This document shows, in pieces, positions 1-36,068 of a stretch of 36,068 nt of DNA. The DNA lies in contig CAKZMC010000015.1 in assembly GCA_937128055.1 (NCBI GenBank), positions 1 through 36,068 of the forward strand, read 5' to 3'. Both the position numbers and the translations under genes were made by a program. The notes below the pieces were generated by a model, which was given only the letters and a program-made list of their open reading frames with translations, searched no databases and was not told where the DNA came from. This stretch comes from an uncultured Actinomycetes bacterium (GTDB lineage: Bacteria; Actinomycetota; Geothermincolia; Geothermincolales; RBG-13-55-18). Each line of letters begins with the position of its first letter. Position 1 is the first letter of the stretch.

Positions 1-65
1 TCCACGTGACCTATGGTGCCCACGTTGACGTGGGGCTTGGTCCTCTCGAACTTCTTCTTGGCCAT
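1..65 (-). CDS. tuf: Elongation factor Tu, N-terminal fragment
   Basis: This is the beginning of the EF-Tu gene, cut by the window edge after 21 complete codons. EF-Tu is the GTPase that delivers aminoacyl-tRNA to the ribosome in the cytoplasm. The visible protein begins MAKKKFERTKPHVNVGTIGH, the standard N-terminus leading into the first GTP-binding loop. A strong ribosome binding site (AGGAGG, rc of 72-77) precedes the ATG at 65. Upstream on the same strand lie tRNA-Met and tRNA-Thr, a common arrangement around bacterial tuf. The rest of the gene lies outside the window. Confidence 0.95.
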   Translation of the reverse strand, partial: MAKKKFERTKPHVNVGTIGHV

Positions 66-294
66 TTTGACCCTCCTATGCTCATCGCGCCACGCGCTTT
101 CCGCCGCCCCGGAAATACACCCCCGGCGCAAGGGCCGTCTGCGGCTCCCGCCGGCCGGTGCACTCCACCGGGGATTCCAGGCGAAACAACTCCGCTAAAT
201 GGATGAGAAGCCCGCAGGCGGGCTCCTTGCCTCGTATCCCTAACCGCGGCTTCGCCGCATCTATGGTGTCCGAACGGGAAAATCCCGGCTATGC
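66..294 (-). other. Leader between tRNA-Met and tuf with three short hairpins
   Basis: No gene is visible here. Three perfect small stem-loops are present: 209-215 with 218-224 (AGCCCGC/GCGGGCT), 246-250 with 254-258 (GCGGC, loop TTC), and 275-279 with 283-287 (CGGGA/TCCCG). Read on the minus strand they follow the tRNA-Met 3' end and precede the tuf ribosome site. They could be tRNA processing or attenuation structures of a tRNA-tuf transcript. None has a convincing U-tract, and I do not see a clear separate tuf promoter. Confidence 0.3.
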
Positions 295-371
295 TGGTAG
301 CGGTGAGAGGACTCGAACCTCTGACCCCACGGGTATGAACCGTGTGCTCTGACCATCTGAGCTACACCGCC
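295..371 (-). tRNA. tRNA-Met (anticodon CAT)
   Basis: The minus strand folds into a complete tRNA cloverleaf: acceptor GGCGGTG pairing with CACCGCT (one G-U at the end), discriminator A, an encoded CCA at 295-297, the D-arm GCTCAG...GAGC, a T-arm with GGTTCGAGTCC, and an anticodon stem CACGG/CCGTG around the loop TTCATAC. The anticodon is CAT. The first pair can form a G-U wobble rather than the C-A mismatch typical of initiator tRNA, so an elongator Met tRNA is most likely; an Ile2 tRNA with modified CAT is not excluded. Confidence 0.9.
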
Positions 372-409
372 GCATATATCTATTATGCCAAAGGACGGCG
401 CTCAAGCAA

Positions 410-485
410 TGGAGCCCGCTAGCAGACTCGAACTGCTGACCCCATCCTTACCATGGATGTGCTCTACCAACTGAGCTAAGCGGGC
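410..485 (-). tRNA. tRNA-Thr (anticodon GGT)
   Basis: A full cloverleaf on the minus strand: acceptor GCCCGCT with AGCGGGC, encoded CCA at 410-412, D-arm GCTCAGTTGGTAGAGC, T-arm with AGTTCGAGTCT, and anticodon stem CATCC/GGATG around the loop ATGGTAA. The anticodon GGT reads threonine codons. It lies 38 bases upstream of tRNA-Met and is probably cotranscribed with it and tuf. A -10-like hexamer TATAGT sits at 516-521 (minus strand), 31 bases upstream, without a good -35. Confidence 0.93.
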
Positions 486-617
486 TCGTGGGCGCCGACG
501 CGCATCATTCATGTTACTATATGAGCCTCCCGTCAGCAACAGAAATCGCACTTCCCGCCCAGGGGAAACGGCCCCCGTCCGCCGCACGCGCGCCGCTTGC
601 CGCGCGCCCGGAAAGGG

Positions 618-644
618 GCGGGGACGGGACTTGACGTCCCGTCC
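618..644 (-). terminator. Perfect 11-bp hairpin downstream of the SCP2-like gene
   Basis: Positions 618-628 (GGGGACGGGAC) pair perfectly with 634-644, leaving the loop TTGAC. The hairpin lies about 95 bases past the stop of the minus-strand SCP2-like gene and before the tRNA-Thr gene. On the minus strand only a short CCTTTCC tract follows, so it is a terminator by position and stem strength rather than by a classic U-run. Confidence 0.4.
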
Positions 645-739
645 CCTTCAGGATATCGGCGGTTTCGCGCCAGGGAGTCCCTTCTCTCCTTCCTTAACGG
701 CCTCTGCTGGTTATTTTTTCCATCACATCGTCGTCCATG

Positions 740-1318
740 TCAAGCCATGAGGTTGCCCAGGGCCATGGCAAAGGACATATCGCCCTCGATCTTCAGTTTC
801 CCTTGCATGAAGGCCATGGGCCCCGGCAGCTCCCCTGACTGTATCTTGGCCCAGTCCTCGAGGGCCGCCTTGAAGCTCACCGTCGGCGAATCCGCCCCGC
901 CGAAGACCACCTTCAGGGCGGCGTTGGAGCCGTCCGGCAGGGAGAGCTCCACGTTCATGGTTCCCTTGGTGGCCAGCAGGGCGTCGTACCTCTTGCGGCT
1001 CGCCGCCTGGCCCATGTCGGTGAAGGTATCCATGGCGCCTTCCATCTTTCCCGTCACCGCCCTGCGCCATACGTCCTCCGAAAGCACCACCTTTATCAGG
1101 GGATTATCGAGAGGCCCCTCGCTTACCGTGAGATCCTTGGCATCCTTGACCGTTACCCCGTATACGTAAGTCTGGTCGCCCTCGACATCGAACTCCACCG
1201 TGAAAACGGTGCCCTCCATGCCTGAAATAGTGGCACCTGCCAGTTGCTCCTCCACCAGCTTGGGCACGTACTCCTCGAAATACTCCTTTACGGTCACGCT
1301 CTCGCTAACTGGCTCCAT
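740..1318 (-). CDS. SCP2 sterol/lipid-carrier domain protein
   Basis: A 192-residue soluble protein without a signal peptide. The C-terminal part (about 110-190) has the SCP2 pattern: a beta-rich stretch, a segment rich in small and hydrophobic residues, then MQGKLKIEGDMSFAM, the typical GKLkIxGD motif near the family's end. SCP2 domains bind lipids, sterols or acyl-CoAs in a hydrophobic tunnel. The N-terminal half (about 35-95, ending VVLSEDVWRRAVTGK) has a similar rhythm, so the protein may hold one and a half or two SCP2-like units. The ATG at 1318 has a strong AAGGAGGT site in front. The gene diverges from a CoA ligase subunit, and its promoter overlaps a palindrome (1412-1443). A role in acyl-CoA or lipid handling is inferred; the ligand is unknown. 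Confidence 0.75.
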   Translation of the reverse strand: MEPVSESVTVKEYFEEYVPKLVEEQLAGATISGMEGTVFTVEFDVEGDQTYVYGVTVKDAKDLTVSEGPLDNPLIKVVLSEDVWRRAVTGKMEGAMDTFTDMGQAASRKRYDALLATKGTMNVELSLPDGSNAALKVVFGGADSPTVSFKAALEDWAKIQSGELPGPMAFMQGKLKIEGDMSFAMALGNLMA

Positions 1319-1411
1319 CCTTACCTCCTTTTCCAGAACTTTTTAAAGGATGCTTCACCCTCCCGCCAATGGGTAGCCCTTTCCCGGATTCCCGACAGCC
1401 ACCTCGCCAGC

Positions 1412-1443
1412 TATAATAGAACTGACATGTCATTACTATAATT
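1412..1443. promoter_or_regulatory. Imperfect 32-bp palindrome, likely operator
   Basis: The core TGACATGTCA (1423-1432) is a perfect 10-bp palindrome, and the symmetry continues outward so that 12 of 16 half-site positions match. It covers the -10 element and expected start of the minus-strand SCP2 promoter. It also covers a plus-strand TATAAT at 1412-1417 with a weak TTCCCG 17 bases upstream. Size and symmetry suit a dimeric TetR- or GntR-type repressor, but no regulator gene lies alongside. Confidence 0.5.
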
Positions 1444-1463
1444 GCGGGCTGCCGAGAAGTCAA
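1435..1463 (-). promoter_or_regulatory. Sigma-70-type promoter of the SCP2-like gene
   Basis: On the minus strand TTGACT (1458-1463) and TATAGT (1435-1440) are separated by exactly 17 bases. Each hexamer is one base off consensus. The expected start near 1428 gives a leader of about 110 bases to the ATG at 1318. Confidence 0.6.
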
Positions 1464-1572
1464 CCCTTTTTTTTGAACATTTAACCGTTCTGTTGTCTTG
1501 GCGGAAGAGGGGGCCGCACCGATGCTGTGCTTGAGGTGGCCGCATGCCCCGCATAAGAGGCCGGCGAACCGC

Positions 1573-1676
1573 GGGGTGCATATACGGGGGCCTAGATTCC
1601 CTGCACCCCGGCTTGTGCGGGTGCTTGGCCGGCCTCCCTTCGGGGGCGGCCGGCGGCGCCGCGAGCGGGGGCGCCG
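1573..1676 (+). other. GC-rich block of nested and alternative hairpins
   Basis: GGGGTGCA (1573-1580) pairs perfectly with TGCACCCC (1602-1609), and the same second segment (1603-1608) can instead pair with GGGTGC (1619-1624), so the two stems exclude each other. Next comes a stem 1628-1634/1648-1654 continuing into CCC-TTCG-GGG, a TTCG tetraloop hairpin. After that is a 7-bp stem 1654-1660/1670-1676. These could form a structured leader if transcription starts near 1424 on the plus strand. The role is unknown. Confidence 0.35.
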
Positions 1677-1687
1677 GGGTCGGAGTC

Positions 1688-1743
1688 TTGTCCTGGCCTG
1701 CGGTTCATATATTATAAGGTGCTGGAGAAAGGTGCTGGAGAAA
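1688..1743 (+). promoter_or_regulatory. Weak promoter and 13-bp tandem repeat before the CoA ligase gene
   Basis: TTGTCC (1688-1693) and TATTAT (1710-1715) have a 16-base spacer. Directly after the -10 box the 13-base unit GGTGCTGGAGAAA occurs twice in tandem (1718-1730 and 1731-1743), and AAAGG/CCTTT can form a small stem over the junction. The repeat lies where transcription would begin, a usual place for an activator or repressor site. Confidence 0.3.
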
Positions 1744-1794
1744 CCTTTCCCTGGCGGGAACGGAGCACGATAGAAACACGGAGGAGTGGCAGAG

Positions 1795-3246
1795 ATGATA
1801 AACGCCAGGCAAAAAAACCTCGATTACGCCTTCAATCCCCGCTCCATCGCCTTCGTGGGGGCCACGGAATCCCTGCGCAAGTGGGGTTTCCTCATCCTGA
1901 ACAACCTGCTGACCGGGGGCTACCGGGGCGAGGTCTTCCCGGTGAACCCCGGGCGCGAAACCGTCCTGGGCCTCAAGGCCTACCCCCGAGTGCTGGACAT
2001 CCCCGGCGAGATCGACCTGGCGGTCTTCACTGTGCCCTCCCGCCTTGTCATGGAGGCCCTCGAGGACTGCACGGCCAAGGGGGTGAAGGCGGGCCTGGTG
2101 ATCACCGCGGGCTTCAAGGAACTCGGCGCGGAAGGGGAGCTCATGGAGCGGGCGCTGGTAGAAAAAGCCAGGGGGGCGGGGATGGTGCTCATCGGCCCCA
2201 ACTGCCAGGGGATATGCTGCCCCGCCAACCGCCTCTACCCCTGGATGCCCGTGCTCTACCATCCGCCCCGAGGCAACTTGAGTTACGTGTCCCAGAGCGG
2301 CAACATCCTCAACATGCTCATCGCCCACGCGGACAACTCCGGCCTCGGGGTGGCCAAGGCCGTCTCCAGCGGCAACGAGGCCGACCTGCGCGTGATCGAT
2401 TATCTATCCTACTTCGCCGAGGACGCCGAGACGGAGGTCATCGTCTCCTACGTCGAGGGCCTGCAGGACGGCCGTGACTTCGTGCGCCGCGTGCGCGAGG
2501 TGTCCCTGCGCAAGCCCGTCGTGATCCTCAAGGGAGGGCGCACCCAGTCCGGCATATCCGCGGCCAGGTCACACACCGGAGCCATGGCGGTGAGCGAGGA
2601 GCTCTTCGAGGCCGCCTGCCGCCAGGCCGGGGTCATCGTCGCCGGCTCCGTCGAGGACTGCGGGGTCACCGCCGCGGCCTTCGTGAACCGCCCCCTCCCA
2701 CGGGGCAAGCGGGTGGGCATCATCACCGGCGGCGGTGGCCTGGGGGTCATAGCCTCCGACTTCTGCAGCGAGATAGGGCTGGAGGTGGCCCGCCTCTCCC
2801 CGCGTACCCTGGACACGCTGCAGAAGATGCTCCCATCATGGTGGGTGCCGGGAAACCCGGTGGACCTGGTCGCGGGCCTCGACTTCACGGTGATCAAGCC
2901 CGCCATAGAGACCCTCATGAAGAGCGGCGAGGTGGACGCGGTCATCTTCCTGTGGATCGGGGCGCCGCGGCGGAAAACCCCCGGCATCGGGTGCGAGCGG
3001 GGCATGGACATCTCCATGGTATGGTCGGCGATGGACAGGTACTTCATGGAGCATCTCGACGAGCTCTACGAGATCATGCGCGACCTGGATATTCCCCTCT
3101 ACATAGCCACCACCCTGGAGATGGGGGAGGAGGGGGGCGACGGGGACAACGGGGGCCGGCCCCTGATCTTCAAAAGCGTGGAGGCGGCCTGCCGCGCGGC
3201 AAGCGCCATGGCCGACTACCGGCAGTTCCTCGACTCCAGGGGTTGA
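1795..3246 (+). CDS. ADP-forming CoA ligase, alpha-type subunit (orphan)
   Basis: A 483-residue protein of the ADP-forming acyl-CoA synthetase (NDP-forming) alpha type, related to succinyl-CoA synthetase alpha. Domain order: an N-terminal CoA-binding Rossmann domain (SIAFVGATES near residue 17), a first ligase domain with IGPNCQG and SQSGN, the phosphohistidine motif SHTGAM (His260), and a second CoA-ligase domain to the C-terminus. Family members phosphorylate the active-site His from an acyl phosphate and pass the phosphate to ADP on an ATP-grasp beta subunit. No beta subunit is encoded beside it. The ATG at 1795 is preferred to the in-frame GTG at 1786 because GGAGGAG (1780-1786) sits 8 bases before the ATG and overlaps the GTG. 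The substrate is unknown; it faces an SCP2-like gene. Confidence 0.85.
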   Translation: MINARQKNLDYAFNPRSIAFVGATESLRKWGFLILNNLLTGGYRGEVFPVNPGRETVLGLKAYPRVLDIPGEIDLAVFTVPSRLVMEALEDCTAKGVKAGLVITAGFKELGAEGELMERALVEKARGAGMVLIGPNCQGICCPANRLYPWMPVLYHPPRGNLSYVSQSGNILNMLIAHADNSGLGVAKAVSSGNEADLRVIDYLSYFAEDAETEVIVSYVEGLQDGRDFVRRVREVSLRKPVVILKGGRTQSGISAARSHTGAMAVSEELFEAACRQAGVIVAGSVEDCGVTAAAFVNRPLPRGKRVGIITGGGGLGVIASDFCSEIGLEVARLSPRTLDTLQKMLPSWWVPGNPVDLVAGLDFTVIKPAIETLMKSGEVDAVIFLWIGAPRRKTPGIGCERGMDISMVWSAMDRYFMEHLDELYEIMRDLDIPLYIATTLEMGEEGGDGDNGGRPLIFKSVEAACRAASAMADYRQFLDSRG

Positions 3247-3377
3247 GGCGCAGCGGTCCGGTGCCCGCGCGCGACGGCCACCGTGGCGCTCCCCCTCCGA
3301 CCGCCCCCGGCCGCTGACGGCGGCGCGCCTATGCTGAAGGCAAAGCGTGCGGTGCCCGGCTATAAGGAGCCTTGACG

Positions 3378-4274
3378 ATGAGAAAGGGATCTGCGCTGAG
3401 CAGGGCCAGGAAAGCGGAGCTCTCCCTGCTGGCCGTGACCGTGGTCTGGGGCCTCACCTTCTCCCTCGTGAAGCGGACCCTGGAGTCCGTGCCCCCCTTT
3501 GTCTTCATGACCTACCGCTTCTCACTCGCCTTCCTGGTGATGCTCGCGGCGTGCCGGCGCTCGCTGCGGCGACTTGACCGCCGAACCCTGGCCGCAGGCT
3601 GCCTCCTGGGCCTCTTCCTCTACGGGGCCTATACCCTCCAGACCCTGGGCTTGCAGCGCACCTCGGCGGGAAACGCCGGCTTCATCACCGGGCTCTTCGT
3701 GGTCTTCGTGCCCATCCTCTCCACCCTCATACTGAAAAAGAGGCCCGGGGCCCTTTCGCTGGTCTCGGTGGCTCTTGCGGTGGTGGGGCTGGGCTTCCTC
3801 TCCCTGCAGCCCGGTCTCAGGGTGAACTCCGGGGACCTCATGGTGCTGGCCTGCGCCTTCACCTATTCCCTGCACATCATCTTCATGGACCGCTTCGTGG
3901 CGGAGCTTGACCTTCTCCTGCTCACCCTGGTGCAGATGGGAGTGGTCGCCCTGCTGCAGGCCGTGAGCGCTTTCCCCTGCGAGGATTTCCTCCTCCCCCG
4001 CGGCGTGTATGCCTGGATGACCATCGCCGTCTGCGGCATCCTCGCCTCCTCCGCGGCCTTCTTCATCCAGGCCTGGGCACAGCGGGAGATCTCGCCGGTG
4101 CGCACCTCGGTGGTGCTCATCATGGAGCCGGTGTTCTCCATTCTTTTCGGCATGCTCCTCCTGGCCGAGAGGCTGAGCTGGAGAGGCTGGCTGGGCTGCG
4201 GTCTCATGCTGGCGGGGATGCTGGTCACCGAGATCAGGCCGGAGACGGCGCGCCGGGAGGGCTCACAGGTGTGA
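3378..4274 (+). CDS. EamA/DMT-family permease
   Basis: A 298-residue integral membrane protein with about ten hydrophobic segments arranged as two EamA repeats (about 15-140 and 155-285). The first helix carries the common [11 protein letters not shown] pattern, and the second repeat ends with [16 protein letters not shown], which matches the EamA consensus around the ninth helix. Family members export amino acids, metabolites or nucleotide sugars; the substrate cannot be told here. The ATG at 3378 follows AAGGAG (3364-3369) by 8 bases, better than the in-frame TTG at 3372. It lies 131 bases after the CoA ligase subunit on the same strand. Its 3' end overlaps the convergent transporter ATPase by 12 bases. 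Confidence 0.88.
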
Positions 4275-5009
4275 GAGGATCTTGGAGAAGAAATCCCGGG
4301 CGCGGGGGCTGCGCGGGTTGGTAAATATTTCCACAGGAACGCCTTCCTCCACGATCTCGCCCTCGTCCATGAAGATGAGGCGGTCGCCCACCTCGCGGGC
4401 GAACCCCATCTCGTGGGTGACCACCAGCATGGTCATCCCCGAGCGCGCCAGGTCCTTCATGACGTCCAGGACCTCCTTGACCAGCTCGGGGTCGAGGGCC
4501 GAGGTCACCTCGTCGAAGAGCATGAGGTCGGGGTCCATGGCCAGGGAGCGCGCGATGGCCACCCTCTGCTGCTGCCCACCGGAGAGATGGGCGGGGTAGG
4601 CATGGGCCTTGTCCCGCAGCCCCACCCTCTCCAGCAGCTGCAGGGCCTTCTCCTCCGCCTCGGCCGCGTCCATCTTCCTCACCTTCACCGGGGCCAGGAT
4701 CACGTTGCGCAGGGCGGTAAGGTGGGGGAAGAGGTTGAAACTCTGGAAGACGATGCCCACCTTCTGGCGCACGGCGTTGATGTTCACCCTGTGATCGGTG
4801 ATGTCCACCCCCTCGATATAGATGTGCCCGCTGGTGGCATGCTCCAGGCCGTTGATGCAGCGCAGGAGGGTGCTCTTCCCGGAGCCGCTGGGGCCCACGA
4901 TCACCAGCACCTCGGAGGGCTTGACCCGCAGGTTGACTCCCTTAAGCACCTCGTGGAAGCCGAATTTCTTGTGGAGATCGATTACCTCCACCATGTATTC
5001 CTTATCCAT
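4263..5009 (-). CDS. Polar amino acid ABC transporter ATP-binding protein
   Basis: The 248-residue cytoplasmic ATPase of a polar amino acid importer (GlnQ/HisP type). It has Walker [11 protein letters not shown]-loop [10 protein letters not shown], signature LSGGQQQR, Walker [15 protein letters not shown] and the switch His in VVTHEMG. ATP hydrolysis drives uptake through the permease encoded upstream (5162-5938). The start is a choice between ATG 5009 (MDKEYMVEV, after GGGAG) and ATG 4994 ([12 protein letters not shown], after AAGGA). A longer in-frame extension to 5093 has no family counterpart. It is the last gene of the operon binding protein, permease, ATPase. Confidence 0.92.
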
Positions 5010-5161
5010 GCCTCGCTCCCTTAGCGCCCCCTCCGCCTTTTCCGCCACGCCGCCCATGAGTGGAGCGCGCACGTCGCCCGCCGCGCCATCCATCCCGCTT
5101 CCATCCTATTCTAACCCATGTTCCCATCCACGCACGCACATGCCGGCCCGCGCAGCGCCGC

Positions 5162-5938
5162 CTATTCGCCCGCGGAAAGCCTCTTCGTGAGGTACTGCAC
5201 CAGGCGCATGAGGGGCAGGGTGATGATGAGGTAGCATATGGCCGCGCAGACCAACGGGGTAACATTGTAATACTTCCCCATCATCTCCGTCGCCCGGCGC
5301 GTCACCTCGGCCAGCGCTATCACCGACAGGAGGGCCGTGTCCTTGAGGAGGGCGATAAACTCGTTGGAGAGGGGCGGGATGACGTTGCGGATGGCCTGGG
5401 GGAGCACGACGTGGCGCATGGCCTGTAAATACCCCATGCCCAGGGAACGCGCCGCCTCCATCTGGCCCTTGTGTATGGACTCGATGCCGGCCCGGAAGAT
5501 CTCCGCCTCATATGCCGCGTAGCAGATGGTGAGGGCGGCCACCCCAGCCACGAAGGGGTCCAGCTTGAAGCCAAGGTAGGCCAGCCCGTAGTAAACGATG
5601 AGGATCTGCAGCAGCAGCGGCATGCCCCGGATGACGTCGATGTAGATGACGGCCAGCACGCGCAGGACCCGCAGGCGCGATATCCTCGCCATGGCGATGA
5701 TCAGCCCCACGGCGAGGATGAACACCTCCGAGACCACCGCCAGCCTCACGGTGAGCGAAAGGCCTCGCAGCACGTAGGGCATGGACTTGCGGAAGGTGTT
5801 CCCGTTGAAGAACTCGTCGATGAAGGTCTTCCCCGCCTCGAAACGCAGGAAGAAAACCACCAGGAAGGCCACCAGGCCCGCAGCGAGAAGGCTTCCCAGG
5901 ACCCAAAAGACCTTTTTCCACCTCTCGTCGATGTTCAT
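5162..5938 (-). CDS. Polar amino acid ABC transporter permease
   Basis: A 258-residue inner-membrane permease of the HisM/GlnP family. An N-terminal helix (about 11-31) is followed by a periplasmic stretch and the core of about five helices. The EAA loop reads EIFRAGIESIHKGQMEAARSLG and is followed by VVLPQAIRNVIPPLSNEF, the region that docks on the ATPase. It makes the transmembrane path for the substrate delivered by the lipoprotein encoded upstream. The ATG at 5938 sits only two bases after AGGAGG; the in-frame GTG at 5941 overlaps that site and is less likely. It lies between the binding-protein and ATPase genes, with a hairpin (6058-6081) separating it from the former. Confidence 0.92.
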   Translation of the reverse strand: MNIDERWKKVFWVLGSLLAAGLVAFLVVFFLRFEAGKTFIDEFFNGNTFRKSMPYVLRGLSLTVRLAVVSEVFILAVGLIIAMARISRLRVLRVLAVIYIDVIRGMPLLLQILIVYYGLAYLGFKLDPFVAGVAALTICYAAYEAEIFRAGIESIHKGQMEAARSLGMGYLQAMRHVVLPQAIRNVIPPLSNEFIALLKDTALLSVIALAEVTRRATEMMGKYYNVTPLVCAAICYLIITLPLMRLVQYLTKRLSAGE

Positions 5939-6057
5939 CACCTCCTGATGTCGTCCGCGGCTACACAGAATGCGGCGAGGCGCTTACCGCCACGCCGATC
6001 GCCTTCGCCCGCAGCCAGATTGCGCCGCATCGAAAGAACGGCGACCGGCAGAAGCAA

Positions 6058-6081
6058 GAAGGGCCCGCGAGCGGGCCCTTC
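6058..6081 (-). terminator. Intercistronic hairpin between binding-protein and permease genes
   Basis: GAAGGGCCCG (6058-6067) pairs perfectly with 6072-6081 around a CGAG loop. On the minus strand it falls 35 bases after the binding-protein stop and 120 bases before the permease start, and is followed by TTGCTTCTG. In solute-uptake operons such a hairpin commonly stops part of transcription or protects the 5' mRNA, giving more binding protein than permease. That role is inferred. Confidence 0.5.
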
Positions 6082-6115
6082 CAGGCATCACGGTTCTTCT
6101 TCGCATAAGGCACTC

Positions 6116-6919
6116 TTACGCCTTGCCGAACCACTTCTCGAAGATCCTGTCGTAGGTGCCGTCTTCCTTCATCTCGGAGAGGGCGCTATTGATAGCCTGC
6201 AGCAACTGCGTATTGCCCTTCTTCACCCCGATGCCGTACTGCTCGTCGGTCTTGATGGTGGCGACCACCTCCGTCTTGCCCCGGGTCTTGCTGATGTAGG
6301 AGTTGACCGGGAAGTCGTTGACTATGGCGTCGATCCTCCCCAGCTCCAGGTCCTCGAAGGCCATGAGTATGGTGTCGTACTTGCGAATCTCCTTGATGCC
6401 GGGTATCTCCTCGGCGGTGAACTGGCCCGTGGTGTCGACCTGCACGCCCACCACCTTTCCCGCGAGGTCCGCCTCGCTCTTGATCGCCGTGTTGCCCGAC
6501 TTCACCGCTATCGACTGGTCGGAATCGATATAGGGGTCGCTGAAATCGATCTCCATCTTCCTCTCGTCGGTGATGGTCATGGCGGACATCACCATGTCGT
6601 AATCGCCCGTCTTCAATCCCGGGATGATGCCCTCCCACTTCACGGAGACCACCTCCAGCTCCAGCCCCAGGCGCTCGGCGATCTCCTCGGCGAGCTCCAC
6701 GTCGAACCCCACCGCTTTGCCCTGGTCGTCGATGGACTCGAAGGGCGGGTAGGTGGTATCGCTCCCCATGAGCAGCTTGCCCTCCCGGATGGTTGTTACC
6801 TTCTCCTCCTCCTCTTTCTTCTCTTCCTCCTTCTCCCCGCAACCGGATGCCAGCATGGCCACCGCCAGGAAGAGGACGAGCAGTACGGCCAGCACGGCAA
6901 AGGAAGCTTTCCCTCTCAT
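6116..6919 (-). CDS. Polar amino acid ABC transporter substrate-binding lipoprotein
   Basis: A 267-residue extracytoplasmic solute-binding protein of family 3. The N-terminus has the charge MRGK, a hydrophobic stretch to about residue 23 and a lipobox LASGC (Cys27), so it should be lipid-anchored outside the membrane. A Glu/Lys-rich linker follows (about 28-40), then the bilobal domain starting GSDTTYPPFE and containing VGFDVELAEEIAERLG, MSAMTITDERK and the second-lobe DAIVNDFPVN. The Arg of TDERK and the Asp of VNDFP are the usual contacts to the alpha-amino acid group in this family. ATG 6919 follows AAGGAGGG. It is the first gene of the transporter operon and has a good promoter at 6967-6995. 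Confidence 0.93.
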   Translation of the reverse strand: MRGKASFAVLAVLLVLFLAVAMLASGCGEKEEEKKEEEEKVTTIREGKLLMGSDTTYPPFESIDDQGKAVGFDVELAEEIAERLGLELEVVSVKWEGIIPGLKTGDYDMVMSAMTITDERKMEIDFSDPYIDSDQSIAVKSGNTAIKSEADLAGKVVGVQVDTTGQFTAEEIPGIKEIRKYDTILMAFEDLELGRIDAIVNDFPVNSYISKTRGKTEVVATIKTDEQYGIGVKKGNTQLLQAINSALSEMKEDGTYDRIFEKWFGKA

Positions 6920-6966
6920 TTTCCCTCCTTGGTTCCCTTTTCCTGCACCTCCCCAAAGACGGTGAA

Positions 6967-6995
6967 ATTATATATTCTCCACCTGCAGATTACAA
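6967..6995 (-). promoter_or_regulatory. Promoter of the amino acid ABC transporter operon
   Basis: On the minus strand TTGTAA (6990-6995) and a perfect TATAAT (6967-6972) have a 17-base spacer. The start is expected near 6960, giving a leader of about 40 bases to the binding-protein ATG at 6919. Confidence 0.55.
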
Positions 6996-7036
6996 ACCAG
7001 CGGGGTTTCGCTTTCGATCTTCGCTTGCAACCAGGA

Positions 7037-7110
7037 GGTCACATCTTCGGCCGTTGCCCGGCACAAGGCGAAGAGGGTGCCGTGACCGGCCGGGGATCGA
7101 AGATGTGGCC
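7037..7110 (-). terminator. Long three-stage hairpin after the receiver gene
   Basis: The arms 7037-7049 and 7098-7110 form a 13-bp stem with one G-U. Inside it, 7050-7053 pairs with 7087-7090 and CGGCAC (7059-7064) pairs with GTGCCG (7077-7082), leaving a 12-base loop. It begins 15 bases after the stop of the minus-strand receiver gene ending at 7125, so it is probably the 3' end of that transcript. No U-run follows on either strand, so it might instead stabilise mRNA or be a small RNA element. Confidence 0.5.
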
Positions 7111-7124
7111 CTTGAAAGACGCGG

Positions 7125-7505
7125 CTACTCTCCGACCAGCTTCTTCACGCTTGCGAGGAGCTCGTCCGGGTCCACCGGCTTCTCGACGTAATCGTCCGCG
7201 CGCACCTCCATGCCACGGCTGCGGGGAATCTCCGTCTCCCTGGTCATGCGCGAACCGAAACTGGTGAGGAGCATGAGAGGTATCTTGCTCAACTCGGCGT
7301 CGGCGGCGATCTCGTCCGCCGCGGTGAAGCCGTCCTCCACGGGCATGATCACGTCCAGGATGATGAGGTCCGGCTTCACCTCGCGGGCCTTGGCTATGCC
7401 CTCGTCCCCGTCGTAGGCCACGACCACCTCATACCGCTCCTCCAGCAAGGTGCGCGTGGCCTCCACGAAATCCCGGTCGTCATCCACCAAGAGGATCCTT
7501 TTCAT
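7125..7505 (-). CDS. Stand-alone response regulator receiver protein (1)
   Basis: A 126-residue single-domain CheY-like protein with no DNA-binding or enzymatic output domain. It starts MKRILLVDDDRDF with the acidic pair at the Mg2+ site. Asp51 in LIILDVIMP is the phosphoacceptor, Thr/Ser in LLTS is the switch residue, and the conserved Lys is in VEKPVDPDEL. ATG 7505 has AAAGGAGG in front. It is a paralogue of the receiver at 7675-8073: both have the ending DDYxEKPxDP. It lies 169 bases beyond that gene and has its own possible promoter (7554-7583). The nearby kinase at 9001-10272 is the obvious phosphodonor candidate, but this is inferred. Confidence 0.9.
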   Translation of the reverse strand: MKRILLVDDDRDFVEATRTLLEERYEVVVAYDGDEGIAKAREVKPDLIILDVIMPVEDGFTAADEIAADAELSKIPLMLLTSFGSRMTRETEIPRSRGMEVRADDYVEKPVDPDELLASVKKLVGE

Positions 7506-7553
7506 CCTTCCCCCTCCTTTGTCCCCAAGCGACGCGATCCCTTTCTCATACTA

Positions 7554-7583
7554 CATATATCGAACAAAAAGCGCGCGTCTCAA
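7554..7583 (-). promoter_or_regulatory. Possible promoter of receiver gene 1
   Basis: On the minus strand TTGAGA (7578-7583) and TATATG (7554-7559) are 18 bases apart in an AT-rich island between the two receiver genes. It would give a leader of roughly 40 bases. The fit is fair only. Confidence 0.35.
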
Positions 7584-7674
7584 CCCCCCTCCCTTGACGC
7601 CGCCGCCACGTGCAGCGCCTCTCTCCCGCCGGCCCTTCCAATAGATTCATTCCCCCTCCCCGCCGCGGTGAAAC

Positions 7675-8073
7675 CTACTTTTCTCTCCTGGCCATCGCCT
7701 TTTGGATGCGCTCCAGCACCACCTCGGGGTCGATGGGTTTCTCGATGTAATCGTCCACGTCCATGCGCACGCCCGTCTCCAGCTCGTACCTTCTCTGGCT
7801 GGCGTCCTCACTCACGGAGGTGAGCACGATTATTGGAATATCTTTCCATTTAGACCAGCGCGGATCCTGCAAGGTCTTGCAGACGCCGTAACCGTCCAGG
7901 CGGGGCATGAGCAAATCCAGCACGATGAGGTCGGGGTTCAGCTCCCTTATGCGCGCCAGGCCTTCCTCGCCGTCGCTCGCCGTGTGCACCTCGTATCCTT
8001 CGCCCTCGAGCAGGACCGCAAGGGCGTCCACGATATCGGGATCGTCGTCTATCACCAGTATCCTGTGCGGCAT
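7675..8073 (-). CDS. Stand-alone response regulator receiver protein (2)
   Basis: A 132-residue CheY-like receiver, again without an output domain. Key residues are the acidic cluster in ILVIDDDPD, the phosphoacceptor Asp53 in LIVLDLLMP, the switch Thr in IVLTS, and the Lys in IEKPIDPEVV. ATG 8073 is preferred to the in-frame GTG at 8082 because AGGAGG lies 8 bases before the ATG and overlaps the GTG. The ribosome site itself overlaps the metF stop codon, so its translation is probably coupled to metF. It most likely takes phosphate from the kinase encoded just upstream of metF. Its target is unknown and would have to be reached by protein-protein contact. Confidence 0.92.
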   Translation of the reverse strand: MPHRILVIDDDPDIVDALAVLLEGEGYEVHTASDGEEGLARIRELNPDLIVLDLLMPRLDGYGVCKTLQDPRWSKWKDIPIIVLTSVSEDASQRRYELETGVRMDVDDYIEKPIDPEVVLERIQKAMARREK

Positions 8074-8086
8074 GAAAAGCACCTCC

Positions 8087-9004
8087 TCAGAGCACCGGCC
8101 GGGGCAGGAGCCCGGCTCTCTCCATTATCTCGGGGACTATCTCCTCCCACCCGACCGCCTGTACGTGTATGCCGTGCACGCCCGGTATCTCCATCACCTC
8201 TTGTACGATCTCGATTATGGCCTTGATCCCCTCCTCCTTGACATCCTTGGCGCCCTCCAGCCTCTTTACCAGCTCGTCGGGGACCTCCACCCCCGAGACG
8301 TACTTCTGCATGTAACGCGCCATACCCACGGACTTCACGGGGATGATTCCCGCCAGGATATGCGTTTTCCTGTCCAGCCCCGCCTCGCACACCTCCTCCA
8401 TCCACCGCCGGAACTTGGGGACGTCGTACACCGCCTGAGTCTGGATGAAATCGGCCCCCGCCTCCACCTTCTTGGCCAGGCGCGCGGTACGGTACTCGAA
8501 GGGGTCCGCGTAGGGGTTCTCCACCGCCCCGATGAAGAGAGGCACCTCGCTCCCCACCTCTTCCCCGCAGATGAACTTGCGCTCGTCGCGCATGATCCTC
8601 ACCGCCTGGACGAGCTGCACCGAGTCTATGTCGAAGACCCCCTTCGCCTCCGGGTGATTGCCGAACTTCACGTGGTCCCCGGAAAGGCAGAGGATGTTGC
8701 GTATGTCCATGGCCACCGCCCCCAGCACGTCCCCCTGCAGGCGTATGCGGTTGGCGTCGCGGCAGAGCATCTGCATAACCGCGTCCAGCCCCATGCGGCG
8801 CAGCACGGTGCAGGCAACCAGGCTACACAGGCGCACCACTCCCGTCTGGTGGTCGGTCACGTTGAAGGCGTCGGCCGCGTGCCCGATCTGCTCCCCCTTG
8901 GCCTCGATGACGCGGGCGGACGCGCTCTTCGGGGGACCGATCTCGGCGGTCACCGCGAAGTAGCCCGCCTCCAGCACTTTTTCCAGGTTGCTTCCCGATT
9001 TCAC
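8087..9004 (-). CDS. metF: Methylenetetrahydrofolate reductase, catalytic subunit
   Basis: A 305-residue FAD-binding TIM-barrel protein that interconverts 5,10-methylene-THF and 5-methyl-THF, the last reductive step of the methyl branch. Diagnostic segments are the N-terminal catalytic Glu in VTAEIGPPKS, NVTDHQTG, NILCLSGDH and the FAD/folate-barrel segment ADFIQTQAVYD. The length matches the short bacterial catalytic subunit without regulatory domain. Translation starts at GTG 9004, overlapping the TGA of the kinase gene by four bases (GTGA), with GGAGGGG in front. In anaerobes MetF works with the Fe-S zinc-ribbon protein MetV, encoded two genes upstream (10269-10955). The electron donor cannot be read from this sequence. 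Confidence 0.95.
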   Translation of the reverse strand: MKSGSNLEKVLEAGYFAVTAEIGPPKSASARVIEAKGEQIGHAADAFNVTDHQTGVVRLCSLVACTVLRRMGLDAVMQMLCRDANRIRLQGDVLGAVAMDIRNILCLSGDHVKFGNHPEAKGVFDIDSVQLVQAVRIMRDERKFICGEEVGSEVPLFIGAVENPYADPFEYRTARLAKKVEAGADFIQTQAVYDVPKFRRWMEEVCEAGLDRKTHILAGIIPVKSVGMARYMQKYVSGVEVPDELVKRLEGAKDVKEEGIKAIIEIVQEVMEIPGVHGIHVQAVGWEEIVPEIMERAGLLPRPVL

Positions 9005-10272
9005 GACTTCCCCTCCTTATACCTGCCCCAGTAATAGAGGTTGCATATGGCCCCCTTCGGTATCACGAAAGTGACGCGGGTCCCCGCGCTCTTTCCCGGA
9101 GCGGGGCTCTCGGCCCATATCTGTCCCTGGTGCATCTCGACGATGCGCTTGCATATCGACAGCCCCAGGCCGGTTCCCTCCTGCGCCTCGGGGTCTCCCC
9201 GGAAAAAATCGTTGAATATCTTGGGAAGGATCTCCGGCCGGATCCCGCACCCCTCGTCCTCCACATAAGCGATCACCCGATCCTCTTCCTGCCAGGCGCG
9301 GAGGAAGATCCTGCCCCCCGACGGCGTGTAGCGGACACTGTTGGAGACCAGGTTGTTGATCAACTGGCACAGGCGCACCTCCGACCCGAATATCTCCGGC
9401 AAATCCGGCTCTATATCCACCACCAGCTCGATCCCTTTGGGATCGGTAAGGCCCCGCGCCACCTCCACGCAGCTCTCCAGCACGCTCTTCCAGGAAACCG
9501 TCTCCAGCTCCGGGGCGATGATGCCCGCCTCCAGCTTGGAGAGGTCCACGATGTCGCTGATCAACTGGAGCATGCCGTCGATGCGCTTGACGCTCCGCTC
9601 CATCCAGGTCCTCTGCTTCTCGTTGACCGGACCCGTGCTGCCGCGCAGGATGACCTTGATATAGCTCTGCACGGCCGCCAGGGGCGCCTTGAGATCGTGG
9701 GCCACCATGCGGATGAAATAGAGAAAGTGCTCGTGCTCGTCGCTCATGCGGTGCAGTTCCTGCCTGGCCTTCTCCGCCTCCTGCTCCACGCGGTCGCGCT
9801 CCTCCTCCTTCTCCAGCACCAGCCCGGAGAGCTCCGCTATGGAGTCCAGGAAGTCGATCTCGTCCTTCGAGAAGTCACGCCGCTTGGAGGTGTAAATGCG
9901 CATCACGCCCCGTATGCCGCCGTAGGAACGCATGGGTATGGAGAGCATGGATGCGATGCCTTCCTTCTCCGCGGCCTCCGGATACTGCACCCGCGGGTCA
10001 TGCAGGGCATCCTTGACGGCCACCGCCCTCCCCGCCAGGACTTCCCTCATGGTCTCGTCGATCTCCACGGGCCCCTTGTCTATGTACTCCTTGCTGATGC
10101 CGTAGCTCATGCGGCGGTAGAGCTTGTCCCCCTCCGGACTCAACACCAGCAGGGAGCACCCCTTCGCGCCCGTTCCCTTGGTAATGGACTCTACGATGGC
10201 GCGCAGGACGTTTTCCACGCCCACGGCGGCGATGACGGGTTTGGATATCTCGTAAAGCAGTTGTTTTCTCAT
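9001..10272 (-). CDS. GAF-domain sensor histidine kinase within the metV-metF operon
   Basis: A 423-residue soluble histidine kinase with no membrane segment. Residues about 15-155 form a GAF sensor domain, and a charged coiled coil (about 150-182) links it to the HisKA domain with H-box MVAHDLKAPLAA (His192). The ATPase domain has the N-box NNLVSNSVRYTPSGG, the G1 box VEDEGCGI and the G2 box GTGLGLSICKR. It should autophosphorylate in the cytoplasm and pass phosphate to a receiver, most likely the one at 7675-8073. ATG 10272 overlaps the metV stop by four bases (ATGA), and its own TGA overlaps the metF start by four bases. It is therefore translated in step with both enzymes. The signal sensed is unknown; a redox state or a one-carbon intermediate would fit the context. 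Confidence 0.93.
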   Translation of the reverse strand: MRKQLLYEISKPVIAAVGVENVLRAIVESITKGTGAKGCSLLVLSPEGDKLYRRMSYGISKEYIDKGPVEIDETMREVLAGRAVAVKDALHDPRVQYPEAAEKEGIASMLSIPMRSYGGIRGVMRIYTSKRRDFSKDEIDFLDSIAELSGLVLEKEEERDRVEQEAEKARQELHRMSDEHEHFLYFIRMVAHDLKAPLAAVQSYIKVILRGSTGPVNEKQRTWMERSVKRIDGMLQLISDIVDLSKLEAGIIAPELETVSWKSVLESCVEVARGLTDPKGIELVVDIEPDLPEIFGSEVRLCQLINNLVSNSVRYTPSGGRIFLRAWQEEDRVIAYVEDEGCGIRPEILPKIFNDFFRGDPEAQEGTGLGLSICKRIVEMHQGQIWAESPAPGKSAGTRVTFVIPKGAICNLYYWGRYKEGKS

Positions 10273-10955
10273 GCTTCCTCATCGCCAGCTTTTTCCGGCG
10301 GAGGAACCGGTATGCGCGCACGTCTGGCGCCTCCGCTCAAGGACTTGCTCCAATCCTTGTAGGGGCGGACGAGGGAGAGCTCCCCGAGACGCCCCAGGGC
10401 TTTCATGCGATCGTGGATAAGCTGCCAGCCGCAGGGAAGCTCGGGGTCCACCTCGCATTTGCCCCCCACCGAACCCCCGCAGGGTCCGTTGAAGAGGCCC
10501 TTGGCGCAATGGACGATGGGGCATATGCCGGCGTAATCGCCCAGCAGGCATTCCCCGCACTGGGCGCATTCCTCCATGAAGAAACCGGGCTCCGCCTCCC
10601 TGCCGATGAAGAGGGTGTCCAGGGCGGGAAGCGTGGGCAAGTCGGTGTAATCCGACACCATGCGCACCCCCAGGGAACAGGCCATCACCAGGACGGCCTG
10701 TGCCTTTTCCAGCAGGGGCGTCAATTCCTCGCGGGCCTCGTAGGAGAGGGGCTCGCAGGCCACGGGCAGGACGGTGCGCGAGACGATCTCCCAGCCCTTC
10801 TCCCCCAGCAGCGTCGCCATCTCCTCCACTTCCCGCAGGCCCCCGGTCTCGGCCATGGCGGGACAAGTCCCGCAGCCGACGACGGCCACCCTCTTTGCCG
10901 TCCCCAGCATCCTCGCGATCTCTTCCGGCTTTTTCTGCCTGGTGATGCTCTTCAT
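10269..10955 (-). CDS. metV: MetV-type Fe-S/zinc-ribbon partner of MetF
   Basis: A 228-residue protein of the methylenetetrahydrofolate reductase C-terminal (MetV) family. The N-terminal half is a Rossmann-like unit (RVAVVGCGTCPAM, then VLVMACSLG). The C-terminal half carries the Cys-rich signature: CAQCGECLLGDYAGICPIVHC followed by GPCGG and GKCEVD, about eight cysteines that bind Fe-S and/or zinc. MetV forms a complex with MetF and passes electrons to its flavin. ATG 10955 follows AGGGGGT, which begins at the stop codon of the upstream gene (9-base gap). It is the third gene of the fdhA operon and overlaps the kinase gene at its 3' end. Confidence 0.93.
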   Translation of the reverse strand: MKSITRQKKPEEIARMLGTAKRVAVVGCGTCPAMAETGGLREVEEMATLLGEKGWEIVSRTVLPVACEPLSYEAREELTPLLEKAQAVLVMACSLGVRMVSDYTDLPTLPALDTLFIGREAEPGFFMEECAQCGECLLGDYAGICPIVHCAKGLFNGPCGGSVGGKCEVDPELPCGWQLIHDRMKALGRLGELSLVRPYKDWSKSLSGGARRARIPVPPPEKAGDEEA

Positions 10956-10964
10956 CTTTACCCC

Positions 10965-12581
10965 CTAAACGGTCTTGCCCCCGGCTTTAGCCGCCGCACG
11001 CACTCCACCCTCTTCCGGCAGGCGGAAGTCTTCCGGGAAATCCTCGAGGCAGGTTATCAGCGCAGGAAAGACCTCCCCCAGCCTCGGGCACAGCGCCAGC
11101 TCCTCCGCTTCCCGCAACATCGCGGCGAGCTCCCCCGCATCTCTCTTTCCCTGCTCACCCCCGATCATCGACCTCACCATCCTCGCGGCCGCCGCCGGTG
11201 CCGTCCTTCCCGGAGAGCATCCTCCACAACATCCTTCCTCCAGGCCCTCCAGTAGATGCACAGCCCAGCGCGCCATGCGCGTGGCATCCGTGAGGACGGT
11301 CACCTTGCGCGCCCCGCGGGGTATTGCGAACTCTTCCCCGCACAGCAAGGCGCCGCCGGCGACCCCTTCCGCAAAGACGGCCCTGGGCTCTCCGCCGTCT
11401 TCCTTCTCCCGCAGCAGCCCCCTCGCCTCCGCTGCGCGCAGGCGGCGCGGCAATTCCATCCAGCGGGGCAGCTCACCGGGAACGCTCACCAGCAAGGTCT
11501 CCCGGTCATGGCCCTCCCCTTTCCCGGCGGCGCCTTCCAGCAGCCAGGGCAGCCGCCAGAGGGAGGCGGCAGCAAGCACCGCCATGGCCGGCTCCAAGCG
11601 TCCGGCCCCATCCCGCCCGCACAGCGACGCCGCCCTCCAAAGCATCACGCCCTGCAACACAGAGGCCACCCCTATATCCCGCGAGCATGGTATATGCACC
11701 GGCCCCTTGAAGACGCGGTACCCGATCTCCAGTGCGGGGAGCATCTCCTCCGCCGCCGCGCGCAGGCGACCCGCGACCTCGGCCCGGTCCCAGGGGACGT
11801 AGAACACCAGGCTTCCCGTCCCCATGGCCGCCGCCGCCAGCGCTGCTCCGGCCACCACCGCCCGCGGGTGCGAGCGAGCCAGGGCAAGGTCGGGGCTGTT
11901 CTCTGGCGAACCTCCCACCGCGTCGCAGACGAGAGCGGCGGGAGCGCGCACATCCCCCGTCGCCATCTCCCGGAGGCCAGGCCATGCGTCCTCCAACAAC
12001 CGGAGGACCGCTGCCGGGTCTTGCGCGACGCGCTGCAAGACTTCGCCCCCGAAAAGGGCGGGCAATGCGCCCCCCTGCAGCGAGGACAGCCAGGGCGGGG
12101 GCTCTTCCTCCCGGTAGCGCGACACGGGAAAAGATGCGTCTTCCGGCGTGGCGGGAAAGGCGGAAAGGTCCCTTCTCCTCACTGATCTGGCAATATCTTC
12201 CAAATCATGCGGGGTTACCCCCTGCAACATCCTCTCCTCTCCTCCGGGCATCTGGATGACCAGGGCGGGGGAACGGTGCGGCTGCACCAGTCCGGGGTCG
12301 CAGGCCACCTCCGCCACTCCCCGCAACCCCTCGCGCAATCCATCCAGCAGATAACGGGCGTCCCTCGCGGCGCAGGCCGGTCCCGTGCACACCCGTACCA
12401 GCGGTTGCCGCGAAGGAAACCGGGTCAGCTCCGGGAACTGGGTGAGGAAACCGTAGACCCTGCTGGCGGGGATGCGCAGGATGCGCGCTATCCTCTCCAC
12501 CGTCTCTCCATCCAGGCGGCCTTCTCTTTCGCGGGCTTCCAGGAGCAAGGGCATAAGCTCAGGTTGCGGGGGCTGGGGCAT
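10965..12581 (-). CDS. Degenerate NuoE-NuoF fusion protein beside formate dehydrogenase
   Basis: A 538-residue protein that I read as a NuoE-like thioredoxin-fold domain fused to a NuoF-like domain. Residues about 10-115 follow NuoE (LLLEAREREGRLDGETVERI, then VRVCTGPAC), with Cys65, Cys70 and Cys94 present, but the fourth ligand position (98) is Leu. Residues about 170-535 follow NuoF in outline. The glycine-rich FMN loop (RGRGGAGFPTG in active enzymes) is absent, the NADH-site Glu-Pro-Gly region reads GSPENSPD, and the GaYicGEEtAL segment has decayed to IPCSRDIGVASVLQG. The C-terminal cluster motif reads CCGGCSPGR (about 452-460), with Gly at the third Cys position; the distant fourth Cys is kept in LCPRLG. 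It probably cannot bind NADH. ATG 12581 (AAGGAGG, 8 bases away) overlaps fdhA by 23 bases and is preferred to TTG 12587. Confidence 0.75.
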   Translation of the reverse strand: MPQPPQPELMPLLLEAREREGRLDGETVERIARILRIPASRVYGFLTQFPELTRFPSRQPLVRVCTGPACAARDARYLLDGLREGLRGVAEVACDPGLVQPHRSPALVIQMPGGEERMLQGVTPHDLEDIARSVRRRDLSAFPATPEDASFPVSRYREEEPPPWLSSLQGGALPALFGGEVLQRVAQDPAAVLRLLEDAWPGLREMATGDVRAPAALVCDAVGGSPENSPDLALARSHPRAVVAGAALAAAAMGTGSLVFYVPWDRAEVAGRLRAAAEEMLPALEIGYRVFKGPVHIPCSRDIGVASVLQGVMLWRAASLCGRDGAGRLEPAMAVLAAASLWRLPWLLEGAAGKGEGHDRETLLVSVPGELPRWMELPRRLRAAEARGLLREKEDGGEPRAVFAEGVAGGALLCGEEFAIPRGARKVTVLTDATRMARWAVHLLEGLEEGCCGGCSPGRTAPAAAARMVRSMIGGEQGKRDAGELAAMLREAEELALCPRLGEVFPALITCLEDFPEDFRLPEEGGVRAAAKAGGKTV

Positions 12582-15270
12582 CGCCAATCCCTCCTTCCAC
12601 TTTCTCCGCCTTGACCGCGCACACCTTGAGGTCCGGGATCTTGCTCACCGGGTCCAGGGCCGGGTTGGTGAGCAGGTTGGCGTTTTCCTCGCTGAAATGG
12701 AAGGTAGCGAAGACCATTCCCGGCTGCAGGCGGCGAGAGAGATGGGCGCGGCTCAACATGCTGCCGCGCCGCGAGGTGAGACGCACCTTATCCCCCTCGC
12801 GCAAGCCAAGCCTCTCGGCGTCCTCGCAATTGAAGGAAACCCAGCCCCGCGGCACCTCTTCCGCCAGGCTGCGCGCCCTGCGGGTCAGGGAACCGGAATG
12901 GTAGTGGAAGAGCAGGCGTCCCGTGGTGAGCAGAAAGGGGTATTCCTTGTCCGGCAATTCGTCGGGAGGGCGGTAATGCACTGGCGTGAGCCTTCCCCTT
13001 CCCCTGGGAAAGGATTCCACGTGCAACACGGGGGTTCCCGGGTGAGCGGGGCCGGGACAGGGCCATTGAATCCCGCCCTCCTCCAGGCGTTCATGGGATA
13101 TCCCGGCATAGGAGGGGGTCAGCGAGGCGATCTCCTCCATGATCTCCGCCACGGTCTCGTAAACCATGCGATAGCCCAGACGCGCCGCCAGTTCCATGAT
13201 CACCGCGTGATCTTTCCTCGCCTCTCCTGGAGGCTCCACCGCCTTGCGCACCCTCTGCACGCGCCTCTCCGTGTTGGTGAAAGTCCCCTCCTTCTCGGCG
13301 AAACACGTGCCCGGCAGCACCACGTCAGCCAGCTCAGCGGTCTCGGTGGGGAATATGTCCAGCACCACAAGGTAATCCAGGGAGCGGAGAGCCTCCTCCA
13401 CGTGGCCGACGTCCGGGTCGGTCACCATGGGATTTTCTCCCAGCACGAAAAGGGCGCGTATCTCCTTCTTTCGCGCCGCTTCCATCATTTCAACCACCGA
13501 AAGGCCGGGTGTGGACGGCAGCTCCCTGCCCCACGCGAGGGAGAACTTTCCGTTTGCCTCGGGGTCGTCCACGCGCTGATAGCCGGGCAACACGTTGGGC
13601 AGAGCGCCCATGTCGCAGGCGCCCTGCACGTTGTTCTGGCCGCGCAGCGGATTGATCCCCGCACCCCCCTTGCCCAGGTTCCCGGCGAGCAGCGCCAGGT
13701 TTGCCAGGGCCATGACGTTGTCCGTGCCCGTGACGTGCTGGGTGATGCCCATGGCATAGAGGATGGCGGCGCGCTCCGCGCCAGCGTACATGCGGGCCGC
13801 CTCCCTCAGGCCGGCGGCGGGGATGCCGGTGATTTCCTCCGTCTCCTCCGGGGTATAGCCTCGCAGGGCTTCCCGCAGCTCCTCGAAGCCCTCCGCCCTC
13901 TCCCGCAAGAAATCGCCGTCGTATAGCCCCTCGTCTATGATTACCCTGGCCATGGCGTTGATCCATGCCACGTCGGTGCCGGGCCGGGGGCGCAGGCACA
14001 GGGTGGCGAAACGTTCTATGTCAAGCTCGCGTGGATCCACGACGATCAGCTTGCTACCCCCTGAGAGCGCCGCCTGTTTCAGCACCTGGCCGATGACGGG
14101 GTGGTTGACGGTCGTGTTGGTCCCGGTAAGCAGGATCACCTCCGCCTGGCTCAGGTCGGAGATGGAGTTGGTCATGGCTCCGCTCCCCAGGGATGCCGCC
14201 AGGCCGGCGACGGAGGAGCTGTGGCATAAGCGGGCGCAGTGATCGATGTTGTTGGTGCCCATCACCGCGCGCGCGAACTTCTGCAGGAGGTAGTTTTCCT
14301 CGTTGGTGGCCTTTGCGGAGGAGAGAAAGGCGATGGCCTGCGGGCCGTGCCGGTTCCTGACCTCCGCCAGCCGCGCGGCGACCTCATCCAGCGCCTCCTC
14401 CCACTCCGCCTCCACGAGCTCGCCGCCCTTTCTCATAAGCGGCTTGCGCAGACGATCCCGGTGATGCACGAAATCGAGGCCGAAGCGGCCCTTCACGCAC
14501 AGGCTTATATCGTTCACGGACGCGGTTACTCCCGCCGCCACACCGACGATGCGGTTTTCGCGCACCCTGAGTTCGAGGGAACATCCCACCCCGCAGTATG
14601 GACAGGTGGTGACCACCCGCTTCTCCTCCGTTCCCTGGTGCAGGAAAGGCTTCGCGATCAGGGCACCTACGGGGCAAAGGGATGTGCACAGGCCACAGTA
14701 CTCGCACGGCGAGGAATCCACGCTCGTGTCCATGGCCGCGGACGGCCGCGCCAGCTTTCCCGTCCCCTGCATCTCGTAGACGCCGACTCCCTGCACTTCC
14801 TGGCAAGCCCGTATGCAGATGCCGCAGGAGATGCACTTGGAGAGGTCACGCAGGTAAAAGGGGTTGGCGTCGACCACCGTGCGCAGGTCCTGCCCGAAAG
14901 GCAGCTCCCTTCCGCTGATTCCCTCCACCGCCGCCAGCGCCTTCAGGGAGCAGGCGTTGTTCTCCTCGCAGACCTCGCAATGGAGGGGGTGGGCGGAGAA
15001 GATGAGCTCGATGGCCGTGCGCCGGGCCTTTCTCACCCTCTCCGTATCCAGAAGGACGGACATCCCTTCGCGCACCCGCGTATCGCACGCGGTGACCAGG
15101 CGGCCGGTCGCTTCCTCCTCCACCACGCACACCCGGCAGGAACCCGCCGGGTAGAGCGCGGGGTGGTGGCAGAGAGCGGGTATGCGGAAACCCGCCCTTT
15201 CCGCCGCCTGCAGGAGCGAGTCCCCCTCCTCCGCCGCCACGTCGATTCCGTTCACCCTGATCTCCACCAT
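12559..15270 (-). CDS. fdhA: Formate dehydrogenase, molybdopterin catalytic subunit (Cys type)
   Basis: A 903-residue catalytic subunit that oxidises formate to CO2 or reduces CO2 to formate. Order: a [2Fe-2S] ferredoxin domain (Cys34, 45, 48, 62), a NuoG-type His-Cys cluster (His94, Cys98, 101, 107), two [4Fe-4S] motifs (Cys146-156 and Cys189-199), the Mo/W-bis-MGD domain with its own cluster (Cys223, 226, 230, 258), and the C-terminal dinucleotide-binding domain. The active site reads DHCARLCHSSS, with Cys349 as metal ligand followed by His350; it is not a selenocysteine UGA. This architecture belongs to cytoplasmic NAD- or ferredoxin-linked enzymes that normally pair with NuoE/NuoF-like diaphorase subunits. 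ATG 15270 follows GGAGGT. It is the first gene of the operon. Confidence 0.93.
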   Translation of the reverse strand: MVEIRVNGIDVAAEEGDSLLQAAERAGFRIPALCHHPALYPAGSCRVCVVEEEATGRLVTACDTRVREGMSVLLDTERVRKARRTAIELIFSAHPLHCEVCEENNACSLKALAAVEGISGRELPFGQDLRTVVDANPFYLRDLSKCISCGICIRACQEVQGVGVYEMQGTGKLARPSAAMDTSVDSSPCEYCGLCTSLCPVGALIAKPFLHQGTEEKRVVTTCPYCGVGCSLELRVRENRIVGVAAGVTASVNDISLCVKGRFGLDFVHHRDRLRKPLMRKGGELVEAEWEEALDEVAARLAEVRNRHGPQAIAFLSSAKATNEENYLLQKFARAVMGTNNIDHCARLCHSSSVAGLAASLGSGAMTNSISDLSQAEVILLTGTNTTVNHPVIGQVLKQAALSGGSKLIVVDPRELDIERFATLCLRPRPGTDVAWINAMARVIIDEGLYDGDFLRERAEGFEELREALRGYTPEETEEITGIPAAGLREAARMYAGAERAAILYAMGITQHVTGTDNVMALANLALLAGNLGKGGAGINPLRGQNNVQGACDMGALPNVLPGYQRVDDPEANGKFSLAWGRELPSTPGLSVVEMMEAARKKEIRALFVLGENPMVTDPDVGHVEEALRSLDYLVVLDIFPTETAELADVVLPGTCFAEKEGTFTNTERRVQRVRKAVEPPGEARKDHAVIMELAARLGYRMVYETVAEIMEEIASLTPSYAGISHERLEEGGIQWPCPGPAHPGTPVLHVESFPRGRGRLTPVHYRPPDELPDKEYPFLLTTGRLLFHYHSGSLTRRARSLAEEVPRGWVSFNCEDAERLGLREGDKVRLTSRRGSMLSRAHLSRRLQPGMVFATFHFSEENANLLTNPALDPVSKIPDLKVCAVKAEKVEGGIGDAPAPAT

Positions 15271-15599
15271 CTCCCACCTCCAATTCCGCGCTGAACGAGG
15301 GACGCGCTTAGCTCCATGTCCTGGAAACGGCTGCGGAGTTGCCTCGACGGGTGGGATGTGTTCTCTATCTACGCCTCGTGTGCTGCCAGCGACCCTTGCC
15401 CCCTGTTTCGCGCCGCAACGTGTAGAGATTTATACCCAGGTGCGGGGAGGGAATAAACCTTGCCCGCCCGGAAGCGACCAAGACGGTGTGCAGCCCGGAA
15501 AGCCTCCGCGCGCGAAGGGGCGCGAGCGTCTCCCCTATCCCCGGCACTGCGATGAAGAAGCCCGTGCCCCGAGAGATGCACGCTGTTCCTTATACGCGT
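15271..15599 (-). other. Upstream region of the fdhA operon
   Basis: No gene is visible in these 329 bases. A weak minus-strand promoter can be read as TTTATT (15452-15457), 17 bases, TATAAA (15429-15434), giving a leader of about 150 bases before fdhA. The part nearer 15600 is GC-rich and follows the stop of the CoA ligase gene; I find no convincing terminator in it. A cofactor-responsive leader could exist before a molybdopterin enzyme, but I do not recognise one. Confidence 0.3.
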
Positions 15600-17027
15600 T
15601 CAATCGCCGCGCGCCGCCTCCCTCTCCCGCGCCGCGCGGTAGGCGTGGAGGGCGGCAAGGGTGCGGGCCGCCCGCTCGGGGGAATGGAGCACGGGGATGC
15701 CGAGCCCCAGGGCATGGTCCAGGTCGTCAACGAAACCCTTATCGCCGATGGAGCAGACCACCAGGGGCTTCCCCGGCGCTATCTCTCGCAGGGAAGCGGC
15801 GCTCCCCATGAAGTCCTTCACCGACACCCCACGCACCATGAACTCCCGGAAGACCGCGAAGGGCATGACCACGATGGACAGCACCATGTCGATGCCGGGA
15901 TCCTCCATGAGGGCCTGCATGGCGGGCAGGTAGGCGCCGGAGGGACCCACGTCAAGCGGATTGCGCACGTTCATCCAGCGGGGGGCGATGGCGCGCATGC
16001 GCCGCGTCGTATCCTCGTCCAAGGGAGGCAGGCGCAAGCCCGCCTCCACGGCGGCGTCGGTGGCCAGCGCCCCCAGGGAACCGCTGGAGGTGGCGACGCC
16101 CAGCCGGTTCCCCGCCGGCAGTGGCTGCGTGGAGAAGACCCTGGCCAGGTCGACCAGCTCGTCCAGGCTCCGGGCGCGCACGGCTCCCGCCTGGCGGAAG
16201 GCCGCCTCGTAGAGGTCGTCTTCCCCCGACATGCTGCCGGTGTGGGAGGCGGTAGCCTCCCGCCCCTTGCCGGTGCGCCCGCTCTTGAGGATAAGCACCG
16301 GCTTGTCCGCGTTCACCCGGCGCAGCGTCTTCAGGAACCGGCGGCCGTCGGCGGCCCCCTCCAGGTATATCATGATCAGGCGCGTTTCGGGGTCATGGTG
16401 GAGGTAATCGAGCACCTCGCACTCGTCCACGTCCATGCGGTTTCCCAGGGTCACCGCCTTGGATATGAACACGCCCCGCTGGTGAAGGTCGTCCAGGAGG
16501 ATGTTGCCGAAGACCCCACTCTGGGCGATGACCCCCACGCCGCCCGGCACGAGCGCCTCTTCCATCAGTTCCACGGTGGAGAAGCGGTTGGCGGTGTTGA
16601 TCACCCCCACGCAGTTGGGCCCGATGACGCGCATCCCAAAGCGCGCGGCCGCCTCCCGGCAAAGCTCCTGGCGGGCCCTTCCCTCCTCGCCTACCTCGGT
16701 AAACCCCGCGCTCTCGATGACCACGTGCCCGATGCCGCGCTTCCCCAGCTCGTCGAGGGTACGCGGCACCGCCTCGGCGGGGACGATGACCACCGCGAGG
16801 TCGGGATTTCCCGGCACGTCCGCGACGCTCTCATAGAGGGGCAGCCCGTGCAGCTCCCCGCCGGCCGGGTTCACCAGGTAGAGACGGTCGCCCCATCCCT
16901 GCCTCTGCAGGGCGAGGGGCAGCACGTAGCCGAAGCCGGGCGAGCGCCTTGCCCCCACGATGACCACGCCCCGGGGCTCGAAGAAGGGCCTGAGGTCCGT
17001 TATGTCCCGAGCATTCCCGCTTTCCAT
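15600..17027 (-). CDS. ADP-forming CoA ligase, alpha-type subunit (second orphan)
   Basis: A 475-residue relative of the protein at 1795-3246. It has an N-terminal CoA-binding domain (GVVIVGARRSPGFG near residue 20), the ligase segment with IGPNCVG and AQSGVFGN, the phosphohistidine motif SHTGSM (His262) and a second ligase domain to the end. Family enzymes couple acyl-CoA hydrolysis to ATP formation in fermenters, with the active-site His carrying phosphate between this subunit and an ATP-grasp beta subunit. No beta domain is fused or encoded beside it. ATG 17027 follows AAGGAG closely. Neighbours are cysteine synthase upstream and fdhA downstream, each separated by a gap, so it may be a single-gene unit with the promoter at 17109-17117. 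Confidence 0.85.
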   Translation of the reverse strand: MESGNARDITDLRPFFEPRGVVIVGARRSPGFGYVLPLALQRQGWGDRLYLVNPAGGELHGLPLYESVADVPGNPDLAVVIVPAEAVPRTLDELGKRGIGHVVIESAGFTEVGEEGRARQELCREAAARFGMRVIGPNCVGVINTANRFSTVELMEEALVPGGVGVIAQSGVFGNILLDDLHQRGVFISKAVTLGNRMDVDECEVLDYLHHDPETRLIMIYLEGAADGRRFLKTLRRVNADKPVLILKSGRTGKGREATASHTGSMSGEDDLYEAAFRQAGAVRARSLDELVDLARVFSTQPLPAGNRLGVATSSGSLGALATDAAVEAGLRLPPLDEDTTRRMRAIAPRWMNVRNPLDVGPSGAYLPAMQALMEDPGIDMVLSIVVMPFAVFREFMVRGVSVKDFMGSAASLREIAPGKPLVVCSIGDKGFVDDLDHALGLGIPVLHSPERAARTLAALHAYRAAREREAARGD

Positions 17028-17108
17028 GTTCTCCTTCCCCGCGTCACAAGGCCCATGCCCTGCCGGCAGCCGCTTACCGCTGCCCCCGCACCAAGCCGTG
17101 CAAGCGAC

Positions 17109-17117
17109 ATTATACCA
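17109..17117 (-). promoter_or_regulatory. Extended -10 promoter before the CoA ligase gene
   Basis: The minus strand reads TGGTATAAT, a perfect -10 with the TGn extension, in an otherwise GC-rich gap. No good -35 lies 17 bases upstream, which the extended -10 can compensate for. The expected start near 17102 gives a leader of about 75 bases. Confidence 0.4.
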
Positions 17118-17181
17118 ACAACCCCGTTGAGCTCGCCTTGCTCCCTTCCCGTATCACGGGGACCGACCCGCGCCCCTTCGC

Positions 17182-18120
17182 TCACGTGGAAGCGACGTCC
17201 GCGAACAGCCAGGTGGAAAGGTAGCGTTCCCCGCTATCGGGCAGGACCACTACCAGGAACTTTTCGCGGTTCTCCGGCCGCCGCGCCACCTGCAGGGCGG
17301 CCCAGGTAGCGGCCCCCGACGAGATGCCGGCCAGGATTCCCTCTTCCCGCGCCAGCCGCCGCGCCATGGCGCCGGCGTCCTCGTCCCTCACCTTCACGAT
17401 CTCGTCGATAAGCTCTCTCCTCAGCACCTTGGGGACGAAGCCCGGGCCGATGCCCTGTATGCCGTGGGGCCCGGGACGGCCGCCGGAGAGCACCGGGGAA
17501 GCCTCCGGCTCCACCGCCACCACCCGGAGGTACGGCTTGCGTTCCTTGAGCGCCCCGGCCACCCCGGTGAGGGTGCCGCCCGTGCCTACCCCGCTCACCA
17601 GGATATCCACCGCACCGTCGCTGTCCTCCCATATCTCCCTGGCGGTGGTATCGCGGTGAGTGGCCGGGTTGGCGGGATTCTCGAACTGCCGCAGCATCAC
17701 GCCCCCGGGGGTGGAGCGCAGCAACTCCTCCGCCTTCTCCACCGCTCCCCGCATGCCATCGGCCCCCGGCGTGAGCACCACCTCCGCACCAAGTATTTCC
17801 ATGATCTTCCTTCTCTCCACGCTCATGGTTTCCGGCATGGTGAGCATCAGCCGGTAGCCGCGGGCGGCGCAGACGAAGGCCAGGGCGATGCCCGTGTTGC
17901 CGCTGGTGGGCTCGATGACCACGCTGCCTTTCCCCAGCAGTCCCCTGCGCTCCGCGTCCTCCACCATGCCCACCCCGATGCGGTCCTTGACGCTGGACAG
18001 GGGGTTGCGGGACTCCAGCTTGGCGTAGACCCGCGCAAGGCACCCCTCCGTTACCCGGTTCAACCTCACCAAGGGGGTGTTGCCGACCGTCTCGGTGATG
18101 TCCCCGTACAACCTGGGCAT
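17182..18120 (-). CDS. cysK: Cysteine synthase (O-acetylserine sulfhydrylase)
   Basis: A 312-residue PLP enzyme of fold type II that makes cysteine from O-acetylserine and sulfide in the cytoplasm. It begins with [17 protein letters not shown]. The PLP Lys is Lys45 in SSVKDRIG, the substrate loop is PTSGNTG, and the phosphate-binding loop is [21 protein letters not shown] and the late SSGAA are also typical of the family. The length matches it. ATG 18120 is preferred to an upstream in-frame start at 18165 because GGGAGG lies just before it and the family begins here. It stands between PlsC and the CoA ligase gene with gaps of 150-190 bases on both sides. CysK and CysM types are hard to separate by eye. 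Confidence 0.92.
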
Positions 18121-18306
18121 CGCATCCTCCCTTCCGCTCCTCGATCCCAACGCGGCGCGCCGCACACGCCGCCATGGCGCGCTCGGCGCGGCCGGGAATA
18201 CCTACCTTTACAGGGCTTCAACACGGTGAGATGAATCGCACCGTCTCTTCCGTTGCGAAGTGCCGCCAGGCTTTAGGGGACCCTCCGACGCGGTTCCCCG
18301 CCCGCT

Positions 18307-19113
18307 TCAGGCCTTGATCTTCTTCCACCCCGCCGGCAGTAGTTCCATCACCCGGTCGCGGATGAACTCGTTGTCCTCCTCCTCCGCCAGGCGGAAGAAG
18401 ACGTCGAAGGGGATGTCCTGGCGGGAGACGAAATCGGTGACGATCCTGATCATCCTGGCGATGAGCTTCATGCCCTTCTTGTCCATGGGGACGGTATCCA
18501 CCCACTGCCGCAGCGTTTCCACCTGCTGGATGAAGCGCCCCTCCGCCTTTTCTCCCAGCTCTTCCAGGACCTCGTACATGCGCCTCTTGGGAGGCAGGGT
18601 GAAGAGCTTGCCGATGTTGACCTGTATGCCTCCGTCCTCCCGCTTGTATACGGCGACGGGAAGGATGGGGGCGGGGGCGGCCCGCGCCAGGTTGGCCACC
18701 CCGAAGTGGAAGGGCTTGACCTCGCCCGGCTTGCTGCGGGTGCCCTCGGGGAAGACGAAGACCAACTCTCCCCGCCGCAGGTACTTGAGGCTGAGGCGGA
18801 TGGCGTCCGAGTTGTCCCCTCCCGAGCGGTCGATGGGGATGACCCCGAAGACCTTCCAGAGCATCTTGCCCAGGAAACCCTCCGCCCCCGTCTCGATCTC
18901 CTTCTTGGCCCAAGGCCACATCTGGTAATGGAGGAGGGCCGGTTTCAGGGCCAGGGCGATGGCCACGATATCCGTGCTGCCCTGGTGGTTGGAGACCACG
19001 ATGAAGGGACCGTAACGCGGGACGTTCTCACGCCCGGCGACTCCGAGCCTGTATTTCTTGGACCTCGCCACCAGGGCGAAGGGTATCCTTATTATCACGT
19101 ACCGTAACCACAT
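18307..19113 (-). CDS. 1-acyl-sn-glycerol-3-phosphate acyltransferase family protein
   Basis: A 268-residue PlsC-type acyltransferase, which adds the second acyl chain to lysophosphatidate at the inner membrane face. The catalytic NHxxxxD motif is VVSNHQGSTDI, and the glycerol-phosphate binding motif is VFPEGTRSKPG about 60 residues later. GVIPIDRSGG between them is also typical. A C-terminal extension of about 70 residues after the core has no recognisable motif. The ATG at 19113 has only a weak ribosome site (GGCGG), so the start is less sure. The gene diverges from an FAD oxidoreductase with 193 bases between. The exact acceptor lipid is not known. Confidence 0.87.
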   Translation of the reverse strand: MWLRYVIIRIPFALVARSKKYRLGVAGRENVPRYGPFIVVSNHQGSTDIVAIALALKPALLHYQMWPWAKKEIETGAEGFLGKMLWKVFGVIPIDRSGGDNSDAIRLSLKYLRRGELVFVFPEGTRSKPGEVKPFHFGVANLARAAPAPILPVAVYKREDGGIQVNIGKLFTLPPKRRMYEVLEELGEKAEGRFIQQVETLRQWVDTVPMDKKGMKLIARMIRIVTDFVSRQDIPFDVFFRLAEEEDNEFIRDRVMELLPAGWKKIKA

Positions 19114-19306
19114 CCGCCATTCCCGCCTTGCCTCAGCGCCTTCTCATCCCCTTGCCTGCATCTTAACCGAGCGGGGGACGGATGTCACCCTCGCCCCGGC
19201 CACCAGGTAGAATGTAGGCAGGGGCACCCGGTTCGCGAGGCGGACGGAGCAGGGATGCAAGGCCGCCCGCACCAGGCCCCGGACACTTGATAGGCAAGGT
19301 GAAGGC

Positions 19307-21100
19307 ATGGCAGCCAAGGGGACGCGGCGCGACTGGGACGTGATCGTGGTGGGAGCGGGGCTGGGAGGGCTCACCGCCGCCGCCCGGCTGCTGCGGGAAG
19401 GCTTGCGGGTGCTGGTCCTGGAGGCGGCTTTCCATCCCGGCGGAACCGCCTATTGTTACCGGCGGAAGGGCTATCATTTCCCCATGGGACCCCTGGGCTT
19501 CGCCCATCCCGAACTGGTCGCCGGAATCCTTTCCCGGGCGGGCATAACGGAACCCCTCTCTTTCCGGCGCGTGCTCTACCGCCTGCGCGCCTTCGGCTTA
19601 TCCGCACCCCTCTCCCTGCCTTTCGGGGACATGGTGGCGGAGCTCTCCACCCTCTTCCCACGGGAGACGGAGGGGGTGGCGAGGTTCTTCGGGGACATGG
19701 CCTCGCTTTCGGAGTCCTTGCGCACGCGCACGGGCGCCGTGCTGCCTCCGGCGCGGGCCTCGACACGGGAAAAGAACGCACAACCCCGGGAGGTTGCCGG
19801 CGCGCGAGAAAACCACGGCGTGCCTTACGGAGGCTTCCCGGGCGGCAACGGTCCCGCGCAACCCCCGGATGCTTCCGCAAGCGCCGCTCGTTACCTGGAA
19901 AATATAACCAAGGATTGGCGTCTGCGGCGCATCCTGGGAAGCACGGGCACGCGGGAGCCCTACACCGGACTGGGTCTCCTGGCCGCCACGTGGTCCCTGC
20001 TTTGCGAGAGCGGCATCCACTATCCCCAAGAGGGGATGCGCCGGTTCTGCGACCTCCTGGCCGCTCTCCTCAGCCGCAAGGCAGCTCCCGCCGGGTTTTC
20101 GCAAGGCCACATGAGCCGCGCCGCGAGGGCGCGGAGCCTCCCATGGCCGGGCGCGCCCCGGGACGGCTCTTACCCGGAGAGCGACGCGGGGCCATCACGC
20201 GGCCTGCTTCTCCTGGGCAGCCGCGTCTCCCGTATCCTGGTGGAGAAGGGCAGGGTGAGGGGAGTGCTGACGGAAGACGGGGCTTCCTACCACGCGCCCG
20301 CCCTCGTCTGCAACGCCGACTTCAAAGAGGCATTCCTGCGGCTGCTGCATGCAGGCGACGTCCCGGAGGGGCTCGTGCGGTCGGTCTGCGCTGCCAGGCA
20401 GACCTCCTCCAACCTGCAGGTTTGCCTGGGCGTGGATGCCGACAAGACGGATCTCTCCGCCTTCCGGGAGGGTCACCGCATCATCTACCGCCGCGGGAAC
20501 GCCACCGTCCCGCCCCGCGACGAGGTCCCCGACTGGGCGTCGCGCGAGATCGATCCCCGGGACCTTGCGGGCGGGGAACTGGAAGTGGCCTTGCTGAGCG
20601 CCGACGACCCTTCCCTGGCCCCGGAAGGCAAGGCGGTCTTAGTCATCCGCACCTCCGCCGAGTTCCCTCACTTCAGCGCCTATCGCCCCGCCCCAGGCGC
20701 GAGGGCGGCCTCCTATTTGCCCTACAAGAGGCGCCTGGCCCTGGGGCTGCTGGCGGAGGTTTCCGGCCTGCTCCCCGGCCTGGAAAGCTCCCTCGAGGTC
20801 ATGGACGTGGCCACGCCGCTTACCTTCGAGGAGCGGGGCGGGCGCAGCGAGGGCGCGGTGGCGGGGTGGTCCTGGGATTTCCGCGACCACCCCTGGAGCG
20901 AGGCGCGCGAACTGGTGCGCACTCCCCTGGAGGGCCTTTTCATGGCCGGTTACCAGGCCTTCTCCATGCTGGCCCTGGGCGGGGTCCCCTCCGCCATGCT
21001 CGGCGGATTGCGGGCCGCGGAATATATCCTTGCCGGTGCGGGTCCCGCGCCGCATATGGATATCCCCATCCCCGCATCCCCGCGCCCCGCCTCCCGCTGA
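19307..21100 (+). CDS. CrtI/phytoene-desaturase-like FAD oxidoreductase
   Basis: A 597-residue flavoprotein with the N-terminal FAD motif VIVVGAGLGGLTAAARL (about residues 12-28), followed by VLVLEAAFHPGGTAYCY. It ends with the family's C-terminal FAD segment LEGLFMAGYQAFSMLALGG. Relatives include phytoene desaturases, carotenoid isomerases and all-trans-retinol saturase-like enzymes acting on hydrophobic polyenes or lipids. Two stretches (about 145-195 and 260-305) are rich in Ala, Gly, Pro, Ser and Arg and break the family pattern; they look like low-complexity insertions. ATG 19307 is preceded by a loose AAGGTGAAGG. No other carotenoid gene is nearby, so the substrate is open. A PlsC-type gene diverges upstream, which fits lipid chemistry. 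Confidence 0.75.
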   Translation: MAAKGTRRDWDVIVVGAGLGGLTAAARLLREGLRVLVLEAAFHPGGTAYCYRRKGYHFPMGPLGFAHPELVAGILSRAGITEPLSFRRVLYRLRAFGLSAPLSLPFGDMVAELSTLFPRETEGVARFFGDMASLSESLRTRTGAVLPPARASTREKNAQPREVAGARENHGVPYGGFPGGNGPAQPPDASASAARYLENITKDWRLRRILGSTGTREPYTGLGLLAATWSLLCESGIHYPQEGMRRFCDLLAALLSRKAAPAGFSQGHMSRAARARSLPWPGAPRDGSYPESDAGPSRGLLLLGSRVSRILVEKGRVRGVLTEDGASYHAPALVCNADFKEAFLRLLHAGDVPEGLVRSVCAARQTSSNLQVCLGVDADKTDLSAFREGHRIIYRRGNATVPPRDEVPDWASREIDPRDLAGGELEVALLSADDPSLAPEGKAVLVIRTSAEFPHFSAYRPAPGARAASYLPYKRRLALGLLAEVSGLLPGLESSLEVMDVATPLTFEERGGRSEGAVAGWSWDFRDHPWSEARELVRTPLEGLFMAGYQAFSMLALGGVPSAMLGGLRAAEYILAGAGPAPHMDIPIPASPRPASR

Positions 21101-21422
21101 TCCGCGCTATCGCACTTCATTTCGTAGGCGGTGAAACATCCCCAAAGGGAGAGAGGGCGATGCGGCATCGACGGCGCTTCTCCCATGCAAGCCAACGCTT
21201 CATGTAAGCCTACCTTATGCCGATTATCAATTGACAGGAAAGAAGCCGCGCAGGAGGTACGATCCCCCTAAATGCGGAGGAAAACGGGTGGGCGGACGAG
21301 GCCGCCGGAAAAGCGCCGGCGGCAGCGTGTCCCGTGCGATCGGGCTCGGGAATGAGCTCTTGCCACCCTGGCCAGAAGGACGGGAAGGGACGCCATCGGA
21401 ATGAGGTAACGGAGGGAGAGGT
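21101..21422 (+). other. Intergenic region with a possible structured RNA and a GC-rich hairpin
   Basis: These 322 bases lie between the oxidoreductase and the sensor kinase and contain no convincing gene. The first part (21124-21213) can fold into a nested multi-stem structure, listed separately. A perfect -35-like TTGACA (21231-21236) has no good -10 at normal spacing. A perfect 8-bp hairpin occurs at 21301-21308/21316-21323, without a U-run. The kinase ribosome site GGAGG is at 21411-21415. Confidence 0.4.
21124..21213 (+). ncRNA. Candidate structured RNA with four nested stems
   Basis: The plus strand can form GTAGGC (21124-21129) with GCCTAC (21208-21213), GTGAA (21131-21135) with TTCAT (21199-21203), GGGAGA (21147-21152) with TCTCCC (21179-21184), and the terminal hairpin CGATG (21158-21162) with CATCG (21166-21170). 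All four are properly nested. I do not recognise it as a known riboswitch. It could be a 3' UTR element of the oxidoreductase, a kinase leader element, or chance folding of GC-rich DNA. Confidence 0.25.
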
Positions 21423-23972
21423 TTGTCCTTACGCAGGAAGGCCATACTGCTTTCCATTCTGGTTTTCGCGGTCCTCATGGGGCTGCTGCACCTGCTGTCC
21501 TGGGTTTTCGTCATGGGGGGGTACCGCGAACTGGAAAGGCAGGAGGCGGAGGAGAACGCCGCGCGCGCCGCCGACGCCGTCCGCAGCGAGATAGACAACC
21601 TCTCGCTCACGGCTCGAGACTGGGCCTTCTGGGATGACACCTACGCTTTCATGGAGGATCACTCCCAGGAGTACATCGACGCCAACCTGAACGAGGGCTC
21701 CCTCGCGCGCATACGCGTGCAGGCCATCGTCTTCCTCGACACGGAGGGAAGGGTCTTTTACGCCAAGGGCGTGGACCTCGTTCTGGAGAGGGAGATGCCC
21801 ACCCCGGCGGGCCTCCTCGCGCACCTGTCGCAAGGCTCCCCCCTCCTGCAGCCCATAAGCAGCGGGGAGGGGTCGTCTGGGTTGCTCATGACGTTCGAGG
21901 GGCCTTTCATGGTCTCCTCCCAGCCTATAATCACCAGCAAGGGCGAGGGCCTCCCGCGGGGCGCACTGGTCATGGGGCGCCTGCTGGACGTGGCGGAGAT
22001 GGCGCGCATCACCGCCCCATACCGCCTGGAAATCGAGTTCGGGGGCGTAGGCCTGCAGGCGGCCGACGCCGACTGGGAGCGGGCGGAAAACCGGTTGCTT
22101 GCGGGAGAGGAGTTCCCCGTGCAGGTACAGGACTCGCACCATATTCACGGTTACGCCATGCTGCGGGATATCTACGGGAACCCCGCCCTCATCCTGCAGG
22201 TGGGCATGGAAAGGGGCATCTATCACGCGGGTCTGCGGACGCTCATCTATTTCATGGCTTTCCTGACCGTTTCCTGCCTGGCCGTCTTCGCCTTCAGCCT
22301 CCTCCTGCTGGAGAGGCTCTTCCTGCGCCGGGTAGGCCAAGTCGACAGGGAGATCGCCGCCATAGGCGAGGCCGGTGACCCCTCCCTCCGCGTCACCGCC
22401 AGCGGAAACGACGAGATCGCGAGCCTCGCGCGCTCCATAAACGCCACCCTGGACAGGCTGGAGGGCGAGGAGCGGCGTTTCCGCTCCCTCATCGAGAACT
22501 CCCTGGACCTCATCGTCATCCTCGACGCGGAGGGGAGGGTCGCCTACCAGAGCCCCTCCGCCTCAAAGGTGCTGGGTTACGACGGCCGCGAGCTGGCGGA
22601 CAAGGACGTCTTCGACCTCATCCACCCGGAGGACAGGGGTTGGGCCCGCGAGGTATTCCTGAAGTCCCTGCGGCGCTACGGCTCGCGGGGCCACCACGAG
22701 ATCCGTTTCCGCCATCGCGACGGCACCTGGCTCCAATTGGAGATAACCGGCTACAATCTCCTGAAAGACCCGGCCGTAAAGGGGGTGGTGATCAACGCTC
22801 GCGACGTCAGCGAATCCAGCCGCGCCCACGCCCGCCTGGAGACCCTCAACCGCCTCTTCACCTCCCTGGGCCCGGACGTCATCACCAACATCGAACGGGT
22901 GATCCTCGCCTCGAGGGAAATCCTGGAAGTGGACCACGTCTCCTACATACGCCTGGAAAAGGGGCGGCTCTCCCTCCTTCTCACCACCCGGCACGGGGTT
23001 GACTTCCACGTCCACGATAATCCCGAGGACTGCTTCCTCAGCGAGCTCATAAAGGACGACGCCCGCGAAACGGTGGCTACCGGGAAGGAAGCACTGCGGG
23101 ACCGCTGCCGCAACTGCGGCTTCTCCACGCGCGGCAGGTATTCCTCCTCCGTCAGCCACCCCGTCGTATGCAAAGGAAAGACCATCGGCTTCCTCTCCGT
23201 TTTCAACAGGGCGGAAAGGGAGCTCTCGCATGGCGAGATGGAGATGCTGGGTACCCTGGCGCGCGCCCTTGCGGTGGAGGAGGAGCGCCTCTCCCACGAA
23301 CAGGGCCTCAAGGACTTCATCGACATCGCCTCCCACGAGCTGCGCCATCCCATAACCCTCATGAAAGGGTACGCCATAACTCTCCTCGATTACGAGGAGA
23401 GAATGACGCAGGAAGCAAAAAGGGAGGTATTGGAGGCGATAAGCGCGGGCGCGGACCGCCTGGACATGTTGCTGCGAGAGCTGCTTGACGTCTCCCGCAT
23501 CGAGCGGGGGCGCTTCTCCCTCAACCGGAGGAGCACGCAGCTCGCTTCCCTGATCGAGCTCGCCGTCGAGGAGATGGAGAGCAAGGGTTTCGCGGGCCGC
23601 TTCAGGATATCCGTGCCTCCCGGGCTGTCCCCGCGCCAGATCGACCCCGAGAGGATAACCCGCCTCCTCATCATCCTGCTGGACAACGCGGTCAACTACT
23701 CGCCCGACGGCACGGAGGTGGAGATCTCCGTGGCGGAGCGCTCCGGCGAGTTGTTGGTCTCGGTCATGGACCGTGGCCCTGGAGTGCCCGAAGACGACTG
23801 GGGGCGCATCTTCGAGCGCTTCTACCAGGTGGAGGAGGTGCTGCACCATTCCAGGCCGGGAATGGGGCTTGGCCTCTACATCGCGAGGGAGATCGTGGAG
23901 GCGCACGGGGGACGCATCTGGTACGAGCCCCGTCCCGGGGGCGGTTCCATTCTCCGCTTCACCCTCAGGTGA
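21423..23972 (+). CDS. Membrane sensor histidine kinase, CHASE4-HAMP-PAS-GAF
   Basis: An 849-residue kinase. Transmembrane helix 1 is about 8-30. An extracytoplasmic CHASE4 domain follows, with the signature ARDWAFWDDTYAFM near residue 62. Helix 2 is about 270-297, then come HAMP (about 298-350), PAS (about 353-475), GAF (about 480-620), HisKA with IASHELRHPI (phospho-His638) and the ATPase domain with LDNAVNYSPDG, VMDRGPGVP and GMGLGLYIA. It should sense an external small molecule and phosphorylate a partner regulator, but none is encoded beside it. The GAF domain carries Cys537, Cys562 and Cys565 (CRNC), unusual enough to suggest metal or redox sensing. Translation starts at TTG 21423, 7 bases after GGAGG. 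Confidence 0.93.
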   Translation: MSLRRKAILLSILVFAVLMGLLHLLSWVFVMGGYRELERQEAEENAARAADAVRSEIDNLSLTARDWAFWDDTYAFMEDHSQEYIDANLNEGSLARIRVQAIVFLDTEGRVFYAKGVDLVLEREMPTPAGLLAHLSQGSPLLQPISSGEGSSGLLMTFEGPFMVSSQPIITSKGEGLPRGALVMGRLLDVAEMARITAPYRLEIEFGGVGLQAADADWERAENRLLAGEEFPVQVQDSHHIHGYAMLRDIYGNPALILQVGMERGIYHAGLRTLIYFMAFLTVSCLAVFAFSLLLLERLFLRRVGQVDREIAAIGEAGDPSLRVTASGNDEIASLARSINATLDRLEGEERRFRSLIENSLDLIVILDAEGRVAYQSPSASKVLGYDGRELADKDVFDLIHPEDRGWAREVFLKSLRRYGSRGHHEIRFRHRDGTWLQLEITGYNLLKDPAVKGVVINARDVSESSRAHARLETLNRLFTSLGPDVITNIERVILASREILEVDHVSYIRLEKGRLSLLLTTRHGVDFHVHDNPEDCFLSELIKDDARETVATGKEALRDRCRNCGFSTRGRYSSSVSHPVVCKGKTIGFLSVFNRAERELSHGEMEMLGTLARALAVEEERLSHEQGLKDFIDIASHELRHPITLMKGYAITLLDYEERMTQEAKREVLEAISAGADRLDMLLRELLDVSRIERGRFSLNRRSTQLASLIELAVEEMESKGFAGRFRISVPPGLSPRQIDPERITRLLIILLDNAVNYSPDGTEVEISVAERSGELLVSVMDRGPGVPEDDWGRIFERFYQVEEVLHHSRPGMGLGLYIAREIVEAHGGRIWYEPRPGGGSILRFTLR

Positions 23973-24312
23973 ACCAGCCCTCTCTCCCCGCAAAGCGGTT
24001 CCCGCGATTTCCCGGCTCGCCGACGCCGCGCATGCGCCGCGCGCCACCCATTCCCCTTCTCTCGCAAGGAGCGCTGCGGCATGGATTTTCACGTCATGCG
24101 CCTTTTTGCTATATTAATGGCGGGTAGAGAGGCATCAGGCGGCTATTGGCACGGGAACGCGTTTTAACAAGCCGGCTTCGACCAGGAAACCACAGGGCAG
24201 GAGAAGCCTTTCCGGAAGGTGCCGTAAAGGGATTCCGGTCGCGCTCCACGCCGCGTCATGGACATATGAGCGCAGAAAGGGATGGAGGTCGCTACGGTAA
24301 GGAGGGGGTAGT
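23973..24312 (+). other. Intergenic region before the acyl-CoA synthetase
   Basis: No gene is visible in these 340 bases. GCATG (24079-24083) can pair with CATGC (24095-24099), followed shortly by TTTTT (24103-24107); this may be a weak terminator for the kinase gene. Directly after it, TATATT near 24110 could be a -10 box for the acyl-CoA synthetase, without a good -35. The rest is GC-rich and featureless up to the ribosome site AAGGAGG before 24313. Confidence 0.3.
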
Positions 24313-26007
24313 ATGAGTGACGTTTATGCCGGTAAGCCATGGTTGCAGAACTACGACGAGCACGTTCCGCCCACCCTGCAGTACGAGGAGAAGACCTTCG
24401 CCGAGAAGTTCCTGGAGATGGTGGAGAGATACCCGGACAAGGCATGCATCATCTACATGGGCCATACCATCACCTACCGCCAGATGGACAGGCTTTCCAA
24501 CCAACTGGCCGCCTACCTCATCGCGCAAGGCCTGAAGCCCGACGATGTGGTGGGCATGCACATGCCCAATATCCCCGCCCACTACATCGGCGTCGTGGCG
24601 GTGCAGAAGGCGGGGGGCGTTTCCACGGGCTTGAGTCCCCTGCTCACCGCCCACGAGATGGAGCACCAGCTCACGGACTCCGGGACCAAGATAGTCATGA
24701 CCACGGACATCCTCTTCGAGAAGATCGCCGAGGTGGCCGACAAGTCCGCCTTTTCCACGGTGGTCGTCAGCGCCATCTCCGACTTCATGCCCACGGCATT
24801 ACGCGTCCTGGGGAAGCTGGCCAAGAAAATCCCCAGCGCGGAGACAGGGCCCCTGGCCGGCAAGAAGGTGGTGCGTTTTCTGGAGGCCATCCGGGACATG
24901 CCCGACGAACCGGTGCTGGTGAAGCGGTCCATGGACGACCTCATCTTCCTCATGTACACGGGAGGGACCACGGGGCCCTCCAAGGGGGCCATGCTCACCC
25001 AGCGCAGCTACATGGACAACCGCCTGCAGACCCTTGCCTGGCTGGACCTCAAGACGGATGAGGTGGCCGTTTCCGCCTTTCCCCTCTTCCACATAGCGGG
25101 CCTTGCCCTGGGAGGATTTTCCATGACCAACGGGGCCACCCAGGTCTGCGTGCCCGATCCGCGCGACACCCACCGCCTGGTGTCCTTCATCAAGAAGCAC
25201 AAGCCCACCATAGTGGTCAACGTGCCCACCGTCTTCTACCAGTTGATGAAGCAGGAGAGCTTCAAGAAGCTCGATTTCAGCGGCATCAAGTTCTGCCTCA
25301 GCGCGGCGGCCCCCTTCCCGCCGGAGAGCATCGGCGAGCTGGAGAGCGTCGTCGGAGAGAACCGCTTCATCGAGCTCTACGGCATGACCGAGACCAGCCC
25401 CGTAACCTGCTGCAACCCCCGCTACGGCAAGAAGAAGCCGGGCTCCATCGGCATGCCCCTTTCCGACACCGAGTTCAAGCTGGTGGACCCCGAGACGGGG
25501 CAGCTTGCAGCCCAGGGCGAGCCCGGCGAGATCGCCGTGCGCGGCCCCCAGCTCATGAAGGGGTACTACGATAAGCCGGAGGAGACGGCCAACGCCGTGC
25601 GGGACGGGTGGATGTACACCGGTGACGTGGCCTACATGGACGAGGATGGCTACTTCTACATCGTGGACCGCGTGAAGGACATGGTGAACGTCTCCGGTTT
25701 CAAGGTCTTCACCCGGGAGCTGGACGATGTCATCGCCAAGCACCCCGACGTGGACCTGGTCGCCTCCATCGGCGTGCCCGACCCCGACCGCCCGGGGTCG
25801 GAGCGGGTGGCGGCCTTCATCATCCTCAAGCCGGGCGTGGAGAAGGGCGAGGCGGAGAAGGAGGAGCTGCTCCAGTACCTGCGCGACAACGTGGCTCCCT
25901 ACAAGGTCCCCAAGGTCATCGAGTTCGTGGACCAGCTTCCCCAAAGCGGCGTGGGCAAGATCCTCAAGCGCGAGCTCAGGGACATGGTCAAGGAAAAGCT
26001 CCGCTAA
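24313..26007 (+). CDS. AMP-forming long-chain acyl-CoA synthetase
   Basis: A 564-residue enzyme of the adenylate-forming family that activates a carboxylic acid with ATP and then transfers it to CoA, releasing AMP. The P-loop is MYTGGTTGPSKGAML, the A5 motif is YGMTETSPVTCC, the A7 motif is WMYTGDVAYMD, and the A8 hinge is DRVKDMVNVSGFKVF. The catalytic Lys lies in SGVGKILKRELR near the end. Length and motif spacing match FadD-type fatty-acyl-CoA ligases more than acetyl-CoA synthetases. The ATG at 24313 follows AAGGAGG. Chain-length preference cannot be read. It stands alone between a kinase and a conserved zinc-ribbon gene, and may feed acyl-CoA to the lipid enzymes nearby. Confidence 0.93.
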   Translation: MSDVYAGKPWLQNYDEHVPPTLQYEEKTFAEKFLEMVERYPDKACIIYMGHTITYRQMDRLSNQLAAYLIAQGLKPDDVVGMHMPNIPAHYIGVVAVQKAGGVSTGLSPLLTAHEMEHQLTDSGTKIVMTTDILFEKIAEVADKSAFSTVVVSAISDFMPTALRVLGKLAKKIPSAETGPLAGKKVVRFLEAIRDMPDEPVLVKRSMDDLIFLMYTGGTTGPSKGAMLTQRSYMDNRLQTLAWLDLKTDEVAVSAFPLFHIAGLALGGFSMTNGATQVCVPDPRDTHRLVSFIKKHKPTIVVNVPTVFYQLMKQESFKKLDFSGIKFCLSAAAPFPPESIGELESVVGENRFIELYGMTETSPVTCCNPRYGKKKPGSIGMPLSDTEFKLVDPETGQLAAQGEPGEIAVRGPQLMKGYYDKPEETANAVRDGWMYTGDVAYMDEDGYFYIVDRVKDMVNVSGFKVFTRELDDVIAKHPDVDLVASIGVPDPDRPGSERVAAFIILKPGVEKGEAEKEELLQYLRDNVAPYKVPKVIEFVDQLPQSGVGKILKRELRDMVKEKLR

Positions 26008-26026
26008 GCACCCCGATCCGCAAATA

Positions 26027-26058
26027 CGGGAGCGGGCGAGCGACGCAAGCCCGTCCCC
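26027..26058. repeat. 32-bp direct repeat, copy 1
   Basis: Identical over 32 bases to 26158-26189, at 131-base periodicity, beginning CGGGAGCGGGCG and ending AAGCCCGTCCCC. Within the unit GGGC can pair with GCCC and the outer GGG with CCC, so each copy may form a hairpin. It lies just past the acyl-CoA synthetase stop. Confidence 0.85.
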
Positions 26059-26157
26059 TTGCAAGCGCGACTCTTCCACGGGAGAGACGTGTTTCGCGCG
26101 CGAGGGAGCGGACAGCCGGTCACCGGTGCCCTCCGTGGCGGGCCGGCCGCGCGGCTT

Positions 26158-26189
26158 CGGGAGCGGGCGAGCGACGCAAGCCCGTCCCC
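26158..26189. repeat. 32-bp direct repeat, copy 2
   Basis: The second perfect copy of the unit at 26027-26058. With only two copies, 99 bases apart and not regularly spaced, it looks like a dispersed intergenic repeat rather than a CRISPR. Confidence 0.85.
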
Positions 26190-26338
26190 ACATGCAGACC
26201 GCATCCATGAACCGGGTTGCCTGGCGATAGAGCCCGTCATTCAAGCCCGCGGGCGTGAAGCGACGCCGGCTCCGCGAGAAAGCGCGGCCCGGCCCCGTTT
26301 AGCGCGGCAAACCGGTGACGGACCGCCACAATGCGGGA

Positions 26339-27400
26339 TCAGGCGGAGAGCGCGACCTCCAGGTCACCCGCCTCGTCGAGGCTCCACCTCATGCGCGTCT
26401 CCACGCCGTAGAGACTCTCGTGCATCCCCTGGACGAGCCCCGCCACCACCACGGGCAGGCACACGTTGCGCAGGCGCATCTCCAGCCCGCGGGCGTCCAC
26501 CTGCAGGGAACCCAGGTTGCCCAGCCCCCGTAGAGCGAGCTCGCGTCGGAAAGCCTCCTCGTCCTCGAGCAGCTCCCGGGGCAGCATGCCGCCGCGCCCA
26601 TGCTCCCGCACGGCATCCACCATCATGGCGGTTATCTCCTCGCCCAATTCCTTTCCCAGCTCCTCGAAGATGGGCATGATGAGATTGGGCCCGCTTATGG
26701 AAAGCCGCCGGCCGGTGACCTTGCTGGTGATGGTCCCCTCCGCCACGTCCCACTGGTAGTTGAGCAACATCTTCGGCACTCCGCAGGAACCGCACCTCTC
26801 CAGCTCGAGATCGCCGTCCCGGTGCTCGTACTTCCGGGGCGCCAGCCTCGCGCTCAGGTCCTCGGGGTGAGGCGAGGGAAAGGCGGTTATCTCGTAAACC
26901 CCCGGGGCCACCTCCTCATACTTGATGTCGTGATCGTATCCCAGCATGGCCTCGTAGGCGGCACCGTGCGTCGCCGCGGTCAAGTATACGGAGAAAGGCC
27001 GCTTGATGCTCACGATGTGGTAGTCTCTTTCGTCCTGCTGGTAGCGCGATTCGCGTTCCTCGTACCTGCCGAACCCCGTCAGGGCTGCCACCTCGATAAG
27101 GCCCACGTGCAGGTTATCCAGGCTGAGGGTACCCGCCCTGATCATGTCCCCCACGCCCTCCGGCAGCAGGGACGTGATGTACATGCGCACCGCCGCCTGC
27201 GCCGTGGCCAGCACGATGCGCTCGATAGAGGAGCCTATGGCCTTCTCCACCTCGTGGATCACGTGGTCGAAGAACTCGAACTCCAGGAAAGTCAGGCGCT
27301 CGTAGGTGAGCGTGGCGTTGACGATGTCCCCGTTGTTCAGCCAGTTGTGCTGGCTGCTGAAATAGGAGGGGACACCGCATTCCGGGCACAGCTCCTGCAT
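26339..27400 (-). CDS. Conserved-looking zinc-ribbon protein with internal duplication, function unknown
   Basis: I do not recognise this 353-residue soluble protein. It has two CxxCGVP motifs: CPECGVP near the N-terminus and CGSCGVP near residue 205. Each is followed by a similar run: an aromatic/Asn-Trp stretch (QHNWLNNGDIVN versus LNYQWDVAEGTIT), a basic-aromatic step (TYERL versus GRRLS), and a helix rich in Glu (HVIHEVEKAIGSSIER versus IFEELGKELGEEITA). The protein therefore seems to be a tandem duplication of a zinc-ribbon-plus-alpha/beta unit. Between them is a segment rich in Tyr, Glu and Arg (ERESRYQQDERDY). ATG 27400 is preferred to GTG 27409, since AAGGAGG lies 8 bases before the ATG. 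It diverges from the DUF362 ferredoxin gene. Confidence 0.75.
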   Translation of the reverse strand: MQELCPECGVPSYFSSQHNWLNNGDIVNATLTYERLTFLEFEFFDHVIHEVEKAIGSSIERIVLATAQAAVRMYITSLLPEGVGDMIRAGTLSLDNLHVGLIEVAALTGFGRYEERESRYQQDERDYHIVSIKRPFSVYLTAATHGAAYEAMLGYDHDIKYEEVAPGVYEITAFPSPHPEDLSARLAPRKYEHRDGDLELERCGSCGVPKMLLNYQWDVAEGTITSKVTGRRLSISGPNLIMPIFEELGKELGEEITAMMVDAVREHGRGGMLPRELLEDEEAFRRELALRGLGNLGSLQVDARGLEMRLRNVCLPVVVAGLVQGMHESLYGVETRMRWSLDEAGDLEVALSA

Positions 27401-27707
27401 CCCCCTCACCTCCTTCCTCGCATGCTTTCGGCATCCGGAGACATATTACCTTTTCCCGGCGGCAACCAGCGCCGCCACGTTCCCTGCTCCCCTCTCGCCG
27501 CAGCGACCGCCTCCGTTCACCGTCCCGGGAGGATACGTCCCGCCGGCGTCCCACTTGATTTATCGGGCCTCGCGAGGAAAGCTTGACCGCAGGAAGCGGG
27601 CGGAGACGGAAAGTCTATACACGAGCGGCGCCACCCTGTAAGAGGCCCGCAAATGCGTTAAAATGGGTGAGGCGATTTCCCTGCCGTGAACGAGAGGAGG
27701 TAAACGC
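27401..27707. other. Divergent intergenic region between the zinc-ribbon and DUF362 genes
   Basis: No gene is seen in these 307 bases. For the plus strand TAAAAT near 27660 with a weak CTGTAA 17 bases upstream could drive the DUF362 gene. For the minus strand TAATAT near 27447 is a possible -10 without a good -35. A perfect 10-bp palindrome CCTCGCGAGG lies at 27568-27577. Confidence 0.3.
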
Positions 27708-28790
27708 ATGTCCGAGGTCTACCTGGCCAATATGCGCTGTGGCCCCAACCGTGGGATGCTGGTGAAGCTCGCCGAGCTCTGCAAGAAAATCGCTTTGAAG
27801 GGGATCGTGGAAGAGAGGGATTTCGTGGCCATTAAGACTTCCTTCGGGGAAGCGGGAAGCACCGCCTATCTCCCCGTCATCTATATACGCGCCATGGTCG
27901 AGGAAGTGAAGAAAGCGGGGGGGAGGCCTTTTGTCAGCGACTCCAACACCCTCTACGTGGGCGGCAGGGCCCATGCGCTGAGGCACCTGCAGACGGCTGC
28001 CGCCAACGGTTTCACCCCGGAGACGACGGGTGCCCCCATCATCATAGCCGACGGCTTGCGCGGCCATGATTTCCAGGAGGTGGAAATAGAGGGGGAGTTG
28101 TTGAAGTCCGTGAAGATCGCCTCCGCTTTCTACCAGGCGGATGCCTACGTGGTCATGTCCCATCTCACCGGCCACGAGTTCATGGGCTTCGGAGGGGCCC
28201 TGAAGAACGTGGGCATGGGCATGGGCAGCCGGGGCGGCAAGCAGCAGATGCACTCGGACATCAAGCCGGCGGTGAACCGCGAGCGGTGCATCGGCTGCGG
28301 CAAGTGCCTGGAGTGGTGCCCGGCGGGGGCCATCAGCCTGGTGGGAAAGGGCAAGGAGAAATATGCCAAGATAGACCGCAGCAAGTGCATCGGTTGCGGA
28401 GAATGCACCGTCATGTGCTTCAAGGCCGCCATCCAGGTGCGTCTCACCGGGGTACTGGAAAACGCCCAGAAAAAAGTGGTTGAGTACTGCATGGGGGCGC
28501 TCAAGGGCAAGGAGAACAAGGTCGCTTTCTTCAGCTTCCTCGTCAACGTCACCCCTGATTGCGACTGCTGGAACTACAACGACGCCCGCGTGGTCGAGGA
28601 CATCGGCATCCTCGCCAGCCGCGACATCGTGGCCATCGAGCAGGCCAGCCTGGACCTCCTCAACCAGAAGGCGGGGAAGGACCTGTTCCATTCCATCTAC
28701 CCCGTGGTCGACTGCCAGAAACAGGTGGACTACGCGGAGAAGATGGGCTTGGGAAGCAAGAACTACGAGCTCATTCCCATCGACGATTGA
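27708..28790 (+). CDS. DUF362-domain protein with two [4Fe-4S] ferredoxin motifs
   Basis: A 360-residue cytoplasmic iron-sulfur protein. Residues about 1-185 and 220-345 form the DUF362 domain (VAIKTSFGEAG, VSDSNTLYVGGR, DAYVVMSHLTGHEFMGFGG). It is interrupted at about 190-245 by two ferredoxin motifs, CIGCGKCLEWCP and CIGCGECTVMC, each able to bind one [4Fe-4S] cluster. Its chemistry is not established; the clusters suggest low-potential electron transfer. ATG 27708 follows GAGGAGG. Its 3' end faces the aldehyde:ferredoxin oxidoreductase gene with only 27 bases between. A partnership with that enzyme is plausible but not shown, since the two are convergent and not cotranscribed. Confidence 0.9.
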   Translation: MSEVYLANMRCGPNRGMLVKLAELCKKIALKGIVEERDFVAIKTSFGEAGSTAYLPVIYIRAMVEEVKKAGGRPFVSDSNTLYVGGRAHALRHLQTAAANGFTPETTGAPIIIADGLRGHDFQEVEIEGELLKSVKIASAFYQADAYVVMSHLTGHEFMGFGGALKNVGMGMGSRGGKQQMHSDIKPAVNRERCIGCGKCLEWCPAGAISLVGKGKEKYAKIDRSKCIGCGECTVMCFKAAIQVRLTGVLENAQKKVVEYCMGALKGKENKVAFFSFLVNVTPDCDCWNYNDARVVEDIGILASRDIVAIEQASLDLLNQKAGKDLFHSIYPVVDCQKQVDYAEKMGLGSKNYELIPIDD

Positions 28791-28817
28791 GGAGGGGCGG
28801 AGGGCCGGCGCCCGCGC

Positions 28818-30680
28818 TCAGGGGTAGATGTCCTTCTCCAGGTAGGAAAGGCCCAGAGAGCGCAGGACCTCCGGTTCCGGCTTGCCGTCATCCCGCAACC
28901 CGCGGTACTCGTAGAACTCCCGCAGCATGGTTTCCATGTCGGGCACCACCCCGGCTATGCTGCCCTCCCCGGTGGGGGTCATGATCCTCTGGCCGAGACG
29001 GTCGTCGGCTCCCGTGGCTCCCCAGATGTGCCCCAGGCAGCGCTGCAGGAACCACACGCGCTCGCCCGCCCGCATCATGTCCTCGATCTCCCAGCCGTAG
29101 CCGGCCACGGCGTTGAAGAGGTCGCGCAGCAGCGGGATGGTGAAGGAGGTGGCGGGGAAGACGCACCAGCAGGCGGAGTTCATGATGCACCCCAGGTCCG
29201 CCGTCTTGGCCGCCGCTTCCGCCTTGTGCTCGGTGCTCATGCCCCGGTAGTGCTTGTCCAGCCCTATCTCCGGGAAGCGGATGGCCCCCCATTCCAGCTG
29301 GTACATCATGTTGGAAACGTGGCAGGCACCGCGCACCGAGACGGCGTATGCCAGCCCGTCCCCCCAGTCGAGGCGCGGGTCGTGCATGGGCGCCTCCAGG
29401 CCTTTGCTGTCGGTGAGGAAGCGCTCGCTGCCGCCCCCTACCTCCCGCGAGGCTGCGCGGGAGCCCTTACCCAGCAGGGTCGCCAGCTTACCCTCCCCCG
29501 CGACGATCCTGGGCAACAGGGAAATGACCGTGTCTATGTCGCCCCACTCCAGCCGGATTCCCTCGTAATCCTCGGGCTTGAGGATGCCGTTCTCGTAGCA
29601 GTCCATGGCCCAGGCGAAGGTGGCTCCGCAGGTGATGGTGTCCATGCCCGAGCGGTTGCAGAAATCGTTTATCCAGGCTACCGCCTCCAGGTTGGCGTTC
29701 ATGAGCATGGTCCCGAAAGCCCCCAGGGTCTCGTACTCCGGGCCCGCTCCCGGCCCCATGGCATACGGCCCCTCCGGCACTTCCACCACCGGCTTGCAGC
29801 GGACCAGGCAACCCCGGCAGGCCCGCCTACCCACCATTATCTCCTCGTCCATGGTGATGCCCGAGAGGCGCTCCCCGCCTTCCTCCCAGATGCCCAGCCC
29901 CCAGTTGCGGGAGGGCACGTCTCCCTCGACCATCTTCGACTCCATGTTGCAGGCGGTCCCGAAAGCCCGCAGCGCCTTGGTCATGCCGCTCCGCTCCACC
30001 CATCCCTGGTAGGTCTTCGCCAGCTCCGCGAACTTCTCGGGGTCGCGGTACTGGATCTTCTTTTCCCCCCTGGCCACGACGGCCTTTACTCTCTTGGCAC
30101 CCATGACCGTGCCCAAGCCGGCCCGCCCGAAGACGTGCCCCTTGTCGTTGACTATGCTCCCGAAGGGAATGAGGTTCTCCGCAGCCGGCCCGATGGCCAA
30201 TACCTTGTGGGTCTTGCCGTGCCTTTCCTTCAGGATATCCGTCGTCTCGTAGGTATCCTTGCCCCACAGGTCCGAGGCGTCGAGGAGCTGCGCCGATCCC
30301 TCCTCCAGCAGCAGGTAGACGGGCTTCTCCGAGCGGTTCGTGAAAAGGATTGCGTCGTAACCGCAGCGCTTCAGCTCGGGACCGAAGTTGCCTCCGCAGG
30401 AGGCCTGCCCCCAGATACCGGTCAGGGGAGAACGCGACCCCACCGAGAGGCGGCTGGACCCGGAGAGCCCTATGCCGGTCAGGGGGCCTGCAGCGAAGAT
30501 GAGCGGGTTCTCGGGGTCCAGCGGCTCCGCGTCCAGGTGGCCGTGGTCGTAGAGCAGCCTGGCGGCCAGCCCGGCCCCCCCGATATAATCCCGGTACATC
30601 TCCTCGGCCAGCTCTCGCGCCTGCACCTTTCCCGAGGCGAGATCGACTTCCAGTACCTTCCCCATGTTCCCGTAAGCCAT
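28818..30680 (-). CDS. aor: Aldehyde:ferredoxin oxidoreductase (tungstopterin enzyme)
   Basis: A 620-residue member of the AOR family, which oxidises aldehydes to acids with ferredoxin as acceptor using a W-bis-pterin and one [4Fe-4S] cluster; the reverse reaction also occurs in anaerobes. The N-terminal domain has the typical YIGGAGLAARLLYD, AAGPLTGIGLSGSSRLSVGS and GQASCGGNFGPELKRCGYD. Cluster ligands are Cys288, Cys291 and Cys295 (CRGCLVRC) with the distant ligand probably Cys506 in SACWCVF. GAGPEYETLGAFGT is also characteristic. ATG 30680 follows AAGGAGGG. The substrate is not readable from sequence. A promoter at 30876-30905 implies a long leader of about 190 bases. Confidence 0.93.
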   Translation of the reverse strand: MAYGNMGKVLEVDLASGKVQARELAEEMYRDYIGGAGLAARLLYDHGHLDAEPLDPENPLIFAAGPLTGIGLSGSSRLSVGSRSPLTGIWGQASCGGNFGPELKRCGYDAILFTNRSEKPVYLLLEEGSAQLLDASDLWGKDTYETTDILKERHGKTHKVLAIGPAAENLIPFGSIVNDKGHVFGRAGLGTVMGAKRVKAVVARGEKKIQYRDPEKFAELAKTYQGWVERSGMTKALRAFGTACNMESKMVEGDVPSRNWGLGIWEEGGERLSGITMDEEIMVGRRACRGCLVRCKPVVEVPEGPYAMGPGAGPEYETLGAFGTMLMNANLEAVAWINDFCNRSGMDTITCGATFAWAMDCYENGILKPEDYEGIRLEWGDIDTVISLLPRIVAGEGKLATLLGKGSRAASREVGGGSERFLTDSKGLEAPMHDPRLDWGDGLAYAVSVRGACHVSNMMYQLEWGAIRFPEIGLDKHYRGMSTEHKAEAAAKTADLGCIMNSACWCVFPATSFTIPLLRDLFNAVAGYGWEIEDMMRAGERVWFLQRCLGHIWGATGADDRLGQRIMTPTGEGSIAGVVPDMETMLREFYEYRGLRDDGKPEPEVLRSLGLSYLEKDIYP

Positions 30681-30875
30681 GTCGCCCTCCTTAAGCGCAG
30701 AACGCTGACTCTCCCGCCGTTATCCTGGCAGCACGCGGACGTGTGCCGCCGTGCCCCGTCTCCGCGGCAACATCCTGCCGGCCCCTCGACATCCCATCGA
30801 TATCCTGGCGGTCCCCAGACACGGTCGGAGCGCTTTCTCCACGTAGCCTTGCCTCCAAAGACCCCACGTTTTCCT
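30681..30875 (-). promoter_or_regulatory. Long leader of the aldehyde oxidoreductase gene with repeated CAGGAT units
   Basis: Between the predicted start (near 30869) and the ATG at 30680, the minus strand carries three copies of a GCCAGGAT or GGCAGGAT unit (ATCCTGGC at 30722-30729, ATCCTGCC at 30772-30779, ATCCTGGC at 30802-30809 on the plus strand), plus several GC-rich pairings such as GCACACG with CGCGTGC (one mismatch). A leader of this length before a pterin enzyme could be a structured control region. I cannot assign it to a known riboswitch class. Confidence 0.3.
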
Positions 30876-30905
30876 ATTATATACGCGCGGCCTTTACCTA
30901 TCCAA
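30876..30905 (-). promoter_or_regulatory. Promoter of the aldehyde oxidoreductase gene
   Basis: On the minus strand TTGGAT (30900-30905) and a perfect TATAAT (30876-30881) are 18 bases apart, in the gap between the ABC permease stop (30954) and the oxidoreductase start. Confidence 0.55.
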
Positions 30906-30953
30906 GGTAACTCCTGGCGGAGACCGCCCCGGGGGTCTCGCGCGAGCCATCCC

Positions 30954-31925
30954 CTACTCGGCGCGGTTGAACTGCCATAGGGCCAGGGCGAAGAGGAAAG
31001 CGCCGAACCCCAGCATGACCAGGACATCCAGCCACAGCGGGTGGGCCTGGCCTGGGAGTGCGGCTCTCTGCGAGAGCGAGGCGAGGGCGGCGGGATCCGG
31101 GTACCCTTTGCTCATCCCGATCTGGTATATCTGGGGATCCTTGAACCACGCCATGAACTGCGAGAGCGAGGAGGTCGCGCTCGTACCCAGGTCCAACCCG
31201 CGCAGCATGATGCCCCGCAGGGCGTCCACCCCGTAGGTGAGGGGGTCTATCTTGGTCAGGAAATCCATCCATCCCGGCAGCCCCTGCAAGGGAAAGAAGG
31301 CGCCGGAGAGGAAGAAGAGCGGCATGAGCAGGAAGTTCATCACGATGGGAAACCCTTCCATGGAGGTCATGCGCGCCGCCACCGCCACCCCCAGGGAGGT
31401 CAGGCTTAAGGCCATGAGGACTATGAGGGGGAGCACCGCCAGCACCTTCCACAAGGTGGAGAGGCTGAACCCGTAGACCCAGGGCGTGAAAGCGAGCGCC
31501 AGGAAGATGGCCCCCTGGATGAGGGCGGTGGTGGAGCCCCCGATGATCTTGCCCAGGGCCACGCTGGAGCGGGGCACGGGCGAGACCAGCACCTCCTTGA
31601 GGAAACCGAACTCCCTATCCCATATTATGGAAATAGCGGAGAACACCGCGGTGAAGAGCACCGTCAGGCCCACGATGCCCGGGAACATGAACTTGATATA
31701 GGGGACGTCGCCTCCGCCGAAGACCTTGAAGGCGCTCTGCATGCCCACGCCCAGCAGGGCCAGGTAGAGTATGGGCTGCGCGAAACCGCCGATACGACGG
31801 GGCTTATCCCTCCAGAAACGCTTGAACTCGCGCAACCAGATTATGTACAAGCCGCGCATGCTCCACTGCAAGGCGGATGGCCTGCGCAGCTCAACCGCTC
31901 CTCTTCCTTCCCCTATCGTGTCCAA
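30954..31925 (-). CDS. ABC-2 type transporter permease (DrrB-like)
   Basis: A 323-residue membrane protein of the ABC-2 export permease family. After an N-terminal cytoplasmic segment with WLREFKRFWRDKPRR come about six hydrophobic helices. EFGFLKEVLVSPVPRSSVALGK, between the second and third helices, is the family's amphipathic contact to the ATPase, and LPGWMDFLTKIDPLTYGVDALRG before the last helix is its typical signature. A loop of about 60 residues precedes the final helix. The start is uncertain: TTG 31925 has AGAAGG just before it, while a later ATG (MRGLYIIW) has no good site. It lies 78 bases after the matching ATPase on the same strand, forming a two-gene exporter. Such pairs export lipids, drugs or polymers; the cargo is unknown. 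Confidence 0.88.
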   Translation of the reverse strand: MDTIGEGRGAVELRRPSALQWSMRGLYIIWLREFKRFWRDKPRRIGGFAQPILYLALLGVGMQSAFKVFGGGDVPYIKFMFPGIVGLTVLFTAVFSAISIIWDREFGFLKEVLVSPVPRSSVALGKIIGGSTTALIQGAIFLALAFTPWVYGFSLSTLWKVLAVLPLIVLMALSLTSLGVAVAARMTSMEGFPIVMNFLLMPLFFLSGAFFPLQGLPGWMDFLTKIDPLTYGVDALRGIMLRGLDLGTSATSSLSQFMAWFKDPQIYQIGMSKGYPDPAALASLSQRAALPGQAHPLWLDVLVMLGFGAFLFALALWQFNRAE

Positions 31926-32003
31926 GGCCTTCTCTTCCAGCGTTCCCTGTCCTTTCCCTCAAGAATCCCTGCTTCCCTGCCACGGAATCATGCGCTCCGT
32001 CCC

Positions 32004-32990
32004 TTAGCGGGCGAAGGGAGGCCTTACCCGCACCGTCCTGCGCATGATCTCCAGCTCGTCCGCCCCTTCTTCCCGTATCTCCCGCCCGGTGAGCTTGAGG
32101 AAGACGTCATCCAGGGTGGGGCGGTGCAGGCTGATGGACTGGATGCGCACCCCGAGGTCCCGGATGAGCTGGGGGATGAACTCGTCGCCGCGGTCCACCT
32201 CGAAGCAGAGGCAGTCGCGGTCCTCGAGGATGTTTACATCGTACCTGCTCCTGAGCTCCTCCTCCGCCCTGGCATCGTCGTCCGTCTTCATGCGGATGAT
32301 GTCGCCCCCCACCATGTTCTTGAGGTTCTCGGAGGTGTCCATGGCGATGATCTTCCCGTGGTCGATGATGGCGATGCGGTCGCAGTGCTCGGCCTCCTCC
32401 ATGTAGTGGGTGGTGAGGAAGATGGTGGTGTCCTCCCTCTTCTTCAGGTCCTCGATGTACTCCCAGATGTACTGCCTGGTCTGCGGGTCCAGGCCGATGG
32501 TGGGCTCATCGAGGAAGAGGACCTTGGGGTAATGAAGGAGGCCCCGGGCGATCTCCAGTCTCCTCTTCATTCCCCCCGAAAAGGTGATCACCAGGTCTTC
32601 GGCGCGGTCCAGGAGATCCACCATCTCCAGGAGCTCGCGCTTGCGCTTCTCCCTCTCGCTGGGAGGGACGGCGTAGATCACGGCATGGAAATCGAGGTTC
32701 TCGTTGGCGGTGAGGCGGTCGTCGAGGCTGGGGTCCTGGAAGACCAGGCCTATGGACCTGCGCACCTCGTTTTTCTGGGACTGTACGTCGTACCCGTCGA
32801 CCCGCGCCTTGCCGGCCGTGGGTGCCAGGAGGGTGCAGAGCATGTTGATGGTGGTGGTCTTGCCCGCCCCGTTAGGGCCCAGGAAACCGAATATCTCGCC
32901 GCGGTCCACGGCGAAGGAAACCCCGTCCACCGCGACCAGGTCGCCGAACTTCTTCACCAGGCCTTCCACTTCCACCGCGAATCCGTCCAT
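32004..32990 (-). CDS. ABC transporter ATP-binding protein (DrrA-like)
   Basis: The 328-residue ATPase partner of the permease at 30954-31925. It has Walker A GPNGAGKTTT, signature FSGGMKRRLE, Walker B VLFLDEPTIGLDPQ and the switch His in FLTTHYMEEAE. After the nucleotide-binding domain (about 5-230) comes the C-terminal domain typical of DrrA/CcmA-like exporters, with the end segment ISLHRPTLDDVFLKLTGR. ATG 32990 (MDGFAVEVEGLVKKFG) follows GGGAGG and is where the family begins; an open upstream extension to 33110 is not supported. It is the first gene of a two-gene operon. DNA between it and the pyrophosphatase gene (32991-33264) is non-coding. Confidence 0.93.
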   Translation of the reverse strand: MDGFAVEVEGLVKKFGDLVAVDGVSFAVDRGEIFGFLGPNGAGKTTTINMLCTLLAPTAGKARVDGYDVQSQKNEVRRSIGLVFQDPSLDDRLTANENLDFHAVIYAVPPSEREKRKRELLEMVDLLDRAEDLVITFSGGMKRRLEIARGLLHYPKVLFLDEPTIGLDPQTRQYIWEYIEDLKKREDTTIFLTTHYMEEAEHCDRIAIIDHGKIIAMDTSENLKNMVGGDIIRMKTDDDARAEEELRSRYDVNILEDRDCLCFEVDRGDEFIPQLIRDLGVRIQSISLHRPTLDDVFLKLTGREIREEGADELEIMRRTVRVRPPFAR

Positions 32991-33202
32991 ATGCTTTCCC
33001 CTCCCGGCCGCCGCCGGCAACGAAAGCCCGCCTTGCTCGTCAATATCCCTCGCACCCGGGCTGACCCGTTCTCGCGCCCGCCATGACCCCGATATCGCAA
33101 GCAATGTCAAATATGCTACGAGCAGCGCAAGGGGGCGTCAAGCGGGCAGGCCGAGCCCTGAAGCCCCGGGGTTCCCCTCTCGCCTCGCGGGCTTCCCGCC
33201 GT

Positions 33203-33235
33203 GAAGGCCGCCGCTCCTCGCAGACGGCGGCCTTC
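33203..33235 (-). terminator. Hairpin downstream of the pyrophosphatase gene
   Basis: GAAGGCCGCCG (33203-33213) pairs perfectly over 11 bp with 33225-33235 around an 11-base loop. It lies 30 bases past the hppA stop on the minus strand. No U-run follows on that strand, so it is a terminator by position and stability only. Confidence 0.45.
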
Positions 33236-33264
33236 CTTCTTCTTCCAGAAGAAAACGGAGCTTG

Positions 33265-35373
<2,109 letters not shown>

Positions 35374-35683
35374 GTCTCACTCCTTCCTTTCTACCGCAAT
35401 TCCTGCCGCACGGCCTCTATAGCAAGGCAATTGCCTGATTTTTCCAAATGCTGGAACCGTTTTCCGTGGTTCTTCTCCCTCGAGCGAGTGCAGCTGCTTC
35501 GCTGGACCCCATGGCGAACACCCTCATCTTAACTTCGATGTCACTTCACTTCCACCCTGGGGAGAAGAGCTTTCCTTATCGTCCCTTGTCGCCAGGCCGT
35601 CACGTACGGCCCGCCTTGAAAATTCGGAACTACGAAATTATAATTTGGGTTATTCAAAATTTCAAGGATTTTGGGGAGTGCTC
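35374..35683. other. Divergent region between hppA and the DtxR-family gene
   Basis: These 310 bases contain no gene. A perfect 12-bp palindrome AGGCAATTGCCT lies at 35425-35436, about 50 bases upstream of hppA, near a minus-strand TATAGA; it may be an hppA control site. The plus-strand side carries the promoter and inverted repeat of the regulator gene (listed separately). Confidence 0.45.
35614..35667 (+). promoter_or_regulatory. Promoter and flanking inverted repeat of the DtxR-family gene
   Basis: TTGAAA (35616-35621), a 17-base spacer and a perfect TATAAT (35639-35644) give a strong promoter, with a start near 35651 and about 33 bases of leader. The -10 lies inside a 12-bp palindrome AAATTATAATTT (35635-35646). 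CCTTGAAAATT (35614-35624) at the -35 and AATTTCAAGG (35658-35667) just past the start form an inverted repeat. This suits autoregulation by a dimeric repressor, which is inferred. Confidence 0.6.
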
Positions 35684-36068
35684 ATGAAATCGCAGCGCAA
35701 TCCGTCCGCCAAGGACCATTTCGGCGACTATCTCAAGCACATCTTCCGCCTGCAGCAATCCATAAGCCCGGTGTCCACCACCGCGCTGGCCGATTCCATG
35801 GGGCTGGCACCTTCCACGGTGACCGACACCCTCAAGAAGCTCTCGCAGAGGGGAGTCATCAACTACACCCCCTACCACGGCATAACGCTCACACCGCACG
35901 GTGAGAAACTGGCGGTGAAGGCCATCCGCCGCCACCGCATCGTGGAGAGGTTCCTCACCGACATGCTGGGCTTCGAGTGGCACGAGGCCCACGAGGAGGC
36001 GCTCCTTTTCGAGAACAAGATCTCGGACGAGGTGGAAAGACGGCTCTTCGTCGCGCTCAACCGCCCCA
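35684..36068 (+). CDS. DtxR/MntR-family metal-dependent regulator, N-terminal part
   Basis: The first 128 codons of a DtxR-type repressor, cut by the window end. Residues about 10-75 form the winged helix-turn-helix (STTALADSMGLAPSTVTDTLKKL), and residues about 76-128 the metal-binding and dimerisation domain (RRHRIVERFL, AHEEALLFENKISDEVERRL). Aligned to DtxR with a constant offset of +5, the ancillary-site residues are kept (His84, Glu88, His103), as is Glu110. The primary-site Cys102 and His106 equivalents are Leu107 and Asn111, and the Met10 position is Asp15, as in MntR. Metal response may therefore differ from that of DtxR or MntR. ATG 35684 follows GGGGAG. It diverges from hppA. Confidence 0.9.
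   Translation, partial: MKSQRNPSAKDHFGDYLKHIFRLQQSISPVSTTALADSMGLAPSTVTDTLKKLSQRGVINYTPYHGITLTPHGEKLAVKAIRRHRIVERFLTDMLGFEWHEAHEEALLFENKISDEVERRLFVALNRP

Follow-up and report, generated by a model that had tools for sequence, protein, structure and literature searches.

The window, by which we mean the whole stretch of 36,068 nucleotides analysed, corresponds to one complete contig (G000:C15) in a draft genome of 2.7 Mb. Positions 35684-36068 (+), at its right-hand end, encode the N-terminal 128 residues of a variant DtxR-family regulator, with an ATG at 35684 and a frame that is unclosed at the contig end; since the window is the entire contig, the gene has been truncated by the assembly. 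Completion from neighbouring sequence, as the earlier note had envisaged, was possible for the most part: the remainder lies on another contig of the same genome (G000:C22, from base 1, 100 codons followed by a stop), leaving between C15 and C22 a gap of approximately 8 bases that takes in codon 131, assuming the spacing of the orthologs. The fragment comprises the first two DtxR-family domains only (wHTH and dimerisation/metal domain), the third (FeoA/SH3-like) being encoded on C22, and in the ortholog L005 all three Pfam domains (PF01325, Fe_dep_repress; PF02742, Fe_dep_repr_C; PF04023, FeoA) score over their cut-offs. Against the NCBIfam MntR/DtxR equivalogs the best score is 100.6 bits for a cut-off of 350, the protein scanned being partial, and the closest relatives among named records are Candidatus Solincola and Candidatus Geothermincola, together with Actinomycetota MAGs. 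The one further protein of the genome matched by Fe_dep_repr_C is a site-intact paralog (L002/L051) encoded on C103. The wing of the wHTH domain in this paralog carries ~16 additional residues, and L033 (genome G002) shows a shorter insert at this wing position.

Divergent from the regulator lies hppA (33265-35373, -), which encodes a membrane pyrophosphatase of 702 aa (PF03030, 874 bits) that passes the NCBIfam cut-offs of sodium-pump-named and proton-pump-named models alike. It carries the K+-dependent signature GNTTAAIA, the Ala of which we presume, by our own mapping, to occupy position 12.46. Ala at 12.46 has been described as the K+-dependent state of membrane pyrophosphatases (PMC10897367). 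At the other end of the window the minus strand carries two tRNA genes (298-371 and 413-485), and an Rfam gathering search for a leader RNA across the window returned these two tRNAs only.

By phmmer, residues 14-128 of the regulator align with residues 6-120 of SloR (5cvi) and residues 15-125 with residues 10-120 of DtxR, the offset being +8 and +5, respectively, at both ends of the alignments. The gap-free +5 register proposed in the earlier note thus holds beyond residues 25-33, while within them the alignment to IdeR contains two small compensating gaps. We take the DtxR primary site to be Met10, Cys102, Glu105 and His106, and the ancillary-site residues to be His79, Glu83 and His98. In this register His84, Glu88, His103 and Glu110 correspond to DtxR His79, Glu83, His98 and Glu105, so the three ancillary residues of DtxR/IdeR are present in the window, and Leu107 falls at Cys102, Asn111 at His106, and Asp15 at DtxR Met10 and SloR Asp7. 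All of these assignments, including the retained residues and the MntR-type Asp15, agree with those of the earlier note. The primary site is consequently read as Asp15 (35726-35728, +), Leu107, Glu110 and Asn111 (codons 107-111, 36002-36016, +) and differs from that of DtxR/IdeR. Measured against site 2 of SloR (Asp7, Glu99, Glu102, His103; PMC9253540) it keeps two of four ligands, Asp15 and Glu110. Site 1 of MtsR/SloR is described as His76, Glu80, Cys123 and His125 (PMC9253540); its first two ligands, His84 and Glu88, are read directly in the window (codons 84-88, 35933-35947, +), His133 is encoded on C22 and Cys131 falls in the unsequenced gap, with both of the latter residues present in the orthologs. 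Membership is claimed in the DtxR superfamily only; the primary-site residue sets of the DtxR/IdeR and MntR/SloR subfamilies are both incomplete here.

For the structural comparison the Candidatus Solincola ortholog L052 (4807-5478) was modelled with AlphaFold2 (mean pLDDT 88.9), and the model matches DtxR-family chains along residues 12-223. In VIA-align 2, residues 11-223 of the model fall on SloR (5cvi) 3-215, keeping the +8 offset, and residues 8-140 fall on DtxR (2dtr) 4-135 with an offset of +4 to +5, both judged from the end points only; because these end points agree with the sequence alignment, the register of the earlier note stands. The Mn-dependent repressor 5zr6 is ranked first by Foldseek and is the best match in the structural alignment (Z 25.4, rmsd 2.1 over 209 residues), and the three-domain fold is likewise shared with the streptococcal Mn-responsive repressors MtsR, SloR and ScaR (SloR 5cvi, Z 20.9; ScaR 3hrs, Z 21.4), as is the His-Glu-Cys-His site 1 at the constant +8 offset. 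Compared with the Mn-dependent repressor 5zr4, the variant regulator shares Asp15 but has Leu for Glu at 107 and Asn for His at 111.

A profile built from the orthologs and three remoter relatives was searched over 396 genomes of the phylum, and the resulting group comprises 36 proteins (the window, 14 further members of its class and 21 from outside the class with fetched neighbourhoods), which we compared with 23 hand-picked site-intact DtxR proteins as controls. Position 102 in DtxR numbering (window 107) is Leu in 15, Gly in 12, Val in 3 and Arg, Ser or Thr in 2 each; none of the 36 has Cys, Glu or His, whereas the controls have Cys (15), Glu (7) or His (1). The claim that the primary site is crippled is supported, and the loss is fixed across the whole group. 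Of the 15 class members, 14 have Leu at residue 107 and one has Val. In the window's family the gene was found in 12 members, whose residue 111 (DtxR 106) is Asn in 7, Thr in 3, Ser in 1 and Gly in 1. Since His111 is thus absent from 12/12 family members and Cys107 from 15/15 class members, misalignment or sequencing error was rejected as the cause of the substitutions. Outside this family the pattern varies: His106 is kept in 23 of the 36, and among 21 members with a co-directional hppA (L048-L050, L119-L136) it is present in 20, L131 having Phe, while at residue 98 Asp replaces His in 17 and Ser does so in one, leaving three with His. By these sequences, different lineages in the group have lost different metal ligands.

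The 35 full-length proteins (the partial window protein being excluded from the tree and from site-1 counts) are separated from the 23 controls by one branch with support of 100/98 and one label change. We speak of a group and not strictly of a clade, because the tree is midpoint-rooted; two long branches meet inside the group. Among the positions conserved specifically in this group are Val87 and Phe109, together with two basic residues of the FeoA-like domain, 192 and 208 (L005 numbering), with Lys, His or Arg at 192 and Arg at 208 in 35/35, at which positions the controls mostly have neither Lys nor Arg. Residues 192 and 208 form a possible anion site.

This pattern bears on what, if anything, the protein senses. 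Were it an ordinary Fe/Mn-responsive DtxR, its primary site would have to work through Asp15, Glu110, a main-chain carbonyl and water, with hppA as one homeostasis target. The invariance of Glu110 and of an acidic residue at 15 (36/36) speaks for such a site, and against a model in which site 1 alone is used, as a dead site has no obvious need of them; the retention of His111 in a majority of the group and the differing composition of site 2 in MtsR and SloR, as described in PMC9253540, lean the same way. Yet position 107 never carries a ligand of the usual kind, the His at 111 is replaced throughout the window's family, and the same genome has a separate site-intact paralog, and we judge an ordinary Fe/Mn regulator unlikely. 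That the protein might respond to no metal had been raised in the earlier note, and is possible without being the best reading. In such a protein site 1 would be a structural relic, and the regulator would either bind constitutively or respond to a small molecule or to redox state, for example through Cys131, as the lost primary site and the group-specific basic residues of the FeoA-like domain might lead one to suppose. Drift of the kind visible at position 111 is what one would expect of a relic, but the His, Glu, Cys and His of site 1 are kept in 35/35 full-length members, and we regard this alternative as doubtful.

The group also has a nearly constant neighbour. hppA adjoins the regulator in 35 of the 36 members and is 1179 bp away in the remaining one (L122), while it was not found near any of the 23 site-intact DtxR genes in the 3.7-8.5 kb fetched around each. 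In the 14 class members other than the window hppA is divergent at a spacing of 207-515 bp, and outside the class it is co-directional and downstream, adjoining in 20 at a spacing of 87-275 bp. The coordinates of regulator and hppA agree in all 15 class genomes with the regulator; of the 16 remaining class genomes, some of them incomplete, 15 have hppA without it. Fetched DNA around four remote loci (three Chloroflexota, L063-L065, and the Propionibacteriaceae L066) gave no hppA match. The pumps beside the regulator have the K+-dependent signature in 16 cases and the K+-independent one in 16, the other 4 being unreadable where cut by contig ends, and the linkage thus outlasts a change of pump type. 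In genus g5 the hppA of L036 and L037 is 66-67% identical to that of the window, compared with 90-92% for L035 and L038, although all four share one type of promoter block, which looks like an in-place exchange of the pump gene.

The window's aldehyde:ferredoxin oxidoreductase gene (28818-30680) has no match (E 1e-20) in any of 14 ortholog neighbourhoods (4-20 kb), in all of which hppA adjoins the regulator, and the earlier suggestion of a response to tungsten or molybdenum supply was rejected as unsupported. The ABC pair between this gene and hppA is common only to L034, of the same genus, with one weak ATPase match in L046.

Between the two genes, the block at 35614-35667, where the earlier note had placed a promoter, is conserved in 12/12 aligned family members, the remaining intergenic DNA aligning poorly; the block is also present in L016, partial in L018 and absent in L017. 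By consensus match it comprises two overlapping divergent sigma-70-type promoters, with hexamers on both strands, and its two 27-nt arms are 70% complementary. The regulator promoter (35616-35644, +) reads TTGAAA-N17-TATAAT, matching the consensus at 11 of 12 positions, and the hppA promoter (35637-35665, -) has the same TTGAAA-N17-TATAAT form, the palindrome AAATTATAATTT being common to both. Two hexamer pairs of this type were found compared with 0.3 expected in shuffles. The spacer of the regulator promoter contains ATTCGGAACTACGAAAT, and the predicted operator in this spacer is TTCGGAACTACGAA (35623-35636; TTYGG-N5-CRAA). A weaker imperfect dyad, ATTTGGGTTATTCAAAA, found by inspection in the hppA-promoter spacer (35643-35659), differs by one in its spacing and is a possible second site.

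The predicted operator, written as TTYGG-N4-NCRAA, has the geometry of the 14-bp DtxR/IdeR box TTAGGNNNNCCTAA (PMC8464063), with TT.GG and CC.AA-like arms and a different third base (C/T, not A); the box was not used in finding the motif, and binding by the regulator is a prediction. The relaxed form TTYG-N6-CRAA occurs within 150 bp upstream of 25 of the 36 members compared with 0 of the 23 controls (300 shuffles, mean 0.8, maximum 4), a count that is not an independent test, because the motif was read from those same promoters before counting, and that overstates independence because the 12 family members are close relatives. It occurs in 12 of the 21 co-directional members (500 shuffles, mean 0.35, maximum 3). 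Among the 11 members that lack it, that of G105 was recovered by a genome scan with TTTTGGNNNNNCRAAA, so start calling explains part of the absences. By eye, operon promoters of other families have TTTTGG-N4-NCRAAA at the same place (for example L126, TTGACG-TTTTGGGGACACAAAAGC-TAGCTT), while in L132 the dyad lies downstream of a promoter-like hexamer pair.

These positions matter for a simpler reading, in which the block is a mere strong bidirectional promoter, the motif follows from promoter constraints or belongs to another regulator, and the neighbourhood is historical. Symmetric bidirectional promoters of this type have been described, and bidirectional promoters are reported as ubiquitous in prokaryotes (PMC12825309); the motif does sit in promoter spacers, and its genome-wide count in the class does not exceed that of the backward control (see below). 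A sigma-70 spacer, on the other hand, requires no fixed dyad, and the dyad recurs in unidirectional operon promoters of other families, can lie outside the hexamers as in L132, is missing upstream of the site-intact relatives and has the shape of a DtxR box. We find the mere-promoter reading quite unlikely.

The account we favour, with moderate confidence, is that the group consists of site-1-only repressors of primary ion pumps that bind TTYGG-N5-CRAA, with a metal most likely at site 1. The job of the group would be the control of primary ion pumps and not of metal uptake, and the regulator probably controls the neighbouring hppA. A dimer would bind this modified DtxR/IdeR box between the -35 and -10 hexamers, from which position we infer repression. 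Because the window promoter is symmetric, a single dimer at 35623-35636 would cover both the regulator spacer and the expected start region of hppA (~35630), turning both genes off. Regulation would proceed through the retained site 1 alone (His84, Glu88, Cys131, His133), most likely filled by a divalent metal, the alternatives being a ligand of the metal-phosphate type or redox sensing at Cys131, while the primary site (Asp15, Leu107, Glu110, Asn111) would no longer serve as a transition-metal site. MtsR offers a precedent for signalling through site 1, because its site-1 mutants lose repression fully, whereas site-2 mutants lose it partly, site 1 being the dominant Mn sensor (PMC9253540). 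One elaboration, which we consider improbable, is that of an energy-status sensor in which Mg- or Mn-pyrophosphate would be read by site 1 together with Lys192 and Arg208, tuning the pumps to the supply of pyrophosphate or ATP.

To our knowledge, little is known of how bacteria control the production of pyrophosphate-driven ion pumps. A literature search gave no paper combining DtxR with a membrane-bound pyrophosphatase and no DtxR-type regulator of hppA within the sources it covered, which does not prove absence. What appears new is an hppA-linked DtxR group with site 1 kept, the Cys/Glu ligand of site 2 lost and a predicted operator of its own; the partnership with hppA, the symmetry of the promoter and the operator all go beyond the earlier note. 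In comparison with MtsR, SloR and ScaR, the variant group has a damaged site 2, an ion pump adjoining instead of Mn transporters and the predicted operator TTYGG-N5-CRAA. Its kinship with DtxR/IdeR lies in the fold, the ancillary-site residues and the 14-bp box, and its differences in the replaced Cys102 and His106 and the third operator base; moreover, the variant regulator has its motif in its own promoter, whereas PMC8464063 reports no IdeR site at Saccharopolyspora ideR. The same source describes IdeR binding at the respiratory nuo promoter, a precedent for a DtxR protein acting outside iron uptake. The group is a natural experiment in how a two-site metalloregulator works after the loss of one site, and since the regulator stays with hppA across gene orientations and pump types, along with the predicted operator, pump control is directly testable.

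Finally, further copies of the motif were sought as candidate targets. The pattern WWTTYGGNNNNNCRAAWW matches the window's genome twice (control, once), at the regulator promoter and at C102:13526-13543, 115 bp before the first gene of a V-type ATPase operon. This first gene matches ATP synthase subunit H weakly (31.5 bits, below the cut-off), while the matches to subunits A, B and D exceed the NCBIfam cut-offs and those to I and C fall short of them. TrkA-type potassium-uptake genes (L219 13846-15993, G000:C102) lie directly upstream of this site-bearing operon. The ATPase site recurs at the same place, its arms unchanged and its middle variable, in G001, G005, G011 and G013, and in G009 is one base longer; G015, G016 and genera g4 and g6 have no such site. 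An isolated extra copy carries little weight, because the counts of WWTTYGGNNNNNCRAAWW are close to those of the backward control (88 strand-hits compared with 96 over 31 class genomes; 34 compared with 27 in the 12 regulator-bearing genomes of the family). The 25 places in these 12 genomes comprise the 12 regulator promoters, 5 V-type ATPase operons and 8 others that share no theme; a wider regulon was set aside as unsupported by these counts. No metal-uptake gene was recognised at the extra sites inspected (genes mostly judged by eye), a further point against an ordinary Fe/Mn regulator.

The regulator promoter is thus a solid site for the motif, and the occurrence of copies before ATPases of different types in two lineages suggests ATPase operons as targets. 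In some genomes the regulator would bind at the ATPase operon too, and it perhaps also controls the ATPase of the cell. Joint control of pumps has a precedent in Rex of Streptomyces avermitilis, because this one regulator governs both hppA and the ATP synthase operon (PMC5355995); Rex is an unrelated NADH/NAD+ sensor, and its site at hppA is TCGTGAATCAATTCACGA (PMC5355995). The second of the two lineages is that of the co-directional members, where TTTTGGNNNNNCRAAA gave 21 strand-hits at 16 places in 11 genomes compared with 4 for the backward control, 11 of the places being the regulator promoter. The additional place in G031, a perfect palindrome except in the middle, precedes by ~300 bp the genes of an F-type ATPase (PF00119, 193 bits; the ATP-synt_I match falls below its cut-off). 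That in G154 occupies the spacer of TTGACT-N17-TACTAT, upstream of an hppA that is on a different contig and shares 40% identity with that of the window. The places outside the pump theme are two in G060 that lack a clear theme and one at a glycerophosphodiester phosphodiesterase (GDPD) gene in G282. In the latter the palindrome TTTTGGGAGCCCAAAA (L234 1501-1516) lies directly before the gene, with its likely GTG start two bases on.
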